A stretch of 64,000 bases of DNA from Actinomycetales bacterium (GTDB lineage: Bacteria; Actinomycetota; Actinomycetes; Actinomycetales; Cellulomonadaceae). Where the stretch lies: the NCBI GenBank assembly GCA_020444245.1, contig JAHLLI010000006.1:1-64000 (forward strand). The letters run 5' to 3'. A program made the translations under genes and the position numbers. Shown piece by piece: positions 1-64,000 of this stretch. The notes under the pieces are model-generated. The model worked only from the letters and a program-made list of their open reading frames with translations, was not told where the DNA came from and searched no databases. Numbering within the stretch: the stretch's first letter is position 1; each line of letters opens with the position of its first letter.

Positions 1-195
1 CATAACTCCGATCCTTCCAAGGTTCGGAGTCTCCGGACACGCCGGGACGGCTCAGGCTGATCGCTGCCCTTGCGGGGCTCGGGGTGCTGCTTGGCGCTGT
101 CCAGCCGGCGGCTGCGGCTGGACGGCTCGGTGCCCCAACGTCCGCACCAACCGCGGTCGACTTCGCTGCTGGCGGGCGTTCTCGGTGGCCCTGGC
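1..195 (+). pseudogene. signal-peptide remnant of a secreted protein
   Basis: Frame 3, open after a TAA at position 3, reads a short basic stretch (GRLRL), a hydrophobic core (IAALAGLGVLLGAV) and a small-residue run QPAAAAG typical of a signal peptidase I site. No ATG or GTG lies between the TAA and the core, so the start codon appears lost or was never in this copy. After about residue 45 the frame turns into nonsense while a different frame carries the toxin tip that follows. I read it as the N-terminal scrap of an Rhs-type or other secreted protein, joined out of frame to a C-terminal cassette by deletion. The parent gene cannot be identified. Confidence 0.4.
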
Positions 196-457
196 GGTCG
201 ACAAGCCTGTCTTCGGCGCGGATCGCCAATTTGAGCAGTGGGACCCGCAGCGAAAGGGAACGCCTCGCGGAAATCAGCGGCAGAACGGTCAAGTAGGTGA
301 CGCCATCAGAGAAGCGCAACGGAGAACGGGGCAGCAGCTCTCCCGCTCCGAACTTAAGAGCGTTCGGGATAGGCTGCATCGCGCTGTCAGTGGCGAAAAT
401 CTGACGTATCAGGATCTAGTTGATGAAGCGACCTGCATCCTTCGCGGTGAGGGGTGA
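185..457 (+). CDS. orphan polymorphic-toxin C-terminal tip (hypothetical)
   Basis: The C-terminal half is low in GC compared with the chromosome and reads like the compact end of a polymorphic toxin (AIREAQRRTGQQLSRSEL, then a short helical run ending ATCILRGEG). I do not recognise the catalytic family. The frame is open back to position 2 but the upstream part looks like shadow coding, so ATG 185 is only the first available start and the protein may not be made on its own. Its TGA overlaps the GTG of the next gene (GTGA), an arrangement repeated exactly by the second toxin/immunity pair at 3.9 kb. Likely a displaced tip left from Rhs cassette exchange. Function is inferred from position only. 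Confidence 0.45.
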   Translation: MALAVDKPVFGADRQFEQWDPQRKGTPRGNQRQNGQVGDAIREAQRRTGQQLSRSELKSVRDRLHRAVSGENLTYQDLVDEATCILRGEG

Positions 458-927
458 TCTGCGTGATAGACGACGAGATCCAGCGAGCCCTCGCGGACAT
501 AGTAGGACTTCGTGCGTGGGGTCCCGAGATTAGTTTCGGCTCGTTCCTCGCCCTCAATTTCGGCAGAACGAGAATTGATCCGATTGGCAGTCCAATTGGG
601 GAGTACTTCCTCGGGATCTATGGCGCGCACTGGGCCATCTGGGCCGATCCGTTGATCGTCGCCACCTCGGATGACGAGCGACCAACGATGGAGAGTGCGG
701 CCGCCCGGCTGGATGGGGCGACCCTCACGGTCGCCGAGTTCGATCAGGTGAACTTCAGACTGTCGCTTGAGTTCGGCGGGAACCTCGCGGTGCAAATCCG
801 GCCCATCGACGACCCGGACATAGAGCAGTGGGAGCTCTTCCTACCCGACGACACCGTGATTCTCGCGGGGCCCTTGAGGAGACTCCGTCACGTGGCTGCA
901 CACCCCGACCACCCTCACTCGCCTTGA
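454..927 (+). CDS. probable immunity protein for the upstream toxin tip
   Basis: A 157-residue acidic, soluble protein without signal peptide or membrane segment. GTG 454 overlaps the stop of the upstream tip as GTGA; a second GTG at 463 is an alternative start. No family is recognisable by eye. Position directly behind a toxin tip, translational coupling, acidity and lower GC than neighbouring housekeeping genes are the usual marks of a polymorphic-toxin immunity gene. It would neutralise the cognate toxin in the cytoplasm by binding it. The last residues (about 145 onward, rich in Arg, His and Pro) look less structured. The gene ends 50 bp before the IS element. Confidence 0.5.
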   Translation: MICVIDDEIQRALADIVGLRAWGPEISFGSFLALNFGRTRIDPIGSPIGEYFLGIYGAHWAIWADPLIVATSDDERPTMESAAARLDGATLTVAEFDQVNFRLSLEFGGNLAVQIRPIDDPDIEQWELFLPDDTVILAGPLRRLRHVAAHPDHPHSP

Positions 928-976
928 TCGGGCGATCTACCTCGCCCGGCTACCCTTCCCACCCGGCCGTGCGATC

Positions 977-997
977 TGAACCGCCCCGGGTTGGTTG
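977..997. repeat. IS terminal inverted repeat, left
   Basis: Begins TGAACCGCCCCGGGTT. Against the opposite end it differs at only a few of the first 21 positions and keeps the TGAA start and the CGCCCC block, which places the outer boundary of the element. Confidence 0.75.
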
Positions 998-1026
998 GAT
1001 GAAGCGCCCGAGGGCTTCGGCCGCTG

Positions 1027-1995
1027 CTATGCGGGTTGCGGCTCTCGGGTGAGGGTCGCGTAGTGGGCTTGCTCGTACTCGACGGGCGGGACGTACCCGA
1101 GGGTTCCGTGGAGCCTTCGGTTGTTGTACCAGTCGACCCAGCCGGCTGTCGCGTATTCGACGTCGGCGATGGTCTTGAACGGCCCGGGGTGGAAGATCGT
1201 GGTGCGGATGCACTCGGTCTTGTACAGGCCGTTGATCGTCTCCATCAGGGCGTTGTCGAACGCGTCGCCCACGGTCCCGATCGAGGGCCGGATGCCTTCC
1301 AGGGCCAGGTGCTCGGTGAAGCGCACCGAGGTGTACTGGCTGCCGGCGTCGGCGTGACAGATGAGCTCGCCGGGCCGGGTGGGGTGGCCCTCGCGGCCGC
1401 GGGCCCACAGCGCCATGCGTAGCGGGGTCATCACCAGGTCGGTGGCCTTGGTCGTGGCGGCGTGCCAGGCCACGATCTTCTGGGCGAACACGTCGACGAT
1501 GAACGCGACGTAGACCCAGCCTGCCCACGCGCGGACGTAGGTGAAGTCGCTGACCCACACCAGGTTGGGCGCGGTCGCGGTGAAGTCGCGGCCCAGCAGG
1601 TCTCCGGCGCGGATCGCGTCCTTGGCCGGGATCGTGGTCCGGGTGCCCTTGTCCCGGCGCACCCCGACCAGGCCCAGGCTGGTCATGGCCCGGTCCACCG
1701 CACCCGGGGAGGCGTCGGGCACGGTGGTGCGGCGCAGCAGCGAGGTCATCTTCCGCCGCCCATACAGGCCCTCCGGGGTCATCGTGCGCACCCCAGCACC
1801 GTCGGTGGTCCACGCCGCGGCGCGCACCGCGTCCTCCACCACGGCGTCGCTGATCGTGCGGGCCGCGAGGGTGGGTCGGTGCCAGGACCGGTAGGTCCGC
1901 GCGGCGACCTGCACGCCCTGCTCGCGCAGGACCCGGCAGACCGACTCGACCGCGTGGCCCTCGGCTCGCATCGCGTCGATGAACCCGGCGATCAC
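1027..1995 (-). CDS. IS3-family transposase OrfB (DDE integrase domain)
   Basis: The 322-residue catalytic part of the transposase. An N-terminal HTH_21-like region is followed by an rve integrase core with the DDE triad visible in context: D in VSDFTYVRAW, D in HADAGSQYTS, and E in AFDNALMETINGLYKTE. It starts at GTG 1995, overlapping the orfA stop as GTGA. In the family OrfB is normally produced as an OrfAB fusion by -1 frameshifting, but here translational coupling alone would also work. Both ORFs are intact, so the element may still be active. Confidence 0.9.
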   Translation of the reverse strand: MIAGFIDAMRAEGHAVESVCRVLREQGVQVAARTYRSWHRPTLAARTISDAVVEDAVRAAAWTTDGAGVRTMTPEGLYGRRKMTSLLRRTTVPDASPGAVDRAMTSLGLVGVRRDKGTRTTIPAKDAIRAGDLLGRDFTATAPNLVWVSDFTYVRAWAGWVYVAFIVDVFAQKIVAWHAATTKATDLVMTPLRMALWARGREGHPTRPGELICHADAGSQYTSVRFTEHLALEGIRPSIGTVGDAFDNALMETINGLYKTECIRTTIFHPGPFKTIADVEYATAGWVDWYNNRRLHGTLGYVPPVEYEQAHYATLTREPQPA

Positions 1996-2303
1996 CGGGC
2001 GCGGGGGTCGAGCTCCCCCACGAACAAAGACGTCGCCGCCTTCAAGATCGCCACGTCCTCCCGCAACCTGCGGTTCTCGGCCTTGAGCCGCTTGATCTCC
2101 TCCAGCTCACCAGAGGAGACCCCCGGACGCTGGCCGGCGTCGACCTGGGCCTGCAAGGCCCACCGGCGCACCGACTCTTTGCCCACCCCGAGCTGGCGGG
2201 CCACGGCCGCCGAGGCCGCGGTCAACGACGGGTACTCCTGCTGGTGCTCGACCACCAGCCGCACCGCCCTGGCCTTCAGCTCCGCATCGATCTTCTTCGG
2301 CAT
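1992..2303 (-). CDS. IS3-family transposase OrfA (HTH)
   Basis: A 103-residue protein starting MPKKIDAELKARAV, with an HTH_Tnp_1 helix-turn-helix (roughly residues 8-55, including LGVGKESVRRW) and a C-terminal leucine-zipper-like coiled coil (LEEIKRLKAENRRLREDV). In this family it recognises the terminal repeats and multimerises with the OrfAB transposase. ATG 2303 is the only sensible start. The ending ILKAATSLFVGELDPRAR resembles the matching stretch of IS6110 OrfA. Confidence 0.9.
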   Translation of the reverse strand: MPKKIDAELKARAVRLVVEHQQEYPSLTAASAAVARQLGVGKESVRRWALQAQVDAGQRPGVSSGELEEIKRLKAENRRLREDVAILKAATSLFVGELDPRAR

Positions 2304-2335
2304 GACGACATCCTCCTGGACTCAAACAGGAGCGG

Positions 2336-2356
2336 CATCAAACCTGGGGCGCTTCA
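2336..2356. repeat. IS terminal inverted repeat, right
   Basis: On the minus strand it begins TGAAGCGCCCCAGGTT at 2356. It lies about 30 bp upstream of the orfA start, the expected distance for the promoter-proximal end of an IS3-family element. Confidence 0.75.
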
Positions 2357-3926
2357 TGGGGCCGGAGACTTCTCCTTCGACACCGCCGACCGACTCACCA
2401 CCATGGCCGACGGTCGTGCCCTCACCTATGACGCCGCTGGCCAACCGAGCATCTTGACCGACCCGACCGCCGGCACGACCACCACCTTCGGGTACGACGA
2501 CCGCGGCAACCGCACCAGCACCGCGGTCGACAACGGCACCACCGTCGCGACCACCACCGCCAGCTACGACGGTGCGGGCCGCCTCGTCGGCCTTGCCGAA
2601 TCCGATGGCACCGCCACCAGCTACGTCTACGACGCCGCCGGTCTACGGGCGTCGGCGACCACTGACAACGGCGCGGGCTCAGTCACCGAGCACTTCACCT
2701 GGGACACCACAGCGTCCGTCCCGCTGCTGCTCAGTGACGGCGACCATACCTACGTCTACGGTGCCGGCACGGTTCCGCTCGCGCAGGTCAGCCTCGACGA
2801 CGCCACCACCACCTACCTGCACGCCGACCTGACCGGGTCCGTGCGCACCGCGACCGACTCCACCGGCCAGGTGGTTTGCGACGCCGACTACGACGCCTAT
2901 GGCAAGCCCGTCAACGTCACCAGCGACGAGTGCTCGAGCATCACCCGATTCGGGTACGCGGGGGAGTACACCGACACCACGGGCCTCGTCTACCTGCGTG
3001 CCCGCTACTACGACCCCGCGGCCGGGCAGTCCCTCTCCATCGACCCCTTGGTCGACGCCACTCGCAACCCCTACGGCTACACAGCTGGCAACCCGCTTCA
3101 GTTCGTTGACCCGCTCGGGCTGGACTGGCTGGACGACACGGGCAACTGGCTGGCCGGGTTCGGCGACACGATCACCTTCGGTGGCACCAAGGCGATCCGC
3201 GACCTCATCGACTACCAGATGGGCTACACCGACACCGTCGACTACTGCTCCGACTTCTACGCCTGGGGCAGCGTCGGAGGAGTAGTCGCCTCCTTCGTGC
3301 CCATGGGCGGGGGACTCGCCACAGCCTCAGCCTGGGCCGCGACCCGGTTCCCACGAACCGCCACGGTCCTAGTCCGGATCGGCGAGATCGTCAACGCACC
3401 CCTGCGCGCACTCACGGAGTCAGTCGCGCGCGTGGTGACCCACGTCGCCTCCCGAGTCGCCGAAGCCGCGTCCAACATGGCCGCGCGCATCGCGTCGCGG
3501 GTCGAAACGGCGATTGCCACCGGTGGCCGCGACGCGGGACACTGGGCGCCATTCGACAGCGGGGCCGCAAACACCGAAGCCGTGTTGGTCGATGGAGCGG
3601 GTAGCGGTACCCGGGCACTGAATTTGCGGCCCAACGCGGCGGACCCGAACTGGGGCCTGACACGCGCACACCTCGACAAGCATCTGATCGGGGATGGACC
3701 GTACTCCCTGAGCCGGATTGATCCCGGCGGCAACCCGGATGTCTGGTGGGGCCACATGCAGGAACTCGCGAGCAGACCCGCGACAGCGACGCTGAAGGGC
3801 GGGATCGAGGATGTGATCGGCACGTTCCCCAAGACCGGCGGCGACGGTACATTCCAGTTCGGCATCCGGGTCTCGCCTGCGAGCGACGGAAGCTGGGATC
3901 TCGTCACGCTCCTGACGAAGCAGTGA
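2357..3926 (+). pseudogene. 5'-truncated Rhs/YD-repeat toxin gene with C-terminal toxin tip
   Basis: Directly from the IS edge the frame reads YD repeats (FGYDDRGNRTSTAV, SYVYDAAGLRASA), then the Rhs core end YLRARYYDPAAGQ ... NPYGYTAGNPLQFVDPLG, after which core and tip meet in this family. About 270 residues follow: an alanine-rich linker of helices, then a compact domain starting near LTRAHLDKHLIGDGPYSL and ending DLVTLLTKQ. His and Lys in AHLDKH and the Arg and Thr residues near the end could be catalytic in a ribonuclease-like fold, but I cannot name the toxin. The N-terminus, secretion signal and most of the shell are missing. The frame runs upstream only through antisense IS DNA. Possibly silent, or expressed from an internal start such as ATG 2403. 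Confidence 0.8.
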
Positions 3927-4207
3927 TCGCGGTGTTCACCTGTCCAGTGTGCGGCTACGACCAGCTGACGACGAAGCCCTATGAGACGTGGCCACCGCCA
4001 CCTGAGCTAGTCCTCACTCCGCCGTACGAGGACCTCCTGGGCCGACCTTCGTACGAAGTCTGTCCCCGGTGCGGCTTCGAGTTTGGCAACGATGACAACC
4101 CCGGGACGGCGGCGCCCGAGTCCTTCGAGTCCTATCGGCGTGACTGGATCTCGCGGGGTAGGCCATGGCTCGCCCACCCGCCCAACGGCGAGGGGGTCGA
4201 TGAGTGA
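3923..4207 (+). CDS. CPCC-type cysteine-rich immunity protein
   Basis: 94 residues from GTG 3923, which overlaps the Rhs stop as GTGA. It has two zinc-ribbon-like CPxCG knuckles (FTCPVCGYDQL near the N-terminus, YEVCPRCGFEFGNDD in the middle) and the downstream SFESYRRDWISRG, closely resembling the Cys-rich CPCC family that commonly follows Rhs/CDI-type toxins. The expected role is binding and neutralising the Rhs tip. Ends DE just before the second signal-peptide remnant. The same stop/start overlap occurs in the pair at 454. Family assignment is by motif; cognate pairing is inference. Confidence 0.65.
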   Translation: MIAVFTCPVCGYDQLTTKPYETWPPPPELVLTPPYEDLLGRPSYEVCPRCGFEFGNDDNPGTAAPESFESYRRDWISRGRPWLAHPPNGEGVDE

Positions 4208-4262
4208 GTTTGGTTGCTGGGCGCAGCCTTGTGGTTCACCGGTCGAGAGCAACTCGGCTGCG

Positions 4263-4395
4263 ATGATCGAGGCCGTGACCACGGCGACCCGCACGGCCTG
4301 GCGGCCGCGCCGGGCCTTGGCTTTCCTAGCCGCCGTCTTGGCCGTCGCGGTCGGCCTGTTCGGCGCCGGACCCGCGTCGGCGGCAACAGGGGGTC
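4263..4395 (+). pseudogene. second signal-peptide remnant, cut by the attachment scar
   Basis: From ATG 4263 or GTG 4275 the frame reads TRTAWRPRRALAFLAAVLAV, continuing hydrophobic to a clean GPASAATGG cleavage region: a textbook Sec signal peptide. Directly after it the sequence becomes tmRNA-like (see 4399) and the frame loses meaning. An N-terminal fragment of a secreted protein, possibly the head of another Rhs gene, therefore lies at the element edge with its body missing. No strong ribosome binding site is visible. Confidence 0.45.
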
Positions 4396-4398
4396 AGA

Positions 4399-4422
4399 GG
4401 TTCGAGTCGCCTCAGCTCCACC
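4399..4422 (+). other. probable attachment-site scar: 3' end of tmRNA (ssrA)
   Basis: TTCGAGTCGCCTCAGCTCCACC (4401-4422; T loop, 3' T-stem, 3' acceptor strand CAGCTCC, A73 and CC) matches the end of bacterial tmRNA, which normally finishes CAGCTCCACC(A). The T-stem 5' strand that would pair with CGCCT is AGGCG, but the sequence shows AGAGG. Upstream there is a signal-peptide reading frame rather than tmRNA. This is what an integrase that uses ssrA leaves at the distal junction. The intact gene should lie left of this window. Confidence 0.6.
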
Positions 4423-4430
4423 GACCGAAC

Positions 4431-4459
4431 ACGGCGGCTCGCGGGATGCGAGCCGCCGT
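4431..4459. terminator. hairpin terminator shared by ssrA end and gap
   Basis: ACGGCGGCTCGC, loop GGGAT, GCGAGCCGCCGT: a perfect 12-bp stem followed by TTCGTC. It sits just behind the tmRNA-like 3' end and just beyond the stop of the converging gap gene, so it can terminate in both directions. Confidence 0.8.
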
Positions 4460-4482
4460 TCGTCATGTCCGGACGAGTCGGG

Positions 4483-5493
4483 TCAGTCGGTCGCGCCGGC
4501 CCCGACCAGCTGCGCGAGCTCGACGAGCCGGTTGGAGAAGCCCCACTCGTTGTCGTACCAGGCCAGGACCTTCACCTGGGTGCCCATGACCTCGGTCAGC
4601 GGAGCGTCGAAGATCGCCGAGTGCGGGTTGCCGACGATGTCGGCGGACACCAGCGGCGCCTCGGAGTACTGCAGGTAGCGCCCGAGCTCGGGGGAGTCGG
4701 CGGCGGCGCGGAACGCGGCGTTGACCTCCTCGACGGTCACCGGCCGGGACAGCACGGCGGTCAGGTCGGTGATCGAGCCGACGGGGACGGGCACGCGTAG
4801 CGCGAAGCCGGTGAGCCTGCCGTCGAGCTCGGGGATGATCCGGCCGATGGTGCGGGCCGCGCCCGACGAGGTCGGGATGGTCGACATCGCGGCGGCGCGG
4901 GCTCGGCGCGGGTCGGAGTGCGGGGCGTCGTGGAGGCGCTGGTCGCTCGTGTAGGCGTGCACCGTGGTCATCAGGCCCGACTCGATGCCGACGGCGTCGT
5001 GGAGCACCTTGGCCATCGGCGCGAGGCAGTTCGTGGTGCACGAGCCGTTGGAGAACACGTCGTCGACGTCCGGGTGGACGTCGTCGGTGTTGACGCCGAG
5101 CACGATCGCGGGCACGTCGCCCTTGGCCGGCGCGGAGACGATCACCTTCCGCGCGCCGCCGGCGAGGTGCTGGCGTGCCGAGGCGGCGTCGGTGAACCGC
5201 CCGGTCGACTCGATGACGACGTCGACGTCCGCCTCGCCCCAGCCGATCAGCGAGGGGTCGCGCTGGGAGAAGACCCGCAGCCGGTTCTCGCCGACCACGA
5301 TCGCGTCGTCCTCGGCCCGCACCCCGGGCAGGTGCCCCGAGATCGAGTCCCACTCCAGCAGCGTGGCCAGGGTCGCGACGTCGGTGATGTCGTTGACCGC
5401 GACCACCTGCACGTCGGCGTCGGTGGCCAGCGCTGCGCGCAGGAAGCTGCGGCCGATGCGCCCGAACCCGTTGATGCCTACCCGGACGGTCAT
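4483..5493 (-). CDS. gap: glyceraldehyde-3-phosphate dehydrogenase, TetR-coupled copy
   Basis: 336 residues, normal length for type I phosphorylating GAPDH, which converts glyceraldehyde-3-phosphate, NAD+ and phosphate to 1,3-bisphosphoglycerate. It has an N-terminal Rossmann domain (VGINGFGRIGR), the active-site cysteine in SNGSCTTNCLAP (usually SNASCTTN), the histidine partner region TVHAYTSDQ, and C-terminal WYDNEWGFSNR. ATG 5493 overlaps the tetR stop (ATGA) and the ribosome binding site AAGGAG lies inside tetR, so the two are translationally coupled. It is not next to pgk-tpiA, where the main glycolytic copy of actinobacteria usually sits, so it may be a second, inducible isozyme. Such copies can provide inhibitor-resistant GAPDH; that role is inference. 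Confidence 0.9.
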   Translation of the reverse strand: MTVRVGINGFGRIGRSFLRAALATDADVQVVAVNDITDVATLATLLEWDSISGHLPGVRAEDDAIVVGENRLRVFSQRDPSLIGWGEADVDVVIESTGRFTDAASARQHLAGGARKVIVSAPAKGDVPAIVLGVNTDDVHPDVDDVFSNGSCTTNCLAPMAKVLHDAVGIESGLMTTVHAYTSDQRLHDAPHSDPRRARAAAMSTIPTSSGAARTIGRIIPELDGRLTGFALRVPVPVGSITDLTAVLSRPVTVEEVNAAFRAAADSPELGRYLQYSEAPLVSADIVGNPHSAIFDAPLTEVMGTQVKVLAWYDNEWGFSNRLVELAQLVGAGATD

Positions 5494-6098
5494 GGTGTCT
5501 CCTTGATGGTGTGTGACGGGGCTCGGGTCGGGCCGCCCGCCGTGCGGGCGGCCTCGATGAGGCTGATCGCGCCGCGCACGGCGGCGTCCATCGGCTCCTG
5601 GGAGGCATAGGCGCGGGCCAGGACGTAGCCGCCCTGGAGCACGGCGGACAGGGTGCGGGCGAGCTCGGCCGGCCGGATGCTGGCCGGCAGCTCGCCGGCG
5701 GCGACCGCGCGCTCGATCGCGCCGGACCATCGCGCGGTGACCGCGTCGAACGCACCCGCGACCAGGCCGAGCAGCTCGGGGTCCTGCACCACCTGCGGGT
5801 CCTGGGTCATCCGGCCGACCCGGCAGCCGCGCGTGCCCGGGCGCGGCCGGGACAGGTACTGCTCGATCAGCTCCAGGGGAGAGCCCTGGCCCTCGAGGAC
5901 GGCGGACTCGGCCACGAGCTGGTCGACCTCGGTGCGGAACGCCTCGACCGCCAGCTCGTGCTTGCCCGAGAAGTGGTGATACATCGAGCCCTGGCCGACG
6001 CCCGCGCGCTCCATCACGTCCTTCGGGCTGGTCGCGGCGTACCCGCGCTCCCACAGCAGCGACGCCATCGCATCGGTGAGGCGGTCTCGTGAGGTCAT
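5490..6098 (-). CDS. TetR-family repressor of the gap operon
   Basis: About 202 residues from ATG 6098. The N-terminal HTH (SRDRLTDAMASLLWERGYAA ... MERAGVGQGSMYHHF) is a clear TetR_N domain. The C-terminal ligand domain contains a hydrophobic pocket region and the stretch SRPRPGTRGCRVGRMTQDP seen in TetR proteins with a TetR_C_33-like fold. An upstream ATG at 6113 lies inside the operator palindrome, so 6098 is preferred. The stop overlaps the gap start. Expected function is autorepression plus control of gap through the operator at 6107-6126, released by an unknown small molecule. Confidence 0.88.
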   Translation of the reverse strand: MTSRDRLTDAMASLLWERGYAATSPKDVMERAGVGQGSMYHHFSGKHELAVEAFRTEVDQLVAESAVLEGQGSPLELIEQYLSRPRPGTRGCRVGRMTQDPQVVQDPELLGLVAGAFDAVTARWSGAIERAVAAGELPASIRPAELARTLSAVLQGGYVLARAYASQEPMDAAVRGAISLIEAARTAGGPTRAPSHTIKETP

Positions 6099-6106
6099 GC
6101 GACGAG

Positions 6107-6126
6107 TGTACATACTAGTAGTTACA
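6107..6126. promoter_or_regulatory. TetR operator palindrome
   Basis: TGTACATACTAGTAGTTACA: the arms TGTAnnTACTA and TAGTAnnTACA are symmetric apart from the two n positions. It starts 9 bp upstream of the preferred tetR start, the usual location for an autoregulatory TetR site. Confidence 0.75.
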
Positions 6127-6259
6127 GAACGCGCGGCGGGGGCAGGTAGAGCCTCCGCCACCGAGCCACGGCTCGAGGCGGGTGCGTCCGCGCCGGGAGT
6201 GCCCGGGTTGCGGCGTGTTGCCGTGGGCCGTGTGGGTGACGCCACGTAGCCTCCCTGCC

Positions 6260-6502
6260 ATGAGCAAGCAGACGCACCGGCACGTGTTCTTCGCCGACGC
6301 CGACGCCCCCGACGCGGGTGCCGAGTGGGTCTGTGCCTGCGGACTCGTGGCGGTGCGCGAGGGCCACGCCGACGGCGACTTCGTCGTGATCTCCGGCCCC
6401 TCGCCGCGTGATCTGGACGCCCTGGCCGACGGGGCCGACCCGTTGCTGGTCCGCGTCCTCGAGGGTCTCGAGACCGCCGGTTCGGCGCGGCAGAGCGCCT
6501 GA
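6260..6502 (+). CDS. small hypothetical protein with WVCACG motif
   Basis: 80 residues from ATG 6260 (MSKQTHRHVFFADA). The only notable motif is EWVCACGLVAV, a CxC pair in a predicted beta hairpin, which could be a partial metal-binding knuckle. No signal peptide or membrane helix. Codon use and GC match the neighbours, supporting a real gene. It is divergent from tetR, and the gap between them holds the tetR operator region. Function unknown. Confidence 0.6.
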   Translation: MSKQTHRHVFFADADAPDAGAEWVCACGLVAVREGHADGDFVVISGPSPRDLDALADGADPLLVRVLEGLETAGSARQSA

Positions 6503-6605
6503 GCCGGACCGCCGCCGCCGTCCGGGCGGGCCTGTTCGCTCAGGGCGAACACGCTCCCGCTCGCCGCTGGTCCCGTACAGCCCGATGGGTGAGGCTGGAG
6601 GGGCG

Positions 6606-8225
6606 ATGACCGACGAGACCGACCACCCGGTGCCCGAGGTGACGCGACCGCGTCACCACGCCATCGCGCCCCGGATCGCCCTCGCACTCGTCGCCGTGCT
6701 CGCCGCGCTCACGTTCGGCGTCACCACCGCCGAGGCCGAGGGAACACTCGGCCCCCACCTGGCCCGCTACGAGATGACCGTCGACCACCTGGTCACGATC
6801 GACCTCGGCCCGCTGGGCAGCATCGTCATCGACTCCCCGCTCCCGCTGGTGCTCGGCACCCACGTGGTGGTCCAGGAGATACCCGCCGAGCTCACGGCCC
6901 TCGACCAGTCCGCGACCATCGACGCGCTGTCCAGCGACCTGGAGCGCTACGTGCAGTTCTTCGGCGCACCGCAGTCGACGATCGAGGCGTCCGCCCGGGC
7001 CCTCGCGGTGGACGCCGGCCAACGCGCGCTCGCGGCGCTCGCCCTGATGGTCGTCGTCTGGTGGGTCGGACGACGAGTCCTCGGCGCGACCCGCCGCGCC
7101 GAGCTCTCGATCCAGCTGCGCCGCCACGCCGGTCTCGTGGCCGGCGGCGTCGCGCTCACCCTCGTGGTGGCGGGGACGATCACGGCGAGCGGGGCGCGCC
7201 CGCCGGGGCCGGACGCCGCCGGGCAGGCCTCCTCGGTTTTCGACGGCACCCCGCTCGAGGGCGCCCGGATCACCGGCCGGCTCGCGAGCCTGGTGGACAC
7301 CTACGGGGCAGAGGCGCTCAAGGCGTACCGCGACAACGAGGCCTACTACGCCGCCGCGGCCGACGCGGTGGAGCAGGCCTGGCACACCGAGCTCGCCCGC
7401 GAGGAGACCGCCGCGCAGCTCGCGGGCAGTCGGCGTCCCAGCGTCGAGACCGTCACCGCGCTGCTGGTCAGCGACCTGCACTGCAACGTGGGCATGGCCG
7501 CGGTGATCACGCGGGTCGCAGCTCTCGCCGACGTCGACCTGGTGCTCAACGCCGGGGACTCGACCGTCGACGGCACCTCGGTCGAGTCCTACTGCGTGCA
7601 GACGTTCGCCGATGCGGTGCCCGCCGGCGTGCCGTACGTGATCGCCGACGGCAACCACGACAGCGCCCAGACCGCGGCCACCGAGAAGGCGGTCGGGGCG
7701 ATCGTCCTGAGCGGCCACGTCGTGGACGTCGACGGCATCCGGATCCTCGGCGACAGCGACCCGAACGAGACCCGGATCGGCGAGGGCACGCGGCCCAAGT
7801 CCGACGAGACCGCCACCCAGGAGGGCGAACGCCTCGGAGACGTCGCGTGCGACGACGGGGACGTGGACCTGCTGCTCATCCACACGCCGGCCGTCGGGGA
7901 CCAGGCGCTGCGGCGAGGCTGCGTGCCGACCCAGCTCTCCGGGCACTACCACACCCGGTACGGCCCGGTGCTGCTCGGTGAGGGGGTGCGGTACATCTCG
8001 TCGTCCACGGCAGGCGCACTGCTCAACGAGCCCACCGTCGGCCCGCTGCGTGGCACCGCGGAGATGACCCTGCTGTACCTCGACGCCGACACCCACCGGG
8101 TGGTGCGCTACCGGCTGGTGCAGGTGCGCCCCTCCGGGGAAGCGATCGTCGGTCCGGCGGTGGGCTGGCCCACCGACCTCGAGCCGGTGCCCGCGCCGCG
8201 CCCGGGGTGGGTGGCACCGGGCTGA
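6606..8225 (+). CDS. membrane-anchored metallophosphoesterase
   Basis: 539 residues from ATG 6606 behind GGAGGGG. Membrane segments lie near residues 24-42, 143-160 and 173-192. The C-terminal half is a calcineurin-like phosphoesterase with all core metal motifs: SDLHCN, NAGDSTVDG, DGNHDS, LLIHTP and SGHYHTR. The order places an extracytoplasmic domain between the first two helices; the topology of the catalytic half cannot be fixed from sequence alone. The family hydrolyses phosphomono- or diesters using two metals; the substrate is unknown. Monocistronic by spacing. Confidence 0.8.
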   Translation: MTDETDHPVPEVTRPRHHAIAPRIALALVAVLAALTFGVTTAEAEGTLGPHLARYEMTVDHLVTIDLGPLGSIVIDSPLPLVLGTHVVVQEIPAELTALDQSATIDALSSDLERYVQFFGAPQSTIEASARALAVDAGQRALAALALMVVVWWVGRRVLGATRRAELSIQLRRHAGLVAGGVALTLVVAGTITASGARPPGPDAAGQASSVFDGTPLEGARITGRLASLVDTYGAEALKAYRDNEAYYAAAADAVEQAWHTELAREETAAQLAGSRRPSVETVTALLVSDLHCNVGMAAVITRVAALADVDLVLNAGDSTVDGTSVESYCVQTFADAVPAGVPYVIADGNHDSAQTAATEKAVGAIVLSGHVVDVDGIRILGDSDPNETRIGEGTRPKSDETATQEGERLGDVACDDGDVDLLLIHTPAVGDQALRRGCVPTQLSGHYHTRYGPVLLGEGVRYISSSTAGALLNEPTVGPLRGTAEMTLLYLDADTHRVVRYRLVQVRPSGEAIVGPAVGWPTDLEPVPAPRPGWVAPG

Positions 8226-8380
8226 TCGCGCCGGTCCCACCACGGCGCGGCGCCTCGCCCGACGGCCGTCCCGGTCGGAGCCCGGAACCCGGCCCCGACC
8301 GCCACGCGCCGCCGCCGGGCTACCCTGGTCCGGGCCTCGGTGAGTCGCCGGGCCCCGTCATCGGACCCGGGAGGAGGAGC

Positions 8381-9142
8381 GTGGAGCGGCACCGGCACGG
8401 ACGCCAAGGCACCTCCCGTCCCCGGCGGTCCCACCACCCGATCGCCCCCGAGCACCGCAGGTGGTGGCTGGTCGCCACGGTGGTCGGCCTCGTGCTCGCG
8501 GTCGTTGCCGTGACCGGCGGGCCGTGGGTCTACGCACGGGTGATGGACAGCCGGTCACCCGACCCGCTGGCGCTGTCCACACCGTCACCGGCCGCCGAGT
8601 CGGTGGTGGACCCGACCGCCCCGTTCGTCCTCAACGGTCGGTGGCTCGTGGCCAACGGGTCGCAGGCCGGGTACCGGATCGGCGAAGTGCTGAGCGGCGA
8701 GTCCGTCGAGGTCGTCGGCCGCACGGACAAGGTGACCGGGCTCGCGACGGTCAGCGGAGGCCTCCTCGCCTCGGCCCAGGTCGTGGTGGACGCCGGCTCG
8801 ATCACCACCGACCAGTCCGCCCGCGACGTGTACTTCCGTCGCGCGCTGGACACCTCCACCTATCCGCAGGCGACGTTCGAGCTGACCCAACCGGTCGACG
8901 TCAGCGCTCTGGACACCGCGACCGACCCCGTGATCGTCTCCGCACCCGGCAAGCTCACGATCGGACGATCGACCATCGACGTCACCGCCGAGCTGAGCGT
9001 GCAGCGCGTCGGCGACCGGATCGAGGTCGCCGGCAAGCTGCCCGTGGTGCTCGCCGACCTGGACCTGACCGCCCCGGACCTCGGGTTCGTCACCGTCGAC
9101 CCGTCCGGCTCGGTCGAGTTCCTCCTGCTGCTCTCGCACTGA
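8381..9142 (+). CDS. YceI-like lipid-binding-fold protein with N-terminal membrane anchor
   Basis: 253 residues from GTG 8381, preceded by a strong GGGAGGAGG. A basic cytoplasmic head (RHRHGRQGTSRPRR) precedes one hydrophobic helix (about residues 29-48), then an exported domain with the YceI pattern: an opening with YRIGEVLSG, central DARD-like DQSARDVYFRRALDTSTYP, QATFELTQPV and a closing beta strand VDPSGSVEFLLLLSH. YceI proteins form a lipocalin-like barrel that binds isoprenoids or amphiphiles. It converges on the HerA-like gene with a 29-bp gap. Confidence 0.8.
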   Translation: MERHRHGRQGTSRPRRSHHPIAPEHRRWWLVATVVGLVLAVVAVTGGPWVYARVMDSRSPDPLALSTPSPAAESVVDPTAPFVLNGRWLVANGSQAGYRIGEVLSGESVEVVGRTDKVTGLATVSGGLLASAQVVVDAGSITTDQSARDVYFRRALDTSTYPQATFELTQPVDVSALDTATDPVIVSAPGKLTIGRSTIDVTAELSVQRVGDRIEVAGKLPVVLADLDLTAPDLGFVTVDPSGSVEFLLLLSH

Positions 9143-9171
9143 GCCCGGCGACGCCGCCCACCCGCGGTGGC

Positions 9172-11100
9172 TCAGCGCCGGCGCGTGCCGAAGACGGTCC
9201 GGGTGATCTCCCGGCCGAGCTGGGTGCCCATCGACCGCAGCAACGAGTCCAGCGGGTCGCTCGACCGGGACCGCGAGGACCGCGACCGCGAGGAGCCGGA
9301 CTCGCGCCGCATCTTGGCCTCGATCTTCTCCAGCTCCTTGGCGCGCCGGTCGGCCTCCTTGCGTGCTGCTGCGGCGGCGGCCTCCGCCTCCTTGCGCGCC
9401 TGGTCCGCGGCGGCCGCTGCGGCAGCGTCGGCCTCGGCCCGGGCAGCCCGCGCCGTGAGCAGCTCGTAGGCGGACTCGCGGTCCACGGCGGCGGCGTACC
9501 GGGCATGCTGAGGCGAGGCGGCCACCTGGGCGTTCATGGCCGCCGGGTCCAGCGGGTCCATCGAGGACTGCGGTGCGCGCAGCCTGGTCCACGCGACCGG
9601 CGTCGGCGCGCCCTTCTCGGAGAGCACGGTGACCACGGCCTCGCCGATGCCGAGCGTGGTGAGCAGCTCCTCGAGGTCGTAGTCGGTGTTGGGGAAGGTG
9701 CGCGCGGTGGCGCGCAGCGCCTTGGCGTCGTCCGGGGTGTACGCACGCAGTGCGTGCTGCACGCGGTTGCCGAGCTGGGCGAGCACGTCGCCGGGCACGT
9801 CCTTGGGGGTCTGGGTGACGAAGAACACGCCCACCCCCTTGGACCGGATCAGACGCACCGTCTGGGTGACCTCGGTCAGGAAGTCCTTGCTCGCATCGGT
9901 GAACAGCAGGTGCGCCTCGTCGAAGAAGAACACCAGCCTCGGCTTGTCGACGTCGCCCACCTCGGGCAGCTCGGAGAACAGGTCCGCGAGCAGCCACATG
10001 AGGAAGGTCGAGAACAGTGCGGGCCGGTCCTGCACGCTCGGCAGCTCGAGCGCAGAGACGATCCCGCGGCCGTCGGGCGCCGTGCGCAGCAGGTCGGCGG
10101 TCTCGAACGCCGGCTCGCCGAAGAACACGTCGGCGCCCTGCGCCTGCAGACCCACGATCTCGCGCAGGATCACCCCTGCGGTCGCCGCCGAGAGCCCGCC
10201 GATGCCCTTCAGCTCGGCCTTCCCGTCGTCGGAGACCAGGTAGGCGATCACGGCCTGGAGGTCCTTGAGGTCCAGCAGCGCCAGGCCCTGCGTGTCGGCC
10301 CAGTGGAAGATCAGGCCGAGGCTGGACTCCTGGGTCGCGTTCAGGCCCAGCACCTTGGCCAGCAGCAGCGGCCCGAAGTCGGTCACGGTGGTGCGGATCG
10401 GGGTGCCCGTGCCCTGGCCGCCCAGCGTGTAGAACTCGACCGGGAACGTGGTCGCCCGCCAGTCCTGGCCGATGCTCGCGGTGCGGGCAAGGAGCTTGTC
10501 GCTCGCGCTGCCGGGGGCGGCCAGACCCGACAGGTCACCCTTGATGTCCGCGACGAACACCGGGACGCCGGCGGCGGACAGCCGCTCGGCCATGCCCTGG
10601 AGCGTCTTGGTCTTGCCGGTTCCGGTGGCGCCGGCCACGAGCCCGTGCCGGTTCATCATGGCCAGCGGCAGGCCGACCTGCGCCGTGGGGGATGCGGTGC
10701 CGTCCTCGACCAGTGCGCCCAGCGGGAGCGTCGCGCCGCCGAACGCGTAGGCCTGCGCCACCTCGCGGGCCCAGTCCGTGACTGCCTCGTGGGCGTCGGA
10801 GACGGCCGCGGGCGCGGTGGGCGCCGCGGCGTCAGGGGGCGACGCAGGCTCGGTGGGCGCCGCGGCGTCAGGGGGCGCGGCGGGCTCGGCGGGCGCGGCG
10901 TCAGGGGGCGGGGCGGGCTCGGCTGCCGGCGATGGGGTCGGTGACGCCGTTCCGGCGCCCGCACCCACCTCCGCGCGGAGCGCGCGCAGCTTGGCCTCGG
11001 CGGCCTCTGCAGCGGCCTGCGCGGCGGCCGCGCGTGCGGCGGCGGCCTCGGCCTCCGCCCGGGCGAGTGCGACCTGGGGATCCTCGGCGGCGTCGCTCAT
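9172..11100 (-). CDS. HerA-like/DUF853 AAA+ ATPase
   Basis: 642 residues. The N-terminus has an alanine/glutamate coiled coil and a Pro/Ala-rich linker with repeated PPDAAAPTEPA units. The ATPase core has Walker A GATGTGKTKTLQ, Walker B LVFFFDEAHLLF and a sensor region FFVTQTPKDVPGDVLAQLG. After the core come another Ala-rich coiled coil and a serine/arginine-rich stretch (SGSSRSRSSRSRSS). The family resembles HerA/FtsK helicases; its cellular role in actinobacteria is not settled. ATG 11100 is the natural start. It is divergent from leuS across a repeat-bearing gap. Confidence 0.85.
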   Translation of the reverse strand: MSDAAEDPQVALARAEAEAAAARAAAAQAAAEAAEAKLRALRAEVGAGAGTASPTPSPAAEPAPPPDAAPAEPAAPPDAAAPTEPASPPDAAAPTAPAAVSDAHEAVTDWAREVAQAYAFGGATLPLGALVEDGTASPTAQVGLPLAMMNRHGLVAGATGTGKTKTLQGMAERLSAAGVPVFVADIKGDLSGLAAPGSASDKLLARTASIGQDWRATTFPVEFYTLGGQGTGTPIRTTVTDFGPLLLAKVLGLNATQESSLGLIFHWADTQGLALLDLKDLQAVIAYLVSDDGKAELKGIGGLSAATAGVILREIVGLQAQGADVFFGEPAFETADLLRTAPDGRGIVSALELPSVQDRPALFSTFLMWLLADLFSELPEVGDVDKPRLVFFFDEAHLLFTDASKDFLTEVTQTVRLIRSKGVGVFFVTQTPKDVPGDVLAQLGNRVQHALRAYTPDDAKALRATARTFPNTDYDLEELLTTLGIGEAVVTVLSEKGAPTPVAWTRLRAPQSSMDPLDPAAMNAQVAASPQHARYAAAVDRESAYELLTARAARAEADAAAAAAADQARKEAEAAAAAARKEADRRAKELEKIEAKMRRESGSSRSRSSRSRSSDPLDSLLRSMGTQLGREITRTVFGTRRR

Positions 11101-11137
11101 GCGCCGACCTTAAGGCCCCACCCCCCGCCATCCCCGT

Positions 11138-11206
11138 GAGTTCGGTGGTGGGAGCCGAGTTCGGTGGTCGCGACCACCGAACTCGAGCGCCGACCACCGA
11201 ACTCGG
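11138..11206. repeat. dispersed inverted repeat family 1, locus A
   Basis: Contains GAGTTCGGTGGT at 11138, a perfect spacerless palindrome GAGTTCGGTGGTCG/CGACCACCGAACTC at 11157-11184, and a further CGACCACCGAACTCGG at 11191-11206. The same units recur at 49133-49254. It occupies most of the intergenic gap between the HerA-like gene and leuS. Confidence 0.85.
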
Positions 11207-11268
11207 CGGGATACGGAGGCGTGGGCGCCGGGTCGGGGACACCCGGCGTGCGCGGGTAGCCTTGCCGC

Positions 11269-14184
11269 GTGTCTACGCCGACGTCTCCCGAGCCCGCCAC
11301 GGACGCCGCCGAGCGCGGCGGCGAGGTCCCCTTCCGCTACACCGCCGCTCTCGCCCAGCAGATCGAGCTGGCCTGGCAGGACCGGTGGGAGGAGCTCGGC
11401 ACGTTCCACACGCCGAACCCGAGCGGCGTGCTCACCGGGCCGGACGGGCGCAACGCGGACCCGGCGCAGCGGTCGTTCTTCCTCATGGACATGTTCCCGT
11501 ACCCGTCCGGCGCGGGCCTGCACGTGGGGCACCCGCTGGGCTACATCGCGACGGACGTGGTGGGGCGGTACCGCCGGATGCGCGGCGACAACGTGCTGCA
11601 CGCCCTGGGCTACGACGCGTTCGGCCTGCCCGCCGAGCAGTACGCGGTCCAGACCGGCCAGCACCCGCGCAAGACCACCGAGGAGAACATCGAGATCATG
11701 CGCCGCCAGCTGCGGCGCCTGGGCCTGGCCCACGACCCGCGCCGCACGTTCGCGACGATCGACCCGGAGTACGTGCGCTGGACCCAGTGGATCTTCCTGA
11801 AGATCTTCGACTCCTGGTACGACCCGGACGCCGAGCGCCCCGACGGCGGCCGCGGGCGGGCCCGGCCGATCGCCGAGCTGGTCGCCGAGTACGAGGCCGG
11901 GACCCGCGCCCTGCCGGACGACACCGACGCGACCTGGGCCGAGCTGGACGACGTCGCGCGTCGTCGCGTGGTCGACGCCCAGCGTCTCGCCTACGTCTCC
12001 GAGACGCCGGTCAACTGGTGCCCCGGGCTGGGCACCGTGCTGGCCAACGAGGAGGTCACGGTCGAGGGCCGTTCCGAGCGCGGCAACTTCCCGGTGTTCA
12101 AGCGGGACCTGCGCCAGTGGAACATGCGGATCACCGCCTACGCGGACCGCCTGGCGGAGGACCTCGACCTCATCGACTGGCCCGAGAAGGTGCGCTCGAT
12201 GCAGCGCAACTGGATCGGCCGGTCCGAGGGCGCCGAGGTGACGTTCGAGGTCATCGGCGGCGAGGAGCTGCAGGTCTTCACCACGCGGCCGGACACGCTG
12301 TTCGGTGCAACCTTCATGGTCGTCGCGCCCGAGCACCCGCTGCTGGACGAGGTCCCCGCCGAGTGGCCCGACGGCACGCACGGCACCTGGACGCAGGGCT
12401 ACAAGACCCCGGTCCGCGCGGTCGCCGCCTATCGCGCGCAGTCGGCCGCCAAGACCGCTGTCGAGCGTCAGGCCGACGCCGGCACCAAGACCGGTGTGTT
12501 CACCGGCCACGTCGCGATCAACCCGGTCAACGGCGAGTACATCCCGGTGTTCACCGCGGACTACGTGCTGATGGGCTACGGCACCGGCGCGATCATGGCG
12601 GTGCCGGGCCACGACCAGCGGGACTGGGACTTCGCGCGGGACTTCGAGCTGCCGGTGGTCCGTGTCATCGACGGCCCCGGCGACCTCGCCGAGCAGGCCT
12701 ACGTCGGCGACGGCGTCGCGGTGAACTCCAGCCACGCAGACCTGTCCCTGGACGGCCTGAGCGTCGCCGACGCGAAGCGGACCATCACCGAGTGGCTCGA
12801 GAAGCACGGCATCGGCCGCGGCACTGTCACGTACCGGCTGCGTGACTGGCTGTTCAGCCGGCAGCGCTACTGGGGCGAGCCGTTCCCGATCGTGTACGAC
12901 GAGCACGACCTGCCGATCGCCATCCCCGACGACCTGCTGCCGGTCGACCTGCCCGAGGTGCCGGACTACTCGCCGCGCACCTACGACGCCGACGACGCCG
13001 GCTCCGAGCCCGAGCCGCCGCTGGGCCGCAACACGGACTGGGTGAACGTCACGCTCGACCTGGGCGACGGCCCGAAGGTCTATCGCCGGGACACCAACAC
13101 GATGCCCAACTGGGCCGGGTCGTGCTGGTACTACCTGAACTACCTGGACCCCGGCCGGCGCGACCAGGTGGTCGACCCCGCGCTCGAGCGCTACTGGATG
13201 GGCGCGGGCCACGACGACCTGGCGGGCGCGTCCGGTGGGGTGGACCTGTACGTCGGCGGTGTGGAGCACGCCGTGCTGCACCTGCTGTACTCCCGGTTCT
13301 GGCACAAGGTGCTGTACGACCTGGGCTACGTCAGCGCCGTCGAGCCGTTCCGGACCCTGTTCAACCAGGGCTACATCCAGGCCTACGCCTACCGCGACGA
13401 CCGTGGGCAGCCGGTGCCCGCCGCCGAGGTGGTCGAGGACGTCGAGGCCGCGACCGGCTTCACCTGGCAGGGCCGGCCGGTCACGCAGGAGTACGGCAAG
13501 ATCGGCAAGTCGCTGAAGAACATGGTGACGCCCGACGAGATGTACGCGTCCTACGGCGCCGACACCTTCCGCCTCTACGAGATGTCGATGGGCCCGCTGG
13601 ACCTGTCGCGGGCCTGGGACACCCGGGCCGTGGTCGGCTCGCAGCGCTTCCTGCAGCGGCTGTGGCGCAACGTGGTCGACGAGGCGACCGGCGAGGTCAC
13701 CGTGGTCGACGTCGAGCCGGACACCGAGACCCTGCGGGTGCTGCACCGCACCGTCGACGAGGTCCGCACCGAGATGGAGGCGATGCGGTTCAACACCGCC
13801 ATCGCGCGGGTGATCGTGCTCAACAACCACCTCACGGGCCTGGCCGCGGTGCCGCGCTCGGTCGCCGAGACCGCCGTGCTCCTGGTGGCGCCGTTCGCGC
13901 CGCACATCGCCGAGGAGCTGTGGGCCCGGCTCGGGCACGAGCCGAGCGTGGTCCGCGTGCCCTTCCCGGAGGCCGACCCGGCGTACCTGGTCGAGGAGAC
14001 CGTGACCTGCGTCGTGCAGGTGCAGGGCAAGGTCCGTGACCGGATCGAGGTCCCGCCGAGCGTCGACGAGGAGCGCCTGGTCGAGCTCGCGCTGGCCAGC
14101 GCGGGGGCGCAGCGCGCGATGGACGGCAAGCCGGTGCGCCGGGTGATCGCCCGCCCGCCGACGCTGGTCAACATCGTCGTCTGA
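11269..14184 (+). CDS. leuS: leucyl-tRNA synthetase
   Basis: 971 residues, in line with actinobacterial LeuRS. It charges tRNA-Leu in the cytoplasm. Class I signatures are present: [17 protein letters not shown] (HIGH-type HVGH, about residue 80) and [10 protein letters not shown] (KMSKS-type KIGKS, about residue 745). The CP1 editing domain includes [19 protein letters not shown], and the C-terminal tRNA-binding region contains [16 protein letters not shown] 11269 is the first start in frame. A few residues precede the conserved [12 protein letters not shown]. Confidence 0.97.
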
Positions 14185-14191
14185 CGGGGTG

Positions 14192-14223
14192 CCCGCGCCG
14201 TCCACAGGTCGCGTGGGCGCGGG
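14192..14223 (+). terminator. leuS terminator candidate
   Basis: CCCGCGCC, 16-nt loop, GGCGCGGG: an 8-bp GC-only stem 7 bp past the leuS stop. It has no T tract, as is usual in actinobacteria. Confidence 0.5.
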
Positions 14224-14284
14224 GTCGTCCACCTGCCCGTCGGGCCGCGCTCCGGCGCCGGTGTGCGGTGCCTAGCCTCGCGCC

Positions 14285-15001
14285 GTGACCCCGGACGCGC
14301 CCGACAGGCTGGCAGCCCTGCGGGCGGGGTCCGCAGGCGAGGACCTGGTCTCCGGGGCGCGTCTGCGCACCCGTCGCGCGCTCGACGCTGCGGCGCGGTC
14401 GGCCGCGACGAGCGCCGCGCCGGCCGACGCGCGCCCGCGGTGGCGGATGCGTCCCGGGCTGGCGGTCGCCGTGTCGGCGGCGCTGCTCGCAGGTGGGGGC
14501 GTGGCCGCGTGGCGCGCCTGGCCGCAGGAACCCGCCGTGCTGGTGACGCTCGACGGCCCCGCCGGTGCCGGCGGGCCCGGCACGTCCGGGACCGACGCGT
14601 CCGCCGAGGTCGTCGTGCACGTCGTGGGCCAGGTGCGGCGGCCGGGGGTCGTCCGCCTTCCACCCGGGTCCCGCGTGACCGACGCGCTGGACGCCGTCGG
14701 CGGCGCGACACCCGAGGCGGACCTGGCCGCCGTGAACCTGGCGCGGGTGCTCGCCGACGGCGAGCAGGTGGTGGTGCCCGGACCGCAGGCCGCCGAGGCC
14801 TCGGGACCCGACGAGCTGGACCTGAACAGCGCCGACGCCGCGGCGCTGGACGCGCTGCCCGGCATCGGGCCGGTGCTCGCGGCGCGGATCGTCGCGTGGC
14901 GGACCGAGCACGGGCGGTTCAGCTCGGTCGAGGAGCTGGCGGAGGTCTCCGGGATCGGGCCCGCGCTCCTGGACGGGCTGCGCGACCTGGTGCGGGTCTG
15001 A
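14285..15001 (+). CDS. comEA: ComEA-type DNA-binding competence protein
   Basis: 238 residues from GTG 14285. A cytoplasmic head precedes one membrane helix (about residues 58-78). An exported SLBB domain follows (VVVHVVGQVRRPGVVRLPPG), then tandem helix-hairpin-helix motifs (DLNSADAAALDALPGIGP and EVSGIGPALLDGL) that bind double-stranded DNA. It sits 3 bp before comEC, the standard order. In known systems ComEA receives DNA at the cell surface and passes it to ComEC. Natural competence in this organism is not shown by these genes alone. Confidence 0.9.
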   Translation: MTPDAPDRLAALRAGSAGEDLVSGARLRTRRALDAAARSAATSAAPADARPRWRMRPGLAVAVSAALLAGGGVAAWRAWPQEPAVLVTLDGPAGAGGPGTSGTDASAEVVVHVVGQVRRPGVVRLPPGSRVTDALDAVGGATPEADLAAVNLARVLADGEQVVVPGPQAAEASGPDELDLNSADAAALDALPGIGPVLAARIVAWRTEHGRFSSVEELAEVSGIGPALLDGLRDLVRV

Positions 15002-15004
15002 ACC

Positions 15005-16537
15005 GTGGGCCACGACCTCAGGCTCGTGCCCGCGGCCTGCGCCGCCTGGTTGGCCGCCGCGCTCGGGGTGCGGGGGAGCGCCGGGTGGGCGGTCGTCGGG
15101 CTCGGCGCGGCGCTGGGCCTGGCGGTGGCGCTGGGCGGGCTGGTGCTCCCGGGCCGCGGGCGTCGCCGCGGGGCGCCGTCCACCGCCGCGACCGCACTCG
15201 GCACGCTGGCCGTGGCGCTCGCGGCGGCCGCGGCCGTGCTCGGTTCGTGCGCGGTGCAGCTGGCCGCCCGGGACCGGGGACCGGTGGCGGCGGCAGCGGC
15301 GCAGGGCGCGGTCGTGGTGGTCACCGGGGTGGTCGCCGAGCCCATGGCGGCGGACCACGTCCCGTGGCGCGCTGACCCGGTCGGGGTGCGAGGCGCGGTG
15401 CGGGTGACCGCGCTCACCGTTCGTGGCACCACTCTGAGCACCCGTGCCGAGGTGCTCGCGCGGGGCTCGGCCGACCAGCTGGACCACCCGCCCGGCACGC
15501 GGGTGCGCCTGACCGGTCGTCTCAGGCCCCAGGACGGCCGGGTGCCCGCTGCGCTCGCGGTGACCGGTGCCACCGTGCTGGCGGGGCCGGGTCCGGTGGA
15601 CGCGGCGGTGGCCCGGTTGCGTGCCGGGCTGCTGACCGCCACCGCGGAGCTGCCCACCGATGCGCGCGGGCTGGTGCCCGGCGCGGCGGTGGGGGACACC
15701 TCACGGCTGGACCCCGGGCTCGCCGACGCCATGCGCGCCGCCGGGCTGTCGCACCTCGTAGCCGTGTCGGGCCAGCACGTCGCCGTGGTCGTGCTCGCCG
15801 CGTTCGGCCTGGCCGGGCTGGTCCGCGCGCCGCGCTGGCTGCGCGCGGTGCTCGCGGCGACGTGTGCGGTGGCGTTCTCGGTGCTGGTGGGCGGCGGCCC
15901 GGCGGTGCTGCGCGCGGTCGCGACGGGTGTGGTCGGGGCGGTCTCGGTGGGTCTGGGGCGGCGGGCCAGGCCCGTGCCGGTGCTCGCGGCAGCGGTGGTC
16001 GGGCTGTGCCTGGCGGATCCCTGGGCCACCGGTTCGCTGGGCTTCCAGCTCTCCGTGGTCGCGACCGCTGCGATCGTGCTCCTCGCGCGGCCGGCGGCGG
16101 TCGCGCTCGGCGGCCGCAGCGAGCGGGCCTGGCGCCTGCTCCCGGTGGCGACCGTGCCCCTGGCGGCGCAGAGCGCCGTCGGCCCGGTCCTGGTGCTGGT
16201 CGACCCGGTCGTGACGCCGTGGGCGGTGCTCGCCAACGTGCTCGCGGCGCCGGCGGTGGTCCCGGCCACGCTGCTCGGCCTCGGCGCCACGCTGCTCGGT
16301 CCCGCGGCGCCGGGCGCGGCGAGCGCGCTGGCCCGGGTCGCAGCGCTGCCGGCGGGCTGGATCGCGACGGTCGCCCGCGCGACGGCCGGGTTGCCGGGGG
16401 CGCAGACGGGTTGGGCGCCGGGCCCCGCGGGCGCGATCGCCCTGGCCGCGCTGACGGGCGCCGGGTGGTTCACCGCCCGGGCGCTGCTCGCCGGACCGCC
16501 CGATGACCGGGGCCGTCACCGGGACGTGGCAGGCTGA
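15005..16537 (+). CDS. comEC: ComEC/Rec2-type DNA-uptake channel, without metallo-beta-lactamase domain
   Basis: 510 residues, largely hydrophobic with roughly ten membrane segments. A DUF4131-like N-terminal domain is followed by the Competence domain, whose signature GLSHLVAVSGQHVAVVVLA is clear near residue 245. The protein stops after the last helix (WFTARALLAGPP), whereas the longer family members continue with a lactamase_B domain. The ORF is uninterrupted, so this is a natural short form rather than a frameshift. It starts at GTG 15005, 3 bp after comEA. Confidence 0.9.
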   Translation: MGHDLRLVPAACAAWLAAALGVRGSAGWAVVGLGAALGLAVALGGLVLPGRGRRRGAPSTAATALGTLAVALAAAAAVLGSCAVQLAARDRGPVAAAAAQGAVVVVTGVVAEPMAADHVPWRADPVGVRGAVRVTALTVRGTTLSTRAEVLARGSADQLDHPPGTRVRLTGRLRPQDGRVPAALAVTGATVLAGPGPVDAAVARLRAGLLTATAELPTDARGLVPGAAVGDTSRLDPGLADAMRAAGLSHLVAVSGQHVAVVVLAAFGLAGLVRAPRWLRAVLAATCAVAFSVLVGGGPAVLRAVATGVVGAVSVGLGRRARPVPVLAAAVVGLCLADPWATGSLGFQLSVVATAAIVLLARPAAVALGGRSERAWRLLPVATVPLAAQSAVGPVLVLVDPVVTPWAVLANVLAAPAVVPATLLGLGATLLGPAAPGAASALARVAALPAGWIATVARATAGLPGAQTGWAPGPAGAIALAALTGAGWFTARALLAGPPDDRGRHRDVAG

Positions 16538-16541
16538 TCCC

Positions 16542-17522
16542 GTGCCTCGCGCTGCCTCGATCACCTGGGACCAGGTGGTTCCCGCCCCGCTCGTGCTGGT
16601 CACCGGACCGGAGGGCCTGCTCGCCGAGCGCGCCGTGGACCGGGTGGTCGAGCTGTCGCGGTCCACCGATCCCGAGGTGGAGGTCACGCATCTCGACGCC
16701 GCCGGGTATGAGCCCGGTCGCCTCGGTGTGGCCACGAGCCCGTCGCTGTTCGGCGAGTCGCGCGTGGTGGTGCTCGAGGGGTTGGAGGCCGGGACCGACG
16801 CGGCGTTCGACGACCTGCGGTCCTACGTCGCCTCTCCGGAGCCGGACGTCGTCCTGGTGGCCGTGCACGGCGGTGGCAACCGCGGCCGTCCCGCGCTGGA
16901 CGCGGTCCGGGCCGCGGGCGCCACGCAGGTGGTGTGCGAGGCGATCAAGCGCGAGGGCGACAAGGCCGACTTCGTCGGTCAGGAGCTGCGGCGCGCGGGG
17001 CGTCGCGCGGACTCCGGCGCGGTCCGGGCGCTGGTCGAGGCCTGCGGCGCCGACCTGCGAGAGCTCGCCTCCGCCTGCCAGCAGCTCGTGTCCGACACGT
17101 CGGGGTTGATCTCGTCCGACGTGGTCGCCCGCTACTACGGCGGGCGGGTCGAGGCCACGGGCTTCCGGGTCGCCGACGCCGCGGTGGCGGGCCGCGCTGG
17201 TGAGGCGGTGGCGCTGCTGCGGCACGCGCTGGCGACCGGGACGGACCCGGTCCCGCTGGTCGCCGCACTGGCGGCGCGGTTGCGGGTGCTGGCGAAGGTG
17301 GCGGCGGCGCGAGGCCGCGGCCTGACCGCGGCCGACCTCGGCCTCGCACCCTGGCAGCTCGACCGTGCGAAGCGCGACCTGGTGGGCTGGCGCCCGGAGA
17401 CGCTCGCCGAGGCGATCGGCGCCGTCGCGCAGGCGGATGCCGAGGTCAAGGGCGCCGGGCGCGACCCGGTGTTCGCGGTCGAGCGCGCGGTGCTGCGCGT
17501 GTCTGACGCTGCCGCACGCTGA
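16542..17522 (+). CDS. holA: DNA polymerase III subunit delta
   Basis: 326 residues from GTG 16542, 4 bp behind comEC. An upstream ATG at 16503 would overlap comEC and add a non-conserved segment. Three-domain clamp-loader fold: an N-terminal AAA-like domain (LVLVTGPEGLLAERAVDRVV), a middle region with FVGQELRRAGRRADSGAVRALVEACG, and a helical collar domain ending AVERAVLRVSDAAAR. It opens the beta clamp as part of the clamp-loader complex. The comEA-comEC-holA-rpsT order is widely conserved. Confidence 0.93.
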   Translation: MPRAASITWDQVVPAPLVLVTGPEGLLAERAVDRVVELSRSTDPEVEVTHLDAAGYEPGRLGVATSPSLFGESRVVVLEGLEAGTDAAFDDLRSYVASPEPDVVLVAVHGGGNRGRPALDAVRAAGATQVVCEAIKREGDKADFVGQELRRAGRRADSGAVRALVEACGADLRELASACQQLVSDTSGLISSDVVARYYGGRVEATGFRVADAAVAGRAGEAVALLRHALATGTDPVPLVAALAARLRVLAKVAAARGRGLTAADLGLAPWQLDRAKRDLVGWRPETLAEAIGAVAQADAEVKGAGRDPVFAVERAVLRVSDAAAR

Positions 17523-17584
17523 CCCGACCGCCCCCGAAACAAAGCGCTGACGTGTGCTCTTGCCGTGAGCGACGTTGGTCTCAC

Positions 17585-17605
17585 GAGTCATAGGTGCTAT
17601 GACTC
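17585..17605. promoter_or_regulatory. inverted repeat 1 upstream of the peptide gene
   Basis: GAGTCATAG, GTG, CTATGACTC: perfect 9-bp arms with a 3-bp spacer. It lies about 125 bp upstream of the predicted peptide promoter in an unusually AT-rich stretch for this genome. Confidence 0.7.
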
Positions 17606-17641
17606 ACTCCGAACCATGCGCCCCACACGAAGTCAATGTGA

Positions 17642-17654
17642 CGTATGTCATACG
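17642..17654. promoter_or_regulatory. inverted repeat 2 upstream of the peptide gene
   Basis: CGTATG-T-CATACG: perfect 6-bp arms around one base. It shares the GTCAT/ATGAC core with the flanking repeats and lies about 55 bp upstream of the predicted -35 box. Confidence 0.55.
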
Positions 17655-17708
17655 CACCTCTGTCCCGGTTTGTGCAGGTAAATGCCGAAATCTAGACCCC
17701 GAAACCCC

Positions 17709-17736
17709 TGGACAGAGGTGCGAAGTCTGTCATAGT
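17709..17736 (+). promoter_or_regulatory. promoter of the secreted-peptide gene
   Basis: TGGACA (17709-17714), 16-bp spacer, CATAGT (17731-17736). The start of transcription would fall near 17743, giving a short leader with GAGGAG at about 17757. The -10 region is inside inverted repeat 3. Confidence 0.5.
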
Positions 17737-17749
17737 AGTCATGACAGAC
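17725..17749. promoter_or_regulatory. inverted repeat 3 over the peptide promoter
   Basis: GTCTGTCAT, 7-bp spacer, ATGACAGAC: perfect 9-bp arms covering the predicted -10 box and start site. A regulator bound here would block or reposition RNA polymerase. Confidence 0.7.
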
Positions 17750-17767
17750 CCCACCCGAGGAGTAACC

Positions 17768-17890
17768 ATGAGCCGCATCGTCAAGGCTTCCGTCACCGCC
17801 ATCCTCACCGCCTCCCTCGCTGTCATCGGCCTCCCGCTCGGAGGCGGCGCCGCCACCGCGAGCATCGGCACCGGCTGCTGCACGTTCTGA
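17768..17890 (+). CDS. small secreted peptide precursor (candidate pheromone)
   Basis: 40 residues from ATG 17768 with CGAGGAGTAACC as ribosome binding site. Basic n-region MSRIVK, hydrophobic core through AVIGLPLGGG, and an ATA cleavage site followed by SIGTGCCTF, so the mature product would be about nine residues with a vicinal Cys-Cys. It is bracketed by three inverted repeats and a promoter upstream and a hairpin 17 bp downstream, so it is a self-contained transcript. The next gene on the same strand is an XRE/TPR regulator, the receptor type that binds short exported peptides in RRNPP systems. Alternatives: a bacteriocin-like or metal-binding peptide, or a modified peptide precursor. Family unknown. 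Confidence 0.7.
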   Translation: MSRIVKASVTAILTASLAVIGLPLGGGAATASIGTGCCTF

Positions 17891-17906
17891 TCCCAGCTCT
17901 ACCGCG

Positions 17907-17930
17907 GGCCGTCGGCGTGCGCCGGCGGCC
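17907..17930 (+). terminator. terminator behind the peptide gene
   Basis: GGCCGTCGGCG, TG, CGCCGGCGGCC: an 11-bp stem with one mismatch, starting 17 bp after the peptide stop. Confidence 0.6.
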
Positions 17931-18029
17931 GTCGTGGTGCCAGGGCCCCGGGGGCGAGCCGGAGGCGGCTGAGCCGTTCGGGTGAGCAACGGGCCGCATG
18001 GGTGGACAGGCCCCTCGAAGGTGTCGATG

Positions 18030-18064
18030 CATGGCTGTCAATGCCATGAAGTCACGGGTATGGT
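18030..18064 (+). promoter_or_regulatory. leaderless regulator promoter with overlapping palindrome
   Basis: Palindrome CATGGC-TGTCAAT-GCCATG (18030-18048) covers a -35 box CTGTCA (18035-18040). An 18-bp spacer leads to -10 TATGGT (18059-18064), only 8 bp before the GTG start at 18073, so the message is probably leaderless. No Shine-Dalgarno sequence is present. Confidence 0.55.
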
Positions 18065-18072
18065 GATGAGTT

Positions 18073-19419
18073 GTGACTGGACTTCCCGAACGTGTGCGGG
18101 CCGAGCGGGTCCGTGCTGGCCTGTCTCAGACGGCGCTCGCCGGCAACGAGTTCTCGCCGTCCTACATCTCGCTCATCGAGGCGGGACGGCGTACTCCGAC
18201 CGACCGCGCCCTTGCCGTGCTCGCCGAGCGCCTCGGTACCACGGCCGACTTCCTGCGCTTCGGTGACAAGGCACCGAGCGAGGAACGCGCGCGACTGGAG
18301 CTCGGCTACGCCCGCATCGCACTGGCGAACGGTGAGGCGACCGACGCGCGGGACCGGCTGCTCGCCCTCGACCTCGGGGCCATCGCGCCTCGACACCGGA
18401 CGGAGGCGCTGGTCGCCCTCGCCCAGGCGCACGAGGCGCTCGGCGACCTCGACAGCGCGGTGGCCGTGCTCGAGCCCCTGCTCGCCGAGGCACGCGCCAA
18501 CCAGCGCTGGCTCCAGGCCGCCGCGCAGGCGGCCTACCTCGTCGCGATCTACGTCCAGGCCGGCGACCTGAGCCACAGCATCGAGCTCGGCGAGGAGGTG
18601 CTCGCCGAGCTGGAGGAGGCCGGCCTCGCCGCGACCGACGAGCACCTGCGCCTCGCGTCGTCGATCCTGTGGTCGTACTACCAGCGTGGTGACCTGCTGT
18701 TCGCGGCTCACCGGGCCTCGGGCCTGATCGAGATGGCCGAGGAGCACGGCACGCGGCGCGGGCGCGGCAGCGTCTACTGGAACGCGTCGCTCGTCGCCGA
18801 GGGGCGTGGCGAGTACGCCGAGGCCCGCCGGCTCACCGAGCGTGCGATCGCCTACCTGAGCGAGAGCGAGCCCACCCGCGACGTCCCGCGCCTGCGGCTG
18901 CACTACGGGTGGCTGCTCCTGCGCGCCAACCCTCCGGAGCCGGTCGCCGCCCTCGAGCAGTTCGCCGCCGCGATGGAGGGGCTGGTCAACGTCGGCACCG
19001 AGCTCGAGATCGGGCGCTGCGAGTACGAGACGGGCCGCGCCCACCTGCTCCTCGGCGAGCCGGAGCGGGCCGAGCGCCTGGTCCGGGGCGCCCTGGAGCG
19101 GATCGGCGACTCGGGCGACTTCGACGCCTGCGACGCGCACATCGTGCTCGGTGACGCGCTCGCAGCCACCGGACGGCTCGACGAGGCTCTTGACGAGTAC
19201 CGCTGGGCCGCTGACCGGCTCGCGATGCTGTCGGCGGGGCGTCAGTCGGCCTCGGTCTGGCGCTCGCTCGGAGACCGCCTCGTCTCCCTCGGCGATCACG
19301 CGGCTGCGGCGCGCGCCTACGCCACAGCGCTCGAGGAAGCCGGTATCCGCCCGACGACCTTCTCGATGACCACCCGCCACCCTCTGGCTGTCGGGTTCAG
19401 CGAGCCCACAGAGAACTGA
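18073..19419 (+). CDS. XRE-family HTH regulator with TPR sensor domain (RRNPP-like)
   Basis: 448 residues from GTG 18073. Residues about 5-62 form an HTH_3/XRE domain (VRAGLSQTALAGNEFSPSYI, SLIEAGRRTPTDRALAVLAE). The rest is a long array of paired helices with TPR spacing, for example ALVALAQAHEALGDLDSAVA, AAYLVAIYVQAGDLSHSIEL and ALAATGRLDEALDEYRWAAD, with about ten repeats. No membrane segment. This domain order is that of Rgg, PlcR, PrgX and ComR-type regulators, which bind an imported peptide in the TPR groove. The adjacent secreted peptide (17768) is the obvious candidate ligand, and the four palindromes are candidate operators. Direct evidence for peptide binding is absent. A terminator follows. 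Confidence 0.85.
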   Translation: MTGLPERVRAERVRAGLSQTALAGNEFSPSYISLIEAGRRTPTDRALAVLAERLGTTADFLRFGDKAPSEERARLELGYARIALANGEATDARDRLLALDLGAIAPRHRTEALVALAQAHEALGDLDSAVAVLEPLLAEARANQRWLQAAAQAAYLVAIYVQAGDLSHSIELGEEVLAELEEAGLAATDEHLRLASSILWSYYQRGDLLFAAHRASGLIEMAEEHGTRRGRGSVYWNASLVAEGRGEYAEARRLTERAIAYLSESEPTRDVPRLRLHYGWLLLRANPPEPVAALEQFAAAMEGLVNVGTELEIGRCEYETGRAHLLLGEPERAERLVRGALERIGDSGDFDACDAHIVLGDALAATGRLDEALDEYRWAADRLAMLSAGRQSASVWRSLGDRLVSLGDHAAAARAYATALEEAGIRPTTFSMTTRHPLAVGFSEPTEN

Positions 19420-19484
19420 GCTCGCCCACGGGCGTCTCGCCGGCTGGCAGGGGGAGTCGGGGCGACAGGCCTGGCGGATGACGG

Positions 19485-19518
19485 ACGAGGGCGCCTCCCC
19501 ATGGGGAGACGCCCTCGT
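19485..19518. terminator. bidirectional terminator between regulator and rpsT
   Basis: ACGAGGGCGCCTCCCC facing GGGGAGACGCCCTCGT around AT: a near-perfect stem of about 16 bp with one mismatch, placed between two converging genes. Confidence 0.85.
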
Positions 19519-19559
19519 TCTGGCTCGTCAGGCCCGCGGAGCGGGCCGGGCCGCGGCGC

Positions 19560-19820
19560 TCAGAGCGCGGCGACCTGCTTGGCCAGCGCGGACTTGCGGT
19601 TGGCCGCCTGGTTCGCGTGGATCACGCCCTTGCTGACGGCCTTGTCGAGCTTGGTGCTCGCGGTGCGCAGGGCCGTGGTCGCGGCCTCCTTGTCGCCGGT
19701 CGCGACAGCCTCGTGCACGCGGCGAACGAGCGTCTTGAGCTCGGACTTCACCGCCTTGTTGCGAAGACGCGCGGCCTCGTTGGTACGGATCCGCTTGATC
19801 TGGGACTTGATGTTGGCCAC
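19560..19820 (-). CDS. rpsT: 30S ribosomal protein S20
   Basis: 86 residues from GTG 19820 (the first residues, [20 protein letters not shown], match S20). Basic and helical; it binds the 5' domain of 16S rRNA. Ends [14 protein letters not shown] as usual. It lies opposite to holA, as is common in actinobacteria; here the peptide/regulator unit sits between them. Confidence 0.97.
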
Positions 19821-19965
19821 AGTTGACTCTCTTGTGCGTTCGCCGAAGCGATCTGACAGGTCGTAGAGGGCGCGTCCGGAGCCGGGACTGGGGCGTGGGG
19901 ACACCCTCGGAGAGGATCCGGACCAGTGCCCGCCGACCTGGGCGGACACGCGGCCTGTGATGCTA

Positions 19966-20517
19966 TCAGCCGCGGCGCGCCCTGAGCGAACCGACCACGG
20001 CGTCGAAGCGGGCACGGTCGAGGACGGCACCCTCCCGCCGCACGGCCCGCGGGTCGACGCGGATCACCCGGTCCAACCGCACCTCGCTGGGGCGGCGTCG
20101 GGAGTCCCAGGCGCCGGTCCCCAGATCCAGCCAGCGCTCGTCGGGTGGACCCGGCCGGACGTCGTGGTCGCGGCTGGAGAGCATCAGGCCCAGCAGCCAC
20201 GGACCGTCGTGACCGACCAGCAGGACCGGGCGGTCCTTGCCGCGCCCGTGGTCCTCCTCGAACGGCACCCAGGTCCACACGACCTCTCCGGGGTCCGGCT
20301 CGCCATCCAGGTCCGGCGCGTACGCGGGGGTGAGTGGCCCGTCGAAGTCGCCCGGGTAGCCACCGGTGCGGGCGGCGCGGGCCGTGCCCGCTCTGGCCCG
20401 GACCCGGGTGGCGCCGGCGGCGGCCCCGCGCACGCCGGCCTTGGCGCCCCGCACCGCCGCGGAGGCGACCAGCCGCACCGCGCGGCCGAGGGCGCCACCC
20501 GCCGATGATCTCGCCAT
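19966..20517 (-). CDS. PemK/MazF-like protein with basic N-terminal extension
   Basis: 183 residues from ATG 20517. Residues about 1-60 are rich in Ala, Arg and Gly and contain no clear domain. The rest resembles the PemK/MazF beta barrel: [38 protein letters not shown], and [19 protein letters not shown]. MazF toxins cleave mRNA, but the actinobacterial long form usually lacks a neighbouring antitoxin, as here: no small ORF precedes or follows it on the same strand. It may have been recruited to a non-toxin role. An upstream ATG would add about 20 more residues. Confidence 0.75.
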
Positions 20518-20597
20518 GCGAGTCAGGGTATCCACAGGACAACGCGCGGTCGTCGCCCCGAAACGCGCCCGTGACACCGTCTGGCTACGGTGCGTTC

Positions 20598-22181
20598 ATG
20601 AGCGACGTCTTCGCCGGGTACCCACGCGGAGCCGCGTGGGACGAGGTGATCGACGACACCGGCGCGGTGCGGCCCTCGTACCGCCACGTGCACGCAGCGC
20701 TCGGCCAGATGTCGGAGAGCGAGCTGCGCGCCCGGGCGGAGTCCCTCGCTCGCGGCTACCTCACCCAGGGCGTGACCTTCGACATCGGCGGCGAGGAACG
20801 GCCGTTCCCGATCGATGTCGCGCCGCGTGTGGTCACCGAGGCCGAGTGGGACGGGGTGGGCCCGGGCGTGGCCCAGCGGGTCAGGGCGCTCGAGGCGTTC
20901 CTGGCCGACGTCTACGGCGCTCAGCGCGCGGTGACCGACGGGGTGATCCCGCGACGGCTGGTCACGTCCTCCAAGCACTTCCACCGGGCCGCGCAGGGCA
21001 TCGAGCCACCCAACGGCGTGCGGGTGCACGTCGCCGGCATCGACCTGATCCGCGACGCGGAAGGCACGTTCCGGGTGCTGGAGGACAACGTCCGGGTGCC
21101 CAGCGGCGTCAGCTACGTGCTGTCGAACCGGCGGGCCATGGCGCAGGTCTTCCCGGAGCTGTTCGCGACCCTGCGGATCCGGCCGGTCGCCGACTACCCG
21201 CGCCGGTTGCTCGCCGCGCTCACGGCCGCCGCGCCACCGGGCGTCGACGAGCCGACGGTGGTGGTGCTGACGCCGGGGGTCTTCAACAGCGCCTACTTCG
21301 AGCACTCCCTGCTGGCGCGGACGATGGGCGTGGAGCTGGTCGAGGGCCGTGACCTGTTCTGCGCCGGCGGTCGGGTGTGGATGCGGACCACCACGGGCCG
21401 GCGCCGGGTGGACGTCATCTACCGCCGGGTCGACGACGACTTCCTGGACCCCGTCGTGTTCCGCGAGGACTCGTTGCTGGGCTGCCCCGGGCTGGTGGCG
21501 TGCGCCCGGACCGGGACCGTCACCATCGCCAACGCGGTGGGCAACGGCGTGGCGGACGACAAGCTCGTCTACTCCTACGTGCCTGACCTCATCCGCTACT
21601 ACCTGGGTGAGGAGCCGTTGCTGGCCGGGGTGGACACCTGGCGGCTGGAGGAGCCCGAGGCGTTGGCGGAGGTGCTCGACCGGCTCGAGGACCTCGTGGT
21701 CAAGCCGGTCGACGGGTCGGGCGGCAAAGGGATCGTGATCGGCCCGCGGGCGAGTCGCGCCGAGCTCGGCGTGCTGCGCGACCGCCTCCGGGCCGACCCC
21801 CGCGGCTGGATCGCCCAGCCCGTCGTCCAGCTGTCGACCGTGCCGACTCTGGTCGAGGGCGGCCTACGGCCCCGGCACGTGGACCTGCGGCCGTTCGCCG
21901 TCAACGACGGCAATGACGTCTGGGTGCTGCCCGGCGGCCTCACCCGGGTCGCGCTGCCCGAGGGGCAGCTGGTGGTCAACAGCTCCCAGGGCGGCGGTTC
22001 CAAGGACACCTGGGTGCTCGGTCCGGCGCGACACGTGCCCGGCACCCGGCCCCCGGTGGCGCCCCGGGTGCCGGTGACCACCGCGTCGGTCCCGGTCGTG
22101 GCGAGCCCGCAGGACGACTACTCCCAGCAGCAGCAGCAACAGCAGCAGCAGCGGGCGACGGCGGAGGTAGGCCCGTGCTGA
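20598..22181 (+). CDS. circularly permuted ATP-grasp ligase with polyglutamine tail
   Basis: 527 residues from ATG 20598. This is the DUF404/DUF407 circularly permuted ATP-grasp family: GIDLIRDAEGTFRVLEDNVR, VSYVLSNRRAMAQVFPEL, the nucleotide loop VKPVDGSGGKGIVIGP, and QPVVQLSTVPTLVEGGLRPR. Such enzymes form amide bonds with ATP; the substrate is unknown. It overlaps by 7 bp the alpha-E gene, which overlaps the transglutaminase, giving the conserved three-gene set. The last 30 residues are non-conserved and include nine glutamines in a row. Confidence 0.9.
   Translation: MSDVFAGYPRGAAWDEVIDDTGAVRPSYRHVHAALGQMSESELRARAESLARGYLTQGVTFDIGGEERPFPIDVAPRVVTEAEWDGVGPGVAQRVRALEAFLADVYGAQRAVTDGVIPRRLVTSSKHFHRAAQGIEPPNGVRVHVAGIDLIRDAEGTFRVLEDNVRVPSGVSYVLSNRRAMAQVFPELFATLRIRPVADYPRRLLAALTAAAPPGVDEPTVVVLTPGVFNSAYFEHSLLARTMGVELVEGRDLFCAGGRVWMRTTTGRRRVDVIYRRVDDDFLDPVVFREDSLLGCPGLVACARTGTVTIANAVGNGVADDKLVYSYVPDLIRYYLGEEPLLAGVDTWRLEEPEALAEVLDRLEDLVVKPVDGSGGKGIVIGPRASRAELGVLRDRLRADPRGWIAQPVVQLSTVPTLVEGGLRPRHVDLRPFAVNDGNDVWVLPGGLTRVALPEGQLVVNSSQGGGSKDTWVLGPARHVPGTRPPVAPRVPVTTASVPVVASPQDDYSQQQQQQQQQRATAEVGPC
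22125..22151 (+). repeat. CAG/CAA microsatellite (polyQ)
   Basis: Nine codons, CAG x4, CAA, CAG x4, near the 3' end of the ATP-grasp gene, just before the start of the next ORF. The repeat is in frame; changes in number would alter only the disordered tail. Confidence 0.9.
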
Positions 22182-23101
22182 GCCGGATCGCCGAGTCGCT
22201 GTTCTGGATCGGTCGCTACGTCGAGCGGGCGGACGACACCGCACGGCTGCTCGACGTGCACGTGCAGATCCTGCTCGAGGACCCGTGGGCCGAGGAGGAC
22301 CTGGTCTGCCGGACCCTGCTGTCCGTGATGGACCGGGCCGTCCCGGACCCCGAACCCCTGGTGGGCCGCGACCAGGTGCTCGAGGTGCTCGCCTTCGACC
22401 GGACCTCGCCGTCGGCGATCGCCGGTGCCCTCGTCTCCGCCCGGGAGAACGCGCGACGTGCCCGGGAGGTGATCTCGACCGAGCTGTGGGAGGCGATCAA
22501 CGCCACCTGGACGCAGCTGCCCGCGCACATGTCGTCGCGCCGTCCGCACGAGTTCTTCCGATGGGTGATCGAGCGTGCGTCGCTGGTCACCGGGATCACG
22601 GCCCAGTCGCTCTCGCGCGACGACACCTGGAACTTCCTCATCCTCGGCCGGTCGATCGAGCGCGCCGACATGATCGCCCGTCTCCTGGCCACCCGCGCCC
22701 TGGCCGGTGCGACCGGGCCGGACTGGGGCACCCTGCTGCGCTCGAGCGGCGCGTACGAGGCCTACCTGCGGCGGTACCGGGGCTTCGGATCGGAGGACAG
22801 CGCGGCGGAGTTCCTGCTCACCGACCGGCAGTTCCCGCGGTCGGTGGTGCACGCGCTCGGGCAGGCCCACACCTGCCTGGACGCCCTGGATCCGGCCGGG
22901 GAGCACGGCGCGGACGACGCGCGCCGCACGCTCGGGCACGCGCGGACCACGCTGGAGTACGGGCTGCTGCCCGACCTGGTGGAGAACCTGCCGGCGCACA
23001 TGGTCACCGTGCAGCGTGCGTGCGCCAGGGCCAGCGAGCTGGTCCGCCTGCGGTACTTCCCGTCCGGTGCCCTGACCCAGTGGACCGGAGGTGTGGTGTG
23101 A
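22175..23101 (+). CDS. alpha-E domain protein (DUF403)
   Basis: 308 residues from GTG 22175. All-helical; it begins LSRIAESLFWIGRYVERADD, the signature of alpha-E domain proteins, and repeats the pattern in FLILGRSIERADMIARLLAT. No catalytic motif is known for the family. It always accompanies the permuted ATP-grasp enzyme and a transglutaminase-like protein and is thought to act with them in making or attaching a peptide. Overlaps both neighbours. Confidence 0.9.
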   Translation: MLSRIAESLFWIGRYVERADDTARLLDVHVQILLEDPWAEEDLVCRTLLSVMDRAVPDPEPLVGRDQVLEVLAFDRTSPSAIAGALVSARENARRAREVISTELWEAINATWTQLPAHMSSRRPHEFFRWVIERASLVTGITAQSLSRDDTWNFLILGRSIERADMIARLLATRALAGATGPDWGTLLRSSGAYEAYLRRYRGFGSEDSAAEFLLTDRQFPRSVVHALGQAHTCLDALDPAGEHGADDARRTLGHARTTLEYGLLPDLVENLPAHMVTVQRACARASELVRLRYFPSGALTQWTGGVV

Positions 23102-23940
23102 GTCGCCTGCACGTGGTGCACACCACTGCCTTCAGCTACGAGGGCCCGGTGGGCGCGTCGTACAACGAGGCTCGGATGGTGCCGCGCTCCGAGTCCCGTC
23201 AGACGGTGCTGGCCGGCAACCTCGAGATCGAGCCGTCCACCTGGCGGCACGACTACGTCGACTACTGGGGCACCGCCGTCACCGCGTTCGAGAGCGGACA
23301 GCCGCACGCCAGCCTCACCCTGACGGCCGTCGCCCGGGTCGAGGTGCACCCGCCCGCCCTGCCGGGCCCCATGGACTGGGACGTCGTGGGCTCGGAGAGG
23401 GCCCTGGACGCGATGGCCGAGTACCTCGAGGTCTCGCCGACCACCCAGGCGCCGCCCGAGCTGCTCGAAGTGGCGCGGACGGCGGCGGCCGCGCGGGGCT
23501 CAACCCCCGACGCGACAGCCAGGGCGATCTGCGCCGCGGTGCACGGGGCCGTGGAGTACGTGCCGGGCGTGACCGCCGTGCACTCGCCGGCCGTGGACGC
23601 GTGGGCGGCGCGCAAGGGGGTGTGCCAGGACATGGCGCACCTGTCGGTGGGCGCACTGCGCGCGGTGGGCATCCCTGCGCGGTACGTCTCGGGGTACCTG
23701 CACCCCGCGCGCGACGGCGAGGTGGGCCGGACCGTGGCAGGGGAGTCGCACGCCTGGGTCGAGTGGTGGGTCGGCCACTGGGTCGGTCACGACCCGACCA
23801 ACGACATCGACGTCGGCGAGCACCACGTGGTGGTCGGCCGAGGGCGCGAGTACCAGGACGTCGCTCCGGTGCGCGGGATCTTCGCGGGCGGGGGGACGCA
23901 GTCGATGGAGGTCCAGGTCCGGATCACGCGCGAGGCCTGA
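23098..23940 (+). CDS. transglutaminase-like cysteine protease-fold protein
   Basis: 280 residues from GTG 23098, overlapping the alpha-E stop. An N-terminal beta domain (LHVVHTTAFSYEGPVGASYN) precedes a transglutaminase core with Cys in KGVCQDMAHLSVGALRAVGI, His in GESHAWVEWWV and Asp in HDPTNDIDVGEHHVVVGRGR, an intact triad. The family may hydrolyse or form isopeptide bonds; as partner of the ATP-grasp and alpha-E genes it probably processes the same product. No signal peptide, so cytoplasmic. Confidence 0.9.
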   Translation: MSRLHVVHTTAFSYEGPVGASYNEARMVPRSESRQTVLAGNLEIEPSTWRHDYVDYWGTAVTAFESGQPHASLTLTAVARVEVHPPALPGPMDWDVVGSERALDAMAEYLEVSPTTQAPPELLEVARTAAAARGSTPDATARAICAAVHGAVEYVPGVTAVHSPAVDAWAARKGVCQDMAHLSVGALRAVGIPARYVSGYLHPARDGEVGRTVAGESHAWVEWWVGHWVGHDPTNDIDVGEHHVVVGRGREYQDVAPVRGIFAGGGTQSMEVQVRITREA

Positions 23941-23957
23941 GCCCGCTGCGGCACCCG

Positions 23958-24959
23958 TCAGGACTGGGGCAGGATCACCGTCTTGACCCCGGTGCGAGCC
24001 GCCCCGTGCTCGAATGCCGCGGCGGCGTCCGCGAGCCCGAACCGGTCGGTGGCCAGCGGCGCGAGCTGCACGGCGCCGCCGGCGACCAGCGCGATGGCGC
24101 GCGGGTAGACCTCCTTCATCCGGCGCACCATGAGCATGCTCAGGCCCTTGCGCCGGGCCACCGCCGCCGGGAAGGCGCTCTGCGCGGTGCTCGGGATGCC
24201 CGCCAGCATCACCCTCGCGCCGGGCCGGGCCAGACGTACGGCGGTGTCGATCGCGGCGTCGTCGCCGGCGATCTCCAGGACGACGTCCGCGCCGTCGCCG
24301 AGGTCGTGCGCCAGCGTCGCGGTGTCCTGCGGGTCGACGGCTGCGTCGATCCCGAGATCCTCGGCAGCCCGGCGCCGGTGGGCCAGCGGCTCGACGCCCA
24401 CCACGCGGCGCGCTCCGGCGGCTCGCAGGACCTGGATCGCCAGGAGGCCGATCGGCCCGAGCCCGACCACCGCTGCGGTCGCGCCGAGGCGTACGTGCGA
24501 GAGGTCGACCGCGTGGATCGCGACACCGAGCGGCTCGAGCAGCGCGCCGTCGACCGCGTCCATCGACGCCGGCAGCAGGTGGAGCCGGTTGGTGGGCCAC
24601 GTCATGAGCTCGCGCAGCGGGCCGTCGGTGGCTCCGTGCCCGGTGAAGCGGACGGTGGGGCAGAGGTTGGGGTCGCCCTCCAGGCACCGTGCGCAGCGAC
24701 CACAGGGGATCGCCGGGTCGATCGCCACGAGCCGACCGTCCCACGGCCCGCCGACCACCGTGCCGGCCGCCTCGTGACCGGGCACGACCGGTGAGGTCAC
24801 CGTCGTCTCGCCGACTCCTCCGTCGGTCCACCAGTGCAGGTCCGACCCGCACAGCCCGACCGCGCCGACCCTGACCAGGGACTCGCCGTCGACGGGCACC
24901 GGGTCCGGCTCCTCCGAGAGCCGCAGATCTCGGGCAGCGTGCAGGCGCGCGACGCGCAT
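23958..24959 (-). CDS. zinc-dependent medium-chain dehydrogenase
   Basis: 333 residues. Catalytic zinc ligands lie in VGLCGSDLHWW and GHEAAGTVV, and the structural-zinc loop CGRCARCLEGDPNLC is complete. The Rossmann motif VVGLGPIGLLAIQVLRAAG binds NAD(P). It resembles sorbitol, threonine or similar polyol dehydrogenases of the MDR superfamily; the alcohol substrate cannot be deduced. It converges on the transglutaminase and lies downstream of nothing obvious, so it is likely monocistronic. Confidence 0.85.
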   Translation of the reverse strand: MRVARLHAARDLRLSEEPDPVPVDGESLVRVGAVGLCGSDLHWWTDGGVGETTVTSPVVPGHEAAGTVVGGPWDGRLVAIDPAIPCGRCARCLEGDPNLCPTVRFTGHGATDGPLRELMTWPTNRLHLLPASMDAVDGALLEPLGVAIHAVDLSHVRLGATAAVVGLGPIGLLAIQVLRAAGARRVVGVEPLAHRRRAAEDLGIDAAVDPQDTATLAHDLGDGADVVLEIAGDDAAIDTAVRLARPGARVMLAGIPSTAQSAFPAAVARRKGLSMLMVRRMKEVYPRAIALVAGGAVQLAPLATDRFGLADAAAAFEHGAARTGVKTVILPQS

Positions 24960-25022
24960 GGTCCTCCTTCGGACGGTCGACCGGTCGATCCTGTCACGGA
25001 GCCGGGCGCGGCGGGTGGGCTC

Positions 25023-25718
25023 TCAGGGCGTGAGCCGTAGGGCGAGGACCGACACCAGGGCGGAGGCGTCGCCGGAGACCTCGAGCCCGGCCGTCCCGGG
25101 CAGGACCCGCTTCCAGAGCATCAGGGCCAGGTCCCGCGCACATCCCTGCACGGTGACGGCGGCGGGTCCGTCCGGACCGAGTCGCCAGGTGCCTCCGGGC
25201 GCGACGAGGTCGACCGCGTGCGGCAGCGGTTCGATGCGCCCGAGGCGGACCTGACGCGGCGTCATCGTGTCCACCACCTCGGCCACCGCGTCGGCCCAGA
25301 CGTCGTCGCCGAGGGTGTCGGACCCGGCGCCGGCCGCCGTGCTCAGGTCCCACAGGTGCACCGCGGTCTCGTGCAGCTGGCGACGCCGCCAGAAGCCGGC
25401 CGGCCCGGGCCCCAGCAGGGTGAGCGCGGGGGCGTCCGGACCGACGTCGGCCAGCGTCGACCGCAGGTGCGCGGCGGACCAGGTGTAGAACGCGACCAGC
25501 GCGGCCGTCTCGCGCGGCGCGGCGGGCTCGTGCGGGTCGAGGTCCACGCCGAGCGCCATGGCGGCCGCCCACCAGTGCACACCGCCCAGGTGCAGGGCGA
25601 GGTCGGCGACCCGCCACGGGGCGCAGCATGCGACCGGCGCCTCCGGGTCGGCGGCGGCGAGCACGGTCGCGAACTGGTGCTGGGCGCGGGCGAGGGCCGC
25701 GAGATGGTCGAGGCTCAC
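25023..25718 (-). CDS. maleylpyruvate isomerase-family (MDMPI fold) protein
   Basis: 231 residues from GTG 25718. An N-terminal DinB-like four-helix domain carries the pattern APWRVADLALHLGGVHWW and, later, QLHETAVHLWDLSTAAG; the His residues match the metal site of mycothiol-dependent enzymes. The C-terminal part resembles the MDMPI C domain (TWRLGPDGPAAVTVQGCARD). The family uses mycothiol, the actinobacterial thiol. The reaction is unknown. Short gap to the divergent lepA. Confidence 0.75.
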   Translation of the reverse strand: MSLDHLAALARAQHQFATVLAAADPEAPVACCAPWRVADLALHLGGVHWWAAAMALGVDLDPHEPAAPRETAALVAFYTWSAAHLRSTLADVGPDAPALTLLGPGPAGFWRRRQLHETAVHLWDLSTAAGAGSDTLGDDVWADAVAEVVDTMTPRQVRLGRIEPLPHAVDLVAPGGTWRLGPDGPAAVTVQGCARDLALMLWKRVLPGTAGLEVSGDASALVSVLALRLTP

Positions 25719-25825
25719 CGGGCCATGATCGCCCACGGGCGACGTCCACCGTGCGGCCTTCGGTCCCCGCTCGTGGGACGATGTGAGCCGCCCGACCCGC
25801 ACCGACGACCCGGACCAGGAGCACG

Positions 25826-27699
<1,874 letters not shown>

Positions 27700-27703
<4 letters not shown>

Positions 27704-28392
27704 GCGCCGCGGCCGCGGGCGGGCACCGGGCGGACGGCGGGGTGCTCGGCGCGGTCTGCGTGGTCGCGTCGCTGCGTCCGGACGACGGCACGACCGGCGT
27801 GACCGCCATCGACAAGCGGCCGGTCGACGGTCCCGTGCGGGTCGGCCGCTACGGCGTGCGCGGCGACGTGCAGGCCGACCGCAAGCACCACGGCGGGCTC
27901 GACAAGGCGCTGTACGCGGTCGACCAGGCCGAGGTCGACCACTGGGCCGCCGTGCTGGGCCGGGACGTGCCGCCCGGCGGCTTCGGGGAGAACCTGCGGA
28001 TCGCTGGCCTGAGGGTCGACGACGCGCTGCTCGGCGAGCGGTGGCGGATCGGCGAGCTCGAGGTCGAGGTCACCGGGCCGCGCACACCGTGCGCGACGTT
28101 CGCGCGATGGGTCGGTGAGGACCTCTGGGTCCGCCGCTACACCGAGCGCGGGCGCCCGGGCGCGTACCTGCGCGTGGTGCAGCCCGGGACCGTCGCGGCC
28201 GGCGACCCCGTGCACGTGGTCTGGCGGCCGGACCACCCGGTCAGCGTGGCGGTCGCGTTCACCGGGTGCCCCCCTGAGGCGGCGCGCGCGGCCCTGGCCG
28301 CTGCGGCCGACGGGCTCGACCTGGCCGACTACATGCTGGAGGCGCTCGAGACCGCGGCCGGGCGCACCACCCACGGCGGGGCGCAGGACTAG
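27700..28392 (+). CDS. MOSC domain protein
   Basis: 230 residues from GTG 27700, overlapping the lepA stop. MOSC beta-barrel with the conserved cysteine in [12 protein letters not shown], preceded by [19 protein letters not shown] and [10 protein letters not shown]. Related to YiiM, which takes part in molybdenum-cofactor-dependent N-hydroxylated substrate reduction; it could carry a persulfide sulfur or bind Moco. The C-terminal extension [16 protein letters not shown] is helical. The substrate is not identifiable. Confidence 0.85.
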
Positions 28393-29624
28393 TGCCCGCC
28401 CTGCCGGACGGCGAGCCGGTGCCCTCCGACGGGTCGCTGCCGGAGTGGCTCGCCGACGCCCCGCCGGCCGCCGAGAGCCTCGGCCTGTACCTGCACGTGC
28501 CGTTCTGCCGGGTGCGCTGCGGCTACTGCGACTTCACCACCTACACGGCTGCAGAGCTCGGGGGCGGCGGCGACCGCGCGACGTACGCCGCGGCCGCGTC
28601 CGCCGAGGTGGCGCTCGCGGCCCGTGCGCTCGGTGCCGTGGGTCGCGCCCGGCCGGTCGGCACCGTGTTCCTGGGCGGCGGCACCCCGACGATGCTCCCG
28701 CCGGGCGACCTGGCCCGGATGCTGCTCGCGGTGCGCGACGAGCTGGGCCTGGAGCCCGGCGCGGAGGTCACGACCGAGGCCAACCCGGACTCGGTCGACG
28801 CCGCAGGGCTCGAGGCGCTCGCCGCGGCCGGGTTCACGCGAGTGTCGTTCGGGATGCAGTCGGCCGTGCCGCACGTGCTCGCGACGCTGGACCGCACGCA
28901 CGACCCCGAGCGCGTGCCCCAGGTGGTGGGCTGGGCCCGCGACGCGGGCCTGGCGGTGTCGCTCGACCTCATCTACGGCACGCCGGGGGAGTCCGTCGAG
29001 GACTGGCGCCGGTCGGTCGAGGCGGCGCTGGAGACCGGGGTCGACCACCTGTCCGCGTACGCGCTTGTGGTCGAGGAGGGCACCCGGATGGGCGCGCTGG
29101 TGCGGCGCGGCTTCCTCGATGCACCCGACCCGGACGACCAGGCGACCAAGTACGAGCTCGTCGACGAGCTCGCGTCGGCCGCCGGCCTGGCCTGGTACGA
29201 GGTGAGCAACTGGGCGCGGCCGGGGGCGGCCTGCCGGCACAACGAGGCCTACTGGCGCAGCGCTGACTGGTGGGGCGTGGGCCCCGGCGCGCACTCGCAC
29301 GTCGGCGCGCCGGACGCGGCGGTGCGGTGGTGGAACGTCAAGCACCCGCGGCCGTACGCGGAGCGGCTCGCCGAGGGCGGTACCCCTGCCGCAGGCCGGG
29401 AGGTGCTCGGCGCGGACGACGTCCGGCTCGAGCGGGTCCTGCTGGGGGCGCGGATGGCCGACGGGCTGCCGGTGTCGGCGCTGTCCGCCGCGGGGCGCGA
29501 GGCGGTCGCCGGGCTGGTCGCCGACGGGCTCGTGGCCGGGCGGGACGCGGTGCGCGGGCGTGTCGTGCTCACCCGGCGCGGGCGGCTGCTGGCCGACGCG
29601 GTGGTGCGCGCGCTGACCGACTGA
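28392..29624 (+). CDS. hemW: radical SAM heme chaperone HemW-like
   Basis: 410 residues from GTG 28392, overlapping the MOSC stop by one base. The radical-SAM cluster motif is CRVRCGYCDFTTY (CxxxCxxC followed by F). GGGTPTMLPPGDL and SLDLIYGTPGESVEDW follow, plus the HemW C-terminal domain. Annotated in many genomes as CpdH/HemN-like, but HemW lacks the extra residue of HemN (CxxxCxxC-x-C) and transfers heme. The lepA-MOSC-hemW-hrcA neighbourhood supports HemW. Confidence 0.9.
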   Translation: MPALPDGEPVPSDGSLPEWLADAPPAAESLGLYLHVPFCRVRCGYCDFTTYTAAELGGGGDRATYAAAASAEVALAARALGAVGRARPVGTVFLGGGTPTMLPPGDLARMLLAVRDELGLEPGAEVTTEANPDSVDAAGLEALAAAGFTRVSFGMQSAVPHVLATLDRTHDPERVPQVVGWARDAGLAVSLDLIYGTPGESVEDWRRSVEAALETGVDHLSAYALVVEEGTRMGALVRRGFLDAPDPDDQATKYELVDELASAAGLAWYEVSNWARPGAACRHNEAYWRSADWWGVGPGAHSHVGAPDAAVRWWNVKHPRPYAERLAEGGTPAAGREVLGADDVRLERVLLGARMADGLPVSALSAAGREAVAGLVADGLVAGRDAVRGRVVLTRRGRLLADAVVRALTD

Positions 29625-29689
29625 CGGCGCGCGCTGGACGCCGCGCCGCTGCGGCGTCAGGATGCTCCTCCGCGGATGGGGGAGGGCGT

Positions 29690-30145
29690 GTGCGCATCGA
29701 GATCGACGACCTGAGCGGCACCGACGTGGCCGAGCTGCTCGCCGAGCACCTGGCGGACATGTACGCCACGTCGCCGGCGTGCAGCGTGCACGCGCTGGAC
29801 CTGGACGCGCTGCGCGCGCCGTCGGTCACAGTGTGGACGGCGCGCGACGGGGGCGCGCTGCTGGGCTGCGGCGCCCTCAAGGAGCTGGACCGCCGGCACG
29901 GCGAGCTGAAGTCGATGCGCACCGCGGCGGCGGCCCGCGGGCGTGGCGTCGGCGGCGCGGTGCTGCGGCACCTGCTCGACGTCGCACGCGAGCGGGGCTA
30001 CGCGCGAGTCAGTCTCGAGACGGGTTCCCAGCCGTTCTTCGCGCCCGCGCACCGGTTGTACGCGCGCCACGGCTTCGTGGCGTGCGAACCGTTCGGCGAC
30101 TACGTGCTCGACCCCAGCAGCGTCTTCATGACCCTGGAGCTCTGA
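29690..30145 (+). CDS. GNAT-family N-acetyltransferase
   Basis: 151 residues from GTG 29690. Acetyl-CoA loop in MRTAAAARGRGVGGAVLRHL, followed by GYARVSLETGSQPFFAPAHRLYARHGF, the pattern of small GNATs acting on amines. The acceptor is unknown. It lies 65 bp after hemW and 55 bp before the regulator. Confidence 0.8.
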   Translation: MRIEIDDLSGTDVAELLAEHLADMYATSPACSVHALDLDALRAPSVTVWTARDGGALLGCGALKELDRRHGELKSMRTAAAARGRGVGGAVLRHLLDVARERGYARVSLETGSQPFFAPAHRLYARHGFVACEPFGDYVLDPSSVFMTLEL

Positions 30146-30163
30146 GCAGGAGACTGTTCGAGA

Positions 30164-30183
30164 TGTTCGGGTTGATCCGAACA
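30164..30183. promoter_or_regulatory. operator palindrome before the GbsR-like gene
   Basis: TGTTCGG-GTTGAT-CCGAACA: perfect 7-bp arms, 17 bp upstream of ATG 30201. A second GTTCG lies just upstream at 30155. Probably bound by the GbsR-like regulator itself. Confidence 0.65.
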
Positions 30184-30200
30184 AGCGGTACGCTGGTCGC

Positions 30201-30647
30201 ATGCCACCGATCTCGGAGTTCATCGAGGAGGCCGGCCTGTACTTCGAGGGCCTGGGCCTCAGCCGCACCGCCGGGCGCATCATGGGCTGGCTGCTCGCCG
30301 GGGACGTGGACGGCGCGGACGCACCCTTGCTCTGCGAGGAGCTCGGCGTCGCCAAGAGCAGCGTGAGCGTGGCGCTGCGCCGCCTCGAGCAGATCGGCCT
30401 CGTCGAGCGGTTCCGGGTGGCCGGCCACCGCCGCGACCGCTTCCGCCTGACCGAGGACGTGTTCGGACGCGCGTTCCGGGCCCAGATGTCCGCGTTCGGG
30501 ACGTTCACCGCTCTCGCCGAGCGCGGCCTCGCGGTGGTCGGGGACGACCCGGTGCGCCGGCGGCGGCTGGAGAACATGCGCGACATGTACGCCTTCATGG
30601 CCCGGCGCTTCCCGCAGCTGCTCGACGAGTGGGAGGCCACCCGATGA
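30201..30647 (+). CDS. GbsR/MarR-family transcriptional regulator
   Basis: 148 residues from ATG 30201. Winged HTH in AGRIMGWLLAGDVDGADAPL, CEELGVAKSSVSVALRRLEQIGLVERFRVAGHRRDRF, resembling GbsR-type regulators. ATG of the glycosyltransferase overlaps its stop (ATGA), so the pair is an operon. The palindrome at 30164 is a candidate autoregulatory site. Confidence 0.85.
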   Translation: MPPISEFIEEAGLYFEGLGLSRTAGRIMGWLLAGDVDGADAPLLCEELGVAKSSVSVALRRLEQIGLVERFRVAGHRRDRFRLTEDVFGRAFRAQMSAFGTFTALAERGLAVVGDDPVRRRRLENMRDMYAFMARRFPQLLDEWEATR

Positions 30648-31852
30648 GGGTCCTGCTGGTCACCACGGGAAGCCGCGGCGACGTCCAGCCGTTCGTGGCG
30701 CTCGCCGTCGGGCTCGCCGCCGCCGGGCACGTCCCCACGCTCGCGGCGCCGGCCCGGTTCGCCGCCATGGCGGCCGAGCGCGGCGTCGGCTTCGTCGGCC
30801 TCGACGACAGCCTGTTCGCGCTCCAGGACGAGCTGGCGACGCGCGGCTCCCTCGCAGCGGTGACCGGCGCCTCCCGGGCCCGTCCCGCCATGCGCCGGTT
30901 CCTGGCCGACGTCGCCGACCTGGTCGACGTGCCCACCGACGCCGTGGTGTACCACCCCAAGACCCTCGCCGCCCCCATGGTGGCCGAGGCGCAGGGCGTG
31001 CCCTCGCTCGCGGCCCAGCTGATCCCGCTGTACCCACCGACGGCGGCCTTCGCGGCGCCGGTGCTCCCGCGACCGGTCCCGAGGTGGCTGAACCGGGCGA
31101 CGTGGCGGCTCGTGGCGGCGGTGGAGGCGCCGTGGCGCGGCGCGCTGCGTGAGCTCCGTCGCGATCGGCTCGCGCTGGAGTCGCCGCTCGTGGGCCTGGG
31201 CGCCCGGGTGGCGGCGGGTGGCGCGCTCAACGCGTGGAGCCCGCACCTGCTGCCGGCACCGGACGACTGGCCCGCGGGCTCGGCGCCGACGGGCTTCTGG
31301 CGGCTGCCCGCCGGAGCGTGGCAGGCGCCGGCATCGCTGGTCGACTTCCTCGGCGCCGGCGAGCCGCCCGTCTACGTCGGCTTCGGCAGCATGGTGGACC
31401 GCCACCCCGCCGAGCTCGGCGCCACGGTGCGCGACGGCCTGCGGCGTGCCGGCCGGCGCGGTGTCGTCGCGACCGGCTCCGGCGCCCTCGAGCTCGAGAG
31501 CTCCGACGACCTCCTGGTCGTGGACCAGGTGCCGCACGACTGGCTCTTCCCACGGGTCGCAGCCGTCGTGCACCACGGCGGGATCGGCACCGTCGCGGCG
31601 GCGCTCGAGGCGGGCGTGCCCCAGGTGGTCCGGCCGTTCCTGGGCGACCAGCCGTTCTGGGCGCGTCGGGTGGCAGAGGTCGGAGCCGGGGTGTCGTGGT
31701 CCGGCCGGCCCGGTTCGCTCGCCGAGGCGATCGCCGCGGTCCTGGAGCGCGCGGCTGCGGCTCGTGACCTCGCGGAGGCGTGCGCGGCGGAGGACGGGGT
31801 CGGGGCGGCGGTCGGACGCATCGAGGCGCTGGTGGGCGCCACGGGGCGCTAG
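30644..31852 (+). CDS. MGT/UGT-type glycosyltransferase (GT1, GT-B fold)
   Basis: 402 residues from ATG 30644. The N-terminus MRVLLVTTGSRGDVQPFVAL is the acceptor domain signature of sterol- and macrolide-type glycosyltransferases. The C-terminal donor site has VYVGFGSM, then VAAVVHHGGIGTVAAALEAG and PFLGDQPFWARRV. It transfers sugar from a UDP-sugar to a lipid or natural product. Coupling to a GbsR-like regulator suggests induction by a small molecule, possibly a toxic acceptor that it glycosylates. Inference only. Confidence 0.85.
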   Translation: MRVLLVTTGSRGDVQPFVALAVGLAAAGHVPTLAAPARFAAMAAERGVGFVGLDDSLFALQDELATRGSLAAVTGASRARPAMRRFLADVADLVDVPTDAVVYHPKTLAAPMVAEAQGVPSLAAQLIPLYPPTAAFAAPVLPRPVPRWLNRATWRLVAAVEAPWRGALRELRRDRLALESPLVGLGARVAAGGALNAWSPHLLPAPDDWPAGSAPTGFWRLPAGAWQAPASLVDFLGAGEPPVYVGFGSMVDRHPAELGATVRDGLRRAGRRGVVATGSGALELESSDDLLVVDQVPHDWLFPRVAAVVHHGGIGTVAAALEAGVPQVVRPFLGDQPFWARRVAEVGAGVSWSGRPGSLAEAIAAVLERAAAARDLAEACAAEDGVGAAVGRIEALVGATGR

Positions 31853-32030
31853 CGGGACGATCGACCGAGGCGTCGGGCCCGGGACCGACGACGCGGTGCA
31901 CGGAGCCGCAGCTCCGGCGCCGGCAGAACCGGGCAGATCGAACAGCGTGGAGCCTTGACACGGGTGGCGTGGACTCGATTCGCTGGCCGACAGCCGTCGG
32001 CGTCCGCCGGCGCCCCTGCGAGGAGGATTC

Positions 32031-33008
32031 GTGACCGAGACCCCGGGCGCCCAGCCCAACCCCGAGCCGGATCAGACTCCGCCGCCTCCCGGTGGATATC
32101 AGGCTCCGCCGCCGCCGAGCGGCGACCAGGCGCCGCCTGCCGGCTACCAGGCCCCGCCGCCGGGGTACCAGGCACCGCCGCCGGGCTACCAGGCGCCGCC
32201 GCCGGGGTACCAGGCGCCGCCTCCGGGCTACCAGGCGCCGCCGCCCGGCTACCAGGCACCGCCCCCGGGGTACCAGGCCCCGCCGCCCGGCTACGGGCCG
32301 CCGGCGAACCAGGTCAACGTCGGTGACGCGTTCGGTTGGGGCTGGGCGAAGTTCCAGCAGAACGTCGGTCCCTACCTGCTCGGCATGGTCATCTACGCGG
32401 TGCTCGGCGGCATCCTGATCGGCATCCCGTACGCCATCCTGATCGCGGGCGCGAGCACCACGCTCACCATCGACGCGAACGGGAACATCACCTCCGGTGC
32501 CGGTGGGCTCTTCGGCGCGAGCATCGGCGCGATGATCGTCGTCTGGATCCTCGCGATCGTCGTGGAGATGCTGGCACAGGTGGGCCTGATCAACGCCTCC
32601 CTCCGGGTCGCCAACGGGGAGAGGATCTCGGTCGGCACGTTCTTCAACTACCCGAACCTCGGCAACGTGATCGCCACTGCGCTGCTGGTCGGCGTGGCGA
32701 CCTTCGTCGGGACCCTCGTGACGTTCTTCATCGGGGGCCTGGGTGGCGTCGTGGTCGGGTTCTTCGCGCTCTTCGCCCTCTTCTTCGCCGTCGACCAGGG
32801 CTATGGGCCGATGGATGCCATCAAGGCGAGCTTCTCGCTGGTGAGCAAGAACTTCGGGCCGACGATCCTGGTGTTCCTGGTGGCCATGGTCGCCATGGCC
32901 ATCGGTGGGATCCTGCTCGGGCTCGGGCTGCTCGTCGCCGTCCCGCTGTCGATGCTGGCGTTCACCTTCCTGTACCGCCGGCTCGTCAACGGCCCGCTGG
33001 CGGCCTGA
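32031..33008 (+). CDS. membrane protein with GYQAPPP-repeat N-terminus
   Basis: 325 residues from GTG 32031. The first 90 residues are a Pro/Gln/Tyr-rich cytoplasmic tail with seven tandem GYQAPPP units. About six membrane segments follow (for example [37 protein letters not shown]), with a soluble region [17 protein letters not shown] typical of DUF975-like or GlpM-like proteins, ending [13 protein letters not shown]. Function unknown. The repeats are exact enough to suggest recent duplication. Confidence 0.75.
32142..32288 (+). repeat. 21-bp tandem repeats encoding GYQAPPP
   Basis: Seven units with synonymous changes in the third position only, followed by a degenerate GYGPP and preceded by a degenerate GYQAPPPP. 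The pattern is selection on protein sequence rather than a recent slipped tract. Confidence 0.85.
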
Positions 33009-33020
33009 CCTGCTCTCACG

Positions 33021-33055
33021 ACGCGGGGTCCGAGACCTGGTCTCGGACCCCGCGT
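33021..33055. terminator. bidirectional terminator
   Basis: ACGCGGGGTCCGAGAC, CTG, GTCTCGGACCCCGCGT: a perfect 16-bp stem between two converging genes. Confidence 0.9.
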
Positions 33056-33071
33056 GCCGTGTCGGCGGCCG

Positions 33072-33914
33072 TCAGGCCGTCACGAAGTCGATCAGCTCCT
33101 CCATCCGGCCGAGCAGCGAGGGCTCCAGGTCGCGGTAGTCGCGGACGGTGCCGCGGATCCGGCGCCACCCGGCCGCGACGTCGGCCTGGTCGGCGTGCGG
33201 CCAGCCCAGCGCCGCGAGGATCCCCTCCTTCCACGACGTGCCGCGCGGGATCTGCGGCCAGGCGCTCAGGCCCAGGCGCTCGGGTCGGACCGCCTGCCAC
33301 ACGTCGACGTACGGGTGGCCGAGCACCAGCACGGTCCCGGCCGGCGCCGCCCGCACCGCCTCCGCGGCGATCCGCGACTCCTTGCTCCCGGGCACCAGGT
33401 GGTCCACGAGGATCCCGAGGCGCCTGGTCGGGCCGGGGGAGAAGCGGGCGACCTCGGCCGCGAGGTCGTCCACGCCGTCGAGCATCTCGACCACGACGCC
33501 CTCCAGGCGCAGGTCGTCGCCCCAGACCTGCTCGACCAGCTCGGCGTCGTGCCGGCCCTCGACCCAGATCCGGCTCGCCCTGGCGACCCGGGCGGCGGCG
33601 CCCGGCACGGCGCGGGAGCCGGACGCGGTCCGGGCGGGCGCGGCCGGGGCGGAGGGACCGGCCGGCGGTACGAGCTCCACCGGCTCCCCGTCGATCCAGA
33701 AGCCTGGGCCGAGCGGGAAGGTGCGAGTCGCCCCACGCCGGTCCTCGAGCACCACCACGCGCATCCCGCCGGAGCGCTCGACGCGCACGACGGCACCCAC
33801 CCAGCCGGTCGCGACCTCCTCGACCACGAGCCCGACGTCGGCGGGCACCGGGCGTGACGACGGTCGCGCGGGGCGGCGCGGACCGGCGAGCACGTCGCGT
33901 CCGTACCTGTCCAT
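33072..33914 (-). CDS. DUF3097 family protein
   Basis: 280 residues from ATG 33914 (MDRYGRDVLAG); an upstream ATG at 33935 would add seven residues. The N-terminal half resembles an OB-like or barrel domain (VERSGGMRVVVLEDRRGATR, FPLGPGFWIDGEPVELVPPA). The second half is conserved in the family and has Toprim-like pieces WVEGRHDAELVEQVWG and GILVDHLVPGSKESRIA. Restricted mostly to actinobacteria. No function known. Confidence 0.85.
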   Translation of the reverse strand: MDRYGRDVLAGPRRPARPSSRPVPADVGLVVEEVATGWVGAVVRVERSGGMRVVVLEDRRGATRTFPLGPGFWIDGEPVELVPPAGPSAPAAPARTASGSRAVPGAAARVARASRIWVEGRHDAELVEQVWGDDLRLEGVVVEMLDGVDDLAAEVARFSPGPTRRLGILVDHLVPGSKESRIAAEAVRAAPAGTVLVLGHPYVDVWQAVRPERLGLSAWPQIPRGTSWKEGILAALGWPHADQADVAAGWRRIRGTVRDYRDLEPSLLGRMEELIDFVTA

Positions 33915-34034
33915 CGGGCCTCCCTCGGGTCGCACCGATGATGCCGGTCAACGCGGAACCGGCGGCCCCACCACGCCGGGCAGGGCCCGGTCCGACCACG
34001 CCGGACGGCGTCGCGACACGCGCCGGGCCGGGTG

Positions 34035-34910
34035 TCAGACGTCCAGGTCCTTGCTGAAGAACAGCTCCGCGTAGGGGTTGTCGTTGTAGCGGTCGATCCG
34101 GCGGTACCCGGCGCGGTCGTACATCGCGATCGCCTCGGTGAGGGTGCCGTTGGTGTCCAGCAGCAGCCGCCGGTGGCCGCGCGTGGCGGCCATCGCCTCG
34201 AGGTGCCGCAGCATCCGCGAGCCCAGGCCGGCGCCGCGCCACTCGGGGTGCACCCACATCCGCTTGAGCTCGCCCACGTCGGGGCCAGCCTCCGGCGCGT
34301 CCCGGAGCCCACCGAGCGCCACCGGCTCGCCGTCGGACGTCGCGACCACGAACGTGCCCTCGGTGTCCGGGCCGTCCAGGGCGAAGCCCCGGGGGAAGCG
34401 GCGGTCGAGCTCGGCGATGTACCGGTCGGCGGCGGCCCGTGCCGCGGGGTCGGTGGGCGGGACCTCGCGAAGGTGCACGGTCGCGGCGCGCACGAGCAGG
34501 TCGGCGGTCGCCAGTGCCTGCGTCAGGCGGTCGCGCTGGCGGGCGGTGAGCGGGGCGACCAGGCGCCGGGCCAGGCGTTCCGAGCGTGCCTCGAGGTCCT
34601 GCCACGCCGCGCGGCCGGCCTCGGTGGGCACAGCGAGGCGCCGGCGCCGGTCGGCCGGGTCGGGCCTGACGGCGACCAGGCCGTCCTCCTCCAGCCGGGC
34701 CAGGACCCGGCTGAGGTACCCGGCGTCCAGACCGAGCCGGTCGCGCAGGTCGCGGACCGCGGCGCCCTGCGGGCCGATCTCGTACAGGACCCGCGAGATC
34801 CCGAGGGGGCGGCCGGTGCCGAGGAACGACTCGTCGAGCGCGCCGATCCGCTGGGTGTAGGTGCGGTTGAACCGGCGCAGGGTTGCGGTGGTGGGGTCCT
34901 CGGCAGGCAT
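34035..34910 (-). CDS. fused MarR regulator and GNAT acetyltransferase
   Basis: 291 residues. Residues about 1-145 form a MarR winged HTH (ISRVLYEIGPQGAAVRDLRD, LDAGYLSRVLARLEEDGLVA, DRRRRLAVPTEAG). Residues about 165-291 form a GNAT domain (KRMWVHPEWRGAGLGSRMLR, AIAMYDRAGYRRI). This fusion is common in actinobacteria. The acetyltransferase substrate could be the inducer. ATG 34910 is preceded by a palindrome. Confidence 0.9.
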   Translation of the reverse strand: MPAEDPTTATLRRFNRTYTQRIGALDESFLGTGRPLGISRVLYEIGPQGAAVRDLRDRLGLDAGYLSRVLARLEEDGLVAVRPDPADRRRRLAVPTEAGRAAWQDLEARSERLARRLVAPLTARQRDRLTQALATADLLVRAATVHLREVPPTDPAARAAADRYIAELDRRFPRGFALDGPDTEGTFVVATSDGEPVALGGLRDAPEAGPDVGELKRMWVHPEWRGAGLGSRMLRHLEAMAATRGHRRLLLDTNGTLTEAIAMYDRAGYRRIDRYNDNPYAELFFSKDLDV

Positions 34911-34914
34911 TCTC

Positions 34915-34926
34915 TGACCTTAGTCA
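34915..34926. promoter_or_regulatory. MarR-type operator
   Basis: TGACCTTAGTCA immediately upstream of the start; symmetric arms TGAC/GTCA resemble MarR-type sites. Short, so specificity is uncertain. Confidence 0.45.
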
Positions 34927-35002
34927 ACGATCTGTCCGGCAGTCGAGTGGGCGGGGGCGCCGGGTGCTGCCTGCGAGGTACTGCCGTCGTACCATGGATC
35001 GG

Positions 35003-35029
35003 TTAGCACTCGGCGGCGTCGAGTGCCAC
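35003..35029. promoter_or_regulatory. CIRCE operator
   Basis: TTAGCACTC-N9-GAGTGCCAC. The consensus is TTAGCACTC-N9-GAGTGCTAA; the left arm is perfect and the right arm matches at six of nine positions, starting GAGTGC. It lies 33 bp before the hrcA start, giving the heat-shock repressor a site to control itself. Confidence 0.9.
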
Positions 35030-35061
35030 CACCCCCCGGACGAGCGCGAGAAGGAGGCCGG

Positions 35062-36081
35062 ATGAGCGACGACCGTCGCCTGGACGTCCTGCGCGCGATC
35101 GTCGAGGACTACGTGACCACCAACGAGCCGGTCGGTTCGCGCTCGTTGGTCGAGCGGCACGGTCTGGGTGTGTCGCCCGCGACGATCCGCAACGACATGG
35201 CGGTCCTCGAGGAGGCGGGCTACATCGCCCAGCCGCACACCTCGGCGGGCCGGGTGCCCACGGACAAGGGCTACCGGCTGTTCGTGGACCGCCTCTCGGC
35301 GGTCAAGCCGTTGTCGGCTGCCGAGCGCCGCGCCATCTCCGCGTTCCTCACCGACGCGGTGGACCTGGACGACGTCGTGGACCGCTCCGTGCGGCTGCTG
35401 TCACAGCTCACCCATCAGGTGGCGGTCGTGCAGTACCCGTCGCTGGCCCGCTCCGCCCTGCGGCACGTCGAGCTCGTGCCGCTCGACGACGACCGCCTGC
35501 TCGTGGTGATCATCACCGAGACCGGGCGGGTCGAGCAGCGCACCGTCGAGCTCGAGCACGCCATCGCCGCCGAGCTGGTGCCCGAGCTGCGGGCCCGGCT
35601 GAACGTCAGCGCCGGCGGACGCCGGCTCAGCGAGCTCGACGGGCCGCTCGCGTCCGTGGTCGAGGCGTTCGCGGTCTCGGAGCAGCCCGCCGTGCGCGCC
35701 GTGGTCGACGTGGTGCGTGCCACGCTCGCCGAGACCACCGAGGAGCGGATCGTCATGGCGGGCACCTCGAACCTGCTGCGGGCCGACCGGGACTTCCCCG
35801 GGACGGTGCGGCCGGTGATCGAGGCGCTCGAGGAGCAGGTCGTGCTGCTGCGGCTGCTGACCGAGATGGCCGAGGACTCCGTCGACGTGGCCGTGCGGAT
35901 CGGTCACGAGAACACCCATGCGGGTCTCAGCGAGACCTCCGTCGTGGCCGCGGGGTACGGTGCCGACGGCGAGACCGTCGCCCGCATCGGGGCCCTGGGG
36001 CCCACCCGGATGGACTACGCCGGGACGATCGCCTCGGTCCGGGCCGTGGCCAGGTACCTGTCCAGGATCCTCGCGGGATGA
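35062..36081 (+). CDS. hrcA: heat-inducible transcription repressor HrcA
   Basis: 339 residues from ATG 35062 behind AAGGAGG. N-terminal winged HTH ([56 protein letters not shown]) and a GAF-like C-terminal domain. It represses CIRCE-bearing heat-shock genes with GroEL as corepressor. It is in an operon with dnaJ, 43 bp downstream. Confidence 0.97.
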
Positions 36082-36124
36082 GGGCGAACCGCCCGCCCGC
36101 CGTGGGCCGTGCTGAGAGGGACGA

Positions 36125-37261
36125 GTGAGCAGCGACTACTACGGGATCCTCGGTGTGCCGCGGGACGCCACCCAGGACCAGATCAAGAAGGCGTATCGCA
36201 AGCTCGCCCGCGAGCTGCACCCGGACGTCGCCGACGGCGACGGTTCCGCGGAGAAGTTCAAGGACGTCTCGCGCGCCTACGAGGTGCTGTCCAACCCCGA
36301 GAAGCGCGACCTGTACGACCGCGGGGTGGACCCGAGCGCTCCCGGTGGCGGTGGTGCCGGCTTCGGTGCCGGCTTCGGCTTCCAGGACATCTTCGAGACG
36401 TTCTTCGGCGCCGCCCAGGGCGCCTCGGCGCAGCGCGGGCCGGTGCCGCGCGCCCGGCGCGGCCAGGACGCGCTGGTCCGCCTGGACCTCGAGCTGTCCG
36501 AGGCCGTGTTCGGCGTACACCGCGAGGTCACCGTGGAGACCGCCGTGGTCTGCCCGACCTGCTCGGGCTCGTGCTGCCGGCCGGGCACCAGCCCACGCAC
36601 CTGCGAGGTCTGCGGGGGCCGCGGTGTGGTGCAGCGCGTCGCGCGGTCGTTCCTCGGTCAGGTGATGACCACCAGCCCCTGTGCCGCATGCCACGGCTTC
36701 GGCACGGTGATCCCCGACCCCTGCCCGGAGTGCTCCGGCGAGGGACGGGTGCGCAGCCGCCGGACCCTGAACGTCGACGTGCCGGCGGGCGTGGAGACCG
36801 GCACCCGCATCCGGCTCACCGGCCAGGGCGAGGTCGGCCCCGCGGGCGGACCGCCCGGCGACGTGTACCTCGAGGTCCGGGAGCGCCCGCACGAGGTGTT
36901 CGTCCGCGAGGGCGACGACCTGCACTGCACGCTCGAGCTGCCGATGACCGCGGCGGCGCTGGGCACGCAGGTCGAGCTGGAGACGCTGGACGGGCCGCGC
37001 ACGGTCGACGTCCGTCCGGGGACCCAGCCGGGCGAGGTGCTCACCCAGCGCGGGCTCGGCGTCGGGCGCCTGCACCAGGGCGGCCGCGGCGACCTGCACG
37101 TGCACGTCGAGGTCCAGGTCCCGACCGCGCTCGACGAGGAGCAGGAGCGCCTCCTGCGCGAGCTCGCCGCGGTGCGGGGCGAGGAGCGGCCGGGATCGCG
37201 CCTGGCACCGGTGCACTCGGGGGTCTTCTCCCGCCTGCGCGAGAAGCTCTCGGGCCGGTGA
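36125..37261 (+). CDS. dnaJ: chaperone DnaJ
   Basis: 378 residues from GTG 36125. J domain with HPD in [16 protein letters not shown]. Then a Gly/Phe region ([13 protein letters not shown]). The zinc domain has four repeats: [24 protein letters not shown] and CPECSGEG. The first lacks the usual final glycine and reads [12 protein letters not shown]. The C-terminal client-binding domain ends in a short tail. It stimulates DnaK ATPase; this is the type found next to hrcA. Confidence 0.95.
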
Positions 37262-37301
37262 GAGCTCGCGTCGGGGCGACGCGGACCGGGGTGGTGGCTG
37301 C

Positions 37302-38066
37302 GTGAGCGCCCCCGTCTTCCTCGCGGACCCCGGGACGCTGACCGGCCTCGAACCCGGGGCCCGCTACCGGCTCGAGGGTGCCGAGGCCCGGCACGCCGGG
37401 ATCGTCCAGCGTCGGCGCGTGGGCGAGGCCGTCGACGTCGTGGACGGTGCAGGGGTGCGCCTGCACTGCGTGATCGCCGAGGTCGAGCCGGGCGCGCTCG
37501 CCCTGGAGGTCCGCGGACGGGTCGTCGAACCTGCGCCCGCGGTGCGCGTGGTGCTCGTGCAGGCGCTGGCCAAGGGTGACCGGGACGAGCTGGCCATCGA
37601 GGCCGCGACCGAGGTCGGGGTCGACGCGGTGGTGCCGTGGCAGGCGCAGCGGTCGATCGTGATCTGGCGCGGTGACCGCGCCGCACGCAGCCGCGCCAAG
37701 TGGCTCGCCACGGTCCGGGCCGCGACCAAGCAGGCGCGGCGCGCGTGGCTGCCCGGGGTCACCGAGGCCGTGACCACCTCCGGCCTGGCCGCGCTGGTCG
37801 GGCGGACCGTGGGCGACGGCGGGGCGGTGCTCGTGCTGCACGAGGCGGCCGAGGCCCCGATCGCCGGTGCCGCGCTGCCGTCGGCGGGCGACGTGCTGCT
37901 GGTGGTCGGCCCGGAAGGGGGCATCGACGACGCGGAGCTGGCCGAGCTGTGCGCCGCCGGCGCCGAGACGGTACGCCTGGGCCCGAACGTGCTGCGCACC
38001 TCTACGGCCGGCCCGGTCGCGGCCGCACTGGTCTGCGAGCGGCTGGGCCGCTGGGCGGTCGGCTGA
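37302..38066 (+). CDS. rsmE: 16S rRNA (uracil-1498-N3) methyltransferase
   Basis: 254 residues from GTG 37302. SPOUT-fold enzyme: the N-terminal PUA-like domain opens FLADPGTLTGLEPGARYRLE; the knot region has VLVQALAKGDRDELAIEAAT, LLVVGPEGGIDDAELAEL and LGPNVLRTSTAGPVAAALV. It methylates U1498 of 16S rRNA with S-adenosylmethionine. It lies 40 bp after dnaJ, the usual neighbour. Confidence 0.95.
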   Translation: MSAPVFLADPGTLTGLEPGARYRLEGAEARHAGIVQRRRVGEAVDVVDGAGVRLHCVIAEVEPGALALEVRGRVVEPAPAVRVVLVQALAKGDRDELAIEAATEVGVDAVVPWQAQRSIVIWRGDRAARSRAKWLATVRAATKQARRAWLPGVTEAVTTSGLAALVGRTVGDGGAVLVLHEAAEAPIAGAALPSAGDVLLVVGPEGGIDDAELAELCAAGAETVRLGPNVLRTSTAGPVAAALVCERLGRWAVG

Positions 38067-38546
38067 GGAGCTGACCCGGCCGGCGGCGCCATTGGCGTGG
38101 ATCGGCCGAGGTCGGTCGGTTCTGGACGACCCGCGGCACCCACCTCACGGCATGCGAGCGGTCGGCGGCATGCGCGGACCGTGAGCGGCCGGCGCGGTCC
38201 ATGTGACAGAAGTGGCGGACGGGGCGGGTGGGGCAGCAGATCCGTCACTGCTGCACCTCCCGTCACGTGATCCGCGTGGGCTGCTCACGGGGCCCCGGGC
38301 GCGATGGAGGGAAGCGGGTTGTGGTGGCGGCCGGCGCGGCGAAGGGGGTCGGAGGCTGGATCGGCGTCCGCAGGGTGGACGGGCTCGCACGGATCGGTGT
38401 CTGAGCGGCTCGTCGCCGCGTGGGGCGCCGGGACGCCTCGGCGAAGCGCGCCCCGTCGAGCGCTCTTCGGCTACCGCGCGGCGCTCCGCGTGTCACACCT
38501 CAACCGCGCGGGGCGCTGCTCCGCGGATCACACCGTGCTGCCGGGC
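38067..38546. other. intergenic region with dispersed repeat family 2
   Basis: 480 bp without a credible gene on either strand. ORFs seen here are rich in Arg, Gly and Ala and share no codon bias with the neighbours. The segment 38328-38452 is a copy of the repeat found at 60635-60761, and part of its opening motif recurs at 38171-38200. No tRNA or clear promoter was found. Confidence 0.7.
38328..38452 (+). repeat. dispersed repeat family 2, copy A
   Basis: About 125 bp, roughly 80 percent identical to 60635-60761 by eye, same orientation. Shared blocks include CGGCCGGYGCGGCGAAG, CGCAGGGTGGAC, GCACGGATCGGTGTCTGAGC and GCCGCGTGGGGCGCCGGGA. Confidence 0.8.
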
Positions 38547-39026
38547 TCAGCTGACCGTGAAGGTGGCGCTGACCTCGTTGACCGGGTCGCCGGACTCCTC
38601 CTCGCCCATCGCGGGCTCCCAGACCCGGACGGTGTAGGTGCCCGGGTCGAGCGTGAGCTCGAACTCGTACGGGCCGATCTCGCCGTTCGCCCCGGCCTGC
38701 GTGTAGCCCTGGTCGACGACGCCGCTCGAGGCGTCGGTGACCTCGTACACCAGGGTGCCCTCGAACGCCGTGCCGTCTCCGGTGACCGTCACGGTCGGGC
38801 CGGAGACGGTGGCGCCGTCGCCGGGGGTGAGCAGCGAGTTGGGTCCGTTGGTGATCGGCTGTCCGTCGGTGGCCTCGGGGGTCGGCTCGCCGCTCGAGCC
38901 GGCGGAGCCGGGCTCCGACGCCGTCGTGCTGCCCGGCTCGGCCGCGTCCGTGGTGCACCCCGCCAGGCCGACGGACGCAGCGAGGAGGGTGGCCGTGACG
39001 AGTGTGCGGCGGATCGGGACGGGCAT
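38547..39026 (-). CDS. lipoprotein with Gmad2 immunoglobulin-like domain
   Basis: 159 residues from ATG 39026. Signal peptide with lipobox SVGLAGC, then a Ser/Thr/Pro/Gly linker, then a beta-sandwich domain whose PNSLLTPGDGATVSGPTVTV and FEGTLVYEVTDASSGVVDQG match the Gmad2 family (immunoglobulin-like domain near GerMN proteins). A membrane-anchored extracellular protein of unknown binding partner. It is adjacent to the repeat region and convergent with rsmE. Confidence 0.8.
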   Translation of the reverse strand: MPVPIRRTLVTATLLAASVGLAGCTTDAAEPGSTTASEPGSAGSSGEPTPEATDGQPITNGPNSLLTPGDGATVSGPTVTVTGDGTAFEGTLVYEVTDASSGVVDQGYTQAGANGEIGPYEFELTLDPGTYTVRVWEPAMGEEESGDPVNEVSATFTVS

Positions 39027-39095
39027 GGAGCACCTCCGGGTCGGTCCTGCCATCCTCCCAGGCCGGGCGGCCGTCGTCAGGTCTAGCCTGGCCGC

Positions 39096-39458
39096 ATGTC
39101 GTCGAACGCACCGCTCACCTCACCCGACTGCCTGTTCTGCCGGATCGTCGCGGGCGAGGTGCCGGCCGACGTGGTGCTGAGCACGGACACCGTCGTGGCT
39201 TTCCGGGACATCGCCCCGCAGGCGCCCGTGCACGTGCTGGTGGCCACCCGCGACCACCACGCCGACGTGGCTCAGCTCGCCGCCGCCGACCCCGCGCTGC
39301 TGGCCGAGCTGGTCCGCACCGCCAACGAGGTCGCCGAGGACTTCGCCGACGGGCAGTTCCGGCTGATCTTCAACACCGGCACGCACGCCGGGCAGTCGGT
39401 CTTCCACGTGCACGGCCACGTGATCGCCGGCGCCCCGCTCGGTTGGACGCCGGCCTGA
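39096..39458 (+). CDS. HIT-family hydrolase
   Basis: 120 residues from ATG 39096. N-terminal CLFCRIVAGEVPADVVLSTD and the catalytic histidine triad HVHGHVIAG. Related to Hint proteins that hydrolyse nucleoside 5'-phosphoramidates (AMP-lysine or AMP-NH2 types). Cysteines near the N-terminus may bind zinc. Conserved upstream partner of phoH. Confidence 0.93.
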   Translation: MSSNAPLTSPDCLFCRIVAGEVPADVVLSTDTVVAFRDIAPQAPVHVLVATRDHHADVAQLAAADPALLAELVRTANEVAEDFADGQFRLIFNTGTHAGQSVFHVHGHVIAGAPLGWTPA

Positions 39459-39537
39459 GCAGTCCGCGCCGGCGTCGGGGTGGCCCCTTAGGATGGAGAC
39501 CCCACCTGAGGAGGGCCAAGGCCGCCAGGCCGCACCC

Positions 39538-40536
39538 ATGACCACACCAGCGCCCAGCTCCGCTGGCTCCACCGCCGGAGGCGTCGAGCACCGGATCGTC
39601 GTGCCCGCTCACCTGGCGCTGGCGCTGCTCGGGCCCGGCGACGAGGTGCTGCGCGCCATCGAGGAGGGCTTCCCCGGCGCCCGGATCCACGCCCGCGGCG
39701 ACGTGGTCACCGTGCGCGGCGCACCGGGCGACGTCGAGCTGGTCGGCCGTCTGCTGGACGAGCTCGTCGAGGTCGCCGGCGCCGGCGCGACGCTCGACCG
39801 CGACGTCGTGGCCCGCTCGGTGCAGATGCTGCGCGCCGCGACCGCGCGGCCGGCCGAGGTGCTGACCCAGAACATCCTGTCCAGCCGCGGCCGCACGATC
39901 CGGCCCAAGACGGTGGGGCAGAAGGTCTACGTCGACGCGATCGACACGCACACCGTGACCTTCGGGATCGGCCCGGCCGGCACCGGCAAGACCTACCTCG
40001 CGATGGCCAAGGCCGTGCAGGCCCTCCAGGCCAAGCAGGTCAACCGGATCGTGCTCACCCGGCCAGCCGTCGAGGCGGGCGAGCGGCTCGGCTTCCTCCC
40101 CGGGACGTTGGCCGAGAAGATCGACCCGTACCTGCGCCCGCTGTACGACGCGCTGCACGACATGGTCGACCCGGACTCCATCCCCAGGCTCATCGAGTCG
40201 GGCACCGTCGAGGTCGCGCCCCTGGCGTACATGCGCGGGCGCACCCTGAACGACGCGTTCATCATCCTCGACGAGGCCCAGAACACCTCCACCGAGCAGA
40301 TGAAGATGTTCCTCACCCGGCTCGGGTTCGGCTCGAAGATGGTGGTGACCGGCGACGTCACGCAGGTGGACCTGCCCGGTGCCACCACGTCGGGCCTGCG
40401 CGTGGTCGAGGGGATCCTCGGCGACGTGGACGACGTGCAGTTCTGCCGGCTGACCTCGACCGACGTGGTCCGCCACCGGCTGGTCAGCGACATCATCGAC
40501 GCGTACGCGCACTGGGACGCCCGGAGCCGAGGGTGA
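39538..40536 (+). CDS. phoH: PhoH-like ATPase
   Basis: 332 residues from ATG 39538. An N-terminal KH-like region precedes the ATPase: Walker [21 protein letters not shown], Walker [21 protein letters not shown] and the sensor [12 protein letters not shown]. Related to superfamily 1 helicases; probably acts on RNA with YbeY, whose gene overlaps the stop. Confidence 0.95.
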
Positions 40537-40985
40537 GCATCGAGGTCAACAACGAGAGCGGGCACCCCGTCGACGAGGCGGAGTTCGCCGCGCTGGCGCG
40601 CCACGTGCTGGATGCCATGCGCGTCCATCCCCAGGCGGAGCTGTCGATCCTGCTGGTCGACGAGGACGTGATGACCGACCTGCACGTGCGGTGGATGGAC
40701 GAGCCCGGGCCCACGGACGTGCTGTCCTTCCCGATGGACGAGCTGCGGCCCGGGGCCGACGGCGAGCCGGCGGTACCAGGGCTGCTCGGCGACGTGGTGC
40801 TGTGCCCGGCGGTCGCGGCGCGCCAGGCACGCGCGGCAGGTCACTCTACCAGCGAGGAGCTGCTGCTGCTGACCACGCACGGGATCCTGCACCTGCTCGG
40901 CTACGACCACGCCGAGCCGGACGAGGAGAAGGAGATGTTCGCGCTCCAGCGCCGCCTCCTGCTCACGTTCCTCGCCGGCCGATGA
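40533..40985 (+). CDS. ybeY: endoribonuclease YbeY
   Basis: 150 residues from GTG 40533, overlapping phoH by 4 bp. Zinc site [11 protein letters not shown] near the C-terminus; [10 protein letters not shown] precedes it. The enzyme matures 16S rRNA 3' ends and takes part in ribosome quality control. The next gene starts within its stop codon. Confidence 0.95.
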
Positions 40986-42253
40986 GCGCCACGGTCGCCT
41001 GGCTCGCCGTCGCGGCACTGGTCGCGGCGCTGGTCGCGGCGGGTCTGGCGGCCGGGGAGGCGGGCCTGCGCAGGCTCGGCCGGCACGCGCTCGCCGACCT
41101 GTCGACCCCGACGCCGTCCGGGCGCCGCGTGGCCAGGCTCGCGGCAGACCCTTGGGGCGCGGCGGATGCCGCCGCGGCGGCCCGGGTCGCGCTCGAGGCG
41201 CTCGCGGCGGTCGCCCTGACCGCTGCGGTCGCGGCGCTGGGCTGGCGGTGGTGGCAGATCCTGCTGCTGGCCGCGCCCGTGGCGGTGCTCGTGGCGCTGG
41301 TGGGCGGGCGGTTGCTGCCGCGCCGAATCGGCCGCCGGCACCCCGCCGGGGCCGTCGTGGCGTCCTCGGTGCTGCTCGTCGCGGCATCGCGCATGGTCGG
41401 GCTGTTCTCGGTGACGCGGCGCGAGGCGGCCGACGAGCACGACCTGTCCGACGAGCAGCTGCGGGACATGGTCGACCGGGTCAGCGAGTCCGACGCGATC
41501 GAGGCCGACGAGCGGGAGCTGTTCCGCTCGGTGCTCGAGCTGGGCGACACGCTGACCCGCGCGGTCATGGTGCCGCGCACGGAGATGATCACGCTGCCCC
41601 GCGGCACGACGGTGCGCAAGGCGCTGTCGCTCTTCCTGCGCTCGGGCTACTCCCGGGTGCCGCTGGTGGGCGACTCGGTCGACGACGTGCTCGGGATCCT
41701 GTACCTCAAGGACCTGGTGCGCCACCGGCACCTGGTGCCCGACAGCGACTACGAGCCGGTGGACGCCCTGGCCCGCCCGCCGGTGTTCGTGCCCGAGTCC
41801 AAGCCCGTCGACGAGCTGCTCCGCGAGATGCAGCACGGGTCGAGCCACCTGGCCCTGGTGGTCGACGAGTTCGGTGGCATCGCCGGCCTGGTCACCATCG
41901 AGGACGCCCTGGAGGAGATCGTCGGCGAGCTCACCGACGAGCACGATCGCACCGGCCCGGAGATCGAGGACCTCGGCGACGGCAGCTACCGCGTGCCCGC
42001 GCGCCTGCCCGTCGACGAGCTCGGCGAGCTCTTCGACCTGACGCTCGACGACGAGGACGTCGACACCGCCGGCGGGCTGCTCGCCAAGGTGCTCGGCAAG
42101 GTCCCGCTGTCCGGCTCCAGCGTGCAGGTCGGCCCGCTGCGGCTGGTCGCCGACCGGGTCGAGGGACGGCGCAAGCAGGTCTCGACGCTCGTGGTGTCGC
42201 TGGCCCCGCAGGACGAGCCCGCGGCGCCGGACACCGCAAGGGGGCACCGATGA
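40982..42253 (+). CDS. CorC/HlyC-type transporter-associated protein (CNNM family)
   Basis: 423 residues from ATG 40982. Four membrane helices at the N-terminus (DUF21-like), then two CBS domains ([40 protein letters not shown] and [40 protein letters not shown]), then a CorC_HlyC domain. Members are linked to Mg2+ or Co2+ homeostasis. The ybeY-corC-era order is standard. Confidence 0.92.
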
Positions 42254-43161
42254 CCGCCGCGCACCGCTCGGGTTTCGTCTGCGTCGTGGGGCGGCCCAAC
42301 GCGGGCAAGTCGACGCTCACCAACGCCCTGGTCGGCGAGAAGGTCGCGATCACGTCCGGCCGTCCCCAGACCACCCGGCACGTGATCCGCGGCATCGTGC
42401 ACCGCGAGGACGCCCAGGTGGTGCTCGTGGACACCCCCGGCCTGCACCGACCGCGCACGCTGCTCGGCCAGCGGCTCAACGACCTGGTGATGGCCACGCT
42501 CGGCGAGGTCGACGCGGTGGTGTTCTGCCTCCCGGCGGACCAGAAGGTCGGCCCGGGCGACCGGTTCATCGCCGAGGCGCTCGCCGGGCTCGGCGCGGCC
42601 ACCCCGGTGATCGCCGTGGTCACCAAGGCGGACCTGGCCTCGCGGGCACGGCTCGCCGAGCACCTGACCGCCGTGGCCGGGTTGGGTGACTGGGCCGAGA
42701 TCGTGCCCGTCAGCGCCGTCGACGGGTTCCAGGTGGACACCCTGGTCGACGTGCTGGTGCGGCACCTGCCGGAGGGCCCGGCGTTGTACCCGGCGGGCGA
42801 GCTCACCGACGAGCCCGAGTCCGTGATGGTCGCCGAGCTGGTGCGCGAGGCCGCGCTCGAGGGGGTGCGGGACGAGCTGCCGCACTCCCTGGCCGTCGTG
42901 GTCGAGGAGATCGTCGAGCGGGAGGGTCGCGACGACGGGCAGCCGCCCCTGCTCGACGTCCGGGTGAACCTGTTCGTCGAGCGGGAGAGCCAGAAGGGCA
43001 TCGTCATCGGTCGTGGCGGTGCCCGGCTGCGCGAGGTCGGGACCACCGCGCGCCGGGAGATCGAGGCTCTGCTGGGCTCGCGGGTCCACCTGGACCTGCA
43101 CGTCAAGGTGGCCAAGGACTGGCAGCGCGACCCCAAGCAGCTGGGGCGGCTGGGCTTCTGA
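42250..43161 (+). CDS. era: GTPase Era
   Basis: 303 residues from ATG 42250, overlapping the CorC stop. G1 GRPNAGKSTLTNAL, G3 DTPGLHRPRT, G4 TKAD, and a C-terminal KH domain with KGIVIGRGGARLREVGTTAR that binds the 3' end of 16S rRNA. It chaperones 30S assembly. Confidence 0.97.
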   Translation: MTAAHRSGFVCVVGRPNAGKSTLTNALVGEKVAITSGRPQTTRHVIRGIVHREDAQVVLVDTPGLHRPRTLLGQRLNDLVMATLGEVDAVVFCLPADQKVGPGDRFIAEALAGLGAATPVIAVVTKADLASRARLAEHLTAVAGLGDWAEIVPVSAVDGFQVDTLVDVLVRHLPEGPALYPAGELTDEPESVMVAELVREAALEGVRDELPHSLAVVVEEIVEREGRDDGQPPLLDVRVNLFVERESQKGIVIGRGGARLREVGTTARREIEALLGSRVHLDLHVKVAKDWQRDPKQLGRLGF

Positions 43162-43220
43162 GCCCGCTCGGTGCGCCGGCGGTCCCGAGGCCACCCGCCG
43201 GCGCTCAGTAGACTCCGTGG

Positions 43221-44714
43221 GTGCGCTACCGGATCGCCCTGACCAGCGCGCTCGTCGTGGTCGGGCTCGGAGCGCTCGGGGCACTCGCCGGACCGGGCTG
43301 GGACCCGGTCCCGATGACCCAGACGATCGACGTCCAGACACCGGACACCACCATCGGCGACTCGGCCGGCAGCACCCCGGTCGGCACCTACGACGTGGTC
43401 ACCTCGGTGGTCACCGTGCAGCTCAACGGGACGAGCGTCGAGGCCCAGATCAGCGAGCCGGTCGGGGCGCGCGGCCTGCGCCCCGGCGTGGTCTTCGTGC
43501 ACGGCGCGGGCACCGGCAAGTACACCGACGCGTTCGTCGAGCAGGCCCACGCCCTGGCGTCGGCCGGCGTGGTCACGATGGTGCCGAACAAGCGCCTGGA
43601 CACCTACAGCACCCGCCACCGGGACTACGTCGCGATGGCCAACGACTACCTGCGCAGCGTCGACCTGCTGCGCAGCCTGCCCGGCGTCGACCCGGACCGG
43701 GTGGGGGTGTACGGCGAGAGCGAGGGCTGCTGGATCGTGCCGGTGATGGCCGCCGACAACCCGCGCGTCGCCTTCACGGTGCTGGTCGCTGCGCCGGTGG
43801 TGCCACCGCGCCAGCAGGGGGCGTTCGCAGTGGACTCCTACCTGCGCAACACCGGGGTGCCGGTGGACGTGCTCCGCGCGATCCCGCGGGTGGTCGGGAT
43901 GGAGTTCCCGGGTGGCGGGTTCGGCTACGCCGACTTCGACGTCGAGCCCTTCCAGCAACGGATGCGCCAGCCGGTTCTGGTGGTCTACGGCACGGGCGAT
44001 GCCGCGATGCCCACCGTGCAGGGCGCCCTGCAGGTCATCGACGACGTGTCCACGGCCGGCAACCCGGACTGGACCGTGCGCTACTACCCCCACGCCGACC
44101 ACGGCATCCGGGTCGGGGGCGTGGTTGACGTGGACTTCCTGCGGGACCTGGCCGCCTGGGTCCAGGGGCTGCCGGGGACCGGCGACGCCGAGCCGCGCAT
44201 CGCCGGCGCCGAGCCCCACCAGCGGTTCCTGGCCGAGCCCGTGCAGCGGCCTCGCTGGTACGCCGAGGGCGACATGCTCGTGGCACTGCTGGTGACCATC
44301 GGTCTGGCGCTGGTCACGGTGCCCGCGATCGCACTCGGCCGCTGGCTGCGCGGGCACAAGGAGCCGGCGCTCGCCGAGGGCGTCGCTCTGCCGCTCGCGG
44401 TCATGACCGTCTCGGCGGTGGCGTCCTTCGCCGCGCTCGTGGTGTACCTGCTCGCGGTCGCGAACATGGCGCAGAACTACCGGACCAACGCCTTCCTGGT
44501 GCAGGGCGGGTGGCTGGGGGTGCGCCTCCTGGGCCTGCTCAGCGTCGTGGCCGGGGTGGTGCTCGCCTACCGGGTGATCGACGGCCGTCGGCGCCGCGGC
44601 CGGCCCGCCTCGCGCACGCCGGCGGGGCGCTGGTGCCTGGTGGCGGCGCTGGCGGGCTCGGCGATGCTGCTCGGTCTCCTCGCGTACTGGAATGTCTTCC
44701 CCGCACTGCGCTGA
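43221..44714 (+). CDS. membrane-bound alpha/beta hydrolase
   Basis: 497 residues from GTG 43221. N-terminal signal anchor (IALTSALVVVGLGALGALAG), then an extracellular alpha/beta hydrolase with oxyanion region GVVFVHGAGTGK, nucleophile elbow VYGESEGCW, acid VVYGTGDAAMP and histidine HADHGIRVGG. The last 160 residues carry three or four membrane helices. Probably an esterase or peptidase acting on the cell surface. Confidence 0.8.
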   Translation: MRYRIALTSALVVVGLGALGALAGPGWDPVPMTQTIDVQTPDTTIGDSAGSTPVGTYDVVTSVVTVQLNGTSVEAQISEPVGARGLRPGVVFVHGAGTGKYTDAFVEQAHALASAGVVTMVPNKRLDTYSTRHRDYVAMANDYLRSVDLLRSLPGVDPDRVGVYGESEGCWIVPVMAADNPRVAFTVLVAAPVVPPRQQGAFAVDSYLRNTGVPVDVLRAIPRVVGMEFPGGGFGYADFDVEPFQQRMRQPVLVVYGTGDAAMPTVQGALQVIDDVSTAGNPDWTVRYYPHADHGIRVGGVVDVDFLRDLAAWVQGLPGTGDAEPRIAGAEPHQRFLAEPVQRPRWYAEGDMLVALLVTIGLALVTVPAIALGRWLRGHKEPALAEGVALPLAVMTVSAVASFAALVVYLLAVANMAQNYRTNAFLVQGGWLGVRLLGLLSVVAGVVLAYRVIDGRRRRGRPASRTPAGRWCLVAALAGSAMLLGLLAYWNVFPALR

Positions 44715-44770
44715 CCCGGGCGCTACCGTGGTGGCGCGCAGGGGCGGCGACCGCAGAAGGGGTCCTTCAG

Positions 44771-45649
44771 ATGTCCGATCCACAGGCGTTCTCCGCCCAG
44801 CAGGCGGCTGACCCGGCGACGCCGGCCCAGACATTGGCGGACATCGCGGCGCAGCGTCCGGACCTTCGCGCGGCGCTCGCCTCGAACCCCTCGACCTACC
44901 AGGCCCTGCTGGACTGGCTCGCCGAGCTCGGCGACCCGGCCGTCGACGCCGCGCTCGCGGCCCGCGGTGGCGGGTCTCCTGCGGCGCCGGTGCAGCCCGC
45001 GGCGCCGGTGCAGCCCGCTGCGCCGCAGCAACCGGAGGCGGGCGGCCAGCCATGGTCCCAGCCGGTGCCGGAGCAGGCCCCGCCCGGTCAGGAGTGGCAG
45101 CCTTCGGCAGACGCGTGGCCCGGGCAGGGCCAGCCGGGCCAGACCCCGCCGGGCCAGGCCGGACCCGCCCAGCCGTGGCAGTCCTCGCCCGCCCAGCCAT
45201 GGCAGCAACCTTCCGGCCAGCCGCAGCCCGGCACCTGGCAGCCGGCCGGTGGGCAGCCCGGTGGTCAGCCGTGGCCGTCCTACGGGACCCCGCCGCCGAA
45301 GAAGAAGAGCAACACCGCGCTGATCGTCGTGCTCGTGGTGGTGGGCCTGCTCATCGCGCTCGGCGTCGGCGGCTTCTTCGCGCTGCGTGCGCTCGGCAAC
45401 CGGATCGGTGAACAGGTCGTCGGCGAGGGGTCGATCACCTACTCCACGACGGGCAACCCCCAGGACCCGCCGCCCGGGGACGACCCGGCGCTGGACTCGC
45501 TGTGGCTCGCCTGCCAGGCGGAGGACTGGGGCGCGTGCGACCAGCTGTTCGACGAGTCCCCGATCGACTCGGCGTACGAGGCGTACGGCGGGACCTGCGG
45601 CTACCGGACGGACGGGCAGACCTACTGCACCGACGCGTTCGGCGGGTGA
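44771..45649 (+). CDS. LRV-like domain protein with Pro/Gln-rich linker and membrane helix
   Basis: 292 residues from ATG 44771. Residues about 8-70 resemble the variant leucine-rich repeat domain of actinobacteria (ADPATPAQTLADIAAQRPDL, LASNPSTYQALLDWL). A long Pro/Gln/Gly linker follows, then one membrane helix (ALIVVLVVVGLLIALGVGGF), then an exported tail with CQAEDWGACDQLFDESP and a CGYRTDGQTYC pair that could form a disulfide. Function unknown. Confidence 0.75.
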   Translation: MSDPQAFSAQQAADPATPAQTLADIAAQRPDLRAALASNPSTYQALLDWLAELGDPAVDAALAARGGGSPAAPVQPAAPVQPAAPQQPEAGGQPWSQPVPEQAPPGQEWQPSADAWPGQGQPGQTPPGQAGPAQPWQSSPAQPWQQPSGQPQPGTWQPAGGQPGGQPWPSYGTPPPKKKSNTALIVVLVVVGLLIALGVGGFFALRALGNRIGEQVVGEGSITYSTTGNPQDPPPGDDPALDSLWLACQAEDWGACDQLFDESPIDSAYEAYGGTCGYRTDGQTYCTDAFGG

Positions 45650-45692
45650 ACCGGTCCTGCGGGCGCGGCTGCCGTCGGGGTATGGTGTCGCC

Positions 45693-47565
<1,873 letters not shown>

Positions 47566-47655
47566 CCGCGCCGGGCCCGCCACCGGACGGCCGGTGGCGC
47601 GGCCCGTGCGCGTCCCCGCAGGCCCGTGCCCGCCGCGACCCGGCGTGCGCGCGGC

Positions 47656-47699
47656 ACCGCGGAGGGTCCGAGACGTGATCCGGCCGGACCCTCCGCGGT
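47656..47699. terminator. bidirectional terminator between leuA and rsgA
   Basis: CCGCGGAGGGTCCG and CGGACCCTCCGCGG: a perfect 14-bp stem with a 14-nt loop, serving both converging genes. Confidence 0.85.
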
Positions 47700-47709
47700 G
47701 ATCGGGGCC

Positions 47710-48906
47710 TCAGCGGCGCTTGTCCGGGCGGGCGCGGTAGGCCTTGGTGCGGGACTTCAGCTCGGAGGTCCAGGCAGCCTGGAGGCGGGCGTCGGTACGT
47801 CGGGCCTGGAACGCGGCCTCGCGCTGCAGGTCGCGCCAGGAGTCCAGTCGGCGCCGTGGAAGGACGCCCGTGGCTACCGCTTCGAGCACGGCACAGCCCG
47901 GTTCCACCGTGTGGGAGCAGTCCGCGAACCGGCAGTCGTCGGCGAGGTCGGCGACGTCCGCGAAGACCTCAGCGAGGTCCTCCTCGCCGCTCAGGCCCAC
48001 GGACCGCAGCCCCGGGGTGTCGAGCACCGCACCACCGCCCGGTGCCAGGTGGAGCTCGCGCGTCACGGTGGTGTGGCGCCCCTTGCCCTCCGCGCCCAGC
48101 GCCCGGGTGGCCATGACGTCGTCCCCGAGCAGGGCGTTGAGGAGGGTCGACTTGCCCACGCCGGATGCGCCGAGGAGCGCGACCGTCGCACCGTCGGCGA
48201 GCCACGCGCGCAGCGGCTCCAGGCCCCGGTCGAGGGGCGCCGAGACCGCCAGCAGGTCGCAGCCGGCCGCACTGGCCGCGACCAGCCCGAGGGCGGCGGC
48301 CGGGTCCGGGTGCAGGTCGGCCTTCGTGAGCACGACGGCGGGGCGGGCCCCGGAGGACCATGCGAGTGCGAGCAGCCGCTCGACCCGGCCCAGGTCGAGG
48401 TCCGGCACCATGCCCGCGACCACCGCGACGACGTCGGCGTTGGCGGCCAGCACCTGGGTGTGCGAGGTGCCCGAGACGCCGAGCCGTTGCACGGCGGTGC
48501 GGCGGGGGAGGACGTCGGTGAGCGCCCATGCGGCGCCGTCCAGGTCGCTCGGCTCGATCACGACCCAGTCCCCGGCGGCCGGGGTCGCGGCCGGGTCCTC
48601 GCCGGCGGCACGGGTCAGGCGAGGGGCCCAGCGGGCGGTGGAGCCTGTGTGCGCGTCGGTCAGGAGCACCTCGCAGGCACCCTTGTCGACGCGGGTGACG
48701 CGTGCGACCTCGGCGCGGTCGCCGGTCGGGTCGCCGAGCGCTGCGCGGTCGTCGGCCAGGCGGTCGAGGGTCTGCTGCCAGCCGTCGTCCCAGCCCAGGC
48801 GGACCGCCTGGGCCGGGAGCGGGTGGCGCGGGGTGCGCCGCGGTGGGCGCGATGGAGGGTTGCGGGTGGTGAGCGCCGATCCGGACGGCGCAGGGTGGTG
48901 GGACAA
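47710..48906 (-). CDS. rsgA: ribosome small subunit-dependent GTPase A
   Basis: 398 residues. OB-like N-terminal part, then a circularly permuted GTPase: G4 VVLTKADLHP precedes G1 LLGASGVGKSTLLNALLG, and G3 LDTPGLRSVG follows. C-terminal zinc site: CRFADCSHTVEPGCAV. Maturation factor for the 30S subunit. The best frame start is TTG 48906; a later start is possible because the first 35 residues are Pro/Arg-rich. Confidence 0.93.
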   Translation of the reverse strand: MSHHPAPSGSALTTRNPPSRPPRRTPRHPLPAQAVRLGWDDGWQQTLDRLADDRAALGDPTGDRAEVARVTRVDKGACEVLLTDAHTGSTARWAPRLTRAAGEDPAATPAAGDWVVIEPSDLDGAAWALTDVLPRRTAVQRLGVSGTSHTQVLAANADVVAVVAGMVPDLDLGRVERLLALAWSSGARPAVVLTKADLHPDPAAALGLVAASAAGCDLLAVSAPLDRGLEPLRAWLADGATVALLGASGVGKSTLLNALLGDDVMATRALGAEGKGRHTTVTRELHLAPGGGAVLDTPGLRSVGLSGEEDLAEVFADVADLADDCRFADCSHTVEPGCAVLEAVATGVLPRRRLDSWRDLQREAAFQARRTDARLQAAWTSELKSRTKAYRARPDKRR

Positions 48907-48953
48907 CGGTGGGCCTTTCGTCGGCCCGCCGCGCCGGGTGTCCGGCGGTGGTC

Positions 48954-49010
48954 TCAGTGCTGCGGCGGGCAGGGGTGGGTGGGCGCGACAGAACCCCAGG
49001 TCACAGCCAT
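48954..49010 (-). CDS. 18-codon upstream ORF of rsgA
   Basis: MAVTWGSVAPTHPCPPQH, starting at ATG 49010 with GGAAGGAG seven bases upstream, a better ribosome binding site than that of most genes here. Its stop is 47 bp before the TTG of rsgA. It ends HPCPPQH, a Pro-Pro run that can slow ribosomes. Could be a regulatory leader or a microprotein; no homolog is known to me. Confidence 0.45.
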   Translation of the reverse strand: MAVTWGSVAPTHPCPPQH

Positions 49011-49132
49011 GGCGTGCTCCTTCCCTGCCGGGGCCCGCGCGCTGCGGGCCGCACGCCCGGCACGCTAGCGACCCCCGCTCGCGCGGTCACCCCCTTTTTC
49101 GTCCCCCCTCGACCGGGGAAGGAGCCCCTGGT

Positions 49133-49254
49133 CGAGTTCGGTGGTGGGCGGTCGAGTTCGGTGGTCGCAACCACCGAACTCGGCCCCGACCACCGAACTC
49201 GGCGACTTCGGGCTCGGCGCCGACCACCGAACTCGGCGACTTCGGGCTCGGCGG
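49133..49254. repeat. dispersed inverted repeat family 1, locus B
   Basis: Direct unit GAGTTCGGTGGT at 49134 and 49154, then ACCACCGAACTC at 49170, 49189 and 49223. The second and third form a palindrome with a 4-bp spacer. 49187-49220 and 49221-49254 are two tandem 34-bp repeats, 33 identical. The same unit fills the gap upstream of leuS. Confidence 0.85.
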
Positions 49255-49320
49255 CGGCCGTGCCCAGCGGCCCGGCCCTGCCTGCGGCGGCCGTGTCGGT
49301 GCGCAGGGGACAATGGTGTG

Positions 49321-50052
49321 GTGAGCCTGTACCGCGACGAGGGGATCGTGCTGCGCACCCACCAGCTGGGTGAGGCCGATCGCATCGTCACGCTGCTCAC
49401 CCGCGAGCACGGCAAGGTGCGGGCGGTGGCCAAGGGCGTGCGGCGCACGTCGTCACGGTTCGGCGCGCGGCTCGAGCCGTTCATGGTCGTGGACGTGCAG
49501 CTGTACACCGGTCGGAGCCTGGACACCGTGACCCAGGCCGAGTCGGTCGCCGCCTACGGCAGCAAGGTGGGCGCCGACTACGGGTTGTACACCGCCGGCA
49601 CCGCGATGCTGGAGACCGCCGAGCGGCTCGTGGACGCCGAGCACGAGCCGGCAGTCCAGCAGTTCCTGCTGCTGGTGGGCGCCGTGCGGGCCCTCGCCGA
49701 TCGTGTGCACCCGGCCGGCCTGGTGCTGGACTCCTACCTGCTGCGCGCCCTCGCGGTCGCGGGCTGGGCGGCGTCGTTCGCGGACTGTGCCCGGTGCGGG
49801 GCGCCGGGGCCGCACGGTGCCTTCGCGGCCGGCTCGGGCGGCGCGGTGTGCGCCTCGTGCCGTCCGCCGGGGTCGGCGTCGCCCGCGCCGCAGACGTTCG
49901 CGCTGCTGGCGGCGCTGCAGACCGGGGACTGGGTCACGGCGGAGGCGAGCGACGACAGGCACCGGCGGGAGGCCGCCGGGCTGGTCGCGGCGTACAGCCA
50001 GTTCCACCTCGAGCGCGGGCTGCGCTCGCTGCGGCTGGTCGAGCGCGCATGA
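49321..50052 (+). CDS. recO: DNA repair protein RecO
   Basis: 243 residues from GTG 49321. N-terminal OB fold ([20 protein letters not shown]), helical middle, and a zinc site CARCGAPG and CASC. It helps load RecA with RecR in gap repair. uppS overlaps its stop. Confidence 0.95.
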
Positions 50053-50858
50053 GCCGCAGGTCGACGCGCCGCGCCCCGGTGATCGCCCCGCCGCCGCACC
50101 CCTCGGGGGCCCGCCCGCCGTCGATCCCGGCCGAGCTGGTGCCCCGGCACGTCGCGATCGTCATGGACGGCAACGGCAGGTGGGCGAACGAGCGCGGCCT
50201 GCCGCGCACGGCCGGCCACGCGGCGGGCGAGGCGGCCCTGCTGGACGTCGTCGCGGGCGCCATCGAGATCGGCGTCACGCACATCTCCGCGTACGCCTTC
50301 AGCACGGAGAACTGGAAGCGCTCGCCGGACGAGGTGCGGTTCCTCATGGGGTTCAACCGCGACGTGCTGCGCCGCCGCCGGGACACGATGCACGCCTGGG
50401 GGGTGCGGGTCCGCTGGGCGGGTCGCCGGCCACGGCTGTGGCGGTCGGTGATCAACGAGCTCGAGACGGCCGAGGAGCTCACACGGGACAACGACGTGTG
50501 CACCCTGACGATGTGCGTCAACTACGGCGGCCGGGCGGAGATCGCCGACGCGGCGCGAGCCATCGCCCGCGAGGTCGCCGCCGGCCGTCTGAACCCGGAC
50601 CGGGTCGACGAGCGCACCGTGGCCCGGTACCTCGACGAGCCCGACCTGCCGGACGTCGACCTGTTCCTGCGCACCTCGGGCGAGCAGCGCACCAGCAACT
50701 TCATGATCTGGCAGGCCGCCTACGCCGAGCTGGTGTTCCTCGACGAGTACTGGCCCGACGTGGACCGCCGTCACCTGTGGCGCGCGGTGGAGACGTACGC
50801 GCGGCGTGACCGGCGCTACGGCGGTGCGATCGACCGCGCGTCGGGCGACGAGGCCTGA
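50049..50858 (+). CDS. uppS: isoprenyl (undecaprenyl/decaprenyl) diphosphate synthase
   Basis: 269 residues from ATG 50049, overlapping recO. cis-prenyltransferase signatures: [57 protein letters not shown]. It makes the C50/C55 lipid carrier for cell wall synthesis. The recO-uppS pair is common in actinobacteria. The proline-rich N-terminal 30 residues are not conserved. Confidence 0.95.
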
Positions 50859-50863
50859 CGGGC

Positions 50864-51211
50864 TCAGTCCGAGGCTGCCACGCAGAACTGGTTGCCGTCC
50901 GGGTCGGCGAGCACCGTCCACGTGAACCCGCCGGCGAGGCTGTGCTCGGCGACCAGGCTCGCGCCGGCTGCCACGAGCCGCTCGACCTCGGCCTCCCGGT
51001 CCGGGGCGCCGAGGTCCAGGTGCAGACGGTTCTTGCCCGGCGTCACGTCCTCGACGCGCTGGACGGTCACGGCCGGGCCGGCCGGGAGCGCGACGACCAC
51101 GAACTGGCCGTCGTCGCTGGTGATGCGGCCGCCGAGCTGTGCCGCCCACCACTCGGCGAGCGGTCGCGGGTCGCGTGAGTCGATGGTGATCGCGTCGATC
51201 GTCAGTGCCAT
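50864..51211 (-). CDS. VOC/glyoxalase-fold protein
   Basis: 115 residues from ATG 51211. One VOC (glyoxalase/bleomycin) module pair: ITIDSRDPRPLAEWWAAQLG and, at the end, TVLADPDGNQFCV. Metal ligand positions include H in RLHLDLGAPD. May be a lyase or resistance protein; substrate unknown. It lies 33 bp after the acyl-CoA dehydrogenase, probably in the same transcript. Confidence 0.85.
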   Translation of the reverse strand: MALTIDAITIDSRDPRPLAEWWAAQLGGRITSDDGQFVVVALPAGPAVTVQRVEDVTPGKNRLHLDLGAPDREAEVERLVAAGASLVAEHSLAGGFTWTVLADPDGNQFCVAASD

Positions 51212-51244
51212 GGGCGTCACGCTAGGTCACGGCACCGACACCGC

Positions 51245-52396
51245 TCAGCGGTACCGGCCGGCGATGTCCCGCCCGATGATCTCCTTCATGATCTCCGTGG
51301 TGCCGCCGTAGATCGTCTGCACGCGGCAGTCCCGGTAGGCCCGGGCGATCGGGTACTCCTCCATGTACCCGTACCCGCCGAACAGCTGCAGCATCTGCGT
51401 GGTGACCTTGCCCTCGAGCTCGGTGGCCCACCACTTGGCCTTCGATGCCTCGATCGTGGTGAGGGTGCCCTCGTTGAGCCTGGTCACGCACTGCTCGATG
51501 TACGCCCGGGTGATGTCGACCTCGGTCTCGGCCTCGGCCAGCACGAACCGGGTGTTCTGGAAGTCGCCGATCCGCTGCCCGAAGGCCTTGCGCTCGAAGA
51601 CGTAGTCCTGCGCCCACTTGACCACGGCGCGGGCGCCGGCGTACGCGCCGGCCGCGATCGACAGCCGCTCGCGCGGCAGGCGCTGCATGAGGTAGACGAA
51701 GCCCATGCCCGCCTCGCCGAGCAGGTTGGCGTTCGGGACCCGGCAGTTGGTGAAGAACAGCTCGGCGGTGTCCTGGGCGTGCAGGCCGAGCTTGTCGAGC
51801 TTGCGACCGCGCTCGAAGCCCTCCATCCCGGTCTCGACGACGAACAGGGAGAACCCCTTGGCGCCCGCGGACGGGTCGGTCTTGGCCACGACGATGACCA
51901 GGTCGGCGTGCACGCCGTTGGAGATGAAGGTCTTCTGGCCGTTGAGCACCCAGTCGTCGCCGTCGCGCACAGCGGTGGTCTTGATGGCCTGCAGGTCCGA
52001 CCCGGCGCCCGGCTCGGTCATCCCGATCGCGCCGATCCACTCCCCGGACGCCATCCTGGGCAGCCACCGCTCCTTCTGCTCGTCGGTGGCCAGGTCCAGC
52101 AGGTAGGGCAGCACCAGGTCGTCGTGCACCGCGAAAGCGATGGTGAGCGACGGAGCGGCAGCCATGTTGAGCTCCTCGGCCACCACCATCCGGAAGCGCC
52201 AGTCGTGCAGGTCCATCCCGCCGTACTGCTCGGGGATGTCCAGGGCGATCAGCCCGGCCTCGGCGGCCGGGGTCCAGACCTTGCGGTCGATGAGGTGGTC
52301 GGCCTCCCACTGGTCGTAGCTGGGCTCGACCCACGTCGCGATGTAGTCACGAACCGTCTCGCGGTAGTCGTCATGGTCCTGGTCGAAGAACGGCAC
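51245..52396 (-). CDS. acyl-CoA dehydrogenase
   Basis: 383 residues from GTG 52396. FAD site AIGMTEPGAGSDLQAIKTTA, WVLNGQKTFISNG, and C-terminal QLFGGYGYMEEYPIARAYRD, RVQTIYGGTTEIMKEIIGR. The catalytic glutamate of short/medium-chain types lies in IYGGTTEI. It oxidises an acyl-CoA and passes electrons to ETF, whose genes are two and three positions upstream. Confidence 0.93.
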   Translation of the reverse strand: MPFFDQDHDDYRETVRDYIATWVEPSYDQWEADHLIDRKVWTPAAEAGLIALDIPEQYGGMDLHDWRFRMVVAEELNMAAAPSLTIAFAVHDDLVLPYLLDLATDEQKERWLPRMASGEWIGAIGMTEPGAGSDLQAIKTTAVRDGDDWVLNGQKTFISNGVHADLVIVVAKTDPSAGAKGFSLFVVETGMEGFERGRKLDKLGLHAQDTAELFFTNCRVPNANLLGEAGMGFVYLMQRLPRERLSIAAGAYAGARAVVKWAQDYVFERKAFGQRIGDFQNTRFVLAEAETEVDITRAYIEQCVTRLNEGTLTTIEASKAKWWATELEGKVTTQMLQLFGGYGYMEEYPIARAYRDCRVQTIYGGTTEIMKEIIGRDIAGRYR

Positions 52397-52436
52397 TGCT
52401 CCTCCTCCATGGGTGGGTCGGCGTGAGCCTGATCGG

Positions 52437-53363
52437 TCAGCGGGTGACCTTCCCGGTCAGGGCGGCAAGTGGGCGTAGCAGGAGCGGCCGGGCGGCGAAC
52501 CACGCTCCGGCAACGACGGCGAGGGTCACGACGAACGCGATCACGCCGACCAGCGAGTCGCCGTCGCGGGCGGCGAACATGTGGTTGAGGTTCGCGACGG
52601 CACCGGTGGCCATCACCATCACCACGTGCACGACGATGAAGCCCGCGAAGATCCACATCGTCGGGAAGTGGATGGCCCTGGCCGTCTCGATCGGGTAGTA
52701 GCGGTTGATCGCGGCCTTCTTGGGCCACAGCTCGGACAGCCGGAGCCCGGTGCTCGCCGAGATCGGCGCGAGGATGAACACGGTGGCGAAGTAGGTGAGC
52801 ATCTGCAGGGCGTTGTAGGCCAGCCAGGTGTCGTCCTGCGGCCAGTGCAATGACAGGTACTGCACGATCACCGACAGCGCGTTGGGGACGACGTCCCAGC
52901 TGGTGGGGACCAGACGCACCCAGCGCCCCGAGGTGAGCAGCAGGACGAAGAACGTGGTGCCCACCACGAGCCAGGTCAGGTCCAACGACACGTGGAACCA
53001 CTGCTCGAGGGTGATCGTGGCCGGCTTCTTGCGTGACCTGGCCAGCCAGGCCCGTCCGCTCCTGGTCCAGTGCGCCGCCGGTCGGCGGGTGTTGTGGATC
53101 ATCAGGCCGGACTTGATCATCAGGGCCATCAGGAACAGGTTGAAGAAGTGCAGGATGCCGACCCACGCCGGGGAGCCGTCGCTCTCGGCGCCCGTGGCCA
53201 CACCCGGGTAGCGCGCCACGAAGTCCTGCACACCCGGCTGGCCCCACGCCCACCGGGCGACCACGACGAGGACGACGAGCAGCACGGCGAGCGCGCCAGC
53301 CCCGAGGGCCCAGCGCGTGCGGGGCGCGAGCCCACCGAGCCGCCGGGTGGCGGGCGACGTCAC
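52437..53363 (-). CDS. cytochrome b561/b6-like membrane protein
   Basis: 308 residues from GTG 53363, overlapping etfA (GTGA). Five or six membrane helices. Histidines placed for heme: [30 protein letters not shown], and [20 protein letters not shown]. Similar to the membrane subunit of formate dehydrogenase or DMSO-type oxidoreductases. Being coupled to ETF it may pass electrons from ETF to the quinone pool. Proposed from position only. Confidence 0.85.
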
Positions 53364-54337
53364 GCGGCCCCCGCTCGACGCGCCTCGATCTGACGGATCA
53401 GCTCCGGGACGACCGTGAACACGTCGCCGACCACACCGAAGTCCGCGATCTCGAAGATCGGCGCGTCGGGGTCGGTGTTCACCGCGACCACCGTGCGCGA
53501 CGTGGACATGCCCGCCTGGTGCTGGATCGCGCCGGAGATGCCGAGTGCGACGTACAGCTCGGGGGAGACCGTCACGCCGGTCTGACCGACCTGGTGGGAC
53601 TGCGGGACGTAGTCGGCGTCGACCGCTGCGCGCGAGGCGCCCACCGCCGCGCCCAGGGTGTCGGCGAGCTGCTCGACCAGCGCGAACGCCTCGGCCGACC
53701 CCAGGCCTCGCCCGCCGGAGACGACGACCGGTGCGCTGCGCAGCGCGGGGCGCGAGGTCGTGACCTGGACCGGCTCGCTGCTGGTGACCTGCCCGTCGAG
53801 GGCCGGGTCGACGTCGATCTCGATCGCCTGCACCGACGGGGTCGAGGGCTCGAGACGGTCGGTGACCGAGCCCGGTCGCAGCGTGATGACCGCCGGGCCC
53901 GCGGTGACCGAGGCCGTGGTGGTCCACGAGCCGCCGAAGGCCGTGTGCGCGGTGACCGGGCCGTCGGGGCCGGCGGACACGTCCACCGCGTCGGTCAGCA
54001 GGCCGCCACCCAGCCGCACGGCCACGCGAGCGGCGACGTCACGTCCCTCGACGGTGTGGGCCGCGAGCACCGCCACGGGGGCCTCGGACGCGGCGGCCGC
54101 GACGAGGGCTGCCGCCGCCGGGGTGGACAGCATGGACGCCGCGGCCGGGAACGTCGCCGTGACGACGCGGGCCGCGCCGCGCTCGGCGAGCTGGGCCACC
54201 AGCGGCGCGGGGTCGCCGGGCGAGACGACGACGGCCACCGGGTCGCCCAGGCGGGCGGCGGTGGCCAGCAGCTCGGCGGCCGACGACGCGACCTGACCGT
54301 CCGCGTCGAGCTCGATGTGCACAAGGATCGGTGCCAC
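53360..54337 (-). CDS. etfA: electron transfer flavoprotein alpha subunit
   Basis: 325 residues from GTG 54337. N-terminal domain with repeated [13 protein letters not shown] motifs. The C-terminal FAD-binding domain has [62 protein letters not shown] and [20 protein letters not shown]. Forms a heterodimer with EtfB, binds FAD and takes electrons from the acyl-CoA dehydrogenase. Confidence 0.95.
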
Positions 54338-54348
54338 GGGACGCCCCC

Positions 54349-55116
54349 TCAGATCAGGTGCCGGTCGGCGAGGAAGTCGGCGAGCTGCTGCGCGGCCGTG
54401 CCGTCGTCCTCGACCCGGGGCCCGCCGGTGCGGCGCGGGAGGGCGGTGGCCGAGGTGACCGCGGTGCGCGAGCTCGGGGGCTCGAGGCCCAGGTCGGCCG
54501 TACCGACCTTCGCCATCGGCTTGCGCTTGGCGGCCATGATCCCTCGCAGGCCGGCGAACCGGGCGTCCGGCAGCTGCTCGGTGATCGAGATGATCGCGGG
54601 CAGCTGGGCGCGGACCTCGGTCGACGCGGCGTCGGTGACCCGGGCCCCGCTCACCTCGGTGTCGGTGAGCCGGACGGTGCGCAGCGCGGACAGCAGCGGC
54701 AGCCCGAGCATCTCGGCCAGCAGGGCCGGGAGCACGCCGCCGCGGCCGTCGGTCGACTCGTTGCCCGCGATGACGAGGTCGAACCGCTCGGGACGCAGGG
54801 CCGCGGACAGCACGGTCGCGGTGACCATGAGGTCGGCTCCGGTCAGGGCGTCGTCGACGATGTGGATGGCGCGGTCCGCGCCCATCGCGAGCGACTTGCG
54901 CAGGGCGTCGGTCGCCTGCGCCGGGCCCATCGTGACGGCCACGACCTCGGTGGACTTCTCGTGGTCCTTGTGGGCGAGGGCGACCTCGACGGCGCGCTCG
55001 CTGATCTCGTCGATCACCTGGTCACCCGCGGTGCGGTCGGCCCGTCGGGTGGCGGGGTCCAGCTGTCGTTCGCCGTAGGTGTCGGGAACGTGCTTGACGA
55101 GCACTGCGATCTTCAT
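54349..55116 (-). CDS. etfB: electron transfer flavoprotein beta subunit
   Basis: 255 residues from ATG 55116, [23 protein letters not shown]-binding loop [20 protein letters not shown]; the conserved [12 protein letters not shown] near the end. First gene of the cluster etfB-etfA-cytochrome b-acyl-CoA dehydrogenase-VOC on the minus strand. Confidence 0.95.
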
Positions 55117-55219
55117 CGACCACTCTCCGTCGCTGCCGTGGCGTGCGCGGTGCATGCCGCTCGAAGTACCGGCATGCGGTGAGTGTATCCGAGTCTGCTG
55201 GTATCAGGTAACCGCAGTA

Positions 55220-55726
55220 CTAGGTAACTTCCCCCGTCCGGCCGCCGGAGGCCCGGCCGGAGCCGCGCGCGCGGCGCACGATCAGCACCGTCACCGCGGC
55301 CACCGACGAGAGCGCGAGGACGGCGGCCCCGAGGGCCCACGGCGACTCCCGTGCCACCGCGACGGCCCCGGCGACGAGCGTGGTCCCGACGCCGCCCCAG
55401 AGCGCGGCCCACACCAACGCACCCGGGATCGACCAGAGCGTGAAGCGCAGCCAGCCGATCCGCAGCAGCCCGGTCGCCGAGAACACCGCGGACTGGAGCC
55501 CCACGGTGAGGAAGGCCGCCGGGACGATCGGCATGCCCCAGCGCTCGAGCGTCGAGGTCGCGCGGTGCACACGTGGATGGTCCAGGCGCTCGCTCCACCG
55601 GGTGCGCAGCACTCCGGCGGCCACGCCGCGGCCGAGCCAGTGCAGCGCCTGCGAGCGGGCCAGGGCGCCGAGCAGGAAGAACAGGTAGATCGCGAGGACC
55701 GGCCAGTCCTCGAGCCAGGCCGGCAC
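55220..55726 (-). CDS. DedA/VTT-family membrane protein
   Basis: 168 residues from GTG 55726. Four to five membrane segments, with RWGMPIVPAAFLTVGLQSAV, FSATGLLRIGWLRFTLWSIP and GALVWAALWG resembling the VTT (SNARE-associated) core. DedA proteins may act as lipid scramblases or transporters. It begins at the end of the zur gene and is probably read through from the znu operon. Confidence 0.7.
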   Translation of the reverse strand: MPAWLEDWPVLAIYLFFLLGALARSQALHWLGRGVAAGVLRTRWSERLDHPRVHRATSTLERWGMPIVPAAFLTVGLQSAVFSATGLLRIGWLRFTLWSIPGALVWAALWGGVGTTLVAGAVAVARESPWALGAAVLALSSVAAVTVLIVRRARGSGRASGGRTGEVT

Positions 55727-56152
55727 TCAGCCGCCCTGTCCGGAGCTCCCGGCGGACTGCCCGGTCCTGGCCGCTCGGCAGTCGGGGCACACACCGCTCA
55801 GCTCGATCGTGTGCTCGATGGCGGCGAAGCCGAAGGCCGCTCCCACCTGGTCCGCCCAGGCCTCGACGCCGGGTCCCTCGATCTCCTCGGCGCGGCCGCA
55901 CACCCGGCACACCAGGTGGTGGTGGTGCCCCGTGCGCTCGCAACGACGGAAGACCTGCTCGCCCTCGGCGGTGCGCAGGACGTCGACCTCGCCCTCCTCG
56001 GCCATGGCGGCGAGCGTGCGGTACACGGTGGCGAGGCCGATCTCGGTGCCCTGGGTCCGCATCAGGTCGTGCAGCTGCTGGGCCGAGCGGAAGTCGTCGA
56101 GGCCGTCGAGGGCGGCGGCGATCGCCGAGCGCTGCTTGGTCATGCGTCGCAT
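55727..56152 (-). CDS. zur: Fur-family regulator, probably Zur
   Basis: 141 residues from ATG 56152. Winged HTH (RSAIAAALDGLDDFRSAQQL, GLATVYRTLAAMAEEGEVDV). Metal-binding region GHHHHLVCRVCGRAEEIEGP and the zinc finger CPDCRAARTGQS. Position behind znuABC genes supports zinc specificity. It represses through Zur boxes at 58815-58851. It overlaps znuB by one base (ATGA pattern). Confidence 0.9.
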   Translation of the reverse strand: MRRMTKQRSAIAAALDGLDDFRSAQQLHDLMRTQGTEIGLATVYRTLAAMAEEGEVDVLRTAEGEQVFRRCERTGHHHHLVCRVCGRAEEIEGPGVEAWADQVGAAFGFAAIEHTIELSGVCPDCRAARTGQSAGSSGQGG

Positions 56153-57048
56153 CAGGTCTCCTGGACGACCCGGACGTCGTCGGCCAGGTCGGGGTGCGGG
56201 TCGATGGTCGGGTCGGGGCGCCGCCGTCGGTGCTGCACGACCGTCGTGACACCGTAGAGCACGATCGCCAGGACCACGATGACCGCACCCGGCGGGAGGT
56301 CGTACCAGTAGGTGATCACGAGCCCCACCACGCTCACGCCCGCGCCGATCGCACTAGCGAGAGCCATGGTGCGGGTGAACGACCGCGCGACCACCTGGGC
56401 GGTGGCGACCGGCACGATCATCAGCGCGGAGACCAGCAGCAGCCCGACGACGCGCATCGCCACGGTGACGGTGAGCGCGGCGAGCGCGGCCAGGATCGAG
56501 GTGAGGAACCCCACGGGCAGCCCGCTGGCCCTGGCGAACTCCTCGTCGTGGCTGACCGCGAACAGAGCCCCGCGAAGGCCGAGCCCGACCGCGAGCACCA
56601 CCCCGGCCAGCACCGCGGTCCAGACGACGTCGTTGGTCGACACGGTCGCGATGGAGCCGAACAGGTAGCTCATGAGGTTGGCGCTGGTGCCCCCGGCGAT
56701 CTTGATGATCAGCACGCCGCCGGCGATGCCGCCGTAGAACAGGATCGCCATCGCGACGTCGCCGGTGATCCGCCCCTTGGCCCGGACCCACTCGATGCCG
56801 ACGGCGCCCAGCACCGCGACGACCATGGCCCCCGGCAGCGCGAGGGCGTCCGGCGGCGTGAGGCCGACGACCGCGCCGACCAGCCAGCCGGCGGCCACGC
56901 CGGTGAGTGCGATGTGCCCGATCCCGTCCCCGAGCAGCGCGAGGCGACGCTGGACCAGGAAGGTGCCGATCACGGGGCCGGCGGCACCCACGAGCACCGC
57001 GGCGATCAGGGCCCGCTGCATCAGCGGGGAGGACAGGAGCTCGATCAC
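56152..57048 (-). CDS. znuB: zinc/manganese ABC transporter permease
   Basis: 298 residues from ATG 57048. About eight membrane helices; the family motif DALALPGAMVVAVLGAVGIE and AMAILFYGGIAGGVLIIKI. Forms the channel with ZnuC. ABC-3 family. It overlaps znuC by 4 bp. Confidence 0.93.
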   Translation of the reverse strand: MIELLSSPLMQRALIAAVLVGAAGPVIGTFLVQRRLALLGDGIGHIALTGVAAGWLVGAVVGLTPPDALALPGAMVVAVLGAVGIEWVRAKGRITGDVAMAILFYGGIAGGVLIIKIAGGTSANLMSYLFGSIATVSTNDVVWTAVLAGVVLAVGLGLRGALFAVSHDEEFARASGLPVGFLTSILAALAALTVTVAMRVVGLLLVSALMIVPVATAQVVARSFTRTMALASAIGAGVSVVGLVITYWYDLPPGAVIVVLAIVLYGVTTVVQHRRRRPDPTIDPHPDLADDVRVVQET

Positions 57049-57824
57049 GCGTCACCGCCGACGATGTCCAGGGTGAGCGGGCCTTCGGGCTCGGCGGGCT
57101 CGGGGTGGGGGTGGGTGTGCTCGTGCTGCGGTCCGGCGTGCTCGGCGCGTGCCGGCGGCGGCGGGCCGTCATGCACGACGCGGCCGTGGCGCAGCACCAC
57201 GGCGCGGTCGAGCAGCGCGGCGAACGCCTCGGTCTCGTGCAGCACCACGACGACGGCCGTGCCGGCGCGGCGCATCCGGTCGATCGTGGCGACGAACGTC
57301 TCGATGGTGCCCAGGTCGATCCCGGTGGTGGGCTCGTCGAGCACCAGCAGGTCCGGCTCACGCACCAGGGCGCGGGCGATGAGCACGCGCTGCTGCTGGC
57401 CGCCGGACATCTCCTGGACGGGGCGGCGCGCCAGGTGGGCCATGCCCATCGCGTCGAGCGCTGCGAGGGCCTGGGCCTTGGTGCCCGGCCGCAGCCGACG
57501 GCCGGACAGCAGGCCGGCGCGGACCACCTCGCACGCAGTGGTGGGTACCCCGCTCACGGCCGGGACGCGCTGCGGGACGTACCCGACCCGGTGCCACGGG
57601 GCCGCGGACAGCGGGCTGTCGAACAGGTGCACCTCGCCGCGGCTGACCGGGACCACGCCGAGCGCCGCGCGCACGAGGGTCGACTTGCCCGAGCCGTTCG
57701 CCCCGAGGAGCGCGACCACCTCGCCGGGGTGCACGGTGAGGTCGACGTCCATGAGGATCTGCCGGCCGCCGAGCTCGACGTGCACGCCCCGGGTGCTCAG
57801 CACGGTCCCGGCACGAGCGCTCAT
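57045..57824 (-). CDS. znuC: zinc ABC transporter ATP-binding protein
   Basis: 259 residues from ATG 57824. Walker A LLGANGSGKSTLVRAALG, signature EMSGGQQQRVLIARALV, Walker B LLVLDEPTTGID, H-loop VVVVLHETEAF. The C-terminal tail is rich in histidine (HAGPQHEHTHPHPEP), which may bind zinc. Confidence 0.95.
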   Translation of the reverse strand: MSARAGTVLSTRGVHVELGGRQILMDVDLTVHPGEVVALLGANGSGKSTLVRAALGVVPVSRGEVHLFDSPLSAAPWHRVGYVPQRVPAVSGVPTTACEVVRAGLLSGRRLRPGTKAQALAALDAMGMAHLARRPVQEMSGGQQQRVLIARALVREPDLLVLDEPTTGIDLGTIETFVATIDRMRRAGTAVVVVLHETEAFAALLDRAVVLRHGRVVHDGPPPPARAEHAGPQHEHTHPHPEPAEPEGPLTLDIVGGDA

Positions 57825-57906
57825 GGCGACCACTTTCTCACGCGGGTGCGCGCGGACGGACCGTGGCGCGGGCGGGCTGACGAGGGCGCCCGCGCCACGG
57901 CCACGC

Positions 57907-58815
57907 TCAGGAGCAGCCGAGCCCGGCACGCAGGGCCGCCAGGTTCGACTCGGAGACGGTGAGGTAGTCCTGGCCGTCGGCGACGCCGGTGATCGTGGAC
58001 AGCTCGCCGACCTTCAGGTCCAGGGACGACGCGAGGACGTCGGCGACCTTCGAGCTGGAGGTGTCGGGGAAGAAGATGGTCGTGGCGCCGTGCTCCTGCG
58101 CGACCTTGCTCACCTCGGCCAGGCGGGCCGGCGAGGGCTCGGTGTCCTCGTCGAAGCCGGAGATCCCGACCTGGGTCAGGCCGTAGGAGCCCACCAGGTA
58201 GCCGAAGGCCGGGTGGGTGACGATGACGGTGTCCTGCGCGCACGTCGCCAGCCCGGTCCGGTAGTCCTCGTCGAGCGTCGCCAGTCGCGCGTCGAGCGCC
58301 TGGGCGTTGGCGGAGTAGGTGCTCGCGCCGTCCGGGTCGATCTGGGAGAGGGCCTTCGCAACCGCGTCGACCACGGTGGGCAGCTCGGGGATGTCCAGCC
58401 AGACGTGCGGGTCGAACGTGGCCTCCGCGTGGCCGTCGGTCTCCTCGGCGTGGTCGTCGGCGACGGCCGAGCGCAGGGTGACCAGCGTCGACGCGTCGAC
58501 CACCGTCGCGGGCGGGTTGGTGGCGACGGCGTCGTCGACCGCTGCCGAGACGGCGGACGACACGACGGCCAGGTCGGCCTTGCCGAGGAGGTCGACCTGC
58601 TGGGGTGAGACCTCGTAGGTGTGGACCTCGGTGCCGGGCGGGACGAGCGTGGTGACGTCCACCCGGTCGCCGCCCACCTGCTCGGCGATCCAGGCCAGCG
58701 GGTAGATCTCGGCGACCACGTCGACGCCGGAGCTCGAGGCTGCCGGCGCGGAGCAGGCGGTCGCAGTCAGGGCGAGGGCGGCAACGGGTCCGGCCCAGAG
58801 GAGAGGTCGCTTCAT
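57907..58815 (-). CDS. znuA: zinc-binding lipoprotein ZnuA
   Basis: 302 residues from ATG 58815 (other ATGs up to 58833 add two to six residues). Signal peptide with lipobox LTATACS. The cluster A-1 solute-binding fold has metal ligands in GTEVHTYEVSPQQ, the His-rich loop DDHAEETDGHAEATFDPHVW, VTHPAFGYL and ATTIFFPDTSSSK. Captures zinc outside the membrane for ZnuBC. Confidence 0.92.
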   Translation of the reverse strand: MKRPLLWAGPVAALALTATACSAPAASSSGVDVVAEIYPLAWIAEQVGGDRVDVTTLVPPGTEVHTYEVSPQQVDLLGKADLAVVSSAVSAAVDDAVATNPPATVVDASTLVTLRSAVADDHAEETDGHAEATFDPHVWLDIPELPTVVDAVAKALSQIDPDGASTYSANAQALDARLATLDEDYRTGLATCAQDTVIVTHPAFGYLVGSYGLTQVGISGFDEDTEPSPARLAEVSKVAQEHGATTIFFPDTSSSKVADVLASSLDLKVGELSTITGVADGQDYLTVSESNLAALRAGLGCS

Positions 58816-58851
58816 GAGCATCATTCTCAACAATAGTGAGAACGATTGTCA
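58815..58851. promoter_or_regulatory. tandem Zur-box-like sites
   Basis: TGAGCATCATTCTCA (58815-58829) and TGAGAACGATTGTCA (58837-58851) are near-palindromic 15-mers resembling the actinobacterial Zur box. The first overlaps the znuA start codons. On the minus strand TTGACA followed by GAGAAT gives a candidate promoter with a very short leader. Confidence 0.75.
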
Positions 58852-58966
58852 ACTAGCCGCTCCCGTCGGTCGTTCTCCGGCGTCGGGGACCGGCGTCGCC
58901 CACCGGTAGCCTTGGACGCTGACCGCCCGCGCGAGCCACGTGCGGGCTCGATCTCCTGGAGCTGAA

Positions 58967-60346
<1,380 letters not shown>

Positions 60347-60362
60347 GCTCCGGACGTCACAC

Positions 60363-60527
60363 CTAGCCGGAGTTCCGGAGCAGCCACTCGGTGTCGGCGT
60401 CGCGGCCCATCGTGGGACTTGGTGCCTCGCGTGTCTCCTGGCTCGTCACCGTGTCCTCGAGCCTGACGGGCTCAGGCAGCGTCGTGAAGTCCACGCTGTC
60501 GTCGTAGCCGTGCGAGCTGGCTTCCAC
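60363..60527 (-). CDS. small conserved-looking hypothetical protein
   Basis: 54 residues from GTG 60527: acidic, with a C-terminus MGRDADTEWLLRNSG. It converges on glyS with a 16-bp gap. I recognise the closing pattern (aspartate-rich run followed by EWLLR) as recurring in actinobacterial small proteins but cannot name a family. No signal or membrane helix. Confidence 0.5.
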   Translation of the reverse strand: MEASSHGYDDSVDFTTLPEPVRLEDTVTSQETREAPSPTMGRDADTEWLLRNSG

Positions 60528-60892
60528 GTCGCGCTCCCGTCTCCGACCCGACGCCACTGAGTCGAGAGTAGGCCGGTTGCCGGATCGACACCGGCCACTG
60601 GGCACGCCGTCGGCGGCTACGTGCGGAACGTGAGCGGCCGGTGCGGCGAAGCGTGTGGGAGGCCCGGTTGGGCGTTCGCAGGGTGGACAGCCCCGCACGG
60701 ATCGGTGTCTGAGCCTGGCTTCGCCGCGTGGGGCGCCGGGACCGCGTCGGCGACGGCGCGCTTCCCTTGGCGCGCGCCGGCAGATCCCGATGCAACGGCG
60801 GAAGGTTCGTCGCGCTCTCCGCGACGGAGCATCCGCGGATGACGCCTGACCGCACATCGGCCCGCGGCGCCTGACAGCAGGGGGCCACCGGG
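60528..60892. other. intergenic region with repeat family 2, copy B
   Basis: 365 bp without a clear gene between the small minus-strand gene and the YibE/F gene. ORFs over the repeat look non-coding. Contains the second copy of repeat family 2 (60635-60761). Confidence 0.65.
60635..60761 (+). repeat. dispersed repeat family 2, copy B
   Basis: Same orientation and extent as 38328-38452. The GTCC-N7-GGAC stem around GCAGGGT in copy A becomes GTTC-N7-GGAC here, so base pairing is kept as G-U. Confidence 0.8.
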
Positions 60893-62125
60893 TCAGGCGA
60901 CCTCGTCGACGTGCGAGTGGGCGCCGGGCTCCCGCCCGGCGTGCCGGCCGCGGACCGGTGATGCGGCGACCACGGTCACGGCGATTGCGGTGGTGAGCGG
61001 GATCGCGAGCACCAGGCTGATCGAGCCGACCAGGGTGCGGACGATCTCCTCGGCGAACGCGCCCGAGGAGATCGTCTGCAGCAACGGCAGCCGGTAGACC
61101 GACAGCAGCATGAGCACCGGCAGCGCCGCACCGGCGTAGGCGAACGCGATGGTGTAGACGGTCGAGGCGATGTGGTCCCGGCCGATCCGCATCGCACGGG
61201 AGAAGAGCGCGCGGCGCGTCGTGCCGGGGGCGGAGGCGTGCAGCTCCCAGACGGCCGAGGCCTGGGTGATCGTCACGTCGTTGAGCACACCGAGGCCCGC
61301 GAGGATCACGCCGCAGATGAACACGCCACGCAACGCTGCTGCGTCCAGGTGCCCGGTGAGCTGGGCGACCCGGTAGGCGTCCTCCGTGGCGATCCCGTTG
61401 ATCCGAGCCGCCCACGCCGCGACGGCGCCCAGGCCCGCGGCGACCAGCAACCCGGCGAGGGTGCCGAGCAGGGCGGTCGTGGTGCGGCGCGAGACGCCGT
61501 GGGCCAGGTAGAGCACCGCGACCATGATCGTGGCCGAGCTGACCAGGCCCACCGCGACCGGGTTCCGGCCGTCGAGCAGGGCCGGGAGCATGTACCAGCC
61601 GATCACCCCGAACGCCAGGCCCAGGCCCACCAGGGCCCGCATCCCGCGCATCCCGGCGACCGCGATCACCACCAGCGCGAACGCCCCGGCGAGCACCCCC
61701 AGCGGCACCGCCCGGTCGAAGTCCTGCCAGACGTAGACCTCGTCCTCGGTCGAGGTGGCCGGGTAGTGCGCGAGCACCACCCGGGTGCCCGGTGGCAGGC
61801 TCGCCGCGTCGTACCCGCTGGGTGCCCAGACCTCGACCTGCGTGCCGGACGCGAGCGCCACGACCACCGCGATGCACTGCACCGTGGCGGGCACCGTGCC
61901 GTCCGGTAGGCGGTCCTCGTTGGCGCCCTGGCACTTGTCGTCCCGGGCCGAGATCACGGTGGCCAGGGGGTAGTCGGCCCCGGTGTCCACGATCCCGGAC
62001 GTGTGTGCCTGGGCGGTCGGACGCAGCAGCACCAGGCCGACCACGGTGGCCAGGGCGAACGGCAGCAGGATCGCGGCGAGCAGGATCGCGGTCCGGTCGG
62101 GGCGGCGTGGCACGCCCCCGATCAT
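60893..62125 (-). CDS. YibE/F family membrane protein
   Basis: 410 residues from ATG 62125. Signal anchor near the N-terminus, an extracellular segment (SGIVDTGADYPLATVISARD, with cysteines in DKCQGANED and VQCIAVV), then about seven membrane helices with the YibE/F core: LGLAFGVIGWYMLPALLDGR and VLNDVTITQASAVWELHASA. Function unknown; a transporter has been suggested for the family. Confidence 0.85.
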   Translation of the reverse strand: MIGGVPRRPDRTAILLAAILLPFALATVVGLVLLRPTAQAHTSGIVDTGADYPLATVISARDDKCQGANEDRLPDGTVPATVQCIAVVVALASGTQVEVWAPSGYDAASLPPGTRVVLAHYPATSTEDEVYVWQDFDRAVPLGVLAGAFALVVIAVAGMRGMRALVGLGLAFGVIGWYMLPALLDGRNPVAVGLVSSATIMVAVLYLAHGVSRRTTTALLGTLAGLLVAAGLGAVAAWAARINGIATEDAYRVAQLTGHLDAAALRGVFICGVILAGLGVLNDVTITQASAVWELHASAPGTTRRALFSRAMRIGRDHIASTVYTIAFAYAGAALPVLMLLSVYRLPLLQTISSGAFAEEIVRTLVGSISLVLAIPLTTAIAVTVVAASPVRGRHAGREPGAHSHVDEVA

Positions 62126-62239
62126 CCCGCACTCCGCCCGATGCCCAGGTCGCGCGCGGACGCCGGTCCGCCCCCGGGCGCGGGGCGTCCGACCGGAGCA
62201 CGGGGTGGGTGCCGCGGGGCGGGATGGGAGAATCCCGGG

Positions 62240-63394
62240 GTGACGACGACCACCGACCTGCTGCCGCCGCTGCGCCTCGGGCCGCTGACCATCGACACCC
62301 CGGTGGTCCTCGCGCCGATGGCCGGGGTGACCAACCGTGCGTTCCGGCGGCTGTGCCGCGAGCACGGCGCCGGGCTGTACGTCGCGGAGATGGTGACGTC
62401 CCGCGCCCTGGTGGAGCGCACCCCGGAGTCGCTGCGGATCATCGCGCACGACCCGGACGAGACGCCGCGCTCGGTCCAGGTGTACGGGGTCGACCCCGCC
62501 ACCGTCGGCGCGGCGGTGCGCGTGATCGCCGCGGAGGACCGCGCCGACCACGTCGACCTCAATTTCGGCTGCCCGGTGCCCAAGGTCACGCGCAAGGGCG
62601 GGGGAGCGGCGCTGCCGTGGAAGCGCGACCTGTTCGCGGCGATCGTCCAGGCGGCGGTGGCCGCTGCCGAGCCCCACGGCGTCCCGGTCACGGTGAAGAT
62701 GCGGATGGGCATCGACGCCGAGCACCTCACGTACCTCGAGGCCGGGCGGATCGCCCAGGACGCCGGCGTCGCGGCGGTAGCCCTGCACGCCCGCACCGCA
62801 GCCCAGCACTACTCCGGCACCGCCGACTGGACGGCCATCGCCCGGCTCAAGGAGCACCTCGACGTGCCCGTGCTGGGCAACGGGGACATCTGGGCCGCCG
62901 AGGACGCGGTCGCGATGGTCGAGCAGACCGGCTGCGACGGCGTCGTGGTGGGGCGCGGGTGCCAGGGGCGGCCGTGGCTGTTCGCCGACCTGGCCGCCGC
63001 GTTCCACGGCTCGCCGGAGCGGGTCCGGCCGGGGCTGCGCGAGGTCGCCGCGACCATCCGGCGGCACGCCGAGCTGATGGCCGAGGACCTCGGTGAGGAG
63101 CGCGGCCTGCGCGAGCTGCGCAAGCACATGGCCTGGTACCTCAAGGGCTACGTCGTCGGCGGCGAGGCGCGTCACCGGCTCGCGATGGTCGCGAGCCTGG
63201 CCGAGCTCGACGAGCGGCTGGCCGACCTGGACCTGGACCAGCCGCACCCCGGCGAGCCCGCCGAGGGCCCACGTGGGCGGGCCGGCAGCCCCAAGCGCCC
63301 GGTGCTGCCCGAGCGCTGGCTGGACAGCCGCGAGCTCGACGACGACTTCCGGCGCGAGCTGGCCGCGGCAGAGCTCAGCGTGTCGGGGGGCTGA
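62240..63394 (+). CDS. dusB: tRNA-dihydrouridine synthase
   Basis: 384 residues from GTG 62240. FMN TIM barrel: VVLAPMAGVTNRAFRRLC, the catalytic cysteine in LNFGCPVPKVTRKGGG, KMRMGIDAEHLTY, and PVLGNGDIWAAEDAVAM. It reduces uridine in tRNA D-loops with NADPH. The C-terminal 60 residues are a Pro/Arg-rich linker and short helix. Its 3' end overlaps the converging kinase gene by 20 bp. Confidence 0.93.
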   Translation: MTTTTDLLPPLRLGPLTIDTPVVLAPMAGVTNRAFRRLCREHGAGLYVAEMVTSRALVERTPESLRIIAHDPDETPRSVQVYGVDPATVGAAVRVIAAEDRADHVDLNFGCPVPKVTRKGGGAALPWKRDLFAAIVQAAVAAAEPHGVPVTVKMRMGIDAEHLTYLEAGRIAQDAGVAAVALHARTAAQHYSGTADWTAIARLKEHLDVPVLGNGDIWAAEDAVAMVEQTGCDGVVVGRGCQGRPWLFADLAAAFHGSPERVRPGLREVAATIRRHAELMAEDLGEERGLRELRKHMAWYLKGYVVGGEARHRLAMVASLAELDERLADLDLDQPHPGEPAEGPRGRAGSPKRPVLPERWLDSRELDDDFRRELAAAELSVSGG

Positions 63395-64000
63395 CCTCGA
63401 CCTGCGCCGCGAGCGCGCGCACCTGGTCCCAGGTCGCGTGCGGGGCGCCGAGGCCGGCCGTGCCCACCGCGAGGGCACCGCAGGCCGACGCCGCGGCGAG
63501 GGCCTCCGCGGTCCCGAGCCCGGCCAGGTGCGCGGCGAGGAGGCCCGCGCCGAAGGCGTCACCCGCGCCGTTGGTGTCCACCACGTCGACCGCGGGCGAG
63601 CCCACGGTACGCAGGCCGTCGGCGTCCGCCGCGAGCGCCCCGGCACTGCCGCGGGTGGCCACCGCGAGTCGTGCACCTCGCTCGACCGCGGCGCGCAGAT
63701 GGGCGGCCGGGTCCGGCAACCGCGCGGTCGAGACCTGGAGCACGTCGGCCGCCGCCGCGAACGGGCGCTGGTAGTCGGCCACACCGTCGTCGTCGTGCAC
63801 GTCGCACCACACCGGCACACCGAGCGACCGAGCCGCTGCGAGCACCGGCCGGGCGTGGTCGGCCAGGTCCACGACGGCCGCGTCGGCGCCGGCCAACGCG
63901 TCGAGCACCCGCGGGTCCACGACGTCCGGGTCCTCGACCGCGGGCAGCTCGAGGTAGATCGACACGCGCTCGTCGCGGGCCATCAGGTTGACGTGCCGCT
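63375..64000 (-). CDS. PfkB-family sugar kinase, 5' end beyond the window
   Basis: C-terminal 208 residues are present; the reading frame stays open to the window edge (RHVNLMARDERVSIYLE), so the true start is outside. The catalytic motif [20 protein letters not shown] gives the aspartate base and anion hole of the ribokinase family; AVATRGSAGALAADADGLR precedes it. It phosphorylates a sugar or nucleoside. The substrate-binding N-terminus is missing. Confidence 0.85.
   Translation of the reverse strand, partial: RHVNLMARDERVSIYLELPAVEDPDVVDPRVLDALAGADAAVVDLADHARPVLAAARSLGVPVWCDVHDDDGVADYQRPFAAAADVLQVSTARLPDPAAHLRAAVERGARLAVATRGSAGALAADADGLRTVGSPAVDVVDTNGAGDAFGAGLLAAHLAGLGTAEALAAASACGALAVGTAGLGAPHATWDQVRALAAQVEVSPPTR

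Follow-up and report, generated by a model that had tools for sequence, protein, structure and literature searches.

Peptide pheromones read by HTH-TPR proteins have been described so far as a trait of Firmicutes. In the available parts of three surveys, RRNPP(A) is treated as a Firmicutes/Bacillota family (PMC9765709, PMC10075063, PMC12700828), and the part of one of them that deals with Actinomycetota presents the signals of that phylum as typically small molecules (PMC10075063). In the window, the 64,000-nt stretch of an Actinomycetales genome that was analysed here, a gene for a small peptide with a signal-peptide-like N-terminus precedes an XRE-TPR regulator gene. Does this locus encode a similar plan in Actinomycetota? 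The earlier note on this DNA knew of no characterised actinobacterial counterpart with a CCTF-type signal, and no such pair in the phylum was found in our literature search, which had preprints and most subscription papers outside its scope. If present in several actinobacterial orders, such a pair would add a communication system to a major antibiotic-producing phylum, and the proposed circuit comes with defined candidates for the signal and the operators and with an output through EAL-domain proteins.

A conserved Gly-Cys-Cys peptide gene

The peptide gene (17768–17890, plus strand) encodes 40 aa, MSRIVKASVTAILTASLAVIGLPLGGGAATASIGTGCCTF, with a signal-peptide-like N-terminus and the C-terminal residues ASIGTGCCTF. 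A Shine-Dalgarno-like GAGGAG is located upstream on the same strand (17757–17762). The search for XRE-TPR genes with a short upstream ORF, as suggested in the earlier note, was run, and all 39 orthologues of the regulator in the family had a Gly-Cys-Cys peptide: a same-strand, signal-peptide-like ORF of 39–47 aa was located upstream of each, and at all 39 loci the tail consisted of Gly-Cys-Cys followed by two to six residues. In the alignment of 38 peptides (that of L039 was omitted, being identical to that of L038, and also contains Gly-Cys-Cys), residues 36–38, encoded at 17873–17881 on the plus strand, were invariant (38/38). Lys or Arg directly followed this motif in 37 of the 39 peptides, the exceptions being the window (Thr) and G071 (Leu). 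The CC-x-F ending that the earlier note proposed as a search pattern was confined to the window's genome. A-x-A-like motifs preceded the tail in many members of the peptide family, yet not uniformly; for the window's peptide, cleavage at an ATA site and a mature form of nine residues are a guess from its sequence.

The reading frame was kept in 39 of 39 relatives, and the pooled pN/pS was 0.53 over 16 chosen pairs (range 0.10–0.83), with third-position changes accounting for 211 of 443. The short ORF therefore looks like a coding sequence under purifying selection; the alternative that it is non-coding or non-conserved fails on these two results, and the claim of a coding ORF conserved beside the regulator stands. 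Minus-strand ORFs opposite the peptide gene (L001–L003, L011 and L017) were rejected as candidates, since the ORF in L001 runs antisense to holA and those at the other loci resemble it.

A peptide-profile search with E up to 0.1 gave matches in 281 of the 396 genomes of the order. Full-length matches, of at least 39 bits, occurred in 12 genomes, the same 12 that carried a regulator orthologue. The next-best match reached 32.4 bits and was limited to profile positions 1–28, and among the matches listed, those below 33 bits mostly aligned to the leader part.

The XRE-TPR regulator

The regulator gene (18073–19419, plus strand) starts 182 nt 3' of the peptide ORF and encodes 448 aa, probably translated from a leaderless GTG. 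HTH_31/HTH_3 matches fell within residues 7–61 and TPR models extended up to residue 421; none of the Pfam matches was to a model generally taken as RRNPP-specific. An AlphaFold2 model (mean pLDDT 87.9) consisted entirely of helices and showed TPR-like hairpins, and many of the structural matches of its TPR part were peptide-binding proteins. The PlcR-PapR7-DNA complex of Bacillus (3u3w) shared the HTH-TPR fold (Foldseek E 9e-6, TM 0.39/0.57), but at 18% identity and at rank 40, behind 39 other TPR-protein entries. The HTH domain matched ComR structures with E 6e-4 (profile) and 0.016 (single sequence), and a phage immunity repressor fitted the profile better (4e-5). The NsdA family of TPR regulators, known from Streptomyces, gave a weak match to residues 316–411 only (NCBIfam NF053720, E 1.1e-4); the score of 21.9 bits fell short of the family cut-off (75 bits), and membership was rejected. 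Orthologues of the regulator were found in 39 of 150 genomes and 4 of 25 genera of the family (E up to 1e-20). The two named relatives found were both Actinotalea, with regulators 86–87% identical to that of the window.

Genomic setting

The peptide and regulator genes lie between holA (16503–17522) and rpsT (minus strand, 19560–19835), with comEA- and comEC-type genes upstream. The distance from holA to rpsT was 1.8–4.4 kb at the 25 of 39 regulator-positive loci that had both genes in reach, whereas among 24 regulator-negative genomes of the family, 12 of which had both genes in reach, the 3' ends were 106–301 nt apart in 11 and 1017 nt apart in one. Only genomes that carry the unit show the wide separation, in agreement with the earlier proposal of an insertion between two normally adjacent genes.

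Promoters and candidate operators

A sigma-70-like promoter for the peptide gene, TGGACA-16 nt-CATAGT (17709–17736, plus strand), was predicted by consensus match only, and it was the sole such match in a scan of 16500–20000 (mean 0.1 in shuffled sequence). A consensus scan of the same interval found no intrinsic terminator; of the promoter and terminator previously assigned to the peptide gene, only the former was retained.

In the 300 nt preceding the peptide start, the exact palindrome GTCAY-N7-RTGAC was present at 37 of 39 loci (56 sites). The same search in shuffled sequence gave 0.16 loci (maximum 2), and with the spacer set to any other length between 2 and 13 nt, a palindrome occurred at no locus or at one. 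In the window, the predicted distal operator is a perfect palindrome, GAGTCATAG-GTG-CTATGACTC (17585–17605), with the core GTCAT-N7-ATGAC at 17587–17603, and was similarly placed in most relatives. The predicted proximal operator, GTCATAGTAGTCATGAC (17729–17745), overlaps the -10 hexamer of the peptide promoter. An inverted repeat (17653–17722) with 16-nt arms of 94% identity (17653–17668 and 17707–17722) was observed between these two operators. A third predicted operator, GTCAC-GGGTATG-GTGAT (18051–18067), has one mismatch and overlaps a -10-like TATGGT of the regulator gene (18059–18064); such a site was located 19–22 nt before the regulator start in exact form at 24 of 39 loci and with one mismatch at 13. 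The N7 spacer of the third operator carried the first T of TAnnnT at 36 of 37 sites and the A at all 37, and that of the proximal operator carried the last T of a CATAGT-like -10 at 34 of 34 sites, the other -10 bases falling in the half-sites by which the operator sites were chosen. Together, the sites point to a conserved operator at the predicted peptide and regulator promoters, and their association with the regulator gene suggests that the regulator binds there.

The flanked form TGTCAY-N7-RTGACA occurred once in the window's genome, at the proximal operator. Across 16 of the 17 regulator-positive genomes of the genus it was found at 18 places, 14 of them at the peptide promoter, with none in two genomes. 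Beside homologues in another family, the same operator was located 38–54 nt (L066) and 36–52 nt (L067) before the start of a divergent peptide gene; L064 had a strong site that did not adjoin the peptide gene, and no strong site was found at homologues L059–L063 or at most paralogues. The exact core occurred at 33 places in the window's genome, two of them at the locus. The remaining 31 sites scored 10.7–20.1, most of them below 15, where only the weakest operators score, and 12 were inside a long ORF by our own rule; the best two were at upp (L088) and pilM (L098).

Divergent EAL genes

A divergent gene started within the distal operator at 21 of 39 loci, the RTGAC half-site providing its ATG or GTG. 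All 21 divergent genes matched Pfam EAL, and 20 of them belong to the other three genera, which have 22 loci in all. The DDF motif, part of the EAL catalytic site, was kept in L005, L019 and L027. Many of the divergent EAL proteins may bind rather than cleave c-di-GMP, since the motif was absent from the other 18. In L004 and L017, a gene that was EAL-like by motif was located downstream of the regulator and had no strong operator site, and L036, L037 and L040 contained a tandem pair of ORFs, EAL-like by motif, pointing away from the peptide gene. The window's locus has no divergent EAL gene; its distal operator is kept, with holA directly beyond it. Of the 17 loci in the window's genus, 14 had no divergent EAL gene in the fetched stretch, and in this genus the circuit proposed below looks nearly self-contained.

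CC peptides beside distant homologues

Both strands around more distant homologues were scanned for ORFs of 30–75 codons with a ribosome site, a hydrophobic core and CC within the last eight residues. In other families of the order, a CC peptide was found at 11 of the 13 examined loci (L059–L064 and L066–L070), 10 of the 11 being divergent from the regulator; two further homologue matches in G223 lie outside this count. The scan found no strict CC-ended ORF at L065 or L075, and L065 contained a longer divergent ORF with PCCRGFQ internally. Among the paralogues within the family, five of six (L042–L046) had one or four SPCCK peptides downstream, and no CC peptide of its own was found for the sixth (the first copy in L041). 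At L045 and L046 (L073 and L074), four similar SPCCK propeptides were arrayed downstream of the paralogous XRE-TPR gene. As controls, 592,232 bp of other fetched DNA from the family gave one match (three without the ribosome-site rule), and two 49-kb stretches from Streptomyces and Nonomuraea (98 kb) gave none.

The scan found no CC peptide at the four distant homologues from elsewhere in the phylum (L077–L080). Sixteen plasmid-collection records with homologues were grouped by us into seven lineages of Streptomyces, Nonomuraea and Streptosporangium, and one or two records were fetched per lineage. CC-ended ORFs were found in three: an ORF ending in IPLCC in the S. goshikiensis type, annotated as hypothetical and passing only without the ribosome-site rule; one ending in LPLCC in Streptomyces NBC_01707, approximately 1.9 kb downstream and past another gene; and a divergent one ending in AGCC in Nonomuraea. 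None was found in the fetched records of NBC_01176, NBC_01387, NBC_00334 and Streptosporangium. One phage scaffold without annotation, obtained from human faeces (L304, MT836207.1:1-3569), encoded an XRE-TPR homologue of 35% identity close to its end; a CC ORF was found neither in this locus nor in that of one short viral-contig match.

In a FastTree phylogeny of the regulators, the SPCCK, PLCC and GP[VAM]CC tails fell in clades of their own, and GCC[KR] filled nearly all of the orthologue group. Tail types were mixed in the f15 group, and xGCC recurred in L062, L064 and L303; the agreement between receptor and tail was judged by eye on the tree. Pairs of this kind are not confined to the locus type described in the earlier note: CC peptides also occur beside distant homologues.

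Proposed circuit and alternative explanations

We propose, with a probability of roughly 65%, that the locus encodes an actinobacterial peptide-signalling circuit that is of the RRNPP kind and regulates itself. As a dimer, the XRE domain would bind the GTCAY-N7-RTGAC operators, and the bound regulator would repress the promoters, because the operators cover -10-like elements; the direction of control was read from operator position alone. The peptide leader would be removed on export, and the C-terminal CC peptide would be re-imported, bind the TPR groove and lift the repression, which would amount to positive feedback. At loci with the divergent EAL gene, the likely output would be a protein of the c-di-GMP type. 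A regulator that represses until its peptide releases it is known from Rgg3/SHP and PrgX/cCF10.

The RRNPP-like plan of the earlier note is supported by a peptide fixed at all 39 orthologues, its invariant CC core and a common operator at both promoters, and we use the likeness as a working analogy. Against it weigh the 39 TPR-protein entries ranked above PlcR, the better HTH match to a phage immunity repressor, the absence of an RRNPP-specific Pfam match, the homologues at which the scans found no CC peptide or no strong operator, and the xGCC tails that recur across receptor clades. Two features of RRNPP systems are present: an N-terminal XRE HTH and a C-terminal TPR superhelix in one protein, and an adjacent small propeptide gene with a predicted export-type leader (39/39; 11/13 in other families). 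The two-gene plan of a secreted propeptide, for which export is predicted here, and an intracellular TPR receptor is that of RRNPP(A). Rgg-SHP and ComR-ComS (XIP) of streptococci likewise place a regulator with an XRE-type HTH and TPRs next to a short propeptide that is conserved at its C-terminal end. In contrast to these systems, the present one belongs to another phylum, has a longer TPR part and a vicinal Cys-Cys tail, and combines operators overlying -10-like elements with an apparently leaderless regulator. The tails of streptococcal pheromones are hydrophobic or carry WW, and PapR has no CC tail.

Alternatively, the peptide could be the product of the system, a secreted metal-binding, redox-active or antimicrobial CC peptide, with the XRE-TPR protein sensing another ligand. 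The chemistry of vicinal cysteines would suit a metal or redox role, the four-peptide arrays at two paralogue loci suit high output, and 14 of the 18 flanked operators in the window's genus are at the peptide promoter itself. We nevertheless regard this explanation as unlikely: the peptide is conserved at its C-terminus, like PapR, SHP and ComS, tails are similar on close receptors and mostly different on distant ones, and the structural matches of the TPR model include many peptide-binding proteins. It is improbable, too, that the peptide stays in the membrane as an anchored or unreleased regulator or sensor, tied to the XRE-TPR protein only through shared expression. The hydrophobic leader could serve as an anchor and the A-x-A-like motifs are not uniform, but their occurrence before the tail in many members, and a very short tail rich in Gly and small residues, argue against it. 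Scarcely credible is a role of the short ORF as leader or attenuator of the regulator gene, its Cys codons sensing cysteine supply. In the orthologue group the ORF is indeed upstream and on the same strand, with Cys codons near its end; the regulator gene, however, carries a separate operator and -10-like element by its start, the peptide leader is conserved in kind, and divergent peptides or downstream arrays beside other homologues contradict this role.

A ComRS-like competence switch came into consideration because the locus follows comEA-comEC and an operator-like site precedes pilM. In the window's genome, the pilM site (L098:1745-1761, G000:C15:159244-159260) scored 19.0, and pilM was present in 37 of 39 regulator-positive against 29 of 111 regulator-negative genomes, a co-occurrence that is confounded by phylogeny. 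The best score within 400 nt of pilM was 8.8 or less at the other 36 regulator-positive loci and 5.4 or less before pilM at 31 regulator-negative loci. Among the genomes examined, the site is therefore confined to the window's own, and direct pil control was rejected; before comEA in the window, no operator site scored above 8. We consider the switch at least as improbable as the membrane anchor.

For the self-regulating circuit, a wider version has in our estimate an even chance of being correct. It holds that intracellular-receptor quorum sensing by vicinal dicysteine peptides is widespread in Actinomycetota, with the residues around CC as the address, EAL proteins as a direct output in part of the family, and a CC that may be sensitive to redox state or metals.

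Operator-like sites downstream of upp

In the window's genome, a pair of operator-like sites (L088:1501-1517 and 1679-1695) was observed downstream of upp, in conserved DNA with no clear gene; this region gave no Rfam match up to E 1. The best score in the upp region was 15.1 (G143) in 28 other regulator-positive genomes and 20.8 (G017) among 13 regulator-negative genomes. Site pairs 178–180 nt apart were present in the window's genome and its two closest relatives, with scores of 20.1/16.5, 22.2/13.8 and 19.9/16.1.
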